A DNA stretch of 51,103 bases from an uncultured Ruminococcus sp. (GTDB lineage Bacteria > Bacillota > Clostridia > Oscillospirales > Acutalibacteraceae): positions 1-51,103 of the forward strand of contig CACZWQ010000013.1 in assembly GCA_902784855.1 (NCBI GenBank), given 5' to 3'. The notes beneath the pieces are model-generated. The model worked only from the letters and a program-made list of their open reading frames with translations. It was not told the origin of the DNA and ran no database searches. The translations under genes and the position numbers were made by a program. Below, in pieces: positions 1 through 51,103 of the stretch; the first letter of the stretch is position 1; each line of letters begins with the position of its first letter.

Positions 1-429
1 TTTCTTTCGCGCCTTGGAATAACGCTTTTTGGACATCGCGTCGGCTTGGTTCGCCATGTAGTAAAACCGGTCGCATTTGCAATTCCTGCGGCGGGAACAA
101 ACATTGCAAACATACGGCGGCTTTTGGAGAACAGAGCAGGGGGAGTTGTCGTACTTGTTGCAAAGCTCTCTGCAATTAAAGTCAAAGCACCAGACACATT
201 TGCGTTTGCAGTCAAAGTTGCAGCAAAGATTCTTTTCCTCGCATTCGTTGGCAAACCGGCAGTCATTTCCGTGCGGCTTAGATCCTTTGGCGGGAGTTCG
301 GTTCATCCGAATCTCTTTAGAAACCGATGCTCTCGATACGCCTATTCTACGGGCAATTTCGGTTAATGAAAGTCGTTGATAAATTCCGCTTTCGATAATG
401 ATTCTTTGTGATAAATTGATTCTGCTCAT
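1..429 (-). CDS. IS30-family transposase, N-terminal fragment cut by the window edge
   Basis: Reading the minus strand from ATG at 429 gives an open frame of 143 codons that runs off the left edge without a stop. Residues about 20-43 read LTEIARRIGVSRASVSKEI, the HTH_38 helix-turn-helix found at the N-terminus of IS30-family transposases. It is followed by a Cys-rich stretch (about residues 57-107, many CxxxC or CxxC pairs) and a basic segment. The DDE catalytic core would lie outside the window, so I cannot say whether the element is intact. In IS30 elements the N-terminal HTH binds the terminal repeats. The left end of the element should lie upstream of the ATG, that is at higher coordinates in the repeat-rich 430-760 region. 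The family call is firm from the HTH; the completeness of the element is unknown. Confidence 0.85.
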   Translation of the reverse strand, partial: MSRINLSQRIIIESGIYQRLSLTEIARRIGVSRASVSKEIRMNRTPAKGSKPHGNDCRFANECEEKNLCCNFDCKRKCVWCFDFNCRELCNKYDNSPCSVLQKPPYVCNVCSRRRNCKCDRFYYMANQADAMSKKRYSKARKK

Positions 430-484
430 AATTACCTGCTTTCCGCAGGCAGTAACCGAAACCATTCTACCACACAGACCGTCA

Positions 485-608
485 ACCTTGACTGAACGCT
501 GAGAAAAATGCTGAAAAGTTTTTGAAGGCGACGGAAACTCGGAAATATCCAAACGTTTTCGCCTTCAAAATGACGAGTGTAGCATTTTTCTCACCAACCC
601 GTCAAGGT
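485..608. repeat. Long imperfect inverted repeat beside the IS30 transposase
   Basis: Arms at about 485-530 and 560-608 pair in three blocks: ACCTTGAC/GTCAAGGT (485-492 with 601-608), GAGAAAAATGCT/AGCATTTTTCTC (501-512 with 581-592) and TTTTGAAGGCG/CGCCTTCAAAA (520-530 with 560-570). A 13-base direct repeat GGAAATATCCAAA lies at 541-553 and 655-667, and CAAAGTGA/TCACTTTG form an inverted pair at 688-695 and 737-744. The 430-832 stretch has no gene I can support. It may hold the IS30 terminal region, a small non-autonomous element or a strong terminator; the sequence alone does not decide. Confidence 0.6.
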
Positions 609-832
609 CAAGCCGCCTTAGGGCGGTGACTGCGTTAAAAGGCTCCGAAAATCTGGAAATATCCAAATATATACCCTGCACTTTTGTCAAAGTGAGCTTT
701 TGCTAACTCTCCAAATTTTTCCTTAAAACGTTAACTTCACTTTGTCAATTTAGGTGCTTGATACTCTTATTATACCGCCGCCGCTGTCCCATAAACGGGA
801 CAATGCAGGAAAAAACGGAGTAAAATAAAAGA

Positions 833-861
833 TTGACAAACATATTTAAACATATTATAAT
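833..861 (+). promoter_or_regulatory. Sigma-A promoter for the acyl-CoA dehydratase activase genes
   Basis: TTGACA at 833-838, a 17-base spacer and TATAAT at 856-861 form a perfect consensus. It sits about 80 bases upstream of the TTG start at 942, giving a leader of roughly 75 nt. Confidence 0.85.
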
Positions 862-941
862 TAATTGATATACGCCGGCGGGGCTTGACATTTGCTCCGC
901 CGTGAACACTGCGTCAAAAAGCTTTTAGTGGAGGCTGTGTT

Positions 942-3845
942 TTGAAGGTAGGACTTGATATCGGCTCAACCACGATCAAGTGTGTTGTGCTCAACGACGA
1001 AAACAAGCTGATTTACAGCACATATGAGCGGCATCTTTCGCAGATCACCGACAAGATCGCCGAGATTCTCAACCGCGTGCGCGGCGAGATCGAGGGCGTG
1101 GAAAACGCGCCGATCGCGCTGTCGGGCTCGGCGGGCATGGGCGTGGCGCAGGACTGCGGCATCGACTTCGTGCAGGAGGTCTATGCGACCCGCGTGGCGG
1201 CGAATACCTTTATTCCCGGCACCGACGTTGTGATCGAGCTGGGCGGCGAGGACGCAAAGATTCTCTTTTTGACCAACGGCCTCGAGGTGCGCATGAACGG
1301 CACCTGCGCGGGCGGCACGGGCGCGTTCATCGACCAGATGGCGACCCTGCTCAACGTCCCGCTCGAGGAAATGGATGATCTTGCCAAGCAGTACGAAAAG
1401 ACCTATACCATCGCCTCGCGCTGCGGCGTGTTCGCGAAAACCGACATCCAGCCGCTGCTCAATCAGGGGGCGCGTAAGAGCGACATCGCGGAGAGCATCT
1501 TCAACGCCGTCGTCAGCCAGACCGTCGCGGGTCTGGCGCAGGGCAGAGAGATCGAGGGTCAGGTCGTCTATCTCGGCGGTCCGCTGACCTTTATGAGCGA
1601 GCTGCGCCGCTGTTTTGACCGCACCCTCAACACCGAGGGCATCTGCCCCGAGAATTCGCTCTACTATGTCGCAGCGGGCGCTGCGCTGTGCGCGGAGCAG
1701 ACCATCGACTACGACGCGGTCATCGAAAAGGTTAAAAACTACCGCGGCTCAGGCAACTTTGCCTTCAACAAGCCGCTTTTTGAAAATGAATCGGAATACG
1801 AGGCGTTCGTCGCCCGCCATTCCCGCGCGAACGTCACGCAGAAGGAGCTGGCAGGCTACGACGGCAAGGCTTATATCGGCATGGACGCGGGTTCCACCAC
1901 CGTCAAGGGCGTGGTGCTCAACGAGTTCGGCGAGCTGCTCTATTCCAAATATCTCCCCTCCAAGGGCAATCCCGTCGAGATCATCAAGAGCTTCCTCGAG
2001 GAGATCTATGCGATCAACCCCTATCTCTATGTCGCGGCGAGCGCCGTGACGGGCTACGGCGAGGATATCATCAAGAATGCCTTTGACGTCGACTACGGCG
2101 TCGTGGAGACCATCGCCCACTTTACGGCGGCGAAGTTTTTCATGCCCGATGTGGAGTTCATCATCGACATCGGCGGTCAGGATATCAAGTGCTTTAAGAT
2201 CCATAACGGCGCGATCGACAACATCTTCCTCAACGAGGCGTGCTCCTCGGGCTGCGGCAGCTTTTTGCAGACCTTTGCCAACGCCCTCGGCTATGAGATC
2301 GAGGCGTTCTCCAAGCTCGGACTCTTTGCGCGGCGCCCTGTCGATCTCGGCTCGCGCTGCACGGTGTTCATGAATTCCAGCGTCAAGCAGGCGCAGAAGG
2401 ACGGCGCGACCATCGAGGATATCTCGGCGGGTCTGTCACTGAGCGTCGTAAAGAACGCCTTGTACAAGGTCATTCGCGCCTCCGGTCCCGACGAGCTGGG
2501 CAAGCGGATCGTCGTGCAGGGCGGCACCTTCCTCAACAACGCGGTGCTGCGCGCCTTTGAGATGGAGATGGGCACCCATGTCGTGCGTCCCAATATCGCG
2601 GGACTGATGGGCGCTTACGGCGCGGCGCTGTACGCCAGGCGCAAATACAAGGGCAAGGGCAGAAGCAAGATCGCCAACGAAGAGGCGCTGCGGCACTTTG
2701 TCCACGACATCAAGGTCACCAACTGCGGACTGTGCAACAACAACTGCCGCCTGACGGTCAACTCCTTCGGCGGCGGCAGACGCTTTATCGCGGGCAACCG
2801 TTGCGAGCGCCCGATCACCAAGAAAGCACCGTCCTCGGATCTCAATATCTATGAGTACAAGCGCACGCTGATCAACAGCTATAAGCCCGTCGAGGGACTG
2901 CGCGGCAAGCTGGGCATCCCCCTCGGGCTGAATATGTACGAGCTCTATCCCTTCTGGTACCGCTTCTTCACGGAGCTGAAGTTTGAGGTGGTGCACTCGC
3001 CCGTCTCCTCGCGCAAGCTCTATCTGCGCGGTCAGCAGACCATCCCCAGCGATACGGTCTGTTTCCCCGCCAAGCTGATGCACGGTCATGTGCAGACGCT
3101 GATCGACAGCGGCATCGAGAATATCTTCTATCCCTGCCTGTCCTACAACTTTGATGAGCACCTCGGCGACAACCACTACAACTGCCCTGTGGTCGCCTAC
3201 TACCCCGAGGTCATCAAGAACAACATGAAGGATGTGCGCAAGATCAACTTCATCAAGGAGTATTTCGGCATCCATCGCCCCAAGGACTTCCCCAAGAAGG
3301 CATATGAGCGCCTGTCGTTCTACTTCCCCGACCTGACGCTCAACGAGGTGCGCGTCGCCGCCAAGAAGGCGTATGAGGAATATGACGCCTATATGGAAAA
3401 GGTGCGCCGCAAGGGCGACGAGATCATCGCGCGCGCCGAAAAAGAGGGCAGGAAGATCTTTGTGCTGGCGGGCAGACCCTACCACATCGACCCCGAGATC
3501 AACCACGGCATCGACAAGCTGATCGCGGGCTTTGACGTCGCGATCATCAGCGAGGATGTGGTGTCGCCGCGCGTCACGCCCTTTGTGACCCATGTGCTCA
3601 ATCAGTGGACCTACCATTCCCGCCTGTATGCCGCCGCGAAATACATCACCACCCGCAAGGATATGGAGCTGGTGCAGCTGGTTTCCTTCGGCTGCGGCGT
3701 GGACGCGATCACGACCGACGAGGTGCGCGAGATCCTCGAGAGCGAAAACAAGATCTATACCCAAATCAAGATAGACGAGATCACCAATCTCGGCGCGGTG
3801 AAGATCAGGATCAGAAGCCTGCTGGCGGCGATCGACAACGACTGA
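942..3845 (+). CDS. Acyl-CoA dehydratase activase (BcrAD/BadFG ATPase, two ASKHA domains plus DUF2229)
   Basis: This 967-residue protein begins at TTG 942 with the SD-like GTGGAGG at 928-934. It has two ASKHA ATPase domains of the BcrAD/BadF/HgdC type: the first from residue 3 (GLDIGSTTIK) and the second from about residue 310 (GMDAGSTTVKG). Each has the Cys-containing loop of the family (NGTCAGGTGAF; EACSSGCGSF) that holds the bridging Fe-S cluster. A Cys motif NCGLCNNNC lies near 593-601, then a DUF2229-like region from about 650. The family uses ATP hydrolysis to inject one electron into 2-hydroxyacyl-CoA dehydratase-like partners. In many Clostridia this module and the next gene form a single chain of about 1400 residues; here they are two ORFs. 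The exact substrate is unknown, and the family includes members annotated only as activase-related proteins. Confidence 0.85.
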   Translation: MKVGLDIGSTTIKCVVLNDENKLIYSTYERHLSQITDKIAEILNRVRGEIEGVENAPIALSGSAGMGVAQDCGIDFVQEVYATRVAANTFIPGTDVVIELGGEDAKILFLTNGLEVRMNGTCAGGTGAFIDQMATLLNVPLEEMDDLAKQYEKTYTIASRCGVFAKTDIQPLLNQGARKSDIAESIFNAVVSQTVAGLAQGREIEGQVVYLGGPLTFMSELRRCFDRTLNTEGICPENSLYYVAAGAALCAEQTIDYDAVIEKVKNYRGSGNFAFNKPLFENESEYEAFVARHSRANVTQKELAGYDGKAYIGMDAGSTTVKGVVLNEFGELLYSKYLPSKGNPVEIIKSFLEEIYAINPYLYVAASAVTGYGEDIIKNAFDVDYGVVETIAHFTAAKFFMPDVEFIIDIGGQDIKCFKIHNGAIDNIFLNEACSSGCGSFLQTFANALGYEIEAFSKLGLFARRPVDLGSRCTVFMNSSVKQAQKDGATIEDISAGLSLSVVKNALYKVIRASGPDELGKRIVVQGGTFLNNAVLRAFEMEMGTHVVRPNIAGLMGAYGAALYARRKYKGKGRSKIANEEALRHFVHDIKVTNCGLCNNNCRLTVNSFGGGRRFIAGNRCERPITKKAPSSDLNIYEYKRTLINSYKPVEGLRGKLGIPLGLNMYELYPFWYRFFTELKFEVVHSPVSSRKLYLRGQQTIPSDTVCFPAKLMHGHVQTLIDSGIENIFYPCLSYNFDEHLGDNHYNCPVVAYYPEVIKNNMKDVRKINFIKEYFGIHRPKDFPKKAYERLSFYFPDLTLNEVRVAAKKAYEEYDAYMEKVRRKGDEIIARAEKEGRKIFVLAGRPYHIDPEINHGIDKLIAGFDVAIISEDVVSPRVTPFVTHVLNQWTYHSRLYAAAKYITTRKDMELVQLVSFGCGVDAITTDEVREILESENKIYTQIKIDEITNLGAVKIRIRSLLAAIDND

Positions 3846-3877
3846 ACGGCTGTGGAGATTCGGAAAAAGGAACGATT

Positions 3878-5197
3878 ATGGCTGAATTAAAATATGACAA
3901 AAAAACAGGGCGTCTGCTGTTTACCAAGCAGATGAAGCGCGAGGGCTATCGGATCCTCATGCCCAATATGGCGCCCATTCACTTTCGCATTTTGCGCAGT
4001 GTGTTTGAGAGCTTCGGCTATAACTGCGAGCTGTTGGAGACGACGGGTCCCGAGATCGCGCAGACGGGTCTCAAATACGTGCACAACGACACCTGTTATC
4101 CCGCGCTGCTGGTCATCGGTCAGTTCATCCACGCGCTGCAAAGCGGCAAGTATGACGTACATAAAACCGCGCTGATGATGACCCAGACGGGCGGCGGCTG
4201 CCGCGCGTCCAACTATATCCACCTGCTGCGCAAGGCGCTGAAAAAGGCGGGCTTTCCCTTTGTGCCTGTCATTTCGCTGAGCTTCGGCATGGAGAAGAAC
4301 AGCGGCTTTTCGCTGACGCTGCCGCTTGTCCGCCGCTTTGTGGGCGGCTTGGTGTACGGCGACCAGCTGATGCTGCTGTCCAATCAGACCAAGCCCTATG
4401 AGGTCAATAAGGGAGAGACGATGGCGCTTGTGGAGCGCTGGAGCGACAAGATCTCCAAGCAGTTGATCGACGGAAAGGGCTATTCGCTGGAGGAGATCGA
4501 TGCGAATCTCCATCAGCTCACCAAGGATTTTTCAAAGATCCCGCTCAACCGCGTGCCCAAGGTCAAGGTGGGCGTGGTCGGCGAGATCTATGTCAAATAT
4601 TCCAAGATGGCGAACAACGGCTTGGAGGACTTCCTCGCCGAGCAGGACTGTGAGGTATGCCTGCCCGGTCTGATGGGCTTTGCGTCCTTTAAGGTCGACA
4701 ACCGAATCGAGGACTACAAAATGTTCGGCGGCAACCGCCTGAAATACGAGTTCTGCAAAAAGCTGCTCAACTATGTGACGAGTCTGGAGACGCTGATGGT
4801 CGAGTCGGCGGAGCGGTTCCATTTCGTCCCGCCGCACCAATACGCCCACACCAAGGAGCTGGTCAAGGGCGTCATCGGCTACGGCAGCAAGATGGGCGAG
4901 GGCTGGCTGCTGACGGCGGAGATGCTGGAGCTTGCCGAGATGGGGTACGAGAACATCGTCTGCACCCAGCCGTTCGGCTGTCTGCCCAACCACATCAACG
5001 GCAAGGGTGCCATCCGCAAGATCAAGGAGGTCAAGCCCAACGCCAACATCGTCACGATCGACTACGATCCCGGCGCGCCCAAGGTCAACCAGGAGAACCG
5101 CATCAAGCTGATGCTGGCGGTCGGCCGCGAGGAGCTGAAAAAGCGCGAGGAAGCACAGGCAAACGCCGTCGAGCCGGAACGCATCGTTGTAGAATAA
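3878..5197 (+). CDS. 2-hydroxyacyl-CoA dehydratase-like protein (C-terminal module of the activase pair)
   Basis: This 439-residue protein starts at ATG 3878, 32 bases after the preceding stop, with AAAAGGA just upstream as SD. It resembles the C-terminal part of the long fused acyl-CoA dehydratase activase proteins. Cys residues that could hold an Fe-S cluster appear in NDTCYPALLV, GGGCRASNY and CTQPFGCLPNH. The frame stays open upstream to 3605, but that stretch overlaps the conserved end of the previous gene in another frame, so the short start is preferred. It is probably cotranscribed with, and a physical partner of, the 967-residue activase. Whether it acts on 2-hydroxyglutaryl-CoA, another acyl-CoA or a different low-potential reduction is not shown. 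Confidence 0.8.
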   Translation: MAELKYDKKTGRLLFTKQMKREGYRILMPNMAPIHFRILRSVFESFGYNCELLETTGPEIAQTGLKYVHNDTCYPALLVIGQFIHALQSGKYDVHKTALMMTQTGGGCRASNYIHLLRKALKKAGFPFVPVISLSFGMEKNSGFSLTLPLVRRFVGGLVYGDQLMLLSNQTKPYEVNKGETMALVERWSDKISKQLIDGKGYSLEEIDANLHQLTKDFSKIPLNRVPKVKVGVVGEIYVKYSKMANNGLEDFLAEQDCEVCLPGLMGFASFKVDNRIEDYKMFGGNRLKYEFCKKLLNYVTSLETLMVESAERFHFVPPHQYAHTKELVKGVIGYGSKMGEGWLLTAEMLELAEMGYENIVCTQPFGCLPNHINGKGAIRKIKEVKPNANIVTIDYDPGAPKVNQENRIKLMLAVGREELKKREEAQANAVEPERIVVE

Positions 5198-5212
5198 AAA
5201 GATATAAAATAG

Positions 5213-5247
5213 CCGGGCTGCCGCAAACTGCGGCAGCCCGGTCGGCT
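5213..5247. terminator. Strong hairpin terminator between convergent genes
   Basis: A 13-bp perfect stem (5213-5225 with 5229-5241, loop AAC) is followed by TCGGCTTTT on the plus strand. It can serve both the dehydratase gene and the convergent lipoprotein gene. Confidence 0.85.
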
Positions 5248-5254
5248 TTTGTGG

Positions 5255-5674
5255 TCATGCCCGTTTAAAGACGAGCTTCATCGTATTGGCGGTGAGTGTC
5301 AGCTTGCCGTCGTCGCCCAGCGAGGCGTAGACGGGGTCGGCGTCACTGCCCGAGCTTTCCGCCCGCTTCTCCTGCAACACCTTTTTGTCGGCGTTGTTGA
5401 TCTGCTGCTGGAGCTGCATGTACAGCACCATGCTGTCGTCGCCGGTCGCCTTGGCTTCGCCCGAGACGACGGTCGAGGTTTTGTCGCCCGTCAGCGTGTA
5501 GGTGAAGGAGGTGTCGGTGATGTCGATGGTGACGGTTTTAAACTGCATGGTTTCGGGGATATCCACGCATTTCCAACTGCCCGTGCAGTTGTTTTTGCTC
5601 GTTTTGCCGCCGCAGGCGCAGAGCATCAGCGCCGCCGCAGCGACGAGCAAGAGGATCGCGATCGCTTTTTTCAT
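5255..5674 (-). CDS. Small secreted lipoprotein of unknown function
   Basis: The start chosen is ATG at 5674 (139 residues, beginning MKKAIAILLL). It lies 8 bases from AAAGGA; an upstream in-frame ATG at 5683 would overlap that SD. The N-terminus is a type II signal peptide ending in LMLCACGG, where the Cys of the lipobox would be lipidated. The mature protein is about 120 residues, with an N-terminal GSWKC stretch and beta-rich segments such as FTYTLTGDK and KLTLTANTMKLVF. I recognise no family. A second small lipoprotein at 44476-44907 has a similar size and signal peptide. Confidence 0.75.
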   Translation of the reverse strand: MKKAIAILLLVAAAALMLCACGGKTSKNNCTGSWKCVDIPETMQFKTVTIDITDTSFTYTLTGDKTSTVVSGEAKATGDDSMVLYMQLQQQINNADKKVLQEKRAESSGSDADPVYASLGDDGKLTLTANTMKLVFKRA

Positions 5675-5704
5675 ATTGTCCATCCTTTATACGTATTTGC
5701 CATC

Positions 5705-5734
5705 ATTATACATCATCCACCCCGAAAAAGTCAA
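5705..5734 (-). promoter_or_regulatory. Sigma-A promoter for the small lipoprotein gene
   Basis: On the minus strand TTGACT (5734-5729) and TATAAT (5710-5705) are separated by 18 bases, about 30 bases upstream of the ATG at 5674. Confidence 0.7.
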
Positions 5735-5787
5735 CCTTCTGCTGCCGAGGGGCACGTCAATTTGGCTTTGTCACTTTTTTAAGTGCT

Positions 5788-5931
5788 GTCATCTCGAGCG
5801 GTTTGCGCAGCAAAATTTGCTTTAGCAAATAGTCGAGAGATCCCCTTCGGCGACAGACCAACTGCTCTGATTCAGGGGATCCCTTGACTAAACGCTTCGC
5901 GTTTTGCCCTTTGGGCACCGCTCGGGATGAC
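5788..5931. repeat. Intergenic inverted-repeat element (MITE-like)
   Basis: GTCATCTCGAGCGGT at 5788-5802 is the near-perfect inverted match of ACCGCTCGGGATGAC at 5917-5931 (one mismatch). Internal arms AGTCGAGAGATCCCC (5830-5844) and GGGGATCCCTTGACT (5875-5889) also pair. The 144-base unit has no credible coding frame and sits between two genes that point the same way. This looks like a small dispersed repeat or a long RNA hairpin. A further hairpin GTCGGCTGAGCCGAC lies at 5945-5959. Confidence 0.6.
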
Positions 5932-5985
5932 CATTGTTCCCGCGGTCGGCTGAGCCGACAATCAATCCGCGCGTGCGAAGTTTTA

Positions 5986-6261
5986 TTAGGCACTGACCGT
6001 CGCGGCACGCGACCGCGACTTGGAGTATTTTTGTTTGGTTGCCATGCCGCCGCGGATGTGGCGCTCGCGCTTGTTGCGGTCGAGGATCTCGCGCACCTGA
6101 CGGTACAGCGCGGGATTGAGCCTGCGGAGCTTTCCCGTGACGTCCTTGTGCACCGTGCTTTTGCTCACGCCGAATTTCTGTGCCGCCGCGCGCACGGTCG
6201 CGCCCTCTTCCGCGATATATTGCCCCAGTACCAGTGCGCGTTCCTCTGCCGAATCTGTCAC
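5986..6261 (-). CDS. spoIIID: Stage III sporulation transcriptional regulator SpoIIID
   Basis: This 91-residue protein starts at GTG 6261, with GGGAGGC (minus strand, 6275-6269) as SD. It matches SpoIIID across its core: a helix-turn-helix around residues 20-45 with KFGVSKSTVHKDVTGKL, and the typical C-terminal RHIRGGMATKQKYSK. SpoIIID is a mother-cell DNA-binding protein that activates and represses sigma-E genes during sporulation, and it is strong evidence that the organism is an endospore former. The C-terminal tail (SRSRAATVSA) is a few residues longer than in Bacillus. It is monocistronic here. A sigma-E-like promoter sits upstream. Confidence 0.95.
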   Translation of the reverse strand: MTDSAEERALVLGQYIAEEGATVRAAAQKFGVSKSTVHKDVTGKLRRLNPALYRQVREILDRNKRERHIRGGMATKQKYSKSRSRAATVSA

Positions 6262-6291
6262 TGAAATGCCTCCCGAATCATTGTTGCCACA

Positions 6292-6320
6292 TATATATGT
6301 CCGCGCCCGGTCGGATATGC
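6292..6320 (-). promoter_or_regulatory. Possible sigma-E promoter of spoIIID
   Basis: On the minus strand GCATATC (6320-6314), a 14-base spacer and CATATATA (6299-6292) resemble the sigma-E pattern (ATATT-like -35, CATACA-like -10, 14-15 base spacer). In Bacillus spoIIID is sigma-E dependent, which fits. This is a pattern match only. Confidence 0.4.
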
Positions 6321-6378
6321 TTCGCGCTTATTGACGCATTACACAAATCACCCATGAGAAAACAGGCTGTTTTCACAA

Positions 6379-6408
6379 TTGCGTTTTCTTGCGGTCTCGT
6401 GCTATAAT
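6379..6408 (+). promoter_or_regulatory. Sigma-A promoter for the transglutaminase/dockerin gene
   Basis: TTGCGT at 6379-6384 and TATAAT at 6403-6408 are 18 bases apart, 35 bases upstream of the ATG at 6443. Confidence 0.65.
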
Positions 6409-6442
6409 AAATAATAAAACAACTTTCAGGGAGGATTTTGGA

Positions 6443-8878
6443 ATGAAAAAACTGTTGGCGGGCATGCTCGCTGTGCTTCTTATTCTTTCGATGCTTGCCG
6501 TCGCGCCCGTTTCCGCGGCGCAGCTCAAGAGCGAAGTCACCTGTGGACATATTTCGGAGAATTCGGAGTTTTATAACCGCTATCGTGAGGCGATCGATTT
6601 TGCGGCGCAGGAGATGTATGATCTCAAAACGACCGTTGATATTTCGGATTACCGGGTCCCGTTGGATGATCGCAGGACCCTTTTTACTACCATCATGCAT
6701 ACGCACCCGGAGCTGTTTTTTGTCAGCAACTCGTATTCTGTCAGTTATTACGAGGGAAGCGGAGTGAATTATATCTATACGCTCAACATCCACTGGGGCA
6801 GGATCAAATACCGCGAGGACGGATCGCCGATCATTGAAAACAACAGATATGCGGAGCAGCTTTATTCTGCCGATGAGGTAATGGAAATGCGCCGCGAATT
6901 TTTGGCGCGCGCGCAGTGGTATCTCGACAAGGTCGACGACAGCATGTCCGACTTTGACAAGGCGCTGATCCTGCACGACGAGCTGGCACTCAACGCGAGC
7001 TACCTTTTGACGGGCGAGATCTATGACCTGATGGTCAACGACAGGGGCAAATGCTACGGCTATTCCGAGTGCTATTCCTACCTGTTGGCGCAGGTGGGCG
7101 TCGACACCGAGATCGTGGAGTCCGAGCCCATGAACCACCAGTGGAACAAGGTCAAGATCGACGGCACATACTACCATGTCGACGTCACATGGGATGACCC
7201 GACGCCTGACAAGCCCGGTTTTGTCAATCACACCTTCTTTTTGATGAGCGACGCTGCCGCCGAAGGCTACGAGGCGAATCCGCATTACAGGTATCATTCG
7301 GAATTCCCCTCGAACGACACCCGTTTTGACAACATGCGCTTCCGCAAGATCAACACCAAGATGTGCTATGTCGACGGCGAGATTTATCTGGTCGACAACG
7401 CCTTCAGCGGCGAAACAGCCGGCGAATTGCTGACCTATGATCTGTCAAGCGACCGCTTTGAGACCGTCGAGGATTTTAGTGATGAACGCTGGCGCACGGG
7501 GGGTGGAAATTCCTATTGGACGAAGCGCTATATGTCACTGGCGGAGTATGACGGCTATTTGTACATGAACACGCAGAAAACGGTATATGTCTTTGACACC
7601 GTAGACGAAACGCTGGCGCAGTTTGCCTCCAATACCTATAACAAGGGCTTTTTCGGCTTGCGGGTGATCGAAGGCAAGGTTTACGCGGTGCTGTCGGATG
7701 ATCCCAACACGACGGGAACCCTGCAATATGTCGGTGATTGCATCATCCGCGAGAGACCGACCGCGGAGGAGCCGACAACCGAGGCACCGACCACGGAAGA
7801 GCCGACCACGGTGCCGCCGACGGAAGAACCCACTACGGTGCCGCCGACGGAGGAACCGACCACAGTGCCGCCGACGGAGGAACCGACCACAGTGCCGCCG
7901 ACGGAGGAGCCGACCACAGTGCCGCCGACGGAGGAACCGACCACGGTGCCGCCGACGGAAGAACCCACCACAGTGCCGCCGACAGAGGAACCCACCACGG
8001 AACCGCCCGCAGCGGAGGACACCTATGTCATCGTCGGTGCGCCGAAGAGCATTTTCGGCACCCTTTGGGATGCGGACAACGCGGATAATCAGATGGAGAA
8101 AAACGACGACGGCACTTACGAAAAGACCTACACCGTCACCAAGGGCTACAACAACATCGCCTTCAAGCTGGTGGAGAACGGCAGTACATGGATCAGCAAC
8201 GAGGGCGGCGAGCCGATCACCTTCAACATGAGGGCGGCAGGCGACTTTACGATCATCTACGACCCCGCAGAGGGCAGCATCACGATCAGCGGAGACAATG
8301 TTTCCGAGACGCCGTCCTTCCTGTACAGCGCGGTCTATGTCACGGGCAACGGCGAGGGCGCATGGCTCAACGGCGCCGACTGGAACCCGGACGATGAGCG
8401 CAACCGGATGCATGAAGTGGCAAAGGACGTCTGGGAGATCGCGTACGAGGGCGTGGCGGACGCATTTGACCGCCAGTTCCGCTTTGCCATCGACGGCGCG
8501 GAGTATGATTTCTTCGGCGGCAGCTTCTCGGAGAGCGGCGCCGTCACCGACGCGGTGTATCAGGGCGGCAGCATCATCTTCGACACCGAGGATGACAGCC
8601 AGACCGTCAAGCTCCAGCTCGACTTGCGCAATTTTGATTACGCGACCAAGACGGGCGCGACCTTTACCGTCACGATCATCCCCGACGACCCGATGGGCGA
8701 CCTTGACGGGGACGGCGAGGTCACGATCAACGACGCGACCCTCCTGCTCGCCTGTCTGGCGGAGTTCCAAGAGCTTGACGACGCGCAGCGCGTGCTCGCC
8801 GACGTCAACCGCGACGGCAGAGTCGACGTCAGAGACGTCACCGCCATCCAGCGCATCCTCGCGGAGATCGATATCTAA
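6443..8878 (+). CDS. Secreted transglutaminase-like protein with a Thr/Pro linker, two beta domains and a type I dockerin
   Basis: The start is ATG 6443, after AGGGAGG at 6428-6434; the frame is open further upstream but starts there would overlap the promoter. The 811-residue product has a signal peptide (MKKLLAGMLAVLLILS... ending VSAA). A transglutaminase/protease-like core lies at about 200-252 with candidate Cys (GKCYGYSECYSYLL), His (MNHQWNKV) and Asp (YYHVDVTWDD) catalytic residues. A Thr/Pro/Glu linker of seven 9-residue repeats lies near 451-513. Two beta-sandwich-like domains follow at about 527-620 and 626-745, the first resembling starch-binding or carbohydrate-binding modules (FKLVENGSTW). 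A C-terminal dockerin has two Ca-binding repeats (GDLDGDGEVTINDATLLL and ADVNRDGRVDVRDVTAIQ). It is probably secreted and docked to a cohesin on a surface complex. Whether the core crosslinks, hydrolyses or only binds is not known. Confidence 0.85.
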   Translation: MKKLLAGMLAVLLILSMLAVAPVSAAQLKSEVTCGHISENSEFYNRYREAIDFAAQEMYDLKTTVDISDYRVPLDDRRTLFTTIMHTHPELFFVSNSYSVSYYEGSGVNYIYTLNIHWGRIKYREDGSPIIENNRYAEQLYSADEVMEMRREFLARAQWYLDKVDDSMSDFDKALILHDELALNASYLLTGEIYDLMVNDRGKCYGYSECYSYLLAQVGVDTEIVESEPMNHQWNKVKIDGTYYHVDVTWDDPTPDKPGFVNHTFFLMSDAAAEGYEANPHYRYHSEFPSNDTRFDNMRFRKINTKMCYVDGEIYLVDNAFSGETAGELLTYDLSSDRFETVEDFSDERWRTGGGNSYWTKRYMSLAEYDGYLYMNTQKTVYVFDTVDETLAQFASNTYNKGFFGLRVIEGKVYAVLSDDPNTTGTLQYVGDCIIRERPTAEEPTTEAPTTEEPTTVPPTEEPTTVPPTEEPTTVPPTEEPTTVPPTEEPTTVPPTEEPTTVPPTEEPTTVPPTEEPTTEPPAAEDTYVIVGAPKSIFGTLWDADNADNQMEKNDDGTYEKTYTVTKGYNNIAFKLVENGSTWISNEGGEPITFNMRAAGDFTIIYDPAEGSITISGDNVSETPSFLYSAVYVTGNGEGAWLNGADWNPDDERNRMHEVAKDVWEIAYEGVADAFDRQFRFAIDGAEYDFFGGSFSESGAVTDAVYQGGSIIFDTEDDSQTVKLQLDLRNFDYATKTGATFTVTIIPDDPMGDLDGDGEVTINDATLLLACLAEFQELDDAQRVLADVNRDGRVDVRDVTAIQRILAEIDI
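7793..7981 (+). repeat. 27-base tandem repeat encoding a Thr/Pro linker
   Basis: Seven consecutive 27-base units each encode TEEPTTVPP. The recurring GTG codons lie at 7811, 7838, 7865, 7892, 7919, 7946 and 7973. Units differ at synonymous positions. Partial units flank the array. It forms a flexible, probably glycosylated spacer and could change length by slippage in steps of nine residues. Confidence 0.95.
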
Positions 8879-8893
8879 AAACATGACCATACA

Positions 8894-8923
8894 CGGCGCA
8901 GGGCGGCTACATGCCCTGCGCCG
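8894..8923 (+). terminator. GC-rich hairpin after the dockerin gene
   Basis: CGGCGCAGGGC (8894-8904) pairs perfectly with GCCCTGCGCCG (8913-8923) around an 8-base loop. There is no strong U-run afterwards (AAATTTA), so it may be a weak terminator or an mRNA 3'-end stabiliser. Confidence 0.55.
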
Positions 8924-8944
8924 AAATTTATTGTCGGTACATTG

Positions 8945-8973
8945 TTGTCTTTTGGCGCGGGGTGTGTTATAAT
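8945..8973 (+). promoter_or_regulatory. Sigma-A promoter of the metF-metH operon
   Basis: TTGTCT at 8945-8950 and TATAAT at 8968-8973 have a 17-base spacer. The leader to metF is only about 40 nt, with no SAM or cobalamin riboswitch visible. Confidence 0.75.
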
Positions 8974-9019
8974 CAATCAATAATATGTCGAAAATATGAC
9001 AATAGTGAGTTGATGGAAA

Positions 9020-9880
9020 ATGAAAATTCATTCCCTGTTCGGCAAAGGCAAGGCTGTTTTCTCCTTCGAGGTGTTTCCCCCGAAGAAGGATTCGCCGATC
9101 GAATCGGTCTATGGCAAGTTAGAGGAGATCTGCGCGCTCAAGCCCGATTTTATCAGCGTCACCTACGGCGCGGGCGGTTCCGGCGCACACAGCCGCACCT
9201 GTGAGATCGCCTCCAAGATCAAGCACGATTTTCATGTGGAGTCGGTGGCGCATTTGACCTGCGTCAACAGCACCCGTGAAATGATCGGCGAGACGCTTGA
9301 CGACTTCAAGGCGCACGGGATCGAGAACATCCTCGCCCTGCGCGGCGACTATGTCGAGGGAGTCGAGCCGCAGAAGGATTTCCGCTATGCTTCCGAGCTG
9401 TGCGCCTACATCCGCGCGCACGGCGACTTTGACGTCAGCGGCGCCTGCTATCCCGAGGTGCACGTCGACGCGAAAAACGAGGTGGAGGATGTGCTCAACC
9501 TCAAAAAGAAGGTAGACGCGGGCGCGACGCACCTGATCAGCCAGCTTTTTTTCGACAACGCATTTTTCTACCGCTTTTTGGAGCGCACCAAGATCGCGGG
9601 CATCAACGTCCCGATCGAGGCGGGTATCATGCCCGTCACCAACAAAAAGCAGATCGAGCGGATGGTGTCGCTCTGCGGCGCGAGCCTGCCGCCGAAATTT
9701 GCCAAGATGATGCAGAAATATGAGAACAAGCCCGAAGCGCTGCGCGACGCGGGTATTGCCTACGCGGTGGAGCAGATCGTCGATCTGCTGGCGAACGGCG
9801 TCGACGGCATCCACCTCTATACCATGAACAATCCGACCGTCGCCGAGAAGATCACCCGCGCGGTGGAAACCCTGCTGTGA
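9020..9880 (+). CDS. metF: Methylenetetrahydrofolate reductase
   Basis: The 286-residue protein matches MetF over its full length: the opening KAVFSFEVFPPK, the conserved SVTYGAGGSG, ENILALRGD near residue 110 and a Phe-rich QLFFDNAFFYRF. MetF is a TIM-barrel flavoenzyme that reduces 5,10-methylene-THF to 5-methyl-THF, the methyl donor for MetH encoded two genes downstream. The ATG at 9020 has only a weak SD. The stop codon overlaps the GTG start of the next gene (GTGA at 9877-9880), indicating translational coupling. With MetH and its reactivation partner it forms a complete methyl-supply operon for methionine. Confidence 0.95.
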   Translation: MKIHSLFGKGKAVFSFEVFPPKKDSPIESVYGKLEEICALKPDFISVTYGAGGSGAHSRTCEIASKIKHDFHVESVAHLTCVNSTREMIGETLDDFKAHGIENILALRGDYVEGVEPQKDFRYASELCAYIRAHGDFDVSGACYPEVHVDAKNEVEDVLNLKKKVDAGATHLISQLFFDNAFFYRFLERTKIAGINVPIEAGIMPVTNKKQIERMVSLCGASLPPKFAKMMQKYENKPEALRDAGIAYAVEQIVDLLANGVDGIHLYTMNNPTVAEKITRAVETLL

Positions 9881-10521
9881 TCGCGCTCGAGGCGCTTGAC
9901 CGCCGCGAGGCGCTCCGCTATCTGGGGGGCGCTGCGGTCGAGCCGAACGAAACCATGACAAGGCTGATGGACGGCTGTGAAGCGCAGCTTTTGCGCGTCG
10001 CCCAACCGAAATATCTGTACCGCGTTGTCGACCTGCCCTGCGAAGAGCTGACGGTCGGCGAAGATATCCGCCGCCATTTGAGGGGCTGCGACAGGGCGGT
10101 GCTGCTCTGCACTACGCTGGGCGCGTCGGTGGACAGGCTGATCCGCGTCGCGCAGGTGCGCGATATGGCGGAGGCGGTGGTGCTGGACAGCATGGCGAGC
10201 GTTGCAATCGAGCAGGTCTGCCGCAAGGCGGACGAATTGATCGCCGCGCAGTTTCCCGGCTGCTTTTTTACCTTTCGGTTCAGCCCCGGCTACGGAGACT
10301 ATCCCATCGGGCTGCAAAAGACCTTTTTGCGTCTGCTGGACGCGCCGCGCAGGATCGGGCTGAGCGTCAGCGAAAGCTGCCTGCTGGTTCCCGCCAAGTC
10401 GGTGACGGCGATCGCGGGCATTTCCGAACATCCCTTGGAGCGGCAGCGGCGCGGCTGCGCGGTCTGCAACCTGCGCAAAACCTGTCAATACAGAAGGAAC
10501 GGTGAACACTGTGGATTTTAA
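9877..10521 (+). CDS. Free-standing MetH reactivation-domain protein
   Basis: This 214-residue protein starts at GTG 9877, overlapping the metF stop by 4 bases, and its 3' end overlaps metH by about 20 bases. It resembles the C-terminal AdoMet-binding activation domain of cobalamin-dependent methionine synthase: the motif FRFSPGYGDYPIGLQ, where RxSPGYGD-type sequences bind AdoMet, and a C-terminal Cys cluster CAVCNLRKTCQY. In E. coli this domain is fused to MetH and reductively remethylates inactive cob(II)alamin. The MetH encoded next lacks that domain, so this gene probably supplies it in trans. The partner that provides the electron is not identified here. Confidence 0.85.
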   Translation: MIALEALDRREALRYLGGAAVEPNETMTRLMDGCEAQLLRVAQPKYLYRVVDLPCEELTVGEDIRRHLRGCDRAVLLCTTLGASVDRLIRVAQVRDMAEAVVLDSMASVAIEQVCRKADELIAAQFPGCFFTFRFSPGYGDYPIGLQKTFLRLLDAPRRIGLSVSESCLLVPAKSVTAIAGISEHPLERQRRGCAVCNLRKTCQYRRNGEHCGF

Positions 10522-12895
10522 AACGCTGTTGAATCAAAAAGAATTTATCCTGCTGGACGGCGCGATGGGCACGATGATCCAGAAGAGCGGCGCGCACTAT
10601 GCGCATTCCCCCGAAACGCTGAATATCACCCGCCCGGAGCTGATTACGTCCTTTCACCGCGCGTATATCGAGGCGGGCGCGGATATCATCTATACCAACA
10701 CCTTCGGTGCGAATGCCTATAAGCTTATGGACAGCGGCTTCACTGTCGAGGAGATCATCTCCGCAGGCGTCCGCAACGCAAAAAACGCCTGCGAAGGCAC
10801 CGATGCGCTCGTCGCGCTGGACATCGGTCCCATCGGCATGCTGCTTGAGCCTGCGGGTGCGCTGCGCTTCGAGGAGGCTTACGACTATTACCGGCAGCAG
10901 ATCCTTGCGGGCAGAGACGCAGATCTGATCGTGCTGGAGACGATGACCGACCTCTACGAGCTGAAAGCCGCCGTGCTGGCGGCAAAGGAGAACAGCGACA
11001 AGCCCATCCTCGCCACGATGACCTTTGAGCGCAGCGGCAGGACCTTCACGGGTGTGTCGCCCGCGTCGGCGGCGCTGACCCTCACGGGGCTGGGCGTAGA
11101 CGCGCTGGGCGTCAACTGCTCGCTGGGACCCGACGAGCTGGAGCCCGTCGTGGCACAGATGACCCGCTATACCGACCTGCCGCTGATCGTCAAGGCAAAC
11201 GCCGGTCTGCCTGACCCCAACAGCAACGAATACAGCATCCTTCCCGACCGATTCGCGCAGTGCGTCAAGGCGCTGCTGCCCTACGGCGTGAAGCTGACGG
11301 GCGGCTGCTGCGGCACCTCGCCCGCCTATATCGCCGCGCTCAAGGAGATGCTGGCATCAGAGCGCTTTCAGCCCTGCCCGAGGAGCGCCGACACCTGCGT
11401 GTGCAGCGCTGCCACGGTGGTGGAGATCAACGGTCCGCGCATCATCGGTGAACGCATCAATCCCACGGGCAAGAAGCTTTTCAAGCAGGCGCTCGTCAAT
11501 AACGATATCGACTACATCCTCACCCAGGCGCTGTCGCAGGTCAGCGGCGGCGCGGAGCTGCTGGACGTGAACGTCGGTCACCCCGAGATCGACGAAAAAC
11601 AGATGATGGTGCGCGTGCTCAAGGCGATCCAGAGCGTCTGCGACGCACCGCTGCAAATCGACTCCACCAAGCCCGAGGTGCTGGAAGCGGGCTTGCGCTG
11701 CTATAACGGCAAGCCCATCGTCAATTCGGTCAACGGCGAGGAAAAGAGCCTTGCAACGGTTCTGCCGCTGGTAAAAAAATACGGCGCGTCGGTGGTGGGG
11801 CTGACGCTCGACGAAAACGGTATCCCCAAGACCGCCGAGGGCAGATTTGAAATTGCCAAGCGCATCGTAGAGCGCGCCGAGGCATTGGGTATCGACCGCC
11901 GCGACGTATACATCGACTGCCTGACGCTCACTGTCTCAGCCGAGCAGGACGCCTGCCGCGAGACCTTGCAGGCGCTGCACCGCGTCAAGAGCGAGCTGGG
12001 ATGCAAGACCTGTCTGGGCGTGTCGAATATCTCCTTCGGTCTCCCGAACCGCGAGCTGGTCAACAGCACCTTCCTGACGATGGCGCTGGAGGAGGGCTTG
12101 GATCTGCCGATCATCAATCCCAACATCCCCGCCATGACGGGCGCCGTGCGCGCCTATCGCGTGCTGGCGGGCATCGACAGGAATTCGCTGGATTTCATTC
12201 AGGCGTATCGGGACGCGTCTCCGGCAGTACAGTCGGCGGCGCAGTCCCTTCACAGCCTTGCCGATGCGGTGTACCACGGCCTAAAGAGTGAAGCGGCGCA
12301 GGCGACAAAGCAGCAGCTGTGCGACACCGACCCCATGGACATCGTCAACCAAATGCTCATCCCCGCGCTCGACCGGGTGGGAGAGGACTTTGAAAAAAAT
12401 AAGATCTTCCTGCCGCAGCTCATCCAGAGCGCCAACACCGCGCAGGCGTGCTTCGACGTCATCAAGCAGCACCTCAGCCGCACGGGCGACCAAAGCGTCA
12501 GCAAGGGCAAGATCATCCTCGCCACCGTGAAGGGTGATATCCATGACATCGGCAAGAACATCGTCAAGGTGCTGCTCGACAACTACGGCTACACCGTGGT
12601 CGATCTCGGCAAGGACGTCGATCCGCAGCTGATCGTCGACACGGCTGTGGAGCGGAACATCACCATGATCGGCTTGTCCGCGCTGATGACCACGACGCTT
12701 GCGAGCATGGAGGAGACGATCCGGCTTCTGCGCGCGGAGCCTGCCCTGCAAAATCCGGACGGCAGCAGCAAATGCACGGTTTTTGTCGGCGGCGCGGTGC
12801 TGACGAAGGATTACGCCATGAAGATCGGCGCCGATTTCTATTGCCGCGACGCCAAGGAGAGCGTCGACGCGGCAAAACAGGTGCTACAGCAGTAG
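10502..12895 (+). CDS. metH: Cobalamin-dependent methionine synthase lacking the activation domain
   Basis: The 797-residue protein has, in order: a homocysteine methyltransferase barrel (about 1-290; zinc Cys in GVNCSLG near 206 and GGCCGTSP near 268-269), a pterin-binding domain (from about 312, IIGERINPTGKKLF), a helical cap (about 590-660) and a B12-binding Rossmann domain with the DxHxxG motif KGDIHDIGKNIV near 676. It ends after the B12 domain, so the usual AdoMet-dependent reactivation domain is absent and is encoded by the upstream overlapping gene. The start is GTG 10502 or GTG 10511; the SD AGAAGGA at 10492-10498 is 3 or 12 bases away, so the choice is open. It transfers the methyl of methyl-THF to homocysteine. 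Confidence 0.95.
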   Translation: MNTVDFKTLLNQKEFILLDGAMGTMIQKSGAHYAHSPETLNITRPELITSFHRAYIEAGADIIYTNTFGANAYKLMDSGFTVEEIISAGVRNAKNACEGTDALVALDIGPIGMLLEPAGALRFEEAYDYYRQQILAGRDADLIVLETMTDLYELKAAVLAAKENSDKPILATMTFERSGRTFTGVSPASAALTLTGLGVDALGVNCSLGPDELEPVVAQMTRYTDLPLIVKANAGLPDPNSNEYSILPDRFAQCVKALLPYGVKLTGGCCGTSPAYIAALKEMLASERFQPCPRSADTCVCSAATVVEINGPRIIGERINPTGKKLFKQALVNNDIDYILTQALSQVSGGAELLDVNVGHPEIDEKQMMVRVLKAIQSVCDAPLQIDSTKPEVLEAGLRCYNGKPIVNSVNGEEKSLATVLPLVKKYGASVVGLTLDENGIPKTAEGRFEIAKRIVERAEALGIDRRDVYIDCLTLTVSAEQDACRETLQALHRVKSELGCKTCLGVSNISFGLPNRELVNSTFLTMALEEGLDLPIINPNIPAMTGAVRAYRVLAGIDRNSLDFIQAYRDASPAVQSAAQSLHSLADAVYHGLKSEAAQATKQQLCDTDPMDIVNQMLIPALDRVGEDFEKNKIFLPQLIQSANTAQACFDVIKQHLSRTGDQSVSKGKIILATVKGDIHDIGKNIVKVLLDNYGYTVVDLGKDVDPQLIVDTAVERNITMIGLSALMTTTLASMEETIRLLRAEPALQNPDGSSKCTVFVGGAVLTKDYAMKIGADFYCRDAKESVDAAKQVLQQ

Positions 12896-12945
12896 CCGCG
12901 TCAGAACGCGGGTGCGAAACCTAACTATACTTACAAAGGCTTGTT

Positions 12946-13056
12946 GCGCGGATTGGCCCCCGCGACACGCGGGCGCAAGCGTGACGCTTGACCCAATCCG
13001 CGCGTGAAGCGTTTGTTTGAACGGTTACCTTTAAATCCCGCGTTATAGCGCGGGAT
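12946..13056. repeat. GC-rich palindromes in the metH to flaA1-like intergenic region
   Basis: GCGCGGATTGG (12946-12956) pairs with CCAATCCGCGC (12993-13003), enclosing CCGCGACACGCGGG. A second hairpin ATCCCGCG/CGCGGGAT lies at 13035-13042 and 13049-13056. The 13-mer CAATCCGCGCGTG at 12994-13006 is repeated exactly at 5963-5975 in another intergenic region. No coding frame is credible between 12896 and 13121. The stretch probably includes termination structures for metH and may be a dispersed repeat. Confidence 0.55.
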
Positions 13057-13121
13057 ATTAACCTAACCTTTCTCACAAACGTTGCACGCGCGGGTAAAGC
13101 GCCCACGGTGCTATTTTGTAT

Positions 13122-13150
13122 TTGACAAGCAGACATTTTTCGACTATAAT
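13122..13150 (+). promoter_or_regulatory. Consensus sigma-A promoter for the CapD/FlaA1-like gene
   Basis: TTGACA at 13122-13127, 17 bases, TATAAT at 13145-13150. The leader to ATG 13239 is about 80 nt. Confidence 0.85.
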
Positions 13151-13238
13151 GACAATGAGTTTGTTTGTAATATCGCGGGACACGCCGATTTTTCGAGGGT
13201 ATTCTTGCGATAAAGAATGAAAAGGGGCTATTCCGGCA

Positions 13239-15056
13239 ATGAAAAAGTTCGGTGCACGCAAGCTGATTTTGATGCTTGCGGACATATTCATCATTTCTGT
13301 CAGCGGTATCACGCTGAATTACATTTTGTCCTTCTTTAGGGATACGGCGATCTATTATGCTCCCGAGGCGAGCAAGGGCTTGCTTTATTACATCGTAATC
13401 GCGGTTTTGACCTGTGAACTGATGCAGCTGCTGCTGGGGTCTTATACCGTGATGTGGCGCTATTTCAACATCCGCGATTATTTCCGGTGCGGCGGCGCGA
13501 TGACAGGGGGCTTTGTTATCGCTTATTTGGTGTTGATGATGCTGCACATGGCGCCGCGCAAGATCTTTTTCGTGCTGTTCTTTGTCACAGCGACCTTGGG
13601 CGTGCTGTTGTTTCGGTTTTTGTTTAGATCCACCTTCTTGACGCTGACGCGTGAGGGCGAGCTGGAACATATGGAGCGCACGATGATCGTCGGCGCGGGC
13701 CAGGCGGGCAGGATGATCATCACGGAGATCCGCAACGCCGAGACCGATCCCAAGAATCCCTCGGGCAAGCTGCTGCCCGTCTGTATGGTCGACGACGACG
13801 CTTCGAAGCTGCATTCGCGGATCAGTGGTGTTGAAGTCGTGGGCGTCTGTGCGGAGATCCCGCGGCTCTGCACGGAAAAGGACATCGAGAGCATCATCGT
13901 TGCGATCCCCTCCTGCGAAGAGGAAGAAAAGCGCAAGATACTTGACTACTGCTCCAAAACCAAATGCAAAATCAAGGTCGTTCCTTATCTGAGCGAGCTG
14001 CTGCTGGGCGATCAGCAGCCACAGCTCATTACGCAGGCGAAGGAAATCAAAATCGAGGATCTGCTCGGCAGAAAGCCGATCGAATTCAACCGCAACAAGA
14101 TCGCCCAGTTCATCTGCGACAAGGTGTGTATGGTCACGGGCGGCGGCGGCTCCATCGGCAGCGAGCTGGTGCGCCAGATCGCCAAATACAGCCCCAAGCA
14201 GATCATCATTGTAGACATTTACGAAAACAACGCATATGATATACAGCAGGAGCTGCGGCTCGAATACGGCGATACGCTGAATCTGGAGACGCTGATCGCC
14301 TCGGTGCGCGACTACGCCAAGATGGAATCTATTTTCAAGAAATACCGCCCGCAGGTGGTGTTCCATGCGGCGGCGCACAAGCATGTGCCCCTGATGGAGA
14401 CCGTCCCCGAGGAAGCGGTCAAGAACAACATCTTCGGTACCTTTAATGTGGCGACGCTCGCCGAGTATTACAAGGCGGATAAGTTTGTGATGATCTCCAC
14501 CGACAAGGCGGTCAATCCCACCAACGTCATGGGCGCCACCAAGCGCGCCTGCGAGATGATCATCCAGTACAAGGCACAGACGACCCTGCACACGGAGTTC
14601 GTCACCACGCGCTTCGGCAACGTGCTCGGCTCCAACGGCTCTGTCATCCCGCTGTTCCGCCGCCAGATCGAGACGCTGGTGCTTGAGGCGGGCGCGATGG
14701 CAAAGGGCGGCGAGATCTTCGTGCTCGATATGGGCGCTCCGGTCAAGATCACCACGCTCGCGGAGAACCTGATCCGCATGTACGGCAAGGAGCCTTACAA
14801 GGATGTGCCGATCATCTTTACGGGACTGCGCCCGGGCGAAAAGCTCTTTGAGGAGCTGCTGATGGACGAGGAAGGACTGAAATCCACCGCAAACAAGAAA
14901 ATCTTCATCGGCAACCAGATCGCCATCGACCCGAACGAGATGCTGTATAAGCTGAACAAGCTGCACGAGAGCGCCGACGCCAACGACAGCGAGCGCACCG
15001 TTGAGCTGCTCAGCGACTTGGTGCCGACCTTCCATCACCAAACAGCAAAAGCATAA
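13239..15056 (+). CDS. Membrane-bound nucleotide-sugar 4,6-dehydratase, CapD/FlaA1/PglF family
   Basis: The 605-residue protein starts with about four membrane segments (first 130 residues). A first Rossmann-like domain follows (MIVGAGQAGRM near 148-158), then the SDR catalytic domain from about residue 290 with the NAD-binding glycine motif VTGGGGSIGSE. The signature STDKAVNPTNVMGATK near 420-436 is typical of the PglF/FlaA1 branch, where Met replaces the usual catalytic Tyr of the YxxxK motif. Such enzymes convert UDP-GlcNAc to a 4-keto-6-deoxy sugar for surface polysaccharide or glycoprotein synthesis. No aminotransferase or glycosyltransferase partners lie nearby, so the product is unclear. 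The adjacent nagB-glmM operon makes precursors of its likely substrate. Confidence 0.9.
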   Translation: MKKFGARKLILMLADIFIISVSGITLNYILSFFRDTAIYYAPEASKGLLYYIVIAVLTCELMQLLLGSYTVMWRYFNIRDYFRCGGAMTGGFVIAYLVLMMLHMAPRKIFFVLFFVTATLGVLLFRFLFRSTFLTLTREGELEHMERTMIVGAGQAGRMIITEIRNAETDPKNPSGKLLPVCMVDDDASKLHSRISGVEVVGVCAEIPRLCTEKDIESIIVAIPSCEEEEKRKILDYCSKTKCKIKVVPYLSELLLGDQQPQLITQAKEIKIEDLLGRKPIEFNRNKIAQFICDKVCMVTGGGGSIGSELVRQIAKYSPKQIIIVDIYENNAYDIQQELRLEYGDTLNLETLIASVRDYAKMESIFKKYRPQVVFHAAAHKHVPLMETVPEEAVKNNIFGTFNVATLAEYYKADKFVMISTDKAVNPTNVMGATKRACEMIIQYKAQTTLHTEFVTTRFGNVLGSNGSVIPLFRRQIETLVLEAGAMAKGGEIFVLDMGAPVKITTLAENLIRMYGKEPYKDVPIIFTGLRPGEKLFEELLMDEEGLKSTANKKIFIGNQIAIDPNEMLYKLNKLHESADANDSERTVELLSDLVPTFHHQTAKA

Positions 15057-15073
15057 ACAAAGCAGAATAAATA

Positions 15074-15109
15074 AAAGCGCTTTCTGACGAAAAACAGAGA
15101 GCGCTTTTT
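15074..15109 (+). terminator. Terminator after the CapD/FlaA1-like gene
   Basis: AGCGCTTTCTG (15076-15086) pairs with CAGAGAGCGCT (15095-15105), one mismatch, followed by a T-run. Confidence 0.8.
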
Positions 15110-15126
15110 CTGTTGCAGATATTTTC

Positions 15127-15154
15127 TTGACATTTTTCATCGGGTGTGTTAAAC
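15127..15154 (+). promoter_or_regulatory. Probable promoter of the nagB-glmM operon
   Basis: A perfect -35 TTGACA at 15127-15132 is followed 16 bases later by a weak -10-like TTAAAC (15149-15154) with TGTG just before it. Transcription from here would start near 15161 and give a leader of about 340 nt that carries the ribozyme. Confidence 0.5.
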
Positions 15155-15249
15155 TTTTAATGATTGTGCGGGTTCCCCATCAAATGATGCGAAGCCTTGC
15201 GAGATCACATGAACCAAAATAGCCGCCGGCGGAAAGGAGAAAACGGGGA

Positions 15250-15440
15250 CTATTAGCGCCAGGACCGATCACGGTTGACGAGGATTGGCAGTTATCGAAA
15301 GACTCGGCGGATGCTGCCACGGCCAAGACAAGACACCGACAGACTGTTAGCCTATCATTTTGATATTGCTGTTTTGTGTTTTCAGTGGGTCGAAAGGGAG
15401 AAAAGAAAAAGCAGAATCAACACTGTAACAGAGGTTCTCC
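15250..15440 (+). ncRNA. glmS-class self-cleaving ribozyme in the leader of nagB
   Basis: The hallmark conserved blocks of the GlcN6P-dependent glmS ribozyme occur in the right order and spacing: AGCGCC at 15255-15260, GTTGACGAGG at 15274-15283, TTATCGA at 15292-15298 and TCGGCGGATG at 15304-15313. By analogy, cleavage would fall between A15255 and G15256. Stem P2.1 is visible as TGGCAG (15286-15291) with CTGCCA (15314-15319). P1 is very short (GACC/GGTT at 15263-15266 and 15273-15276). The core ends near CGGCC at 15320-15324; the accessory P3/P4 region extends to about 15440, with uncertain limits. In known cases GlcN6P triggers cleavage and lowers mRNA levels. The next gene is nagB, not glmS. 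Confidence 0.9.
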
Positions 15441-15499
15441 CGGCACGGTGACAATATTTTTCAAAAAATTTCAGGCGTTAGCCAAAGGAGAAATAGATC

Positions 15500-16291
15500 A
15501 TGAGAGTTGTTATTCAGGACAATTACGATAAAATGTGCAAGTGGGCCGCGAACTATATCGCGCAGAAAATCAAGAACCACAAGGAGGACCGTCCCTTTGT
15601 GCTCGGACTTCCCACCGGTTCCTCGCCGATCGGCGTTTACAAGGAGCTCTACACCATGAACCAAAAGGGCGAGCTTTCCTTCGCGAATGTCGTTACCTTC
15701 AACATGGACGAATATCTCGGACTGCCTCACGAGCATGATCAGAGCTACTGGTACTTCATGCACGACAATTTCTTCGATCATCTTGTCGACATGAAGCCCG
15801 AGAACATCAACATCCTCAACGGCATGACCGACGATCCCGAGGGTGAATGCGCGCGCTATGAGGAAAAGATCGCTTCCTACGGAGGCATCGACCTCTTCAT
15901 GGGCGGCATCGGCGTTGACGGCCACATCGCGTTCAACGAGCCCTTTACCAGCCTTGCGTCCCGCACCGGCGTGAGAAACCTCACCACCGACACCAGAATC
16001 GTCAACTCCCGTTTCTTCGGCAACGATCCCGAAGCGGTTCCCGCGCAGGCGCTTTCCGTCGGCGTCGGCACCGTTACCGATTCCAAGGAAGTGCTCATTC
16101 TGATCAACGGCCACAACAAGGCGAGAGCCCTTGCCGCCACCGTTGAGGGCAGCGTTTCGCACAAGTGGACCTGCTCTGCGCTGCAAATGCACAACGGCGC
16201 CATCATCGCCTGCGACGAGGCTGCCTGCGGCGAGCTGACCGTTGACACCTACAAATACTTCCTCGACATCGAAAAGAAGGAGAGACTTTAA
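15500..16291 (+). CDS. nagB: Glucosamine-6-phosphate deaminase/isomerase, first gene of the ribozyme-controlled operon
   Basis: The 263-residue protein aligns with NagB across its length: LGLPTGSSPIGVYKEL near residue 35, the catalytic loop TFNMDEYLGLP (Asp/Glu near 72-73), GIGVDGHIAFNEP (Asp, His and Glu near 138-148) and LASRTGVRNLT. All catalytic residues I can place are present. The SD AAAGGAG at 15484-15490 is well spaced to ATG 15500. NagB interconverts GlcN6P and fructose-6-phosphate plus ammonia. It is usually catabolic and kept with nagA or PTS genes. Here its neighbours are a GlmU-C-like acyltransferase and GlmM, and its leader carries a GlcN6P-sensing ribozyme. This argues, as inference, for the aminating biosynthetic direction. 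Its stop overlaps the next start by one base. Confidence 0.93.
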   Translation: MRVVIQDNYDKMCKWAANYIAQKIKNHKEDRPFVLGLPTGSSPIGVYKELYTMNQKGELSFANVVTFNMDEYLGLPHEHDQSYWYFMHDNFFDHLVDMKPENINILNGMTDDPEGECARYEEKIASYGGIDLFMGGIGVDGHIAFNEPFTSLASRTGVRNLTTDTRIVNSRFFGNDPEAVPAQALSVGVGTVTDSKEVLILINGHNKARALAATVEGSVSHKWTCSALQMHNGAIIACDEAACGELTVDTYKYFLDIEKKERL

Positions 16292-16938
16292 TGTACACCA
16301 TCACAGATCTGTATGATCTCGACCACACACTGGCGAAGGATTATCTTTCTCAGTTTACCTATCCTTGGGAGGCGCTGAAGGGCATCAAGGACTTCATCCT
16401 CGCGCTCGGTCCCACCCTCGGCGACGACTATGAGGAGGTTTCGGAGAACGTCTGGGTCCACAAGACCGCGACTGTTTTCCCCTCTGCCTATCTCGGCGCT
16501 CCCTGCATCATCGGTCCCGAGACCGAGGTCAGACACGGCGCGTTCATCCGCGGCTCGGCACTTGTCGGCGCAAACTGCGTTGTCGGCAACTCCGTCGAGC
16601 TCAAGAACGTCATCCTCTTTGACCATGTGCAGACCCCGCACTACAACTATGTCGGCGACTCCATTCTGGGCTACTACTCCCACATGGGCGCAGGCTCCAT
16701 CACCTCGAACGTCAAGTCCGACAAAAAGCTCGTTGTGGTCCACAACGGCACCGAGGCGATCGAAACAGGCGTGATGCTGGGCGACTATGTTGAGGTCGGC
16801 TGCAACGCGGTCTGCAACCCGGGCAGCGTGCTGGGCAGACACGTGAGCGTGTATCCCACCTCCTGTGTGCGCGGCGTGATCCCCGAGAACTGCATTTTCA
16901 AGAACAGCGGCGACATCGTAGAAAGGAAGGCTGACTGA
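16291..16938 (+). CDS. Left-handed beta-helix acyltransferase resembling the GlmU C-terminal domain
   Basis: This 215-residue protein (ATG 16291 overlapping the nagB stop, TAATG) has an N-terminal helical stretch of about 60 residues. Hexapeptide-repeat coils follow at about 60-200, including LGAPCIIGPETEVRHGAFIRG, VVGNSVELKNVILFDH and YVGDSILGYYSHMGAGS. The VELKNVILFDH...PHYNYVGDS...GAGS pattern is that of the acetyltransferase half of GlmU and of archaeal sugar-1-phosphate acyltransferases. There is no nucleotidyltransferase domain. The likely activity, by context with nagB and glmM, is N-acetylation of GlcN-1-P to GlcNAc-1-P. Similar proteins are often labelled UDP-GlcNAc pyrophosphorylase, but no Rossmann-type pyrophosphorylase motif is visible. 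Confidence 0.8.
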   Translation: MYTITDLYDLDHTLAKDYLSQFTYPWEALKGIKDFILALGPTLGDDYEEVSENVWVHKTATVFPSAYLGAPCIIGPETEVRHGAFIRGSALVGANCVVGNSVELKNVILFDHVQTPHYNYVGDSILGYYSHMGAGSITSNVKSDKKLVVVHNGTEAIETGVMLGDYVEVGCNAVCNPGSVLGRHVSVYPTSCVRGVIPENCIFKNSGDIVERKAD

Positions 16939-18287
16939 TGGGCAAGTATTTCGGAACCGACGGCTTCAGAGGCGAAGCCAACAAAAACCTGACCTTTGAG
17001 CATGCCGTGCAGATCGGTCGTTTCCTCGGCTGGTACTACGGCGCCAACATGGGCAAAAAGGCGAAGGTCGTCATCGGCAAGGACACCCGCCGTTCCTCCT
17101 ATATGTTTGAGTACGCCCTGTGCACGGGCTTGATGGCGAGCGGCGCCGACGCGTATATCATGCACGTCACCACCACACCGTCCGTCGCCTATATCACGCG
17201 TATCGACGACTTTGACTGCGGCATCATGATCTCCGCTTCTCACAACCCCTTCTATGACAACGGCATCAAGCTGCTCAACAGCAAGGGCGAGAAGATGGAG
17301 GAGGAGACGCTGCTCAAGGTCGAGGATTATATCGACGGCAAGCTGGAGATCCCCGTTGCCGAGAGAGAGCAGATCGGCCGCACCGTCGACTATGTCGCCG
17401 GCCGTAACCGCTATATCGGCTACCTCATCTCCATGAGCAAATACAGCTTCAAGGGCGTCAAGGTCGGTCTCGACGTCGCCAACGGCGCCGCATGGCAGAT
17501 CGCCAAGGGCGTGTTCGACGCGCTGGGCGCCAAGACCTATGTCATGAACGACAACCCCGACGGCTTCAACATCAACACCGACTGCGGCTCCACCCACATC
17601 AGCCATTTGCAGAAATTCGTTGTGGAAAAGGGTCTGGACATCGGCTTTGCCTATGACGGCGACGCCGACCGCTGCCTTGCAGTGGATGAGAAGGGCAACC
17701 TGATCACCGGCGACCACATCATCTACATCTACGGCTGCTACATGAAGGAGAGAGGCAAGCTCCTCAACAACAAGGTCGTCGCGACCGTGATGAGCAACTT
17801 CGGTTTCTTCAAGGCGCTGGAAAAGGTCGGCATCGAATGCGACAAGACCAAGGTCGGCGACAAGTATGTCTATGAGAACATGGTCAATACCGGCAACCGC
17901 ATCGGCGGCGAGGAGTCCGGTCACATCATCTTCTCTAAGTATGCCACCACCGGCGACGGCATTTTGACCTCTCTCAAGGTGATGGAGGTCATGCTGGCGA
18001 AGGAGAAGCCCCTCAGCGAGCTGGCGGCTCCCATGGTCATGTACCCGCAGGTGCTCAAGAATGTCCGCGTTGCCTCCAAGCCCGCGGCAAAGAACGATCC
18101 CGACGTGCAGGCTGAGGTCGAAAAGGTGACCGAGGCGCTGGGCGATACCGGTCGTATCCTCCTCAGAGAATCCGGCACCGAGCCTGTGATCCGCGTCATG
18201 GTCGAGGCAGGTACCAACGAGGAATGCGAGAAGTATGTCGATCAGGTCATCGACGTCATCCGCGCAAAGGGTCATATCGTTTCCTAA
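16938..18287 (+). CDS. glmM: Phosphoglucosamine mutase
   Basis: The 449-residue protein starts at ATG 16938, overlapping the previous stop by one base (TGATG). It has the alpha-D-phosphohexomutase domains: N-terminal KYFGTDGFRGEAN, active-site Ser loop MISASHNPFYDNGIK near 97-111, metal loop YDGDADRCLAVD near 238-249, sugar loop GGEESGHIIF near 322 and the C-terminal phosphate loop RESGTEPVIRVM. It converts GlcN6P to GlcN1P for UDP-GlcNAc and peptidoglycan synthesis. Together with NagB and the beta-helix acyltransferase it would cover three consecutive steps. The final uridylyl transfer is not encoded in the window. The operon ends at the terminator at 18304. Confidence 0.95.
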   Translation: MGKYFGTDGFRGEANKNLTFEHAVQIGRFLGWYYGANMGKKAKVVIGKDTRRSSYMFEYALCTGLMASGADAYIMHVTTTPSVAYITRIDDFDCGIMISASHNPFYDNGIKLLNSKGEKMEEETLLKVEDYIDGKLEIPVAEREQIGRTVDYVAGRNRYIGYLISMSKYSFKGVKVGLDVANGAAWQIAKGVFDALGAKTYVMNDNPDGFNINTDCGSTHISHLQKFVVEKGLDIGFAYDGDADRCLAVDEKGNLITGDHIIYIYGCYMKERGKLLNNKVVATVMSNFGFFKALEKVGIECDKTKVGDKYVYENMVNTGNRIGGEESGHIIFSKYATTGDGILTSLKVMEVMLAKEKPLSELAAPMVMYPQVLKNVRVASKPAAKNDPDVQAEVEKVTEALGDTGRILLRESGTEPVIRVMVEAGTNEECEKYVDQVIDVIRAKGHIVS

Positions 18288-18303
18288 ACTGTCAAATAAT
18301 CAT

Positions 18304-18336
18304 GCGCTCTGCCGCTTCTGCGGCGGGGCGCTTTTT
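18304..18336 (+). terminator. Rho-independent terminator after glmM
   Basis: A 12-bp stem (18304-18315 with 18320-18331, two G-U pairs, loop TTCT) is followed by TTTTT. Confidence 0.9.
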
Positions 18337-18398
18337 CCTTGCGGGCAAGAATCACAAAAAGAAAACCGTCGTATCCCGAATTTTTTGCAGGAATATGC

Positions 18399-18427
18399 TT
18401 GTATTTTAGCGTTTTCTTATGTATAAT
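18399..18427 (+). promoter_or_regulatory. Sigma-A promoter upstream of the membrane protein gene
   Basis: TTGTAT at 18399-18404, 17 bases, TATAAT at 18422-18427, about 60 bases before ATG 18488. Confidence 0.75.
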
Positions 18428-18487
18428 AAAATAGTGTGCAACTTAAGGTTTGCAGAATAACTTCAACTAACCTTTGGGGGAATGAAA

Positions 18488-19600
18488 ATGAATACCAAGA
18501 TGAAGGGGAGACTGTTTTCACTGGTGATGTGCGTTCTGGTAGCGGCTGCGTCCTGCGCGGCTGTCTTTGCCGCGGGACACACCATTGTTGTCGAGGAATG
18601 CGACAACCTCGAGCTGACGCTGCCTGACAACATGACATACGTGACGCGCTCCTCAGAGCCGGACGACAGTTATTTTTCCGAGCATAACGTCACCTACGAA
18701 GAGGTGCAGGAGGCGTTTGATGCGAGCGACAGCTACCTGCAGGCGATGGATGACGCCGACAAGCTGACGCTGACGCTCTCTTATTTACAGACGGGTGCCA
18801 GAGATTTCGGCGACCTGAGCGCAGCCGAGCTGTCCGCCATTTCCCGCGGCTTCATCGGCGGCACCGACCCCGACGTGCAGTATATCTCCAGCACGCAGGA
18901 CGAGGCGGGTCACGAGATGGTGTGGCTGTTCCTGAACATGAGCATCGGCGACAACAACAGCAAGGGCACTACGCAGTATCAGGCGACCACGGTCATCAAC
19001 GGCATGAACATCACCCTGACCCTTTACCGCAACGGCGGCAACGTGAAGGAGAGCGACTATGACGTGCTGGTGGAGATCGCGAGAAGCGTCAGGCCGCCGC
19101 AGGTGTTTGTGCTCAAAAGATTTCTCCCGTATATATTGATCGGGGTCGGTCTTGCGGCACTGATCCTGATCTTGGTTTTGATCGTCAAGAATATCAAAAA
19201 CGGCAGAGAGTCGCGTGACGCGAGGGCCGAAAACGACAGGATCCTCGAGGAACTGGCGATCATGTACCGTCAAAAGCGCGCCGTCGCACAGACGCGCAGC
19301 GCATCCGGCAGCACCGCTGCCTCCGGCGCAGGAAGCAACAGCGCCGCGCCGCAGCAGTACGAGGATATTTTCGCCAACAGCGCCGACAGCAAGCCCGCTG
19401 CGCAGAAGCCTGTCAAGGATGTGCCGGTTCAGCAGGAGACTGAGAAGAAACCCGCCGTCAAGCAGGCGCCGGTCAAGAAAAAGCGCGTGGATGTTGACGC
19501 GCTGCTCGCAGAAGAATTCGGCGATGAAGAATCTGTCAATTACGACGACGATATCCCGCGCAAGTATTCCGACGAGGATATCGAGCGTCTGTTGAGCTGA
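18488..19600 (+). CDS. Single-pass membrane protein with extracytoplasmic domain and charged cytoplasmic tail; function unknown
   Basis: ATG 18488 is preferred over 18482 because the TTGGGGG SD ends at 18480. The 370-residue product has a signal peptide (KGRLFSLVMCVLVAAASC). An extracytoplasmic domain of about 180 residues follows, with few charges near LTLTLYRNGG, then one membrane helix (FLPYILIGVGLAALILILVLIVKNI, near 214-240). The cytoplasmic tail runs from a basic juxtamembrane stretch through Ala/Pro/Lys-rich disordered sequence to an acidic end (LLAEEFGDEESVNYDDD...). I do not recognise a family. The next gene follows after 112 bases and may be cotranscribed. The tail motif VDALLAEEFG with flanking Lys suggests protein-protein contact, which is inference. 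Confidence 0.7.
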   Translation: MNTKMKGRLFSLVMCVLVAAASCAAVFAAGHTIVVEECDNLELTLPDNMTYVTRSSEPDDSYFSEHNVTYEEVQEAFDASDSYLQAMDDADKLTLTLSYLQTGARDFGDLSAAELSAISRGFIGGTDPDVQYISSTQDEAGHEMVWLFLNMSIGDNNSKGTTQYQATTVINGMNITLTLYRNGGNVKESDYDVLVEIARSVRPPQVFVLKRFLPYILIGVGLAALILILVLIVKNIKNGRESRDARAENDRILEELAIMYRQKRAVAQTRSASGSTAASGAGSNSAAPQQYEDIFANSADSKPAAQKPVKDVPVQQETEKKPAVKQAPVKKKRVDVDALLAEEFGDEESVNYDDDIPRKYSDEDIERLLS

Positions 19601-19712
19601 TATACGACAGCTGTTCCCGACGCAGGCTGCAGGTCTTTAGGATACGGGAACGGCGAGGTTGGCAGCCTGCACAGCAACGGCGCATACCGCCGTTGGGGAG
19701 GAGGACGAGTAC

Positions 19713-20888
19713 GTGGCTGAGAGTTTCAATGAATACGCGCCCGACGCGCAGGAGATATACAATGCGTATATCGTGATCACGGACGAGGTCGATGACCAAG
19801 CACCCGCGTTCCGCGAAGCCGTCGAAGAGGTGCTGAACAGCGAGCCTGTCGGTGACGAGCCGTTTGCGGAAGTGAATGACAGCGAGGGCACCGAACCGGA
19901 CGAAGAAGGAGACTTCTATGTCGTGGAGCCCGAGTATGACGAGCCTGTCGGAGAGGTATTCGACGAGGAGCCGGAAGCGGAAGCCGAGGAAGCGATCGAA
20001 GAAGTCGCGGACGGGGAACCGGAACCCGAGGAAGCGGCGGAGGAAGTCACGGACGAGGAAGCCGAGACGGAGGAGCCGATCGAAGCCGCTGCGGAAGAGG
20101 AATCGGAGCCCGAGGAAGCGGCGGAGGAAGTCGCAGACGCAGTACCCGAAGCCGAGGAACCGATCGAAGCCGCTGCGGAAGAGGAACCGGAACCCGAGGA
20201 AACAGCGGAGGAAGTCACGGACGAGGAAACCGAGACCGAAGAACCGAATGAGGAACCCGTTCCCGTTGCAGCGATCGCAGTCGAGGACGACGATTTTATC
20301 CATCTTCCCGCAGAGGAATGCGGCGACGAGGAATTCTTTGAAAAGACGCTCGCAGAGGAGGAGACTCCCAAGCTGGAGATCGTCGTCGATAATGTGTCGC
20401 CCGCTCCCGAAACGCCTCCCGAAGAAAGCTTTGAGGACAGCGACGATTTCTTTGAAGAAAAGCCGCAGCGCATCATGGGCGTCATCAGCAGCCGCGAGAT
20501 CGAGGAAGCGGAGGACTATGACGTTATCGGCGAGGAAGAACAGCGCGCCGAAACCGTGAAGCGGCAAGCGCCGTCTCCGGAAGTGCACGCAGAGGAAGCG
20601 GACGAGGATGAAGCGGCGGCAAAAGCCGGTTCCGAGCTGCTGGCAAAGATCGGCGCCGCTATCAAGCAGTTTTTCATCCATCTGGGCTACTTCTTTACCA
20701 ATCTCCGGCGCGCCGTCAAGCGCCGCCATGCGATCAAAAAGCGCAAAAGAGCCGAAGAAGAACGCCGCCTGCGCGAGGAGGAGCGCCGCCGTCAGGAGCG
20801 CATCCGCCGCGCCGAGCGTGAAAGACAGCGCGACGCCAACGGTCTGGTGCAGGTGCACCGCCGCGATGAACGCCGTGACCGGCGATAA
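19713..20888 (+). CDS. Disordered protein with a Glu-rich acidic region and a basic Arg-rich C-terminus; function unknown
   Basis: The start is set at GTG 19713, 8 bases after the strong SD GGGGAGGAGG (19695-19704); a TTG at 19659 in the same frame lacks such a site. The 391-residue product has an acidic part (residues about 1-285), with Glu/Ala/Pro repeats of 28 residues near 105-180. A short hydrophobic/aromatic segment follows (IGAAIKQFFIHLGYFFTNL, near 312-330), then a very basic coiled-coil-like tail of RR/EE-rich heptads (EERRLREEERRRQERIRRAE) up to the end. It has no signal peptide. No family is recognised. The bipolar charge could favour self-association or contact with nucleic acid or membrane. 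It may act with the membrane protein encoded just upstream. Confidence 0.65.
   Translation: MAESFNEYAPDAQEIYNAYIVITDEVDDQAPAFREAVEEVLNSEPVGDEPFAEVNDSEGTEPDEEGDFYVVEPEYDEPVGEVFDEEPEAEAEEAIEEVADGEPEPEEAAEEVTDEEAETEEPIEAAAEEESEPEEAAEEVADAVPEAEEPIEAAAEEEPEPEETAEEVTDEETETEEPNEEPVPVAAIAVEDDDFIHLPAEECGDEEFFEKTLAEEETPKLEIVVDNVSPAPETPPEESFEDSDDFFEEKPQRIMGVISSREIEEAEDYDVIGEEEQRAETVKRQAPSPEVHAEEADEDEAAAKAGSELLAKIGAAIKQFFIHLGYFFTNLRRAVKRRHAIKKRKRAEEERRLREEERRRQERIRRAERERQRDANGLVQVHRRDERRDRR
20025..20252 (+). repeat. 84-base repeats in the acidic protein gene
   Basis: CCCGAGGAAGCGGCGGAGGA-type starts recur at 20025, 20109 and 20193, a period of 84 bases (28 residues). The third copy is diverged. It encodes Glu-rich segments such as EPEEAAEEVTDEE. 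Confidence 0.85.
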
Positions 20889-20897
20889 GGAGCTGCT

Positions 20898-22166
20898 ATG
20901 GATCTGTTGATAAAGAACGCGCATGTCGTATCTCCCGCCGACGGGCTGGACGGCATGGCGGATATTTTGATACGCGACGGCAAGATCGCGCAGATCGGAG
21001 ATGCGTTGCCCCAAAACGGCGAGGTCATCGACGCGCAGGGCTTGACCGCCATCCCGGGCTTGGTCGACATGCACGTCCATCTCCGCGACCCCGGGCAGAC
21101 CGCCAAGGAAGATATCCTCACGGGCTGCAACGCGGCAGCCGCAGGCGGTGTGACAAGCCTGCTGTGCATGCCCAACACGAACCCGACGGTCGACAATGCG
21201 GAAACCGTCCGATATATTTTAGATAAAGCAAAAAATGCAAGCGCCAAGGTCTATGTCGCCGCAAGCATCACCAAGGGACTCAAAAGCGCAGAGCCCACCG
21301 ACCTCGAAGCATTGCGGGCGGCGGGCGCTGTCGGTCTCAGCGACGACGGCAGACCGGTCGAGAATACCAAGCTGCTGCGCGACGCGATGAAACAAGCTCC
21401 GGCACTCGGCATGACGGTCGTTGCGCACTGCGAGGACTTGTTCCTCGCGGACGGCGGCAAGATCAACGAGGGCGAGGTCTCCGCGCAGCTCGGCGTCAAG
21501 GGTATCCCCGCAGCCGCCGAGGACTGCGGCACCGCCAGAGAGATCGCGCTGGCGGCAGCGGAAAACGTGCCCGTCCATATCTGCCACGTCAGCACCAAAA
21601 CGAGCGTGGCGCTGATACGCGACGCCAAACGGCGCGGCGTGCAGGTGACGGCAGAGACCGCGCCGCACTATTTCTCGCTCACCGAGCGCGAGCTGCTCAA
21701 ACGCGACGCCGACTACCGCATGAATCCGCCGCTGCGCACCGCAGCCGACGTCCACGCCGTCATCCACGGCTTGGCGGACGGCACGCTCGACTGCATCGCC
21801 ACCGACCACGCCCCGCACACCGCCGAGGAAAAAGCCGATTTTGAGCAATCCCCCAACGGCTCCATCGGCATGGAGACCTCCTTTGCCGCGGCAAACACCT
21901 ATCTGGTCAAGGCGGGCATCCTGCCCTTTGCGGAGCTGGTGCGCAAGATGTCGCTCAATCCCGCGCGGATCCTCGGCATCGATGCCGGAACCCTGTCGCC
22001 CGGCGCGCCCGCCGATATCGTCCTCGTCGACCCCGACGAGAAATGGACGGTCGACCCCGACGCGCTGCACGGCAAAAGCAAAAACACGCCGTTCAAGGGC
22101 ATGACCCTCACAGGCAGGGTGAAGCTGACGCTGCTCGACGGCAAACCGGTATATACTTGTTCATAA
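20898..22166 (+). CDS. pyrC: Dihydroorotase
   Basis: The 422-residue protein is a type I dihydroorotase: metal-binding MHVHLRDPGQTAKEDI near residues 54-70, conserved LLCMPNTNPTVD, LSDDGRPV, VAHCED, ICHVST and catalytic CIATDHAPH near 300. It closes the ring of N-carbamoyl-L-aspartate to dihydroorotate in pyrimidine synthesis, in the cytoplasm with zinc. ATG 20898 follows an AAGGAGC SD that overlaps the end of the preceding gene, so the two genes may be cotranscribed although their functions look unrelated. pyrF lies two genes downstream. Confidence 0.95.
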   Translation: MDLLIKNAHVVSPADGLDGMADILIRDGKIAQIGDALPQNGEVIDAQGLTAIPGLVDMHVHLRDPGQTAKEDILTGCNAAAAGGVTSLLCMPNTNPTVDNAETVRYILDKAKNASAKVYVAASITKGLKSAEPTDLEALRAAGAVGLSDDGRPVENTKLLRDAMKQAPALGMTVVAHCEDLFLADGGKINEGEVSAQLGVKGIPAAAEDCGTAREIALAAAENVPVHICHVSTKTSVALIRDAKRRGVQVTAETAPHYFSLTERELLKRDADYRMNPPLRTAADVHAVIHGLADGTLDCIATDHAPHTAEEKADFEQSPNGSIGMETSFAAANTYLVKAGILPFAELVRKMSLNPARILGIDAGTLSPGAPADIVLVDPDEKWTVDPDALHGKSKNTPFKGMTLTGRVKLTLLDGKPVYTCS

Positions 22167-22170
22167 GAAT

Positions 22171-22207
22171 TCATGCGCAAATTGGTTCACAATTTGCGCA
22201 TGATTTT
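22171..22207 (+). terminator. Hairpin after pyrC
   Basis: CATGCGCAAATTG (22172-22184) pairs perfectly with CAATTTGCGCATG (22190-22202), loop GTTCA, followed by ATTTTAG. The U-run is short, so read-through into the aldolase gene is possible. Confidence 0.75.
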
Positions 22208-22239
22208 AGATAAGATAATCCCAACAAGGATGTGATTTT

Positions 22240-23220
22240 ATGGCACAGAAAGGTAATCTTTTATCCGTCAGACGCGATATCCGCGTCGTCGACGCAACCA
22301 TCCGCGACGGAGGTCTCTGCAACGACTTCCGTTTCACCGACGACTTTGTCCGCGACCTCTACAAGGCGAATCTCAAGGCAGGCGTCGATTACATGGAGTT
22401 CGGCTACAAGGCGAGCCGCGAGATCTTCGACGAGGACGATTTCGGCAAGTGGAAGTTCTGTAAGGACGACGACATCCGCGCGATCGTCGGCGAAAACAAC
22501 ACCAAGATGAAGATCGCCGTCATGGCGGACGTGGGCAGGACAGAGTTTGAGGAGGACATCATCCCCAAGAACGAGAGCCCGATCGATTTGGTGCGCATCG
22601 CCACCTACATCAACACCATCCCCGCCGCCGTCGAGATGATCGAATACTGCGCAAAGCAGGGGTATGAGACCACCATCAACATCATGGCAATCTCCAAGGC
22701 GCGCACCGAGGATCTGAAAACCGCGCTGGAGATACTGGGCCAGACGCCCGTCTCCTGCTTCTACATCGTCGACAGCTACGGCTCCCTCTACCCCGAGGAG
22801 GCGCGCCGCTATGCCGAGATGTACGGCGAGATAGCCGAGAAATACGGCAAGCTCACGGGCATCCACGCCCACAACAACCAGCAGCTCGCTTTCGCGAACA
22901 CCATCGAAGCGATGGCATACGGCGCCAGCTATCTGGACGCGACCGTCGACGGCATGGGCAGAGGCGCGGGCAACTGCGCGCTGGAGCTGCTGCTCGGCTT
23001 CCTGAAAAACCCGAAATACAAGGTCAACCCCATCATCCGCATGATGCAGAACCACATGACCAAGCTTCAGGAAGAGGGCGTCAAATGGGGCTATGACATC
23101 CCCTACATGCTCACGGGTCAGTACAACACCCATCCCCGTCCCGCCATCCAGTTCATTCAGGACGGCAGAAAGGACTACTATAAATTCGCGAACGACCTGT
23201 ACGACATCATCAACTCGTAA
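22240..23220 (+). CDS. DRE-TIM metallolyase/aldolase-family protein, substrate unknown
   Basis: The 326-residue protein begins at ATG 22240 after AAGGATG. It has the DRE-TIM signature VVDATIRDGGLCNDF (Asp-Arg-Glu triad start; compare DxTLRDGG of 4-hydroxy-2-oxovalerate aldolases and HMG-CoA lyases). The divalent metal site HAHNN lies near residue 208 and a Gly-rich VDGMGRGAGNCALELLLGF near 240. The C-terminal part is shorter than in isopropylmalate synthases, so it is an aldolase-type member. The substrate is not evident. Its place between pyrC and pyrF is unusual and may be only positional. Confidence 0.8.
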   Translation: MAQKGNLLSVRRDIRVVDATIRDGGLCNDFRFTDDFVRDLYKANLKAGVDYMEFGYKASREIFDEDDFGKWKFCKDDDIRAIVGENNTKMKIAVMADVGRTEFEEDIIPKNESPIDLVRIATYINTIPAAVEMIEYCAKQGYETTINIMAISKARTEDLKTALEILGQTPVSCFYIVDSYGSLYPEEARRYAEMYGEIAEKYGKLTGIHAHNNQQLAFANTIEAMAYGASYLDATVDGMGRGAGNCALELLLGFLKNPKYKVNPIIRMMQNHMTKLQEEGVKWGYDIPYMLTGQYNTHPRPAIQFIQDGRKDYYKFANDLYDIINS

Positions 23221-23257
23221 GGCGGAGAACCGCCGATCACAAAACGGAGGTATTTCA

Positions 23258-24190
23258 ATGGCATTTGACAGACTGATTGACAAGATGATCGAAAAGCAGA
23301 ACCCCACCGTGGCGGGACTTGACCCCAAGCTCGACTATGTGCCCGCTTCCATCAAGGAGGCGTGCTTTGCGCAGTACGGCAAGACCCTCGAGGGCGCTGC
23401 CGAGGCGCTGCTGCGGTTCAACAAGGCGATCATCGACCAAATCTATGACATTGTGCCTGCCATCAAGCCGCAGGCTGCATATTATGAAATGTACGGCTGG
23501 CAGGGTGTGAGGGCGCTCGCCGCGACCATCGCCTACGCGCAGGAGAAGGGCATGTTCGTCATAACCGACGGCAAGCGCAACGACATCGGCACCACCATGG
23601 AGGCGTATGCCGCCGCGCACCTCGGCTCCACCGACGTGGCGGGCGAGCAGCTCGACGCCTTCGGCGCGGACGCGCTGACGGTCAACGGCTATCTCGGCTC
23701 CGACGGTATCCGTCCGCTCATGGATATCTGCCGTAAGAAGGATAAGGGCATCTTCGTCCTCGTCAAGACATCCAATCCGAGCTCGGGCGAGCTGCAGGAT
23801 CTCCTTCTCGAGAACGGCGCGACCGTCTATGAGCAGATGGGCAGGATGTGCGAGCAGTGGGGCGAGTCGCTTGTGGGCAGGTACGGCTACTCGGGCGTCG
23901 GCGCGGTGGTCGGCGCGACCTATCCCGAACAGCTCAAAGAGATGCGCGAAAAGGCGCCGCATACCTTCTTCCTCGTGCCCGGCTACGGCGCGCAGGGCGG
24001 CGGCGCACAGGACGCCAAGAACGCCTTTGATTCAAACGGCTTGGGCGCGATCATCAATTCCAGCCGCGGCATCATGTGCGCGTGGAAGAAGCAGGGGCTG
24101 ACCGAGGAGGATTTTGCCGCCGCCGCGAGACAGGAAGCGCTCCGCATGAAAGCGGATATCTTGTCTGTGATCGGTGAAATCAAGCGGTAG
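23258..24190 (+). CDS. pyrF: Orotidine-5'-phosphate decarboxylase (long, type 2)
   Basis: ATG 23258 is chosen because CGGAGG at 23245-23250 gives good spacing; the frame stays open upstream into the aldolase gene, which is not credible. The 310-residue product has NPTVAGLDPKLDYVP near the start, IKPQAAYYEMYG, the catalytic DGKRNDIGTTMEAYA (Lys-Asp) near 105-119 and the C-terminal phosphate-binding VPGYGAQGGGAQD. Its length matches the long subfamily of OMP decarboxylase. It makes UMP from OMP, the last step of de novo pyrimidine synthesis. Confidence 0.95.
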   Translation: MAFDRLIDKMIEKQNPTVAGLDPKLDYVPASIKEACFAQYGKTLEGAAEALLRFNKAIIDQIYDIVPAIKPQAAYYEMYGWQGVRALAATIAYAQEKGMFVITDGKRNDIGTTMEAYAAAHLGSTDVAGEQLDAFGADALTVNGYLGSDGIRPLMDICRKKDKGIFVLVKTSNPSSGELQDLLLENGATVYEQMGRMCEQWGESLVGRYGYSGVGAVVGATYPEQLKEMREKAPHTFFLVPGYGAQGGGAQDAKNAFDSNGLGAIINSSRGIMCAWKKQGLTEEDFAAAARQEALRMKADILSVIGEIKR

Positions 24191-24225
24191 GTTGTTAAAA
24201 ATTTAACCGATTCATCGTTAAAATA

Positions 24226-24254
24226 TTGACAAGGCGCTGCAAAAAGCGTATAAT
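24226..24254 (+). promoter_or_regulatory. Consensus sigma-A promoter of serC-serA
   Basis: TTGACA at 24226-24231, 17 bases, TATAAT at 24249-24254; the leader to ATG 24331 is about 70 nt. Confidence 0.85.
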
Positions 24255-24330
24255 GGCTACTGTTATGGTAGATGAAAATGGGGGGAGTCTTTTGGCTTGA
24301 TCCCAAATACTTGAAAAGGGAGTAATGAAA

Positions 24331-25416
24331 ATGGCAAGAGTTTACAATTTTTCCGCAGGTCCCTCTATGTTACCCGAGGCGGTCCTGAAGAAAGCAGCGG
24401 CACAAATGCTCGATTACGAGGGCACCGGACAGAGCGTCCTGGAAATGTCGCACCGCAGCAAGGCGTTTGACAAGATCATCAAGGACGCCGAAGCGCTGCT
24501 TAGAGAGGTAATGAACATTCCCGACAACTACAAGGTTCTGTTTTTGCAGGGCGGCGGCTCCACCCAGTTCGCGATGGTAGCGCTCAACTTCATGAACAAG
24601 AACAAGAAGGCTGACTATATCGTCACCGGTCAGTGGGCGAAGAAGGCGCTTCAGGAAGCGCAGCGCTACGGCGACGCGGTCGCGGTCGCGTCCTCCGCAG
24701 ACAAGACCTTCACCTACATTCCCAAGACCGACAGATCGATGTTCCGTGAGGACGCCGATTATGTCTATATCTGCATGAACAACACCATCTACGGCACCGT
24801 CTATCACGAACTGCCCGACACCGGCGACATCCCGCTGATCGCCGACATCTCCTCCTGCATCTGCTCCACACCGCTGGACATCACCAAGTTCGGCGCGCTG
24901 TTCGCGGGCGCTCAGAAGAACATGTCCGGCGCGGGCGTGACCATCGCCATCATCCGTGAGGATCTCCTCGGCAACGCCATGGATATCACTCCCACCATGC
25001 TCAACTACAAGATCCATGCCGACGCCCAGTCGCTCTACAACACCCCGCCCTGCTACTCCATCTATATCGCGAAGCTCGTTCTCGAGTGGATCAAGAACGA
25101 CATCGGCGGTCTGGAGAAGATGCAGGAGCTCAACGAGAAGAAGGCAAAGCTGCTCTACGACTTCCTCGACAGCTCCGAGCTGTTCAAGGGCACCGTCGTT
25201 CCCGAGGATCGTTCTCTGATGAACGTTCCCTTCGTCACCGGCGACGCCGACCTCGACGCGAAGTTCGTTAAGGAGAGCACCGAGGCGGGTCTGGTGAACC
25301 TCAAGGGTCACCGCACCGTCGGCGGCATGAGAGCTTCCATCTACAACGCGATGCCTTACGAGGGCGTTGTGGCGCTGGTCGACTTCATGAAGAAGTTTGA
25401 AGAAGCAAACAAATAA
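24331..25416 (+). CDS. serC: Phosphoserine aminotransferase
   Basis: ATG 24331 (product starting MARVYNFSAGPSMLPEAVL, 361 residues) is preferred to ATG 24325, since AAAAGGGAG at 24315-24323 is better spaced to it. Family features: FLQGGGSTQFAMV near residue 75, YICMNNTIYGT near 150, the PLP Lys in FAGAQKNMSGAGV near 195 and GHRTVGGMRASIYNAMP at the C-terminus. It converts 3-phosphohydroxypyruvate and glutamate to phosphoserine. serA, the preceding step in the pathway, lies 65 bases downstream beyond a small palindrome (GGGCGTGCACTGCACGCCC), indicating a serine operon. Confidence 0.95.
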   Translation: MARVYNFSAGPSMLPEAVLKKAAAQMLDYEGTGQSVLEMSHRSKAFDKIIKDAEALLREVMNIPDNYKVLFLQGGGSTQFAMVALNFMNKNKKADYIVTGQWAKKALQEAQRYGDAVAVASSADKTFTYIPKTDRSMFREDADYVYICMNNTIYGTVYHELPDTGDIPLIADISSCICSTPLDITKFGALFAGAQKNMSGAGVTIAIIREDLLGNAMDITPTMLNYKIHADAQSLYNTPPCYSIYIAKLVLEWIKNDIGGLEKMQELNEKKAKLLYDFLDSSELFKGTVVPEDRSLMNVPFVTGDADLDAKFVKESTEAGLVNLKGHRTVGGMRASIYNAMPYEGVVALVDFMKKFEEANK

Positions 25417-25481
25417 TTTCGTATACTGAGGGGGCGTGCACTGCACGCCCGCTATCTCATAACAGAAAAGGATGAATCGTC

Positions 25482-26598
25482 ATGTATAACGTATTGACTT
25501 TAAATAAGATCGCTGCCGTCGGCACCAAGCGTCTCGGCGACAACTACACCTGCGGAGACAGTGTTGCCGATCCCGACGCGATCCTCGTTCGTTCCGCTTC
25601 CATGCACGAGATGGCATTCGGCGACAACCTGCTCGCCATCGCCAGAGCGGGCGCCGGCACCAACAACATCCCCAAGGACGTCTGCGCCGAGCAGGGCATC
25701 TGTGTCTTCAACACCCCCGGTGCCAACGCCAACGCGGTCAAGGAGCTGGTCCTCACCGGTCTGCTGCTTGCCTCCCGCAAGGTCGTCGAGGGCATCGAGT
25801 GGGCTAAGACCCTCAAGGGCACCGGCGATGAGATGGGCAAGAAGGTCGAGAAGGGCAAGAGCCAGTTCGTCCGGCAAGACCCTCGGCGTCGTCGGCTTGG
25901 GTGCGATCGGCATTCTGGTCGCCAATGTGGCGGTCGCCGTCGGCATGGACGTTATAGGCTATGACCCCTTCCTCAGCGAAGCGAACAAGGCAAAGCTCGA
26001 CCCCGCCGTCAAGATCATGAACAGCAACGAAGAGGTCATGGTCAACTGCGACTACCTCTCCATCCATGTGCCGCTCCTGCCCGACACCAAGGACATGGTC
26101 GACGCGGACATGATCGCCAAGATGCGCGACGGCGTCCGCATCCTCAACTACAGCCGCGACGGTCTTGTCAACTGCGACGCGCTGCTGGATGCGCTCAAGA
26201 GCGGCAAGGTCGCCAAGTATGTCACCGACTTCGGCAACGACAAGATCCTCGGCGAGGAGAACGTTATCGTCATCCCGCACCTCGGCGCTTCTACCCCCGA
26301 GTCGGAGGACAACTGCGCGGTCATGGCTTGCAACCAGATCAAGGATTATATCGAAAACGGCAATATCGTCAACTCCGTCAACTATCCCTGCCTCTCCGTT
26401 CCCAGAAACGGCAGCAGAGTTACCGTCATCAGCAAGGCTGACGCGGACGTCAAGGCGGTTGCCATCGCGGGCATGACCGGCTTCAACACCAAGACCCGCG
26501 GCGCCTATGCTTACACCATCATCGACGGCGCGACCGAGGAGGAAGCAGCACAGCTTGCGGCTCTCGACGGCGTTGTGAAGGTAAGATTCATCGGCTGA
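25482..26598 (+). pseudogene. serA: 3-phosphoglycerate dehydrogenase, frameshifted
   Basis: The reading frame from ATG 25482 encodes the N-terminal part (MYNVLTLNKIAAVG..., GAGTNNIPKDV, ending GKSQFV). Family-like sequence then resumes in the +1 frame at 25873 with GKTLGVVGLGAIG (NAD-binding), followed by ILNYSRDG, VIPHLGASTPESEDN (catalytic His) and an ACT-like C-terminus to TGA at 26598. At 25869-25875 the bases read GTCCGGC. Family members usually have about five more residues (QFVGxEIxGKT) here, so a 14-base loss would explain both the gap and the frame change. As written, translation stops at 25964 and the enzyme would be inactive. A sequencing or assembly error is equally possible. It would oxidise 3-phosphoglycerate, feeding SerC. 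Confidence 0.85.
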
Positions 26599-26615
26599 AC
26601 AATTTCATGAGCGTT

Positions 26616-26642
26616 AAGGGCACGCGTTTGCGTGTCCTTTTT
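26616..26642 (+). terminator. Terminator after serA
   Basis: GGGCACGC (26618-26625) pairs with GCGTGTCC (26630-26637), loop GTTT, followed by TTTTTG. Confidence 0.85.
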
Positions 26643-26779
26643 GTTTTGCAAAAACGAAAAACGGCGAGGTGACTAACATTTATCCACTATTCACGAAGGA
26701 TGAAGAATAGTTTTGGTCAGAGTGCATAATTTTGACCGCACATTTTTGGTTAGGAACAAAATGTAATATTTCTAAAAAA

Positions 26780-26810
26780 GAAAAATATCTTCGGCTGCGT
26801 CCTCTATAAT
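26780..26810 (+). promoter_or_regulatory. Likely promoter of the amylase gene (-10 only)
   Basis: A perfect TATAAT lies at 26805-26810, 40 bases before ATG 26850, but there is no good -35. Imperfect inverted repeats just upstream (CTATTC...GAATAG near 26682-26710 and ACATTTTT...AAAATGT near 26740-26763) could be operator sites. This is a guess. Confidence 0.4.
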
Positions 26811-26849
26811 ATATATGTATCGTTATCTTCGTCATAAGGAGGAGTATCA

Positions 26850-28975
26850 ATGGCACAAATCAAGAAAGTTCTCGCAGTGATACTGGCGGCTTGCCTGCTG
26901 ATTTCGGTCGGCATCGTCGTCGCGGGCGCGGTTGAAGTCAGCAAAGACGACAGCGCAGCGGAGCCCGTGGGCGCAGGCGGCATCATTGTTCACTATTATT
27001 GTGAGAGCGGCACACCCACCATCTATTATTGGAACAGCTTGCCGACGAATGTCGAGACGACCTATCCCGGCAAAGCGATGACCAAAGAAACCAACAACTT
27101 CTACAAGTACACCTTCCCCAACCTCACCAAGGTCAACATGTTGTTTGTCGTCAACGGCACCCAGTCCGTCGAGCTGACCCGCAACACCGGCGAATGGTGG
27201 TACAAAAACAACAAATGGTATGACCACGATCCCGCCAACATCACGCAGTGGGACAGAAGTGATCTGCGCGAGGATTCCATTTATTTCGTGATGACCACCC
27301 GTTTCTACGACGGCGACCCGAGCAACAACGTTCACTGCTGGGATGACAGCAACGCCGGCAACGGTGACGACGACCCCGCATGGCGCGGCGACTTTAAGGG
27401 CTTGATCGACAAGCTCGATTACCTCAAGGCGCTGGGCTTCTCGGCGATCTGGCTCACACCGGTCGTGCAGAACGGCGGCGGCTATGACTACCACGGCTAC
27501 CACTCGATGGATATGTCCAGGGTCGACGAGCGCTATGAGAGCGCCGGCGCGACCTATCAGGATCTGATCGATGCGGCGCATGAGAAGGATATGAAGATCA
27601 TTCAGGACGTTGTCTGGAACCACACCGGCAACTGGGGCGACGCGTTCTTCTGCCCGATGGCGACCAAGGAATACAACACCATCCAGGATCTGGCTTCTCC
27701 CGACAGCATGAAGCTGATCCCCGACGGCGAGCTGGCAAAGGCTTATCCCAATTACGCAAGCCTGAGCGGCGAGGCACAGTTCCAGGCGCGTCTCTGAACA
27801 CCGAGAACCAGAATGTCGCCGATTATCTGACACAGACCTATCTGGAATATGTCAACATGGGCGTTGATGCGTTCCGTCTCGACACCGAGAAGCACATCAA
27901 CCGCTGGACGCTCAACAGCGCCTACTTCCCCAAATTCATGAACAGCAACTATCCGAACTTCTACATCTTCGGCGAGGTCTGCGCCAGATGGAACCAGTAC
28001 GTCAATGAGGGCGGCTCCTCCGACTCTCCGTTCTTCTACACATGGAAGGAAACCGAGTCTCCTTGGACAAGCAACTGGAGCACCGATCCTGCCCAGTGGG
28101 AGACCAACTTCAATAACTCCAAGGCGCATTACACCCAGTATGCAGCCAGAAAAGAGAGCAACCTGACCGAGACCAGCACCAATGCGTTCCTGAGCAACGG
28201 CCTGACCTACCATGCCCCCGACTATTCCAAGTCGAACGGCACGGGCGTCATCGACTTCACCATGCACTGGAACTTCGAGAACGCGTCCAGCGCCTACGGA
28301 TGCGCCACCGGTGAAGATCACGCGTTCAACGACTCCACCTGGAATGTCGTCTATGTTGACTCGCACGACTACGGTCCGCAGTTCTGCGAAAAGGTCCGTT
28401 ACACCGGCAGTGAGGAAGATTGGGCGGAGAACATGGATCTCATGTGGACCTTCCGCGGCATCCCCTGCATCTACTACGGCACCGAGATCCAGTTCCAGAA
28501 GGGTCAGAAAATCGACGTCGGTCCCAAAGCGCCGCTGTCCACCACCGGTCGCGCCTACTTCGGCGACCACATCACCGGTAATGTCACCGCGACCGGCTTC
28601 GGCACCTATACGGGCGCTTCCGGCAACGTTGCCGACACGCTCAACCAGCCGCTTGCCAAGCACCTGCGTCAGCTCAACCAGATCCGCCGTGCGGTTCCCG
28701 CCCTCCAGAAGGGTCAGTACAAGAGCTTCGGCAACATGGCGTTTGTCAGACGCTACACCGCAAACGGCGTTGACAGCGTTGCGTGCGTGGCGATCTCCGG
28801 CAGCGCGACCTTTACGGGTCTGCCCAACGGCACCTATGTGGATGCGGTCACCGGCAGCAGCAAGACCGTTTCCAACGGCACCCTCACGACCGACAGCGTC
28901 GGCAGAGGCAACATGCGCGTCTATGTCCTCAACGGCAAGGGCAAGATCGGCGAAAACGGTACCTACTTAAAGTAA
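26850..28975 (+). pseudogene. Secreted GH13 alpha-amylase with N-terminal CBM26-like domain, disrupted
   Basis: The first frame (26850-27797) encodes a signal peptide (KKVLAVILAACLLISVGIV), a starch-binding-like module of about 80 residues (IIVHYYCESGTPTIYYW...) and the first part of the GH13 barrel including region I DVVWNHTG. It stops at TGA 27795. Sequence resumes in another frame at 27791 (SLNTENQNVADYL) and continues to 28975 with region II GVDAFRLDTEKH (nucleophile Asp), region III FGEV (Glu) and region IV VDSHD. Related enzymes have several dozen residues between the two parts (QARL ... DLNTEN), so an internal deletion with frame loss is likely. All four GH13 regions exist, but not in one chain. 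No dockerin or anchor is visible. AAGGAGG at 26837-26843 is a strong SD. Confidence 0.85.
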
Positions 28976-28997
28976 TTCAGAAACATCACATAAACCA

Positions 28998-29023
28998 AAG
29001 CGGCACGCGAAAGCGTGCCGCTT
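28998..29023. terminator. Bidirectional terminator between amylase and kinase operon
   Basis: AAGCGGCACGC (28998-29008), loop GAAA, GCGTGCCGCTT (29013-29023), followed by CATTTTG; the 11-bp stem serves two convergent genes. Confidence 0.9.
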
Positions 29024-29033
29024 CATTTTGTCA

Positions 29034-30845
29034 TTAAGAAAGCAGATCGTTATAGGCGCCGTATGCCTCCGAAACGATCGTCGCGGAATCCGGGATGTGG
29101 CTGTCGCCGTAATCATAGGATACCTGATTGCCGCTGTAATGGCTGCCGACCGTGTAACGGACGATCTCGTCGTTGTCGATGTAGTAGCGGTAAAACTCGG
29201 TGCCGTCATAGCGGAACACGAAGTAGACAGAGCCGTAGGCGTCATAAAAATACCATGTCTTGACCTGATAGGCGCCGCCCTCGTTTTCGTCGCGCATCGT
29301 GTTGTTCGGCGTCGCGATCCAGAGGTGTCCGTTCTCGGGCAGCACATAGTAGGCGTAATTGCCGACCTTGACCTGACCCGTGCGGTAGTCGGAGTTCATG
29401 AACTTCGTAAAGTACTCTTGGATCTGATTGGTAATCTCGTTGATCTCCTCATGCGTGAGGGAGCGACCCTGCGTGGTCGGTTCGGTGGAGGGCGTTTCGG
29501 TGGGCGGTGCTGTCGTCTCCTCAGTGGTCGGTTCCGTTTCCTCCGTAGTTTCCTCCTCGGTCTCCTCCTCCGTGGTCTCCTCGGCTTCGGTCGTCGCCTG
29601 CGTCGTGTACGCAGCGGTCGAGGGAATATCCGTCGGCTGTTTGCTGCCTCCCAGCAGCATCACCGCGAGGATAATGCCGATGGCTACGATCGCGGTGATC
29701 GTGATGACCAGCGCGACGATCAGCGGCGCGTTAGATTTCTTCGGCGGCTGCCGGTAGCTGTCCGCATAGGGCTCCTGCGTGCGGTTGTGAGGCGGCGGCG
29801 CCGGTTTTGGATAAGATTCGGCGCGCGGCGGACCGGGCTGTCGGTTGTAGTAGTCCTGATAGTATTGATTGGCGTCCATCGTCACGCGCCTGTCCGCCGA
29901 GAACTCGTTGTTGAGCGCGTTCATGTTTGGGGTGCGCTCGCTCGCCTGCAGCGCCAAGCCGTGCATCAGCGCAGCCTCCTGCGTGGGTGAGATCGCCACG
30001 CCCAGCTTGGACGGCGGGGTCAGCGTGTCGTTGACAAGCCGGTCAAGGCTGTCCTCCGGCACCCGCCCCGTGATGCAGCTGTAGATCGTGGCGCAGAGCG
30101 CGTACACATCCGTGAAGGGACCCTGCACGCCGTTGCGGCGGTATTGCTCCTCGGGCGCATAACCCTGCTTGAGCACGACCGACAACTGTCGATCGTGATT
30201 GGTATAGTAGCGTGCCGAGCCGAAATCCATGACCTTGAGCGCGCCGTTCTGTGTGTACATGATGTTGTCGGGGCTGATGTCGCGGTGGATGATGCCCTTT
30301 GCGTGCATCGCGTTGAGCGATTTCATCACAGGCTTCATCAGAGTGATCAGGGTATTCGCACGGAACAGCTCGCCGCGGTCAATGTGCGCTTGCAGGGTCT
30401 CGCCCTCTAAGTATTCCATCACGATGTAGGCGGTGGCGTTTGCCTGAAAGTAGTCAAGCACATCGACGATGCCATCCTCGTCGGAGAAGGCGGCGACGCT
30501 CTGCGCTTCGCGGAGGAAGCGGTTGATGCCCTTTTTAAAGAATTCCTCCTTGCTTTGGGAGACAAACACCTTGTCGGAGCTGTCGGAATTGCGGTTTGCC
30601 GCGCCTGCGGGAAAGAATTCCTTGACGGCGACGCGCTTGACGAGCGTTTTGTCCAGACCGATGTAGGTGATGCCGAAGCCGCCCTCGCCGAGGACGGCGC
30701 CGATGATATAGCGGTTTGCCAGCAGCGTTCCGCGTTTGAGGTGATAGGGGACGTGTTCGTATTCCTCGAACAGGTCGTGCCCGCAGTGCGGACAGACGGA
30801 TCCGCCCTCAAAGTACTGCATGCAGTGGTAGCAAAGTTGTTTCAT
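29034..30845 (-). CDS. Transmembrane Ser/Thr protein kinase with N-terminal zinc ribbon (kinase 1 of 3)
   Basis: The 603-residue protein starts at ATG 30845 after AGGAGAG. The N-terminus is a zinc ribbon (CYHCMQYF...CPHCGHD, residues 5-25). The Hanks-type kinase domain spans about 42-300: GEGGFGITY, VAVKEF, HRDISPDNIM (the catalytic Asp present, with ISPDN in place of the usual LKPEN), DFGSAR and APEEQY. A disordered Pro-rich stretch leads to one membrane helix (about 372-398), a Thr/Glu-rich linker and an extracytoplasmic domain of about 140 residues with many Tyr. It likely phosphorylates cytoplasmic proteins in response to an outside signal. It is the last gene of a four-gene minus-strand operon and is paralogous to the next two kinases. 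The substrate and signal are unknown. Confidence 0.9.
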   Translation of the reverse strand: MKQLCYHCMQYFEGGSVCPHCGHDLFEEYEHVPYHLKRGTLLANRYIIGAVLGEGGFGITYIGLDKTLVKRVAVKEFFPAGAANRNSDSSDKVFVSQSKEEFFKKGINRFLREAQSVAAFSDEDGIVDVLDYFQANATAYIVMEYLEGETLQAHIDRGELFRANTLITLMKPVMKSLNAMHAKGIIHRDISPDNIMYTQNGALKVMDFGSARYYTNHDRQLSVVLKQGYAPEEQYRRNGVQGPFTDVYALCATIYSCITGRVPEDSLDRLVNDTLTPPSKLGVAISPTQEAALMHGLALQASERTPNMNALNNEFSADRRVTMDANQYYQDYYNRQPGPPRAESYPKPAPPPHNRTQEPYADSYRQPPKKSNAPLIVALVITITAIVAIGIILAVMLLGGSKQPTDIPSTAAYTTQATTEAEETTEEETEEETTEETEPTTEETTAPPTETPSTEPTTQGRSLTHEEINEITNQIQEYFTKFMNSDYRTGQVKVGNYAYYVLPENGHLWIATPNNTMRDENEGGAYQVKTWYFYDAYGSVYFVFRYDGTEFYRYYIDNDEIVRYTVGSHYSGNQVSYDYGDSHIPDSATIVSEAYGAYNDLLS

Positions 30846-30860
30846 GTATCTCTCCTGTCC

Positions 30861-32588
30861 TTAAAGCACAGAGTTGATATACAGCGTGCTGCTCAGGAAC
30901 CAGCATTTGCTCATGGCTTCCAGTTGATTGCTGCCCGAGGCGCACTGCGTCATATAGGTGGTGTGGCTGACGAGCGTTTCCCCGTCGACGGAGAAGCTGT
31001 TGGCGGGAAGATAGAGTACCTTGTAATAATTGCCCGTGGCGTTGAGGTACAAAAACGCGATATAGGTGTTGTCGGGATCGCGGGAGTTTTCGCTGTAGTA
31101 TGTCTGGCGAAGCTGGATCACATTGGCATAGCGCGCTTCGCTGTCGTTGCTGTAGACGTTGTCGAAGAAGAAGGTGCGCAGGGAATCCATGCGCTGGCGG
31201 CATTCGTCATAGGTGACCGCAGGGCGCGGCACAGTCGTTTCGGGCGGCGCGGTGGTGCCTGACGCCGATCCTGCGGGGGCGGTGGGCGGTCGGGAATCGA
31301 TGCCCGACAGCAGATCTGCGATATTGACGCCCGATTCGGTTGAGTCGCTGTTCTCCGGAGCGGAATCGCGGCTGCCCGCTATGGCGACCGCGCCGATGAT
31401 CAGCGCGATGACCAGCACAACGGGGATCAGGATGACCGCAACGGTGGGCAGCGTCGGCTTTTGCCGCGCGCGCTTTTGATAGCTCTTTGTCGGGAGCAGC
31501 ATGGGATCCTTTTTGCGCGCGTCGGGATACTCGTTCGGGCTGGCGGGCTTTGCCTTGGGAAGCTCCGGCTCGTCCGGTTCGGTGTCGGGGGAGGTCTCGG
31601 GCACAGGCTCCCGCTTGACGGGGCTTTTGACGGTCTGACCCGTCAGCTCAAAAATCAGCGTGTCCATGTCGGGCGTGCGGTTTTTGGCGAGCACAGCCAA
31701 GCCGCGCATGAGCGCCTTTTCCTGGCTGGGACGGATATCCGCGCCGAGCTGAGAGGGGCTTTCGATCGTATCCTCGGGGATGCGTTCGTTGCTCGGGACA
31801 GGCGGTTTTCCGGTAATGCAGTAGTAGATGGTGGCGCACAGCGCGTAGACGTCGGTGTGCGGTCCCTGGTCGCCGTCCCGGCGGTACTGCTCCTCGGGAG
31901 CGAAGCCCTGTTTGAGGATGATCGCCTTTTGCCGCTCGTCACCCGTAAAGTACTTTGCGGAGCCGAAGTCGGTCAGCTTTAGGTTGCCCTTGGCGTTGAA
32001 CAGGATGTTGTCGGGGCTGATGTCGCGGTGGATGATGCCGTTGGCGTGCATTTCGCCGAGCGCCTTCATCACGGGCATCAGCAGGGCGACCAGCTCGTCA
32101 AAGCGGAACGTGCCGTGGCGCAGGACATATTCCTTCAGGGTGTCGCCGTCGAGATAATCCATGACGATGTAGGCGGTTTTGTTCTCGTGAAAATAGTCCT
32201 GCACGTTGACGATACCTTCCTCGTCGCTGAATGCGGCGACGCTTTTCGCCTCAAACAAAAACCGCTCGACGCCCTTGCGAAAAAAGCGCTCCCGATCCTG
32301 CGGAACAGAAACGTCCTTGGTGAGAGCGCAGTCGCGGGTCGCGATGCCCGCGGGATAGAACTCCTTGACCGCGACGCGTTTGGACAGAGTGGTGTCCATG
32401 CCGATATAGGTGATACCAAAGCCGCCTTCGCCCAGCGTTTTGCCGATGATGTAGCGGTTGGCAAGCATGGTGCCGCGCGGCAGGTGATAGGCGGCGGAGG
32501 GCTCCGCCGCTCTGCTGTCACAGCCGCAGCGCCCGCAAAACGGCGAGCTGCCGAGGAGGTTCATGCAATTGAAACAGTATTTTTGCAT
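30861..32588 (-). CDS. Transmembrane Ser/Thr protein kinase with N-terminal zinc ribbon (kinase 2 of 3)
   Basis: The 575-residue paralogue starts at ATG 32588 and lies 15 bases upstream of kinase 1. Zinc ribbon CFNCMNLL...CGRCGCD is at residues 4-24. The kinase domain has GEGGFGITY, VAVKEFYPAG, HRDISPDNIL, DFGSAKYF and APEEQYRRDGDQGP. A Pro/Glu/Lys-rich linker precedes a membrane helix (about 378-402, VAVILIPVVLVIALIIGAVA). The short extracytoplasmic domain of about 115 residues (...FLYLNATGNYYKVLYLPA...) resembles one repeat of the kinase 3 ectodomain, which has FLYHNATQNYYRTVQADPA at the matching place. All core catalytic residues are present, so it should be active. The shared ectodomain suggests related ligands. 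Confidence 0.9.
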   Translation of the reverse strand: MQKYCFNCMNLLGSSPFCGRCGCDSRAAEPSAAYHLPRGTMLANRYIIGKTLGEGGFGITYIGMDTTLSKRVAVKEFYPAGIATRDCALTKDVSVPQDRERFFRKGVERFLFEAKSVAAFSDEEGIVNVQDYFHENKTAYIVMDYLDGDTLKEYVLRHGTFRFDELVALLMPVMKALGEMHANGIIHRDISPDNILFNAKGNLKLTDFGSAKYFTGDERQKAIILKQGFAPEEQYRRDGDQGPHTDVYALCATIYYCITGKPPVPSNERIPEDTIESPSQLGADIRPSQEKALMRGLAVLAKNRTPDMDTLIFELTGQTVKSPVKREPVPETSPDTEPDEPELPKAKPASPNEYPDARKKDPMLLPTKSYQKRARQKPTLPTVAVILIPVVLVIALIIGAVAIAGSRDSAPENSDSTESGVNIADLLSGIDSRPPTAPAGSASGTTAPPETTVPRPAVTYDECRQRMDSLRTFFFDNVYSNDSEARYANVIQLRQTYYSENSRDPDNTYIAFLYLNATGNYYKVLYLPANSFSVDGETLVSHTTYMTQCASGSNQLEAMSKCWFLSSTLYINSVL

Positions 32589-32606
32589 AGCTGTTATCCT
32601 GTTGTC

Positions 32607-34769
32607 TTATAAGACGGTGGTGATTTCGTAGTATTTGGAGTAGGTGTCGCAGAGATAGAAGTTGTTCTGCTTCGCCTGCTCCAGCGTGTCGGCGGTGTCG
32701 CTTCTGGCGTAGTAATCGATGCTGTATTCTGCCTTGCCGTTCTTGATCTCGACATATTCGGGCGAGATCTCGGTCGCGCGGTAGAAGCCCTTGGTGACAT
32801 CCTGATACACAAAGACGAGGCGCCGGTAGTTGTCGGAGGGCTTTTCGACATAGTAGATGTTTTTGATCTCGACCTTGTCGGAAGCGCCCACGTCGCTGTC
32901 CGCTTCATGGATCTGATCGAGCATCATGTCGCGCAGCTGGGTAGGATTCTTTTTCGCCTCGTCGACGGTCAATCCCGCCGGGCTGTTGTCGGAGGATTTG
33001 GTGCTTGCCACGGAATTGCCGCCGGACATGACCTCGGTGATGTCGTAGAATTTTCTAAAGGAGGCGTTGAGGATGCGGTTGTTGCTGATTGCATCCTCTG
33101 CGGTGGACGCTTGGTCGCTGAACGCATAATATACAGAATTGTACACTGCCGCGCCGCCTTGGATCTCGATGTCGGCAGGGTCTGCCTGCACCGTGCGGTA
33201 ATAGTTTTGGGTGGCGTTGTGATAGAGGAAGATCATGCGGTGATAGTCGGAATCCTTGCTGTCGCAGTAATAGATTTCCTGCACTTCGATCTTGTCGCCC
33301 TTTTGGATGAGGTCGTCGTTGTCGGGAAGCGCCTTCTCCATCATCTCCGCAAGCTCGCTCGGGTAATTTACGGCTTCCTCCGCGGTCAAACCGGTTTTAT
33401 CGGCGGAAGCGCTGCCCGACGCCGTGGACGCGGTGCTTTTTTGTACGGATGACTGCCCCGAGGTCGTCACGGTCGGCTTGCTGCCGTTGTCACAGCTGGT
33501 TGCCGCGATCGCGATGATCACGATGATCGCCGCAATCACAACGGCGGGGATCGTGATGCCTAAAAACAGCGGCAGGCGGCTCTTTTTCTTTGGCTGCGGC
33601 TGCCCGGTTTGGTGCGTATTGTGGGGCTGCGGCGGGCGCTGACCTGTTGTCTGACGGGTATTGTAGGAGGGCTGCGGCTGACCCGTTTGGCGGGTAGGAT
33701 AGGGCTGATAGGACTGCTGCGTCGGGAATGACTGGCGCTGCGTCATATAGGGCGGCTGCATGGGCGGGCGCTGCGGCGCGGTTGAAGTCGCCGTCTGTGA
33801 ATAGCCGCTGCGGACTGTGGTCATCTCGCGCATCAGCGTCGCCATATTCGGCGTGCGGTCCTTTGCGCGCACGGCAAGCCCGTGCATGAGGGCGTCCTCG
33901 CGGTGAGGCTTGATGGCGACGCCCAGCTTTGACGGGCGTGCCAAGGTATCCTGCGCCAGCCGCTCTAAGCTGTTGACAGGCACGATGCCCGTGATGCACG
34001 CGTAAATGGTGGCACACAGCGCGTAGACGTCGGTGTGCGGACCCTGATCGCCGCCCGAGCGGTACTGCTCCTCGGGAGCAAAGCCCTGCTTGAGGATGAT
34101 GGACATCTGGCGATCCTCGTTGGTGAAATAACGCGCCGAGCCAAAGTCCATCAGCTTGAGCTTGCCGCGCTTGGTATACATGATATTATCGGGGCTGATA
34201 TCGCGGTGGATGATGCCCTGCGCATGGATGACGCTGAGCGACTTCATCAGCGGCAGCGCGAGATCGATCAGCTGGTCGGAGTTGAACAGCCCGTTCTTGC
34301 GCGTGTAATCCTTGAGCGTCAAGCCCTCGATATATTCCATGACGATATACGCCGTGTTGTTTTCCTGGAAGTAGTCGATAACGTCGACGATACCCTCTTC
34401 ATCGGGAAAGGAGGCGACGTTCTTCGCCTCGAGCAGAAAGCGATCCACGCCCTTGCGGAAGAAATCCTGCTTATCCTTGGTGATAATGATTTCCTCGGAG
34501 AGCTGGCTGGTGCGGTTCGCGGCGCCGGAGGGATAGAACTCCTTGATGGCGACGCGCTTGGACAGTGTGGTATGCAGACCGATGTAGGTGATGCCGAAGC
34601 CGCCCTCGCCCAGCGCCTTGCCGACGAGGTACCTGCCCGCGAGCAGCGTTCCGGGCGTCAGGTGATAGGGCTCCGCCTGATGGGGCTTGCTGTTGTCCCA
34701 TCCGCAGTGGGCGCACACGGGAGTGTCCCCGAGTTGTCTCATACAATTGATACAATAGTTGTTATTCAT
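32607..34769 (-). CDS. Transmembrane Ser/Thr protein kinase with duplicated ectodomain (kinase 3 of 3)
   Basis: This 720-residue protein is the largest of the three, starting at ATG 34769 with an AGGAA-type SD. Zinc ribbon CINCMRQL...CAHCGWD; kinase domain with GEGGFGITY, VAIKEFYPSG, HRDISPDNIM, DFGSARYF, APEEQYRSGGDQGPH. A Gln/Pro/Thr-rich, probably disordered linker is followed by a membrane helix (about 398-424). The outside part carries two tandem copies of a domain of about 120 residues: one beginning GLTAEEAVNYPSELAEMM and the other GLTVDEAKKNPTQLRDMM, each with an EIYY/NIYY strand, a FLYHNAT/FVYQDVT strand and a closing YYEIT-like end. This internal duplication is clear from the sequence. 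The function of the ectodomain is unknown. Confidence 0.9.
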   Translation of the reverse strand: MNNNYCINCMRQLGDTPVCAHCGWDNSKPHQAEPYHLTPGTLLAGRYLVGKALGEGGFGITYIGLHTTLSKRVAIKEFYPSGAANRTSQLSEEIIITKDKQDFFRKGVDRFLLEAKNVASFPDEEGIVDVIDYFQENNTAYIVMEYIEGLTLKDYTRKNGLFNSDQLIDLALPLMKSLSVIHAQGIIHRDISPDNIMYTKRGKLKLMDFGSARYFTNEDRQMSIILKQGFAPEEQYRSGGDQGPHTDVYALCATIYACITGIVPVNSLERLAQDTLARPSKLGVAIKPHREDALMHGLAVRAKDRTPNMATLMREMTTVRSGYSQTATSTAPQRPPMQPPYMTQRQSFPTQQSYQPYPTRQTGQPQPSYNTRQTTGQRPPQPHNTHQTGQPQPKKKSRLPLFLGITIPAVVIAAIIVIIAIAATSCDNGSKPTVTTSGQSSVQKSTASTASGSASADKTGLTAEEAVNYPSELAEMMEKALPDNDDLIQKGDKIEVQEIYYCDSKDSDYHRMIFLYHNATQNYYRTVQADPADIEIQGGAAVYNSVYYAFSDQASTAEDAISNNRILNASFRKFYDITEVMSGGNSVASTKSSDNSPAGLTVDEAKKNPTQLRDMMLDQIHEADSDVGASDKVEIKNIYYVEKPSDNYRRLVFVYQDVTKGFYRATEISPEYVEIKNGKAEYSIDYYARSDTADTLEQAKQNNFYLCDTYSKYYEITTVL

Positions 34770-34793
34770 CGAAATTCCATTCCTGTTTCTTCC

Positions 34794-36059
34794 TTATCGG
34801 TATCCCATTTCCGATTGGTAGTTGGTAATCAAATTAATATTGTAGTTTTCGTACCGGTTCAGGATGCTCATGTCAAAATCCTTTGCCGAGACCGTGGGGC
34901 GGTACCAGCTTTTGGATCTGAAATAGGCGTTGATGTCGGGATCGGAAAACTTTCTGCCGTGGCGGGCGAAAATCTCATTGAGCGCCAGATTCAGGGTATC
35001 TCTGTCGAAGGGCGCCAGATCGTTGCGGTTGAGCTCCTTGCTTGCAGAGTCGGGGAGCAGATAATCCTGATTGGAGGGCGTGTTGGTTCCCGCGACCGTG
35101 GTGGGCTGTGTGGTTTTCGGGGTGGTCGACGGAGGCTTGGTAGTGGCGTGGATGATCTCGTTCTCCCTGCCCTTGGACACATAGATCGTCGCGACCTTGC
35201 TGTGCGGCAGGGTGTCGTAGGCGGGCGGGTTTTGTGAGACGATGTAGTTGAAGGGGATGTCCTCGCTGGTGACGCGGATGACCTTGTAGCGCACCTCGGC
35301 GTCGTTGAGCAGCTTGTAGGCTTCGCTCTCCTTTAAGCCGCTGAGGTCCGGCATGATGACCGTTCTGTCGGTTGCCGTTTCGGTGGTGGGTTCTATGTAG
35401 GCGGTCGACGCGGGCGCGGAGTCGACAGTGGCGACTGTCGGCGTTTTGAAAATATCGGCGTTGAGGATGATGTAGGCTAAAAACGCCATCACCGCTACGG
35501 CGACGACTGCGGCAGCGGAAACGGCGATCGCCATGGCGACCTTGCCCGTGGATTCGGGCTTGTAACCGTCGGGATAGTCATAGCCGTCGTCTGCGTCATC
35601 CTCCTCGTCGGGATTCTCCTGCCAGGGGGCTTTCAGCGCCATGGCTTCCAGACCGACGTCGGGAAGATTGGTATAATAATGTTGTCTGCGTTTGATTTTG
35701 ACGGGATGTTGGCTCGCCTGTGCGGAGGTGTCGGCCTCAGGGGTCTCCGGGGCAGGTTTTTCCGTTTCCGGTGCAGCCGTGTCGGATACTTCCTGCACGG
35801 GCGCTTCCGGCTCGGTCGTTTCCTGCACGGTTGCTTCCGGATCGGTCGTTTCCTGCACGGTTGCTTCCGGATCGGTCGTTTCCTGCACGGTTGCTTCCGT
35901 GTCGGTTGTTTCCTGTGCGGGCGCTTCCGGCTCGGTCATTTCCGTATCCGATAATGCCGTTTCGGGCTTATCCGGTTCGGGCGGATCCTGAGGGGGGGTA
36001 GGCGGAGCTTGATTGGTTTCAACAGCGTTTTGCTTGTTGTTTTCGTCGTTCAATTTCAT
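34794..36059 (-). CDS. Membrane protein with acidic repeat tail, PASTA domain and YARHG domain
   Basis: ATG 36059 is used (421 residues); a GTG one codon earlier overlaps the SD AGGAG. The cytoplasmic N-terminus is Thr/Glu/Pro-rich with five 10-residue repeats (TEATVQETTDP type). A basic patch KIKRRQHYY and an acidic stretch DEEDDADDGYDYPDGY follow, then one membrane helix (about 172-196). Outside lie a Thr-rich spacer, a PASTA domain (about 233-298, MPDLSGLKESEAYKLL...VSQNPP...ATIYVSKG) and near 356-386 a YARHG domain (NEIFARHGRKFSDPDINAYF). PASTA domains bind muropeptides in PknB-type kinases. Here the PASTA domain is on a separate protein that heads an operon of three kinases, so it may be a co-sensor. 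It has no kinase domain itself. Confidence 0.9.
   Translation of the reverse strand: MKLNDENNKQNAVETNQAPPTPPQDPPEPDKPETALSDTEMTEPEAPAQETTDTEATVQETTDPEATVQETTDPEATVQETTEPEAPVQEVSDTAAPETEKPAPETPEADTSAQASQHPVKIKRRQHYYTNLPDVGLEAMALKAPWQENPDEEDDADDGYDYPDGYKPESTGKVAMAIAVSAAAVVAVAVMAFLAYIILNADIFKTPTVATVDSAPASTAYIEPTTETATDRTVIMPDLSGLKESEAYKLLNDAEVRYKVIRVTSEDIPFNYIVSQNPPAYDTLPHSKVATIYVSKGRENEIIHATTKPPSTTPKTTQPTTVAGTNTPSNQDYLLPDSASKELNRNDLAPFDRDTLNLALNEIFARHGRKFSDPDINAYFRSKSWYRPTVSAKDFDMSILNRYENYNINLITNYQSEMGYR
35791..35940 (-). repeat. 30-base repeats in the PASTA/YARHG gene
   Basis: Five units starting at 35791, 35821, 35851, 35881 and 35911 (plus-strand TCCTGCACGG or TCCTGTGCGG) have a strict 30-base period and encode 10-residue Glu/Thr-rich repeats in the cytoplasmic tail. 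The middle copies are nearly identical. Confidence 0.9.
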
Positions 36060-36092
36060 CACTCCTGAAAAAAATCCATTCTCCCAAGTATA

Positions 36093-36120
36093 ATTATAAG
36101 CGTTTTGCGGATTTTGTCAA
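36093..36120 (-). promoter_or_regulatory. Sigma-A promoter of the PASTA/kinase operon
   Basis: On the minus strand TTGACA (36120-36115) and TATAAT (36098-36093) are separated by 16 bases; the leader is about 27 nt. It is divergent to the flavodoxin promoter at 36173-36201. Confidence 0.8.
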
Positions 36121-36172
36121 TGATAATTGCTTATTCGGAAAAAAGAATCGCAAAAAACTGCGCGCTTGTCTG

Positions 36173-36201
36173 TTTACAACCGCAGAAAAACATTATATAA
36201 T
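36173..36201 (+). promoter_or_regulatory. Sigma-A promoter of the flavodoxin gene
   Basis: TTTACA at 36173-36178, 17 bases, TATAAT at 36196-36201. Confidence 0.8.
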
Positions 36202-36234
36202 GAAAAAGAAAACGATTTCAAAAGGAGGATTCGC

Positions 36235-36726
36235 ATGAAAGCGTTAATCGTTTACTATTCGATGAGCGGCAACGTCAAGCAGACAGCCGAGGCGATCGCC
36301 GCCGAAACCGGCGCCGACCTGCTGGCGCTCTATCCCGTCAAAGCATATCCCGACAAGGGCGCAAAAAAATACCTCTGGGGCGGCAAGTGCGCGCTGATGG
36401 GCGACAAGCCCAGGCTCCAGCCTTATATTTTCAGTGCCGACCGCTATGATACGGTCATCCTCGGCTCGCCCGTGTGGGCAAGCAGCTTTACGCCGCCGCT
36501 GCGCACCTTTATCGAGGAGAACCGCGCAACGCTGGCGGGCAAGCGGCTGGCGGCGTTCGTCTGCTATATGGGCAGCGGCGACCAGAAGGCGCTCAAAAAG
36601 CTGAAAAAGGCGCTCAATGTCGAGCGACTCGCCGCCGAGATGGTGCTCAACGAGCCGATCGCCAAGCCGAAGGAGGAGAATGCAGCGCCGATCGCCGCGT
36701 TCTGTCGGGAGCTGACCGCACAATGA
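36235..36726 (+). CDS. Flavodoxin-family protein
   Basis: ATG 36235 follows AAAGGAGG at 36221-36228. The 163-residue protein has the FMN phosphate-binding loop YYSMSGNVKQTAEAIA at the N-terminus, VILGSPVWASSFTPPLRTF near residue 75-93 and CYMGSGDQKAL near 115, as in flavodoxin-like and NADPH-quinone-type folds. It likely carries electrons in the cytoplasm. Its stop overlaps the start of the following GTPase gene (ATGA at 36723-36726), so the two are translationally coupled. The redox partner is not evident. Confidence 0.88.
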   Translation: MKALIVYYSMSGNVKQTAEAIAAETGADLLALYPVKAYPDKGAKKYLWGGKCALMGDKPRLQPYIFSADRYDTVILGSPVWASSFTPPLRTFIEENRATLAGKRLAAFVCYMGSGDQKALKKLKKALNVERLAAEMVLNEPIAKPKEENAAPIAAFCRELTAQ

Positions 36727-37652
36727 TCCGGGTCGACCTGATCACGGGCTTTCTCGGTTCGGGAAAGACCACGTTTTTGAAGCGCTACGCGCGGTTTTTG
36801 CTCGACCGCGGATTGAAAATCGGCATCCTCGAGAACGACTACGGCGCGGTCAACGTCGATATGCTCCTGCTGCGCGAGCTGGAGGGCGAAAACTGCGGCT
36901 TGGAGATGGTGGCGGGCGCGTGCGACGCCGATTGTCACAAGCGGCGCTTTAAAACCAAGCTGATCGCCATGGGCATGAGCGGCTACGACCGCGTGCTGAT
37001 CGAGCCGTCGGGCGTGTTCGATGTAGATGAGTTTTTCGACTCGCTCTGCGAGGAGCCGCTCGACCGCTGGTATGAGCTCGGCAGCGTCATCGCCGTGGCG
37101 GACGCGAATCTCGAGGACGGCTTGTCCGCCGACGCGGATTACCTGCTCGCCTCTCAGATCGCCGGCGCGGGCATCGTGGTGCTCAGCAAGACGCAGCTCG
37201 CCACTCCCGCAGAGCGCGCTGCGACCGTCCGCCATATGGAGGATGCGCTGCGCCGGGTGCAGTGCGATAAGCAGCTGCGCGGCAGGGTGCTCGACAAGGA
37301 CTGGGAGCAGCTCTCCGACAGCGATTTTGAACGCGTGATGAACAGCGGCTGCGACCCGTGCAGCTTTGTCAAGCGCGGCACCACCGACGACGCGGGCTTT
37401 CGCTCGCTCTATTTTATGAATCGCCCCTACACCGCCGAAGCGCTGCGCGCCAAGGCTGAGCAGGCGTTTGCGGACGAGCGCTGCGGAAAAGTGTTCCGCG
37501 TCAAGGGCTTTGTCCGCGACGGGGACGGCTGGCTGGAGATCAACGCCACCCGGCAGGGCATGCAGGTCACGCCTATCGCCGTGGGGCAGGAGATCGTCAT
37601 CGTCATCGGCGAAAAGCTCGACGCGGACGCGGTCGGGACATTATTCGGATAA
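36723..37652 (+). CDS. G3E-family (CobW-like) GTPase
   Basis: ATG 36723 overlaps the flavodoxin stop. The 309-residue product has Walker A GFLGSGKTTFLKRY at residues 9-22, ENDYGAVNVD (switch-type), a Cys-containing metal site, LIEPSGVFDVDEFF (Walker B-type region) and a C-terminal CobW_C-like domain. The family metal motif CxCC is replaced here by CDADC (Cys 67 and 71). The guanine-specificity NKxD position reads VLSKTQL, so nucleotide preference could differ. G3E GTPases deliver metals or cofactors (cobalamin, zinc, nickel). The coupled flavodoxin suggests a redox-linked cofactor step. The target is unknown. Confidence 0.85.
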   Translation: MIRVDLITGFLGSGKTTFLKRYARFLLDRGLKIGILENDYGAVNVDMLLLRELEGENCGLEMVAGACDADCHKRRFKTKLIAMGMSGYDRVLIEPSGVFDVDEFFDSLCEEPLDRWYELGSVIAVADANLEDGLSADADYLLASQIAGAGIVVLSKTQLATPAERAATVRHMEDALRRVQCDKQLRGRVLDKDWEQLSDSDFERVMNSGCDPCSFVKRGTTDDAGFRSLYFMNRPYTAEALRAKAEQAFADERCGKVFRVKGFVRDGDGWLEINATRQGMQVTPIAVGQEIVIVIGEKLDADAVGTLFG

Positions 37653-37655
37653 CAC

Positions 37656-37688
37656 AAGGGCTGCCGCACTTTTGATGCGGCAGCCCTT
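37656..37688. terminator. Bidirectional terminator between G3E gene and spoVAC
   Basis: AAGGGCTGCCGCA (37656-37668) pairs with TGCGGCAGCCCTT (37676-37688) around a 7-base loop. The genes converge here. Confidence 0.88.
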
Positions 37689-37699
37689 GCTGCTTGCTG

Positions 37700-38152
37700 C
37701 TAAAAAAGGGTGATCCCGAACAGGTGCAGGATCCATAAGATCGTGCCGTAGACGACCGAGCCGACGGTGCCGTACACCAGCACGGGACCCGCGATCACGA
37801 ACAGCTTGGCTCCCGTGCCCGTGATAAAGCCCTCGGTCTTGAACTCGATCGCGGGCGCGGACATCGCGTTGGCAAAGCCCGTGATGGGTACCAGCGTGCC
37901 GGCGCCCGCCCTTTTGGCGAGCTTGTCATAGACGCCGAGCGAGGTGAGCAGCACGCCGAGGAAGATCATGGCGACCGAGGTCATTGTTTTGGCGCTGTCC
38001 TCGTCCCATCCCCACAGGCGGAACAGCTCCAGGATCCCCTGTCCCACCGTGCAGATCCCGCCGCCGATCAGAAAGGCGCGCAGGCAGTTGGCGGCGAATT
38101 TGCTTTTGGGCGCGGCATCCTTGACCATCGCCGCGTAGTATTGAGCGTTCAT
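37700..38152 (-). CDS. spoVAC: Stage V sporulation protein AC
   Basis: The 150-residue protein has the SpoVAC signature PITGFANAMSAPAIEFKTEGFITGTGAKLF near residues 88-120 and three to four membrane segments (IGGGICTVGQGILELF; TSVAMIFLGVLLTSLGVY; FVIAGPVLVYGTVGSVVYGTILW). SpoVAC is a channel in the inner spore membrane for dipicolinic acid uptake and release; in Bacillus it can act as a mechanosensitive channel. The usual partners spoVAD and spoVAE are not adjacent here. It starts at ATG 38152 after AAAGGAGA. I did not find a convincing sigma-G promoter. Confidence 0.92.
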   Translation of the reverse strand: MNAQYYAAMVKDAAPKSKFAANCLRAFLIGGGICTVGQGILELFRLWGWDEDSAKTMTSVAMIFLGVLLTSLGVYDKLAKRAGAGTLVPITGFANAMSAPAIEFKTEGFITGTGAKLFVIAGPVLVYGTVGSVVYGTILWILHLFGITLF

Positions 38153-38329
38153 GCGGTCTCCTTTCGGGAAACATCACGCTTTCGTCATGCTTCCGTCACG
38201 TTTCTATGCTATGGTGAAACCAAAGCGGATTTGTTCGGGCGCCCGTATCGCGCCGCTGCGTATGAGTGAATCCGTGGTACCTTAATAATATTCTTTTCCG
38301 AACAAACGGAATTATGTTTAATTTATCAC

Positions 38330-38358
38330 TTTATTTTTTGCGGGGAATGTTGTATAAT
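38330..38358 (+). promoter_or_regulatory. Probable promoter of the cysteine desulfurase gene
   Basis: TATAAT at 38353-38358 with a poor -35 TTTATT (38330-38335), 17-base spacer. Transcription would start near 38365, very close to ATG 38375. Upstream, TTTGTTCGG (38230-38238) and CCGAACAAA (38298-38306) form an inverted pair. Confidence 0.5.
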
Positions 38359-38374
38359 AGCCATATATGTTAAA

Positions 38375-39517
38375 ATGGGGGCGAAGGGCTTGGAGCATTA
38401 TCTTGACAACAGCGCGACCACCGCGGTGTCAAAAGCGGCGGCGGACAAGGCGTATGCGGTCATGACAACGACCTTCGGCAACCCCTCCTCGCTCCATTCC
38501 AAGGGCATGGAGGCGGAGCATGAGCTGACGGCGGCGCGCAAGTCGGTCGCGTCTTGTTTGCATGTCTCGCAGGAGGAGATCACCTTCACGAGTGGCGGCA
38601 CCGAGGCGAACAACCTCGCGCTGTTCGGCGCGGCATATGCGTCCAAGCGCGTCCGCAGCAAGATCATCATTTCCGCCGTGGAGCACAGCAGCGTGCTCGA
38701 AGCGGGCAAGCAGCTGGAAAACGAGGGCTTTACCGTGGCGCGGATTTTGCCGCGCAGCGACGGCGTGATCCATCCCGAGGATGTCGCCGCCGAGACGGAC
38801 GCTGCCACCGCGCTGGTGTCCGTGATGCTCGTCAATAATGAGACGGGCGCGGTGATGCCGGTGGGGGAGATATTTTCCGCCGTAAAAGCTAAAAACAGCC
38901 AAACACTGTGCCACACGGACGCCGTTCAGGCGTTCGGCAAGCTGGAAATAAAGGCGAGGGCGCTCGGCGCCGATCTGCTCAGCGTCAGCGGCCATAAGGT
39001 GCACGCGCCCAAGGGCGTCGGGGCGCTTTATGTGCGCAGGGGCGTGCGGCTGGTGCCGCGGCAGTACGGCGGCGAACAGGAAAAGCGCCTGCGCCCGGGC
39101 ACGGAGAATCTGCCCGCGATCGCGGCGCTCGGCGTCGCCTGCGGGGAATTTGATATCGCGGGCAACCGCGTAACTGCCGAGCGGCTCAACCGTTACGCCA
39201 GAGAGCGGCTTTCCGCCATTGACGGCGTGACCGTCAACTCGCCCGACAATGCGCTCCCCTATGTGCTGAATATCTCGGCGGGCAGGGTGCGCAGCGAGAC
39301 CATGCTCCACTTCTTGGAGGAGCGGGATATTTTTGTGTCCTCGGGCAGCGCCTGCGCCAAGGGAAAGCCCAGCCATGTGCTGAGCGCGCTGGGGCTGTCG
39401 CGTGAGCGGGCAGACAGCGCGCTGCGCCTGAGCTTTTGCAAGACCAATACCGAGGCGGACATCGACGCGCTCTGTGAGGGCATCCGGCAGGGTCTGCGCG
39501 TGCTCGCGCACCGCTGA
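38375..39517 (+). CDS. Cysteine desulfurase, class V aminotransferase fold (IscS/NifS/NifZ-like)
   Basis: The product has YLDNSATT at the N-terminus, SGGTEANNLALFG near 75, AVEHSSVLE (PLP-stacking His), VSGHKVHAPKGVGALY with the PLP Lys near 206, and the active-site Cys loop SSGSACAKGKPSHVL near 325. It removes sulfur from cysteine as an enzyme-bound persulfide. The neighbour thiI (18-base gap) suggests it mainly serves tRNA thiolation, as with NifZ-ThiI pairs. ATG 38375 gives 380 residues, but TTG 38390 gives MEHYLDNSATT, the usual family start, and leaves room for an SD (GGGGG, 38376-38381) after the predicted transcription start. I consider the TTG start the more likely. Confidence 0.93.
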   Translation: MGAKGLEHYLDNSATTAVSKAAADKAYAVMTTTFGNPSSLHSKGMEAEHELTAARKSVASCLHVSQEEITFTSGGTEANNLALFGAAYASKRVRSKIIISAVEHSSVLEAGKQLENEGFTVARILPRSDGVIHPEDVAAETDAATALVSVMLVNNETGAVMPVGEIFSAVKAKNSQTLCHTDAVQAFGKLEIKARALGADLLSVSGHKVHAPKGVGALYVRRGVRLVPRQYGGEQEKRLRPGTENLPAIAALGVACGEFDIAGNRVTAERLNRYARERLSAIDGVTVNSPDNALPYVLNISAGRVRSETMLHFLEERDIFVSSGSACAKGKPSHVLSALGLSRERADSALRLSFCKTNTEADIDALCEGIRQGLRVLAHR

Positions 39518-39535
39518 GACGATTTGGAGTGGAAT

Positions 39536-40717
39536 ATGAAAGAGATCATTTTGATAAAGGACGGCGAGATCGTTCTCAAGGGACTCAACCGCCGTCAGTT
39601 TGAGGACGTCCTCAAAAAGAATATCCGCATCGCGCTGCAGGGGCTGGGCAGCTTTGCCATCACCTCGGCGCAGTCGACCATCGCCGTCAAGCCGCTCGGC
39701 GATGACATTGACCTCGACGAAGCCTGCGCGCGCATCGGACGGGTGTTCGGCATCGTCAGCTTTTCGCGGGCGGCGCTGTGTGAGGAAAAGAGCATGGAGT
39801 CCGTGCTCGCGACCGCGCCCGTTTATCTGGAAAAGCAGCTGCGCGCGGCAAAGACCTTCAAGGTCGAGGCAAAGCGCAGCGACAAGAAATTCCCCTTGAA
39901 ATCCCCCGAGATCTGCCGCGAGCTGGGCGGCGTGATCCTTTCGAAATACCGCCACCTCACGGTCGACGTCCACCATCCCGACGTCACCGTCTATGTAGAG
40001 ATCCGCGACCACGGCGCCTATGTGCACGCCGATCCCATCCGCGGCGCGGGCGGCATCCCCGTCGGCACGGGCGGCAAGGCGGTCGTGCTCATCAGCGGCG
40101 GCATCGATTCGCCCGTCGCGGCGTATATGATGGCGAAGCGCGGCGTTAAGCTCACCGCGGTACACTTTGCCAGCCCGCCCTACACCGCCATGCGCGCGGA
40201 GGAAAAGGTCGTGCGCCTGCTGCAAAAGGTCAGCCGCTATGCCATGCCGATGACGATGTACACGGTGCCCTTTACGAAGATACAGGAAAAGCTGCGGGAC
40301 GACTGCCCCGAGGAGCTGTTCACGATCATCATGCGCCGTTTGATGATGGAGATCGCCCAGCGCATCGCGCGTGATCACGACTGCGCGGCGCTGATCACGG
40401 GCGAGAGCCTCGGTCAGGTCGCCAGCCAGACCATCGGTGCGCTCAACTGCACCGACGATGCGGCGGACATGGTGGTGTTCCGTCCGCTGATCGGCATGGA
40501 CAAGCAGGAGATCATCAATATCGCCTATCAGATCGATACCTATGAGACCTCCATCGAGCCTTATGAGGATTGCTGCACGGTGTTCACGCCCCGGCATCCC
40601 CGCACCAAGCCGATACTCAAGTTTGTCAAGGCAGCGCAGGAAAAGGCGGGCTTTGAGCCGCTGATCGAGGAAGCGCTGCAAAATCTGAAGATCACACAGA
40701 TCTATCCCGAGGATTGA
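39536..40717 (+). CDS. thiI: tRNA 4-thiouridine synthase ThiI (rhodanese-less)
   Basis: ATG 39536 with GGAG at 39526-39529 gives 393 residues. The protein has an N-terminal ferredoxin-like/THUMP region (KDGEIVLKGLNRRQFED, with DVHHPDVTVYVEIRDHGAYVHA near 140-160) and a PP-loop ATPase domain with VLISGGIDSPVAAYMMA near 183-199. The E. coli C-terminal rhodanese domain is absent, as in most Firmicutes, so sulfur would come straight from the upstream desulfurase. It adenylates and thiolates U8 of tRNA and is linked to thiamine synthesis in some bacteria. Confidence 0.93.
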   Translation: MKEIILIKDGEIVLKGLNRRQFEDVLKKNIRIALQGLGSFAITSAQSTIAVKPLGDDIDLDEACARIGRVFGIVSFSRAALCEEKSMESVLATAPVYLEKQLRAAKTFKVEAKRSDKKFPLKSPEICRELGGVILSKYRHLTVDVHHPDVTVYVEIRDHGAYVHADPIRGAGGIPVGTGGKAVVLISGGIDSPVAAYMMAKRGVKLTAVHFASPPYTAMRAEEKVVRLLQKVSRYAMPMTMYTVPFTKIQEKLRDDCPEELFTIIMRRLMMEIAQRIARDHDCAALITGESLGQVASQTIGALNCTDDAADMVVFRPLIGMDKQEIINIAYQIDTYETSIEPYEDCCTVFTPRHPRTKPILKFVKAAQEKAGFEPLIEEALQNLKITQIYPED

Positions 40718-40744
40718 CCCAAATACACGAAAGGAAGAGCTCGC

Positions 40745-42715
40745 GTGTTGATTGAAATATTATCTGTATGCAAAAAGAATGAAACGGAAACCATCTCGCC
40801 GCGTGAAAACGAGCTGAAACGCGCGCTGGATAAAAGGGGCTACCGGCTCAAGGGCGTCAAAAAGACGCTGCTGCAGCCCTCCGCCATTCGGATGGCGCTC
40901 GGCTCCATCGCCAATTCGGCGGAAAAGCCCGATATCGCCATCGTGACGGGTGTGCTGAAAACGAGGGACAATGCCTCCTTCAAGAAATACCTTGTCGAGA
41001 GCATCGTCGCCGCCGAGCGCGCGGAGAACCCTCCCGTGCCGAAGGACTACTGGAAGGAGCGCAACGCCGCCATGCGGGAAGCCCGACGTGCGGGAGCCAA
41101 CAAGGAGCAGCTCAAGGCGTTGGAGGAGGATTTCAAGCTGACCCGCAAGAAGGTCAAGGTGTTCTCTCTCGGCGACTTCGGCAACGGCTATAAGGGCTAT
41201 GCCTTCGTCTTTGACGGTGTGCGCGTTGCCGCTGTGCCGAAGGCGGAGCTGACGGGCAGGAGCTTTGAGGAGATCGCTGCCCTTGCCGCCAAGCGCACCT
41301 CCGAGGTGTATGAAAACGCCCAAAACGAGTATCCTGACGGTTTTTCCATCCAGGATTATGTGCCCCCGAAAACGGGCTTTGTCAATCGCTTCATTCCGAT
41401 GCCGGGCGACGGGAAAAAGGAGATCGCGCGCAAGTGCGTGGTTATCGCATCGGTGTTGGTGTTCTTGGGCGCAGCATGGGCGCTGTATTATAATATGGTG
41501 TTTCTCAGCATGCAGAACGCCCAGCTCAACGGCGATATCCAGCGCATCGCCCACGTTACCTCCTTACAGGACGGCAGCAGTGAGGACGGCAGCGCCGACG
41601 GCAGCAGCGCTTCGCCGAAAAAGGGAAGCAAAAGCTCCATCAACTGGGACAAGCTGCATAAGATCAACAAGGAGATCGTCGCGTGGATCCAGATCAAGGG
41701 TACCCAGATCGACTATCCCGTCCTGTGGCACAAGGGCGACAGCGCCAGCGGCCAGTATTACCTCAACCACAACTACAAGGGCGGCTATGATTCCTACGGC
41801 TGCATCTTCCTCGACTACCGCTGTACGCAGGGCATGGACAGCAAGAACATCGTGCTGCACGGTCATCACATGAACGACGGCTCCATGTTCGGCAACCTGA
41901 TGAAGTACGGCGGCACGACGGGCAACCTCGATTTCTATAAAAAGCATTCCACCATTATTTTTGATACCCCGCAGGGTGACGGCGTCTATAAGATCATTTC
42001 CGTCTATAAGACGAACACCCTTTCCGCGCACGGCAAGTTCTTCAACTACATGGTCGGCAACTTCCAGAACGAAAAGGACTTCATGAATTACGTCTACAAC
42101 GTGCGCATCCGCTCGCTGATCAACTGTCCCGTCGACGTCAACGAGAACGACGACCTGATCACGCTCTCCACCTGCTCCTACGAGTACACCAACTTCCGCA
42201 CGGTCGTGGTGGCGCGCCGCGTGCGCGTCGGTGAGGACGCCAAGGTGGATGTTTCCAAGGCGAGCCTGAACAGCAACCCCGTCTGGCCGGAGGTCTATTA
42301 CTCCTCGCACGGCGGCACCCGCCCCACCGTCACCGATTTCTGCACCGCTTATGAGAAGAAGCAGATCGACTGGTACGACGGCAACTACGATTTCAAGGAT
42401 CAGGTGGTCAGCTCGCCGACGACGCAGGGCACGACCGGCGACGGCAGCAGCGGCGGAACCGGTGCCAACCGGCAGCCGACGACGCAGGGCGTCATCATGT
42501 GCAGCGTCACCTTTATCAACTACGACGGCTCCTTCATCGAGAACCAGGTCGTGGAGTACGGGCAGCCCGCACGGGCACCGCAGGATCCCGTCAAGCCCAG
42601 CGACGATTACTACGATTATGTGTTCAAGGGCTGGGGACTCGACTTCTCCAGCGTGACCTGCGACATGGTCGTTGCGCCCATCTTTGAGCCTGTTCTCAAG
42701 CCCGAGTACAGATAG
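40745..42715 (+). CDS. Class B sortase fused to an N-terminal MoCF-like domain and a C-terminal InlB B-repeat
   Basis: The start is GTG 40745, 9 bases after AAGGA; 656 residues. Residues 1-215 resemble a degenerate MoCF/CinA-type fold (PDIAIVTGVLKTRDNASF; FDGVRVAAVPKAEL), so this is weak similarity only. A membrane helix lies at about 229-256, then a Ser/Gly/Lys linker. The sortase B domain (about 305-510) has IVLHGHHMNDGSMFGNL (catalytic His near 372-375), TLSTCSYEY (Cys 477) and FRTVVVARR (Arg 485). The C-terminus has a Thr/Gly-rich linker and a B-repeat (VTFINYDGSFIENQVVEYG, about 588-652). It is predicted to be membrane-anchored with the sortase outside and the N-terminal domain inside. 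Sortase B attaches proteins to the wall or assembles pili. No sorting-signal substrate lies nearby. Confidence 0.85.
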   Translation: MLIEILSVCKKNETETISPRENELKRALDKRGYRLKGVKKTLLQPSAIRMALGSIANSAEKPDIAIVTGVLKTRDNASFKKYLVESIVAAERAENPPVPKDYWKERNAAMREARRAGANKEQLKALEEDFKLTRKKVKVFSLGDFGNGYKGYAFVFDGVRVAAVPKAELTGRSFEEIAALAAKRTSEVYENAQNEYPDGFSIQDYVPPKTGFVNRFIPMPGDGKKEIARKCVVIASVLVFLGAAWALYYNMVFLSMQNAQLNGDIQRIAHVTSLQDGSSEDGSADGSSASPKKGSKSSINWDKLHKINKEIVAWIQIKGTQIDYPVLWHKGDSASGQYYLNHNYKGGYDSYGCIFLDYRCTQGMDSKNIVLHGHHMNDGSMFGNLMKYGGTTGNLDFYKKHSTIIFDTPQGDGVYKIISVYKTNTLSAHGKFFNYMVGNFQNEKDFMNYVYNVRIRSLINCPVDVNENDDLITLSTCSYEYTNFRTVVVARRVRVGEDAKVDVSKASLNSNPVWPEVYYSSHGGTRPTVTDFCTAYEKKQIDWYDGNYDFKDQVVSSPTTQGTTGDGSSGGTGANRQPTTQGVIMCSVTFINYDGSFIENQVVEYGQPARAPQDPVKPSDDYYDYVFKGWGLDFSSVTCDMVVAPIFEPVLKPEYR

Positions 42716-42728
42716 CGGGGGAGACGGA

Positions 42729-43130
42729 ATGAAGAGCAGTATCATCTTTTATTCGGCGCGCAAGACCTCCCTCTGTGAGAAGGCGCTGCGCAAGTGCCTG
42801 CCCGAGCTGGGGCTGAATCTGTCCTCCGCCGTGTTCGCCACCAAGCGCCCCGCGCTGGGAGAAGCTCTGACACAGGCGTTTGCGGACGCGGACGTCGTGT
42901 TCACGGTTGGCGGTCTTGAGTTTGAGGACGACCGCAGCATCCGCGATATCATTTCACAGGCAGCGGCAGACAGCGGACCCTCGCTTTGCCGCAGGCTGAA
43001 AAACGAGGGAGGCTGCGACGGCTTTCTGATCCGCGCGGGCGGACAACTGTTGGTCATGCTTCCCGACGAGCCTGAACAGATCTCCGCCGTGATGGGCGGC
43101 ACGCTCGCCGATTATATCAAGAGTATGTAA
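42729..43130 (+). CDS. Small MoCF/CinA-like protein of unknown function
   Basis: ATG 42729 follows GGGGAG at 42717-42722; 133 residues. Two motifs recall the molybdopterin-binding (MoaB/MogA/CinA N-terminal) fold: DADVVFTVGGLEFEDDRSI (compare TGGxGxxxxD) and VMLPDEPEQISAVM (compare LPGxPxE). Catalytic residues of true MogA are not obvious, so function cannot be assigned. It directly follows the sortase fusion, whose own N-terminus has similar motifs, and precedes an aminotransferase by 29 bases. It may be a stand-alone version of that domain. Confidence 0.6.
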   Translation: MKSSIIFYSARKTSLCEKALRKCLPELGLNLSSAVFATKRPALGEALTQAFADADVVFTVGGLEFEDDRSIRDIISQAAADSGPSLCRRLKNEGGCDGFLIRAGGQLLVMLPDEPEQISAVMGGTLADYIKSM

Positions 43131-43159
43131 GAAAATAAAGATAGAGAGGAAATAGAACC

Positions 43160-44419
43160 ATGAATACAAGCACATTTGAAACCTATGAGTCCGAAGTGCG
43201 CTCCTATTGCAGACACTTCCCCAAGGTATTCACCGACGCGGTGGGTGCGACGCTGACCGACGAGGACGGCAACCGTTATATCGACTTTTTCTGCGGTGCG
43301 GGCGCGGTCAACTACGGTCACAACAACCCCTACATCAAGCAGAAGGTGATCGACTATCTCTCGGGCGACGGTATCATCCACGCGCTCGATATGTACACGG
43401 TGCCCAAGCGCAATTTCATCGAGGCGCTGGAAAAGAAGATCATCGAGCCGCGCGGCTTGAAATACAAGATCCAGTTCTGCGGACCGACGGGCACCAACGC
43501 CATCGAAGCGGCGCTCAAGCTTGCCAGAAAGAAAACCGGCAGAAGAAACGTGTTTGCCTTCATGGGCTGCTTCCACGGCATGACGCTCGGCGCGCTGTCG
43601 CTGACCTCCGAGATGTACGCCCGCAACGGCTGCGGCGCAAGCCTCAACGACGTGACCCATATCCCGGCTCCCTATATGTTCGAGGGGCTGGATGTGATCG
43701 AATACATGCAGACGCTCATCGACGACGACCACTCCGCGACCGAAAAGCCCGCGGCTGTCGTGATGGAGACCATGCAGGCGGAGGGCGGCATCCGCCCGTT
43801 CTCCAACGAGTTCCTGCGCGACGTGCGCGCGTTCTGCGACAAAAACGACATCCTGCTGATCATCGACGACGTACAGGTCGGCTGCTGCCGCACCGGCACC
43901 TTCTTCTCCTTTGAGCGCGCGGGCATCGTCCCCGACATGGTCGTGATGTCCAAGTCCATCGGCGGCATGGGCATGCCTTTGGCGATCGTGCTGCTCAAGG
44001 AAGAGCTGGACTGCTGGAAGCCCGGCGAGCACAACGGAACCTTCCGCGGCAATCAGCTCAGCTTTGTGGCGGGCGCCGCGAGCTTTGACTACCTGCTCGA
44101 GCACAACGTGGAGGCAGAGACCCGCCGCAAGGGCGAGATCGTCAAGGCGTTCCTCGAAAAGGAGGTCGCGCCGCTTGACAGCCGTCTGGAGATCCGCGGC
44201 ATGGGCTTGATCTGGGGCATCGACTTCGGCAAGATCGACCCGAGTCTCGCGGAGACCGTCATCGAGAAGTGCTTCGACGAGCAGGTCATCTGCGAATGCG
44301 CCGGCAGAAACGGCGCGGTATTCAAGATCATGCCGCCGCTGGTCATTGAGGACGAGCTGCTGCAAAAGGGCTTGGAGATCGTCGCGAAGGCGGTCAAGGA
44401 AGCGCTCTCCGAAATGTAA
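43160..44419 (+). CDS. EctB-like diaminobutyrate-2-oxoglutarate aminotransferase (class III)
   Basis: The 419-residue protein (ATG 43160 with GAGAGGAA-type SD) closely resembles EctB. The start is YESEVRSYCRHFPKVF, with IDFFCGAGAVNYGHNNP near residue 40, CGPTGTNAIEAALKLARK near 110, and IDDVQVGCCRTGTFFSFE for the PLP-binding Asp. The PLP Lys lies in VMSKSIGGMGMPLAI near 275. It would convert aspartate semialdehyde and glutamate to L-2,4-diaminobutyrate. Ectoine partners ectA and ectC are not in the window, so the role may be diaminobutyrate supply for another product, or another omega-amino acid. The substrate is inferred from similarity only. Confidence 0.85.
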   Translation: MNTSTFETYESEVRSYCRHFPKVFTDAVGATLTDEDGNRYIDFFCGAGAVNYGHNNPYIKQKVIDYLSGDGIIHALDMYTVPKRNFIEALEKKIIEPRGLKYKIQFCGPTGTNAIEAALKLARKKTGRRNVFAFMGCFHGMTLGALSLTSEMYARNGCGASLNDVTHIPAPYMFEGLDVIEYMQTLIDDDHSATEKPAAVVMETMQAEGGIRPFSNEFLRDVRAFCDKNDILLIIDDVQVGCCRTGTFFSFERAGIVPDMVVMSKSIGGMGMPLAIVLLKEELDCWKPGEHNGTFRGNQLSFVAGAASFDYLLEHNVEAETRRKGEIVKAFLEKEVAPLDSRLEIRGMGLIWGIDFGKIDPSLAETVIEKCFDEQVICECAGRNGAVFKIMPPLVIEDELLQKGLEIVAKAVKEALSEM

Positions 44420-44436
44420 TACCGATATATAAATGA

Positions 44437-44464
44437 AACACCCCCGACCGCGGTCGGGGGTGTT
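44437..44464. terminator. Bidirectional terminator between convergent genes
   Basis: AACACCCCCGACCG (44437-44450) is followed directly by its perfect complement CGGTCGGGGGTGTT (44451-44464), a 28-base palindrome. It separates the aminotransferase and lipoprotein genes. Confidence 0.85.
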
Positions 44465-44475
44465 GCTGCTGTGCT

Positions 44476-44907
44476 TTATATTTCCAGGTCTTTGATAAAT
44501 ACCGTGCCGCCGAAGGCAAAGGTGCCGCCGTCGACGTACCAGGTATTGGCGCTGAGGTCGCTTTTATTTTCCACCCAGATGTAGGTTCTCTCAGGGCGAA
44601 AGCTGTCGTCGAAGGTGACGGTCAGCATGCCGCTCTTCTCGTCGAGTTCGACTTTTCCCTCATGCCGGTCGGCTTTCATAAAATAGGTGAACGAGAGGTC
44701 GTCGCCGATCTTGATTTTTTCGTCCAGATCGTCCTGATTGACCCACGCGCCCTTGATGACCTCGGTCAAGCCGCCCGCGGTGATGTTGAAGGACGCTTCG
44801 TTCCACTGCGCGGACGCCGCGCTCTCGGTTTTTTTCTGTTCGCCGCAGGCGCAGAGTGCGCCGAGGCAAAGCATGACTGCCAGCAGTGCGGCAATAATTT
44901 TTCTCAT
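44476..44907 (-). CDS. Small secreted lipoprotein of unknown function
   Basis: The 143-residue protein has a type II signal peptide (MRKIIAALLAVMLCLGALC) with the lipobox Cys in ALCACGE. The mature part includes SFNITAGGLTEVIKGAWVNQ and ends FAFGGTVFIKDLEI. An AAGGAG SD lies 8 bases before ATG 44907. It starts 32 bases after cobO and is probably cotranscribed with it. It recalls the 5255-5674 lipoprotein in size and signal peptide, but I cannot align the two convincingly by eye. Confidence 0.72.
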   Translation of the reverse strand: MRKIIAALLAVMLCLGALCACGEQKKTESAASAQWNEASFNITAGGLTEVIKGAWVNQDDLDEKIKIGDDLSFTYFMKADRHEGKVELDEKSGMLTVTFDDSFRPERTYIWVENKSDLSANTWYVDGGTFAFGGTVFIKDLEI

Positions 44908-44939
44908 AACCGTTTACTCCTTATCCGATTGATAACTTC

Positions 44940-45455
44940 TTAAAACTCGATGCCGATCCTGCCCGTCAATCCGCGGTCATAGGGATGCCTGATCTTCTTC
45001 ATCTCGGTCACATAGTCCGCTTCGTCGAGGAACCGCTGCGGCGGGTTGTGTCCCGTCATCACGATCTCGATGCTGTTCGGCGCGTTGGCGATGAACTCGT
45101 AAACCTCCGCCTCGCCCAGCATGCCCTCGTTCATCACGTCGAAGATCTCGTCGAGCACGATCATGTCGTAGCGGGCGGACAGGGCGCTCGCCGCGCTGCG
45201 CTCAAAGATGCCCCGGAACAGCGAAGCCGCCTGCTGCCTTTCGGCAGGGGTCATCTCATTGGTAAATTTCAATTCCTGCGGACAGGCGGTCAGGGTGACG
45301 TTCTCAACGGCGCTGAGCAGGTTGCGTTCGCCCGAAAACTCGGTTTTCAAAAACTGGACGAACATCACCTTCATCTTGTTGCCCGCGGCGCGCAGCGCCA
45401 GACCGACAGCCGCCGTGGTTTTGCCCTTGCCGTCACCGTAATAAACATGGATCAT
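44940..45455 (-). CDS. cobO: Cob(I)alamin adenosyltransferase (CobO/BtuR type)
   Basis: The 171-residue protein has an N-terminal P-loop IHVYYGDGKGKTTAAVGLALRAAG, VMFVQFLKTEFSGER, the Walker B-like DMIVLDEIFDVMNEGML near 95-112 and VMTGHNPPQRFLDEADYVTEM. This is the ATP:corrinoid adenosyltransferase of the CobA/CobO/BtuR family, which adds the 5'-deoxyadenosyl ligand to reduced corrinoids. The start is ATG 45455 after GGAGGC. It is slightly short of the usual ~190-200 residues, mainly at the N-terminus. Corrinoid use in this organism is supported by metH at 10.5 kb. Confidence 0.92.
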   Translation of the reverse strand: MIHVYYGDGKGKTTAAVGLALRAAGNKMKVMFVQFLKTEFSGERNLLSAVENVTLTACPQELKFTNEMTPAERQQAASLFRGIFERSAASALSARYDMIVLDEIFDVMNEGMLGEAEVYEFIANAPNSIEIVMTGHNPPQRFLDEADYVTEMKKIRHPYDRGLTGRIGIEF

Positions 45456-45497
45456 ATGGATGCCTCCTTACACACAATCGGGGAAAATCCCCTTTCT

Positions 45498-45526
45498 ATT
45501 ATAAACGATTCGCGGGCAATACGCAA
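45498..45526 (-). promoter_or_regulatory. Sigma-A promoter of cobO
   Basis: On the minus strand TTGCGT (45526-45521), 17 bases, TATAAT (45503-45498). The leader is about 35 nt and includes a GGGGATTTTCCCC hairpin; it is too short for a cobalamin riboswitch. Confidence 0.75.
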
Positions 45527-45607
45527 TATCAGCATAATGCATAAAAAACTCAAAAAATGTTTGTAAAAGTTCTACGGCGAAGAAACCGCGGAAAACAGCC
45601 GAAAAAC

Positions 45608-45636
45608 TTGCTTTTTGCCCCCTTTGATAGTATAAT
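45608..45636 (+). promoter_or_regulatory. Sigma-A promoter of the S10 ribosomal operon
   Basis: TTGCTT at 45608-45613, 17 bases, TATAAT at 45631-45636. It drives a leader of about 290 nt. Confidence 0.8.
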
Positions 45637-45642
45637 ACTATG

Positions 45643-45933
45643 TGCGTGACTGCACATAGATATGCGATGAAGCGGGAGGTTGCGGCGATTTCGCCGGTTT
45701 TTCCGTGGAGTATGTCCGATTTTAAACCGGGCGATTACAATGAAACATAGAGGATAACTGCGGCTGGTTGGGTTGCTAAGCCATAGGTATGCTCTGCGCT
45801 TTCAAAATGACCCCGTTAACTGCATCAGTTTAACGGTTTTTTTCATGCAGGGTGAAGAAACACCCGGCCGTGTGGAAGAAAAAAGCTTTGAAAGCACGCC
45901 CGCCTACACGAAAATTTTAAGGAGGCGACGAAA
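45643..45933 (+). promoter_or_regulatory. Long structured leader of the S10 operon
   Basis: The 290-nt leader has no credible ORF. It contains complementary segments (CGGCGATTTCGCCG near 45681-45694) and, from 45813, a terminator-like hairpin, then a strong SD AAGGAGG at 45919-45925 before rpsJ. S10-operon leaders in bacteria often mediate feedback by ribosomal protein L4 through attenuation, and this one looks fit for such control. The binding protein is inference. Confidence 0.6.
45813..45843 (+). terminator. Putative attenuator within the rpsJ leader
   Basis: CCGTTAAC (45813-45820) and TTTAACGG (45829-45836) pair with a short loop and are followed by seven T. An intrinsic-terminator shape inside the leader, 90 bases before rpsJ, suggests regulated premature termination. 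Confidence 0.7.
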
Positions 45934-46245
45934 ATGGCAGTCAAGGAAAAAATCAGGATAAGATTAAAGGGTTATGATCATCAGCTGGTCGATCAGTCCG
46001 CTGAGAGGATCGTAGCAACAGCGAAGCGTACAGGCGCGAGAGTTTCCGGTCCCGTACCGCTCCCCACCGAGAAGCAGATCGTAACGATCCTGCGCGCGGT
46101 CCATAAGTATAAGGACAGCCGCGAGCAGTTCGAGATCCGCACGCACAAGCGTCTTATCGACATCTTAAGACCGTCAAACAAGACAGTCGAGGCTCTTATG
46201 AGCTTAGAGCTCCCTGCCGGCGTTGATATTGAGATTAAGCTGTAA
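45934..46245 (+). CDS. rpsJ: 30S ribosomal protein S10
   Basis: The 103-residue protein reads [21 protein letters not shown] near its start and has the typical [17 protein letters not shown] and [21 protein letters not shown]10 is a head protein of the 30S subunit and also NusE in antitermination complexes. It heads the canonical S10 operon with an AAGGAGG SD. A 95-base gap with a small hairpin (TTGGCAAAGCCAA) separates it from rplC. Confidence 0.97.
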
Positions 46246-46340
46246 TTGTCATTAAAGGCTTTTTCAAAATATACCAACCTACAAGCAGACAGGGTCATGT
46301 TGGCAAAGCCAACCAATAACCTATAAGGAGGATAAATCTC

Positions 46341-46973
46341 ATGCAAAAAGCAATCATCGGCAAGAAAATCGGTATGACACAGATTTTCGATGACAAGGGA
46401 AGAGTTGTTCCCGTAACGGTCGTCGAGGCAGGCCCCTGCGTGGTCACCGCCAAGAAAACCGTTGAAAACGACGGCTACGCGTCCGTACAGCTCGGCTTCG
46501 GCGATCTGAAGCCCCACAAGGTGAACAAGCCCATGAAGGGCTTCTTCGACAAGGCGGGCGTAGCGCCCAAGAAAACTCTCAAAGAGTTCCGTTTCGCCGA
46601 CACCGACGCTTACAATGTAGGCGATCTTGTGAAGGCGGATGTATTTACCCCCGGCGACAAGATCGATGTGACCGGCAAGAGCAAGGGTAAGGGAACCGCG
46701 GGCGTCATCAAGCGCTGGAACTTCCATCGCCTCAAGGAAACCCACGGTACCGGTCCCTGCGTTCGTCACGGCGGCTCCATCGGCGCCTGCTCCAGCCCGT
46801 CCCGCGTTTGGAAGGGCAAGAAGATGGCGGGTCATCTCGGCGCAGAGCAGGTAACCGTACAGAACCTCACGGTCGTGATGGTTGACGTTGAAAACAACCT
46901 CATCGCCGTCAAGGGCGCTGTACCCGGTCCCAACAAAGGAATCGTCATTCTCAAAGATTCCGTAAAGGCTTAA
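46341..46973 (+). CDS. rplC: 50S ribosomal protein L3
   Basis: The 210-residue protein has [19 protein letters not shown] at the start, the L3 signature [19 protein letters not shown] near 120-138 and [18 protein letters not shown]3 sits near the peptidyl transferase centre and starts 50S assembly. The SD AAGGAGG precedes ATG 46341. Confidence 0.97.
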
Positions 46974-46989
46974 GGAAGGGGGATTAACC

Positions 46990-47613
46990 ATGCCTAATAT
47001 TGCAGTTGTAGATATGGAAGGCAAGCAGGTCGGCACCGTTGACCTCAGCGATTCCATCTTCGGTATCGAGCCCAACGCGGCGGTCATGCATCAGGTAGTG
47101 CTCAGCTATCTGGCAGCACAGCGCCAGGGCACACAGTCCGCTCTTACCAGATCTGAGGTTTCCGGCGGCGGCAGAAAGCCGTGGCGCCAGAAGGGCACAG
47201 GTCGCGCAAGACAGGGCTCCACACGTGCACCGCAGTGGACACACGGCGGCATCGTGTTCGCTCCCAAGCCCAGAGATTACAGATTCACTGTCAACAAGAA
47301 GGAAAGAAGACTGGCTCTCAAGTCGGCGCTTTCCGCTAAGGCTGCGGAGAACGAGATCATCGTCGTGAACGCTATCACCACCGACGAGTACAAGACAAAG
47401 AAAATCGTCGCTATGCTCAAGGCGATCGAGGCAGGCAAAAAGACCTTGATCGTGCTTCCCGAGGTAGACGACAAGGTCATCAAGTCCGCGAACAACATTC
47501 CCGGCGTCAAGACCGCGCAGGTCAACACCATCAATGTCTATGACATTCTGAACGCTGACAAGCTGGTCATCGCGCAGGACGCGGTTAGCAAGATCGAGGA
47601 GGTATACGCATGA
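46990..47613 (+). CDS. rplD: 50S ribosomal protein L4
   Basis: The 207-residue protein has the L4 loop region [19 protein letters not shown] near 56-74 and [19 protein letters not shown]4 contacts the exit tunnel; in many bacteria it also represses its own operon, which is relevant to the leader at 45643-45933. Its stop overlaps the rplW start by 4 bases (ATGA). Confidence 0.97.
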
Positions 47614-47903
47614 TCGCTCATGATATTGTCATTCGCCCGATCATCACCGAAAAGAGCATGCTCGGCGCGGTCAACAAGGTTTATACCTTTGAAGTTGCAA
47701 AAACAGCTAACAAAATCGAAATCGCAAAAGCTTGCGAAGAGGTCTTTAAGGTAAAGGTCGCCAAGGTCAACACCGTTTCCGTCCGCGGCAAGTTCCGCCG
47801 CCAGGGCAGAAACAACGGCGGTTACACCAAGAGCTGGAAGAAAGCCATCGTGACCCTGACCGAGGACAGCAAGCCTATCGAATTTTTTGAAGGCATGATG
47901 TAA
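47610..47903 (+). CDS. rplW: 50S ribosomal protein L23
   Basis: The 97-residue protein has [20 protein letters not shown] and the loop [21 protein letters not shown]23 lies at the tunnel exit and docks trigger factor and SRP. ATG 47610 overlaps the rplD stop. A 100-base gap with the near-perfect hairpin AGATCTTTGC/GCGAAGATCT (47902-47923) precedes rplB. Confidence 0.97.
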
Positions 47904-48003
47904 GATCTTTGCGAAGGCGAAGATCTCCGGGGCATGCGCTCCGGCAAAAGTAGTTATGGGAGACGCCACTCCCGCAAAACCATCATGAGGAGAGTGAAAC
48001 CAA

Positions 48004-48837
48004 ATGGCAATTAAAGTATATAAGCCGACAATCAATTCCAGAAGAAATATGTCGGTGATCGACTATTCCGGTCTTTCCAAGGTTGCCCCCGAAAAGAGCT
48101 TGCTTGCTCCCCTGAACAAGAAAGCTGGCCGTAACAGCTACGGCAGAATCACGGTTCGTCACAGAGGCGGCGGCAACAGAAGAAAATATCGCATCATCGA
48201 CTTCAAGCGCAACAAGTTTGACGTCGAGGGCATCGTCAAAACGATCGAGTACGATCCCAACCGCTCCGCGTTCATCGCGCTCGTCGAGTACGCTGACGGC
48301 GACAAGTCATACATCCTCGCTCCCGAGGGTCTCAAGGTCGGCTACAAGGTAGTCGCGGGCGAGAACGTCGATATCTGGCCCGGCAACGCACTGCCCCTGA
48401 CCTCCATTCCCGTCGGTACCTTCGTACACAACATCGAGCTCTATCCCGGCAGAGGCGGCCAGCTTGCCCGCTCCGCAGGCAACATGGCTCAGCTGATGGC
48501 AAGAGAAGACGGCTACGCGCTGCTCAGACTTCCCTCCAACGAACTGAGAAAGGTTCCCGAGAAGTGCATGGCGACCGTCGGCCAGGTCAGCAACCCCGAC
48601 CACTTCAACGTGAAGATCGGTAAAGCCGGCCGCAAGAGAAACATGGGCTGGCGTCCCACCGTTCGCGGTTCCGTTATGAACCCGAATGACCACCCGCACG
48701 GCGGTGGTGAGGGTAAGTCACCTGTCGGCCGTCCGGGCCCTGTAACCCCGTGGGGCAAGCCCGCGCTCGGCTATAAGACTCGCAAGCATAACAAGCAGAG
48801 CGATAAGCTTATCGTAAGAAGAAGAAACGGTAAGTAA
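48004..48837 (+). CDS. rplB: 50S ribosomal protein L2
   Basis: The 277-residue protein has the L2 hallmarks: [39 protein letters not shown] and the C-terminal [19 protein letters not shown] near 225-243 with its conserved His. L2 is needed for subunit association and peptidyl transfer. It follows a GAGGAGAG SD. Confidence 0.97.
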
Positions 48838-48857
48838 GGCGAGAAAGGAGCTAAACA

Positions 48858-49130
48858 ATGAGTAGAAGTACGAAAAAGGGTCCTTTTGTTCAGCCTGTCC
48901 TGCTCAAAAGAGTCCTTGAAATGAACGAAAAGGGCGAAAAGAGAATCCTCAAGACCTGGTCCAGAAGCTCGACCATTTTCCCCGAATTCGTCGGTCACAC
49001 ATTCGCCGTTCACGACGGAAGAAAGCATGTTCCGGTATATGTAACAGAAGATATGGTCGGTCACAAGCTCGGTGAGTTTGCCCCCACAAGAACCTTCAAG
49101 GGTCACGCCGGTTCAAAGACAAGCAAATAA
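48858..49130 (+). CDS. rpsS: 30S ribosomal protein S19
   Basis: The 90-residue protein starts [19 protein letters not shown] and contains [21 protein letters not shown] and [17 protein letters not shown], all typical S19. It is a 30S head protein next to S13. AAAGGAG precedes ATG 48858. Confidence 0.97.
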
Positions 49131-49150
49131 GCGGAAGGAGAGTATTGCAA

Positions 49151-49489
49151 ATGGAAGCTAAGGCAATTGCGAAGTTTGTTCGTATTTCACCCCGCAAGGT
49201 TTCGGTCGTTCTCGACCTCATCAGAGGCAAGGACGTGAAATATGCGGAAGCTGTTCTCAAGCACACTCCCAAGGCCGCCAGCGAGCCGCTCTTGAAGCTG
49301 CTCAAATCAGCTATGGCAAACGCTGAGAACAACCATGACATGGATGTATCCAGACTGTACGTTGCCGCTTGCAACGCAACAGCAGGCCCCATCCTTAAAA
49401 GAATTCGTCCGAGAGCACAGGGCAGAGCGTTCCGCATCAACAAGAGAACCTCTCACATCACCCTCGTTCTCAAGGAAAAAGAAGACTAA
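49151..49489 (+). CDS. rplV: 50S ribosomal protein L22
   Basis: ATG 49151 (112 residues) is chosen over a TTG two codons earlier, as GGAAGGAG at 49133-49140 is better placed. The protein has [34 protein letters not shown] and [22 protein letters not shown]22 lines the exit tunnel and its loop is a site of macrolide resistance. Confidence 0.96.
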
Positions 49490-49504
49490 GGGGAGGTTAC
49501 AATT

Positions 49505-50185
49505 ATGGGACAGAAAGTAAATCCACACGGCCTTCGCGTCGGTGTAATTAAAGATTGGGATTCCCGTTGGTTCGCCAACAAGAAGGATTTCGGTGTCACG
49601 CTCGTCGAGGATTATAACCTCCGTAAAACACTGAAAAAGCAGCTCTACAACTTCGGAATCTCCAAGATCGAGATCGAAAGAGACGGCAAAAGAGTCCGCA
49701 TCAGCATCCACTGCGCCAAGCCCGGTCTGGTGATCGGCAAGGGCGGCTCCGAGATCGAGAAGCTCAAGGCTCAGTGCGAGAAGATGCTCAAGAAGCCCGT
49801 CGCGATCAACATCGTTGAGGTAAAAGCTCCCGAGCTCGACGCACAGCTCGTCGCCGAGAACATCGCCCAGCAGCTGGAGAAGAGAATCTCCTTCCGCCGT
49901 GCGATGAAGCAGTCCATCGGCAACGCCATGCGCCGCGGCGCCAAGGGTATCAAGATCATGTGCTCGGGCCGTCTCGGCGGCGCTGAGATCGCTCGCTCCG
50001 AGCAGTATCACGAGGGAACCATTCCGCTGCAGACACTTCGCGCGGATATCGATTACGGCTTCGCCGAGGCGAACACCACCTATGGTAAGGTAGGCGTCAA
50101 GGTTTGGCTGTACAAGGGTGAGGTACTCAACATCAATGAGACAAGACCCGCAAGACGTCCCCGCAGAGAAGGAGGCAGAAAATAA
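49505..50185 (+). CDS. rpsC: 30S ribosomal protein S3
   Basis: The 226-residue protein has [20 protein letters not shown], a KH domain ([17 protein letters not shown] near 75-90) and [26 protein letters not shown]3 forms part of the mRNA entry tunnel. Its stop overlaps the rplP start by one base. Confidence 0.97.
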
Positions 50186-50604
50186 TGTTAATGCCTAAGA
50201 GAGTGAAATACAGAAGAGTCCATCGCGGCAGAATGACCGGCAAGGCGCTCAGAGGCAATAAGGTCACCTACGGTGAGTACGGCCTGATGGCGACCGAGCC
50301 CGCGTGGATCACTTCCAACCAGATCGAGGCTGCCCGTATCGCCATGACGCGTTACTGCAAGAGATTTGGTAAGGTTTGGATCAAGATTTTCCCTGACAAG
50401 CCTATCACGGCAAGACCTGCCGAGACCCGTATGGGTAAAGGTAAAGGTAATGTCGAGTACTGGGTAGCAGTTGTCAAGCCCGGCAGAGTGATGTTCGAGC
50501 TGGCAGGCGTCGACGAGGCGACCGCCAGAGAGGCGATGCGTCTTGCCGCCAACAAGCTCCCCATCAAGTGCAAATTCGTGAAGAAAGAGGAGGGTGAGCA
50601 GTAA
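50185..50604 (+). CDS. rplP: 50S ribosomal protein L16
   Basis: The 139-residue protein begins [19 protein letters not shown] and has [20 protein letters not shown] and [20 protein letters not shown]16 binds near the A-site of the 50S. ATG 50185 overlaps the rpsC stop; an alternative ATG at 50191 exists, but the longer start matches the family. Confidence 0.97.
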
Positions 50605-50804
50605 TGAAAGCATCAGAACTCAGAGAATTGACCGTCGAAGAGCTTCAGAGAAAGCTCACCGAGCTTAAAGCCGAGCTTTTCAATCTCCGTTTCCAGCTTG
50701 CTGTCAACCAGCTCGAAAATTCCAACCGCATCGGCGCTGTCAAGAAGGATATAGCGCGTGTTTCCACCGTGCTCCGTCAGCGCGAGCTTGCCGGTGAAGA
50801 CTAA
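50604..50804 (+). CDS. rpmC: 50S ribosomal protein L29
   Basis: The 66-residue helical protein has [17 protein letters not shown] and [19 protein letters not shown], as in L29. It sits by the tunnel exit near L23. Its ATG overlaps the rplP stop by one base. Confidence 0.97.
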
Positions 50805-50821
50805 GAGAGGAGGACGTAACA

Positions 50822-51079
50822 GTGAGTGAAAGAAATATGAGAAAGACCGTTGTCGGCAGAGTCGTCAGCGACAAAATGGATAAGACCATCGTCGTTGCCG
50901 TTGAGGACAGCGTAAAGCATAAGCTTTATAACAAGATCGTTAAGCGTACCGTTCGTTTCAAGGCGCATGACGAGAACAACGAATGCGGCGTCGGCGACCG
51001 TGTCAAGATTATGGAGACCCGTCCTCTTTCTAAGGATAAAAGATGGAGACTCGTCGAGATTATTGAGAAAGCTAAATAA
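50822..51079 (+). CDS. rpsQ: 30S ribosomal protein S17
   Basis: The 85-residue protein (GTG 50822 after GAGAGGAGG) has [20 protein letters not shown], the signature [19 protein letters not shown] and [22 protein letters not shown]17 is an early 30S assembly protein. The operon is expected to continue with rplN beyond the window; the last 24 bases hold no gene start. Confidence 0.97.
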
Positions 51080-51103
51080 GTTATTTTAGCGACTTTGAAT
51101 TAA

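Follow-up and report, generated by a model that had tools for sequence, protein, structure and literature searches.

A glmS-class ribozyme precedes a nagB-acetyltransferase-glmM operon in an uncultured Ruminococcus sp. and in other ruminant gut bacteria

Organization of the locus

The window (the whole stretch of DNA analyzed, 51,103 nucleotides) comes from the draft genome of an uncultured Ruminococcus sp. (G000; 2.05 Mb in 143 contigs, completeness 94.25%, contamination 3.4%). As revealed in Table 1, it carries a ribozyme of the glmS class followed by nagB, by a gene for a left-handed β-helix acetyltransferase and by glmM. The initial annotation had taken the gene after the ribozyme to encode a glucosamine-6-phosphate deaminase, and the TIGR00502 score bears this out. 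It had missed that nagB overlaps the acetyltransferase gene, which in turn overlaps glmM, by one base each (stop/start TAATG and TGATG, respectively).

Table 1. Features of the ribozyme-nagB locus (window coordinates).
Feature	Position	Strand	Evidence
Terminator-like hairpin, 13 pairs, T-run, 3′ of CapD/PseB-like gene	15074-15112	+	Minimum-energy fold of 15060-15125, -25.1 kcal/mol
Candidate sigma-70-like promoter, TTGACA-17-TAAACT, TG before second hexamer	15127-15155	+	Consensus scan, 10/12 matches
glmS-class ribozyme with P3/P4/P4.1 domain and ~60 extra bases before that domain	15249-15455	+	Rfam RF00234; own model R1; covariation in relatives
Ribosome-binding site of nagB, AAAGGAG	15484-15490	+	Read from sequence
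nagB, glucosamine-6-phosphate deaminase, long E. coli type	15500-16291	+	TIGR00502 377.4 bits (cut-off 236.9); solved relatives; alignment with E. coli NagB
Left-handed β-helix acetyltransferase, GlmU C-terminal-half-like	16291-16938	+	TIGR03992 118.3 bits, profile 213-393 of 393; GlmU structures
glmM, phosphoglucosamine mutase	16938-18287	+	TIGR01455 545.7 bits (cut-off 447.55)
Terminator-like hairpin, 12 pairs, T-run, closing the operon	18304-18336	+	Minimum-energy fold of 18280-18380

From the 3′ end of the ribozyme it is 29 bases to the ribosome-binding site and 45 to the nagB ATG. Upstream of it lies a CapD/PseB-like gene (13239-15056). The hairpin 3′ of this gene, absent from the consensus-scan list and seen in the minimum-energy fold, is terminator-like and would separate the gene from the ribozyme transcript. 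Two promoter-like sites were found in the scanned stretch, against 0.5 expected; the one listed in Table 1, a candidate from sequence, is placed ~95 bases upstream of the ribozyme.

TIGR03992 is a full-length model of archaeal GlmU with a cut-off of 292.1 bits; the operon acetyltransferase, which matches its last 181 positions, scores below it. By this similarity the protein is a probable glucosamine-1-phosphate N-acetyltransferase. At 1e-10, G000 has no other GlmU-C-like match, and a genome search found glmM over the cut-off only in the operon. No bifunctional GlmU over the cut-off was found in 40 genomes of the genus; uridylyltransferase halves were located elsewhere in the genomes, G000 showing only a 73-position fragment, on contig C62. 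In a profile search no nagA was found beside the window nagB, whose neighbours are other genes.

The leader RNA belongs to the glmS ribozyme class

The initial annotation had recognized a glmS-class ribozyme by its hallmark blocks and proposed a search with the Rfam model. The full RF00234 model matched positions 15244-15377 of the plus strand with 43.9 bits (E = 4.6e-07), the curated gathering cut-off being 37 bits. All the quoted blocks are present in order (AGCGCC, GTTGACGAGG, TTATCGA and TCGGCGGATG, at 15255-15313). Relatives were gathered with a loose motif, and the 27 without long inserts (20 from public nagB loci and 7 from genus mates; the window was left out) were aligned and used to build a covariance model, R1. 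The core blocks are mostly invariant in these 27 sequences, whose alignment has 56 invariant columns.

R1 matched the window with 145.5 bits (E = 4.4e-37), its sole match up to E = 10. The whole model was aligned, P4 domain included, so that the ribozyme extends beyond the Rfam match; the closing strand of its P3/P4 domain ends near 15442. The low Rfam score is explained by the ~60 extra bases before P3/P4, which throw off the Rfam alignment. Among the 27 relatives, both sides change in 17 of the 31 consensus pairs, and 96.9% of the paired cells can pair, compared with 87.5% when letters were shuffled within columns (0 of 500 shuffles reached as high a value) and 30-46% when the partners were slid. 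Because the consensus structure comes from this very alignment, the pairing controls, which cover its helices, are biased in its favour. A chance match or a wrong ribozyme call is ruled out by the Rfam score, the R1 score and the covariation controls, and no other RF00234 match occurs in G000. By the sequence and structure features tested, the window RNA is a member of the glmS class.

The helix names (P1, P2, P3, P4, P4.1) are those of the family. Likewise, the cut position inside AGCGCC is taken to be that of the known family, and from it we infer cleavage at the step A15255/G15256, in agreement with the mark at G15256 in the initial annotation. The window RNA resembles the RF00234 ribozymes of Bacillus subtilis and Clostridioides difficile in its core blocks, cleavage-site sequence and P1/P2/P3/P4 organization. 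It differs from them in its short P1, in the letters of the P4.1 region characteristic of its subtype, in the extra bases before P3/P4 found in G000, and in lying before nagB-acetyltransferase-glmM, not glmS. In three genus mates (G181, G158 and G163; loci L144, L146 and L147) R1 matched the nagB-linked ribozymes in two pieces, of 77-80 and 41-50 bits, as if they were split by a longer insert.

Ribozyme-nagB order recurs in the genus and in public genomes

RF00234 matches at E values up to 1 were found in 21 of the 40 genus genomes, 16 of them over the cut-off. The ribozyme of G163, at 36.6 bits, is below the cut-off yet clearly real, which brings the genomes with a clear ribozyme to 17; the best scores of the other four were only 15.7-20.3 bits. 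In all 17 genomes nagB follows on the same strand. With TIGR00502 at 1e-30, nagB was detected in 19 of the 40 genomes, namely the 17 ribozyme carriers plus G162 and G171 (both 278 bits). The G162 NagB is short and 39% identical to the window NagB, and G150 holds the end of a long nagB at a contig end.

Beyond the genus, an RF00234 match was present in 38 of 147 genomes of the order; in the 38 matches besides the window's, glmS lies behind the ribozyme in 31, and seven (L019, L026, L027, L029, L030, L034 and L047) are without glmS in the stretch opened. At the class level, R1 matched at 1e-5 in 135 of 391 genomes, and the best 30 loci have behind the ribozyme glmS (25), nagB (3: the window's own, G486 and G369), acetyltransferase-glmM (1) or none of these (1). 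Hence, glmS behind the ribozyme is the rule and nagB is the exception, but a conserved one.

Five of the seven order-level loci belong to one family (f19), and have strong RF00234 matches (78-87 bits) that are not before glmS. In two of them (L026 and L029; G075 and G115) the match is before a Na/Pi-cotransporter gene. In the other three (L027, L030 and L034; G089, G059 and G018) the match is on the 3′ side of another gene, a 4-alpha-glucanotransferase gene in L027 and L034, and faces a convergent gene. In genus g184, the same ribozyme subtype as in the window was found before glmS in L241 (G598) and before acetyltransferase-glmM in L243 (G581), with 142 and 138 bits, as if it were moving between genes of one pathway.

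Among public genomes, we examined the best 80 of 589 loci encoding a relative of the window NagB. The closest proteins in this set are from the MAGs RUG299 and RUG135 (98-100% identity), followed at 97% by others and by that of Ruminococcaceae bacterium P7, a named genome. Labels of ruminant gut sites, from rumen to rectum, are common among the 80 loci. A ribozyme was found at 38 of these best 80 loci and none was found at 42. Of the 38 ribozymes, 31 are followed first by nagB, six by the acetyltransferase gene and one by glmM. At eight loci nagB is alone behind the ribozyme; the contig soon ends in two of these (L062 and L130), and in the other six (L063, L073, L078, L080, L090 and L092) further sequence follows without glmM or the acetyltransferase. 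The gene after nagB in L080 codes for YvcK (TIGR01826, 268.2 bits, cut-off 196), which in B. subtilis is called GlmR and is said to divert carbon to peptidoglycan synthesis (PMC6171935).

Both covariance models and the same order in 16 further genus genomes confirm the central claim of the initial annotation, that a glmS-class ribozyme lies upstream of nagB instead of glmS, and the survey it suggested shows that the order recurs in genus mates and public genomes. This recurrence also rules out a misassembly hiding glmS between the ribozyme and nagB. No description of a glmS ribozyme before nagB was found in the literature searched, the McCown 2011 survey of the class being outside that search. 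In the abstract of that survey, McCown et al. reportedly place all but two of the 463 glmS ribozymes then considered in glmS mRNAs. This places a known class of ribozyme on a new target, nagB-glmM, and in a new circuit.

NagB keeps its catalytic residues and part of the activator site

Asp72, Asp141, His143 and Glu148, which we take to be the catalytic residues of NagB, are all kept in the window protein when aligned with E. coli NagB, and Asp141, His143 and Glu148 are kept in 81 of 81 NagB sequences. The two proteins are of the same long type (1cd5, 317.5 bits). E. coli NagB is activated through Tyr121, Asp141, Glu148, Ser151, Arg158, Lys160 and Tyr254, as listed in the portion of PMC4281351 consulted. 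Across the 81 sequences, four of these seven are retained (Asp141 and Glu148 in all 81, Tyr121 and Tyr254 in 80 each), and the other three always differ, Ser151 being Thr, Arg158 Gly and Lys160 Arg. The window NagB hence lacks the full residue set of a catabolic, GlcNAc6P-activated NagB. Two of the substitutions, Ser151Thr and Lys160Arg, are mild; Arg158Gly is not. All three are also present in the 42 relatives without the ribozyme, so they single out no anabolic copies, and we rejected them as a mark of anabolism. A further difference from E. coli is that its nagB adjoins nagA, nagC and nagE.

In the sections of PMC4281351 consulted, Giardia lamblia NagB makes GlcN6P from fructose-6-phosphate and ammonia and is insensitive to GlcNAc6P; like the window NagB, it retains just four of the seven activator residues named above. 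Giardia differs in being a eukaryote without GlmS that raises expression at encystment (PMC4281351, same sections), whereas here a bacterial operon carries a ribozyme, the genomes mostly have glmS too, and amination is our reading. Akkermansia muciniphila lives in the gut, as many of the carriers do, and its NagB, which shows no GlcNAc6P activation, has been considered as a source of GlcN6P. As far as the passages of PMC5902328 consulted go, however, the enzyme formed no GlcN6P at physiological conditions (Km 41 mM for ammonium and 5.5 mM for fructose-6-phosphate), and they speak of no ribozyme; with glmS missing and NagB failing in amination, this organism needs GlcNAc.

Most carriers keep glmS

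The initial annotation had also missed that G000 has glmS elsewhere in the genome, split over two contig ends on other contigs. Over its first 493 residues the protein is 82.8-90.1% identical to those of 13 ribozyme-bearing genus mates and 66.4-78.7% identical to those of 17 ribozyme-free ones (30 loci opened in all). Because it is closer to the former, this glmS is most likely native and not a contamination. A glmS over the family cut-off was found in 34 of the 40 genus genomes and in 15 of the 17 with ribozyme-nagB. The two exceptions are G179, whose glmS looks interrupted, perhaps through an assembly fault, as its sequence contains a run of N, and G152 (89% complete), with a 123-bit partial match only.

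At 1e-40, glmS was matched in 40 of the 50 public genomes with this nagB, and in 30 of the 36 that bear the ribozyme. No match at this threshold was obtained in ten: six of the 36 with the ribozyme (L057, L059, L062, L082, L089 and L100), which we do not take as evidence of a missing glmS, and four of the 14 without it (L086, L087, L099 and L106). A repeat search of the six ribozyme-bearing genomes at 1e-3 gave no match in G197 and otherwise partial ones that did not exceed 110.1 bits. In addition, G581 (93% complete), which has ribozyme-acetyltransferase-glmM and no nagB on the stretch read, gave no glmS match over 113 bits.

With glmS kept in most carriers tested, NagB as a replacement for a lost GlmS is not generally true. 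Since, moreover, the Akkermansia NagB failed as a synthase, an ammonia route via NagB is probably additional to GlmS, and the presence of glmS in most ribozyme-nagB genomes tested means that it is not obligatory.

A search for nagA with TIGR00221 at 1e-10 gave no match in the 40 genus genomes; of the 14 control genomes 8 were positive, and B. subtilis was negative although it has nagA, so this search can miss the gene. E. coli NagA at 1e-3, a search without a positive control, likewise matched none of the 40.

In G162 (99% complete) no glmS was found at 1e-30, and a second glmM is followed by the short nagB (L237, 2040-4460). This second GlmM has an N-terminal helix-turn-helix domain (HTH_3, 56.4 bits) before its PGM_PMM domains. 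G162 is possibly a glmS-free genome relying on NagB or uptake.

Feedback on a biosynthetic NagB as the preferred interpretation

The glmS ribozyme is a feedback switch of GlmS, the enzyme that makes GlcN6P. At this locus the same sensor stands on a gene whose name refers to the reverse reaction, and on the genes for the steps that come next in the pathway. Known glmS ribozymes repress at high GlcN6P, in the excerpts of PMC2258182 and PMC11477304 consulted. If NagB acts as a synthase, such repression is feedback; for a deaminase it would be self-defeating. It is likely that the locus is an ammonia-driven UDP-GlcNAc operon under GlcN6P feedback, with NagB aminating fructose-6-phosphate. When GlcN6P is plentiful, it would bind the leader as a cofactor and the RNA would cut itself at the step given above, after which the shortened nagB-acetyltransferase-glmM mRNA would be degraded; when GlcN6P is scarce, the operon would be expressed. 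NagB, working in the aminating direction, would convert fructose-6-phosphate and ammonia into GlcN6P, which GlmM and the acetyltransferase would take onward to UDP-GlcNAc, with a separate GlmU-N-like uridylyltransferase finishing the pathway. This would be ordinary product feedback with an ammonia-using enzyme in place of the usual target, glmS, in ruminant gut bacteria that mostly also keep a ribozyme-free glmS. Ammonia is abundant in the rumen. We infer from the locus that GlcN6P causes cleavage, that the mRNA then decays, that NagB aminates and that it does so with ammonia.

The biosynthetic reading draws on the linkage of nagB with genes for later steps to UDP-GlcNAc, glmM (in G000 the sole one over the cut-off) and that of a GlmU-C-like acetyltransferase, on the failure of the weakly controlled searches to find nagA in the 40 genus genomes, and on the Giardia precedent; NagB as the synthase is further backed by the six loci with ribozyme and nagB that lack both genes. 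The suggestion in the initial annotation that the arrangement makes sense if NagB makes GlcN6P thus gains from the genomic context; with glmS mostly present, NagB is probably an addition to GlmS and no replacement. The 42 loci without a detected ribozyme, among the best 80 of 589 with nagB of this type, count against the anabolic reading.

Could nagB be a mere passenger? The ribozyme would then control glmM and the acetyltransferase, and the deaminase would act as an overflow valve returning GlcN6P to glycolysis. The gene order behind the ribozyme does vary, with nagB not first in 7 of 38 loci, and the same subtype stands before acetyltransferase-glmM with no nagB on the stretch (L243/L282). 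Most carriers tested have glmS, and deamination is the usual reaction of NagB enzymes in the parts of PMC4281351 and PMC5902328 consulted. We nevertheless consider this unlikely: a valve that shuts at high GlcN6P has the wrong sign, the ribozyme governs nagB at the six loci with no glmM or acetyltransferase behind, and nagA was not found in the 40 genus genomes, although the controls of those searches are weak.

An inverted switch, in which GlcN6P-triggered cleavage would turn on a catabolic nagB in response to its substrate, for instance by freeing the ribosome-binding site or stabilizing the mRNA, is very improbable. Cleavage could alter the leader, given the short distance between ribozyme and ribosome-binding site. 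Three points speak against it. Cleavage ~245 bases upstream of the ATG would leave the folded ribozyme still on the transcript of the gene; repression is the mode of the known glmS ribozymes (PMC2258182 and PMC11477304, in the same excerpts); and the same subtype precedes glmS in L241, where induction would be pointless. Slightly less credible still is the view that GlcN6P has ceased to act on this RNA, which would be a glmS-ribozyme relative that is degenerate or shifted to another ligand. The low Rfam score hints at it, as does the decay of such elements (the AGCGCC block is gone beside the broken nagB of G369). Against it, the extra bases before P3/P4 account for that score, and the window RNA has a high R1 score, agrees with the strongly conserved letters of its subtype and has relatives with many invariant columns.

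If feedback on a synthase is the correct reading, genes annotated as catabolic deaminases would in fact be synthases, a case argued from regulation in sequence, and there would be a second, glutamine-free bacterial entry into amino-sugar synthesis. In these bacteria, compounds designed to activate glmS ribozymes would strike at another enzyme.

Possible transfer and decay of the locus

Within the best 80 of 589 public loci, the operon GlmM of the window is 80-95% identical to that of the 29 ribozyme-bearing loci holding glmM and 48-87% identical to that of 17 loci without the ribozyme. Its identity to GlmM of three ribozyme-free genus mates (G184, G178 and G185, the only ones compared) is 42-46%. 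The window NagB is 87% identical to proteins from contigs labelled Spirochaetales (L095) and Flexilinea (L101), and 75-91% to those from contigs labelled Erysipelotrichaceae. For comparison, glmS of the window's genome and of ribozyme-free species of the same genus share 66-79% identity. These comparisons point to a transfer of the operon that displaced the resident glmM, with the reservation that not all proteins evolve at one rate and that some MAG labels could be wrong.

We advance a broader scenario tentatively, leaning slightly against it as a whole: a UDP-GlcNAc operon driven by ammonia, with NagB at its aminating entry and the ribozyme as feedback sensor, would have spread sideways among ruminant gut bacteria, displacing the resident glmM and providing a low-affinity ammonia route beside GlmS, like glutamate dehydrogenase beside glutamine synthetase, and may be the sole GlcN6P source in some lineages.

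The locus of G369 (L245, in a genome 99% complete) seems to be in decay. Here nagB breaks off after ~111 residues, the ribozyme is without its 5′ AGCGCC block, and a full glmS is found elsewhere in the genome. After the broken nagB there is a frame with a weak transposase-domain match (DDE_Tnp_1, 17.7 bits, cut-off 23) that runs off the stretch. The ribozyme seems to decay where nagB is broken, which fits a functional link between the two.

Elsewhere in the window, an S10-Clostridia ribosomal protein leader, an ordinary known element, was detected at 45659-45734 of the plus strand (50.7 bits). Also on the plus strand, a large open reading frame (6389-8878) encodes what is probably a secreted protein of the cellulosome type: it carries a repetitive TEEPTTVPP linker and an X25-like domain and ends in a type I dockerin (36.3 bits).
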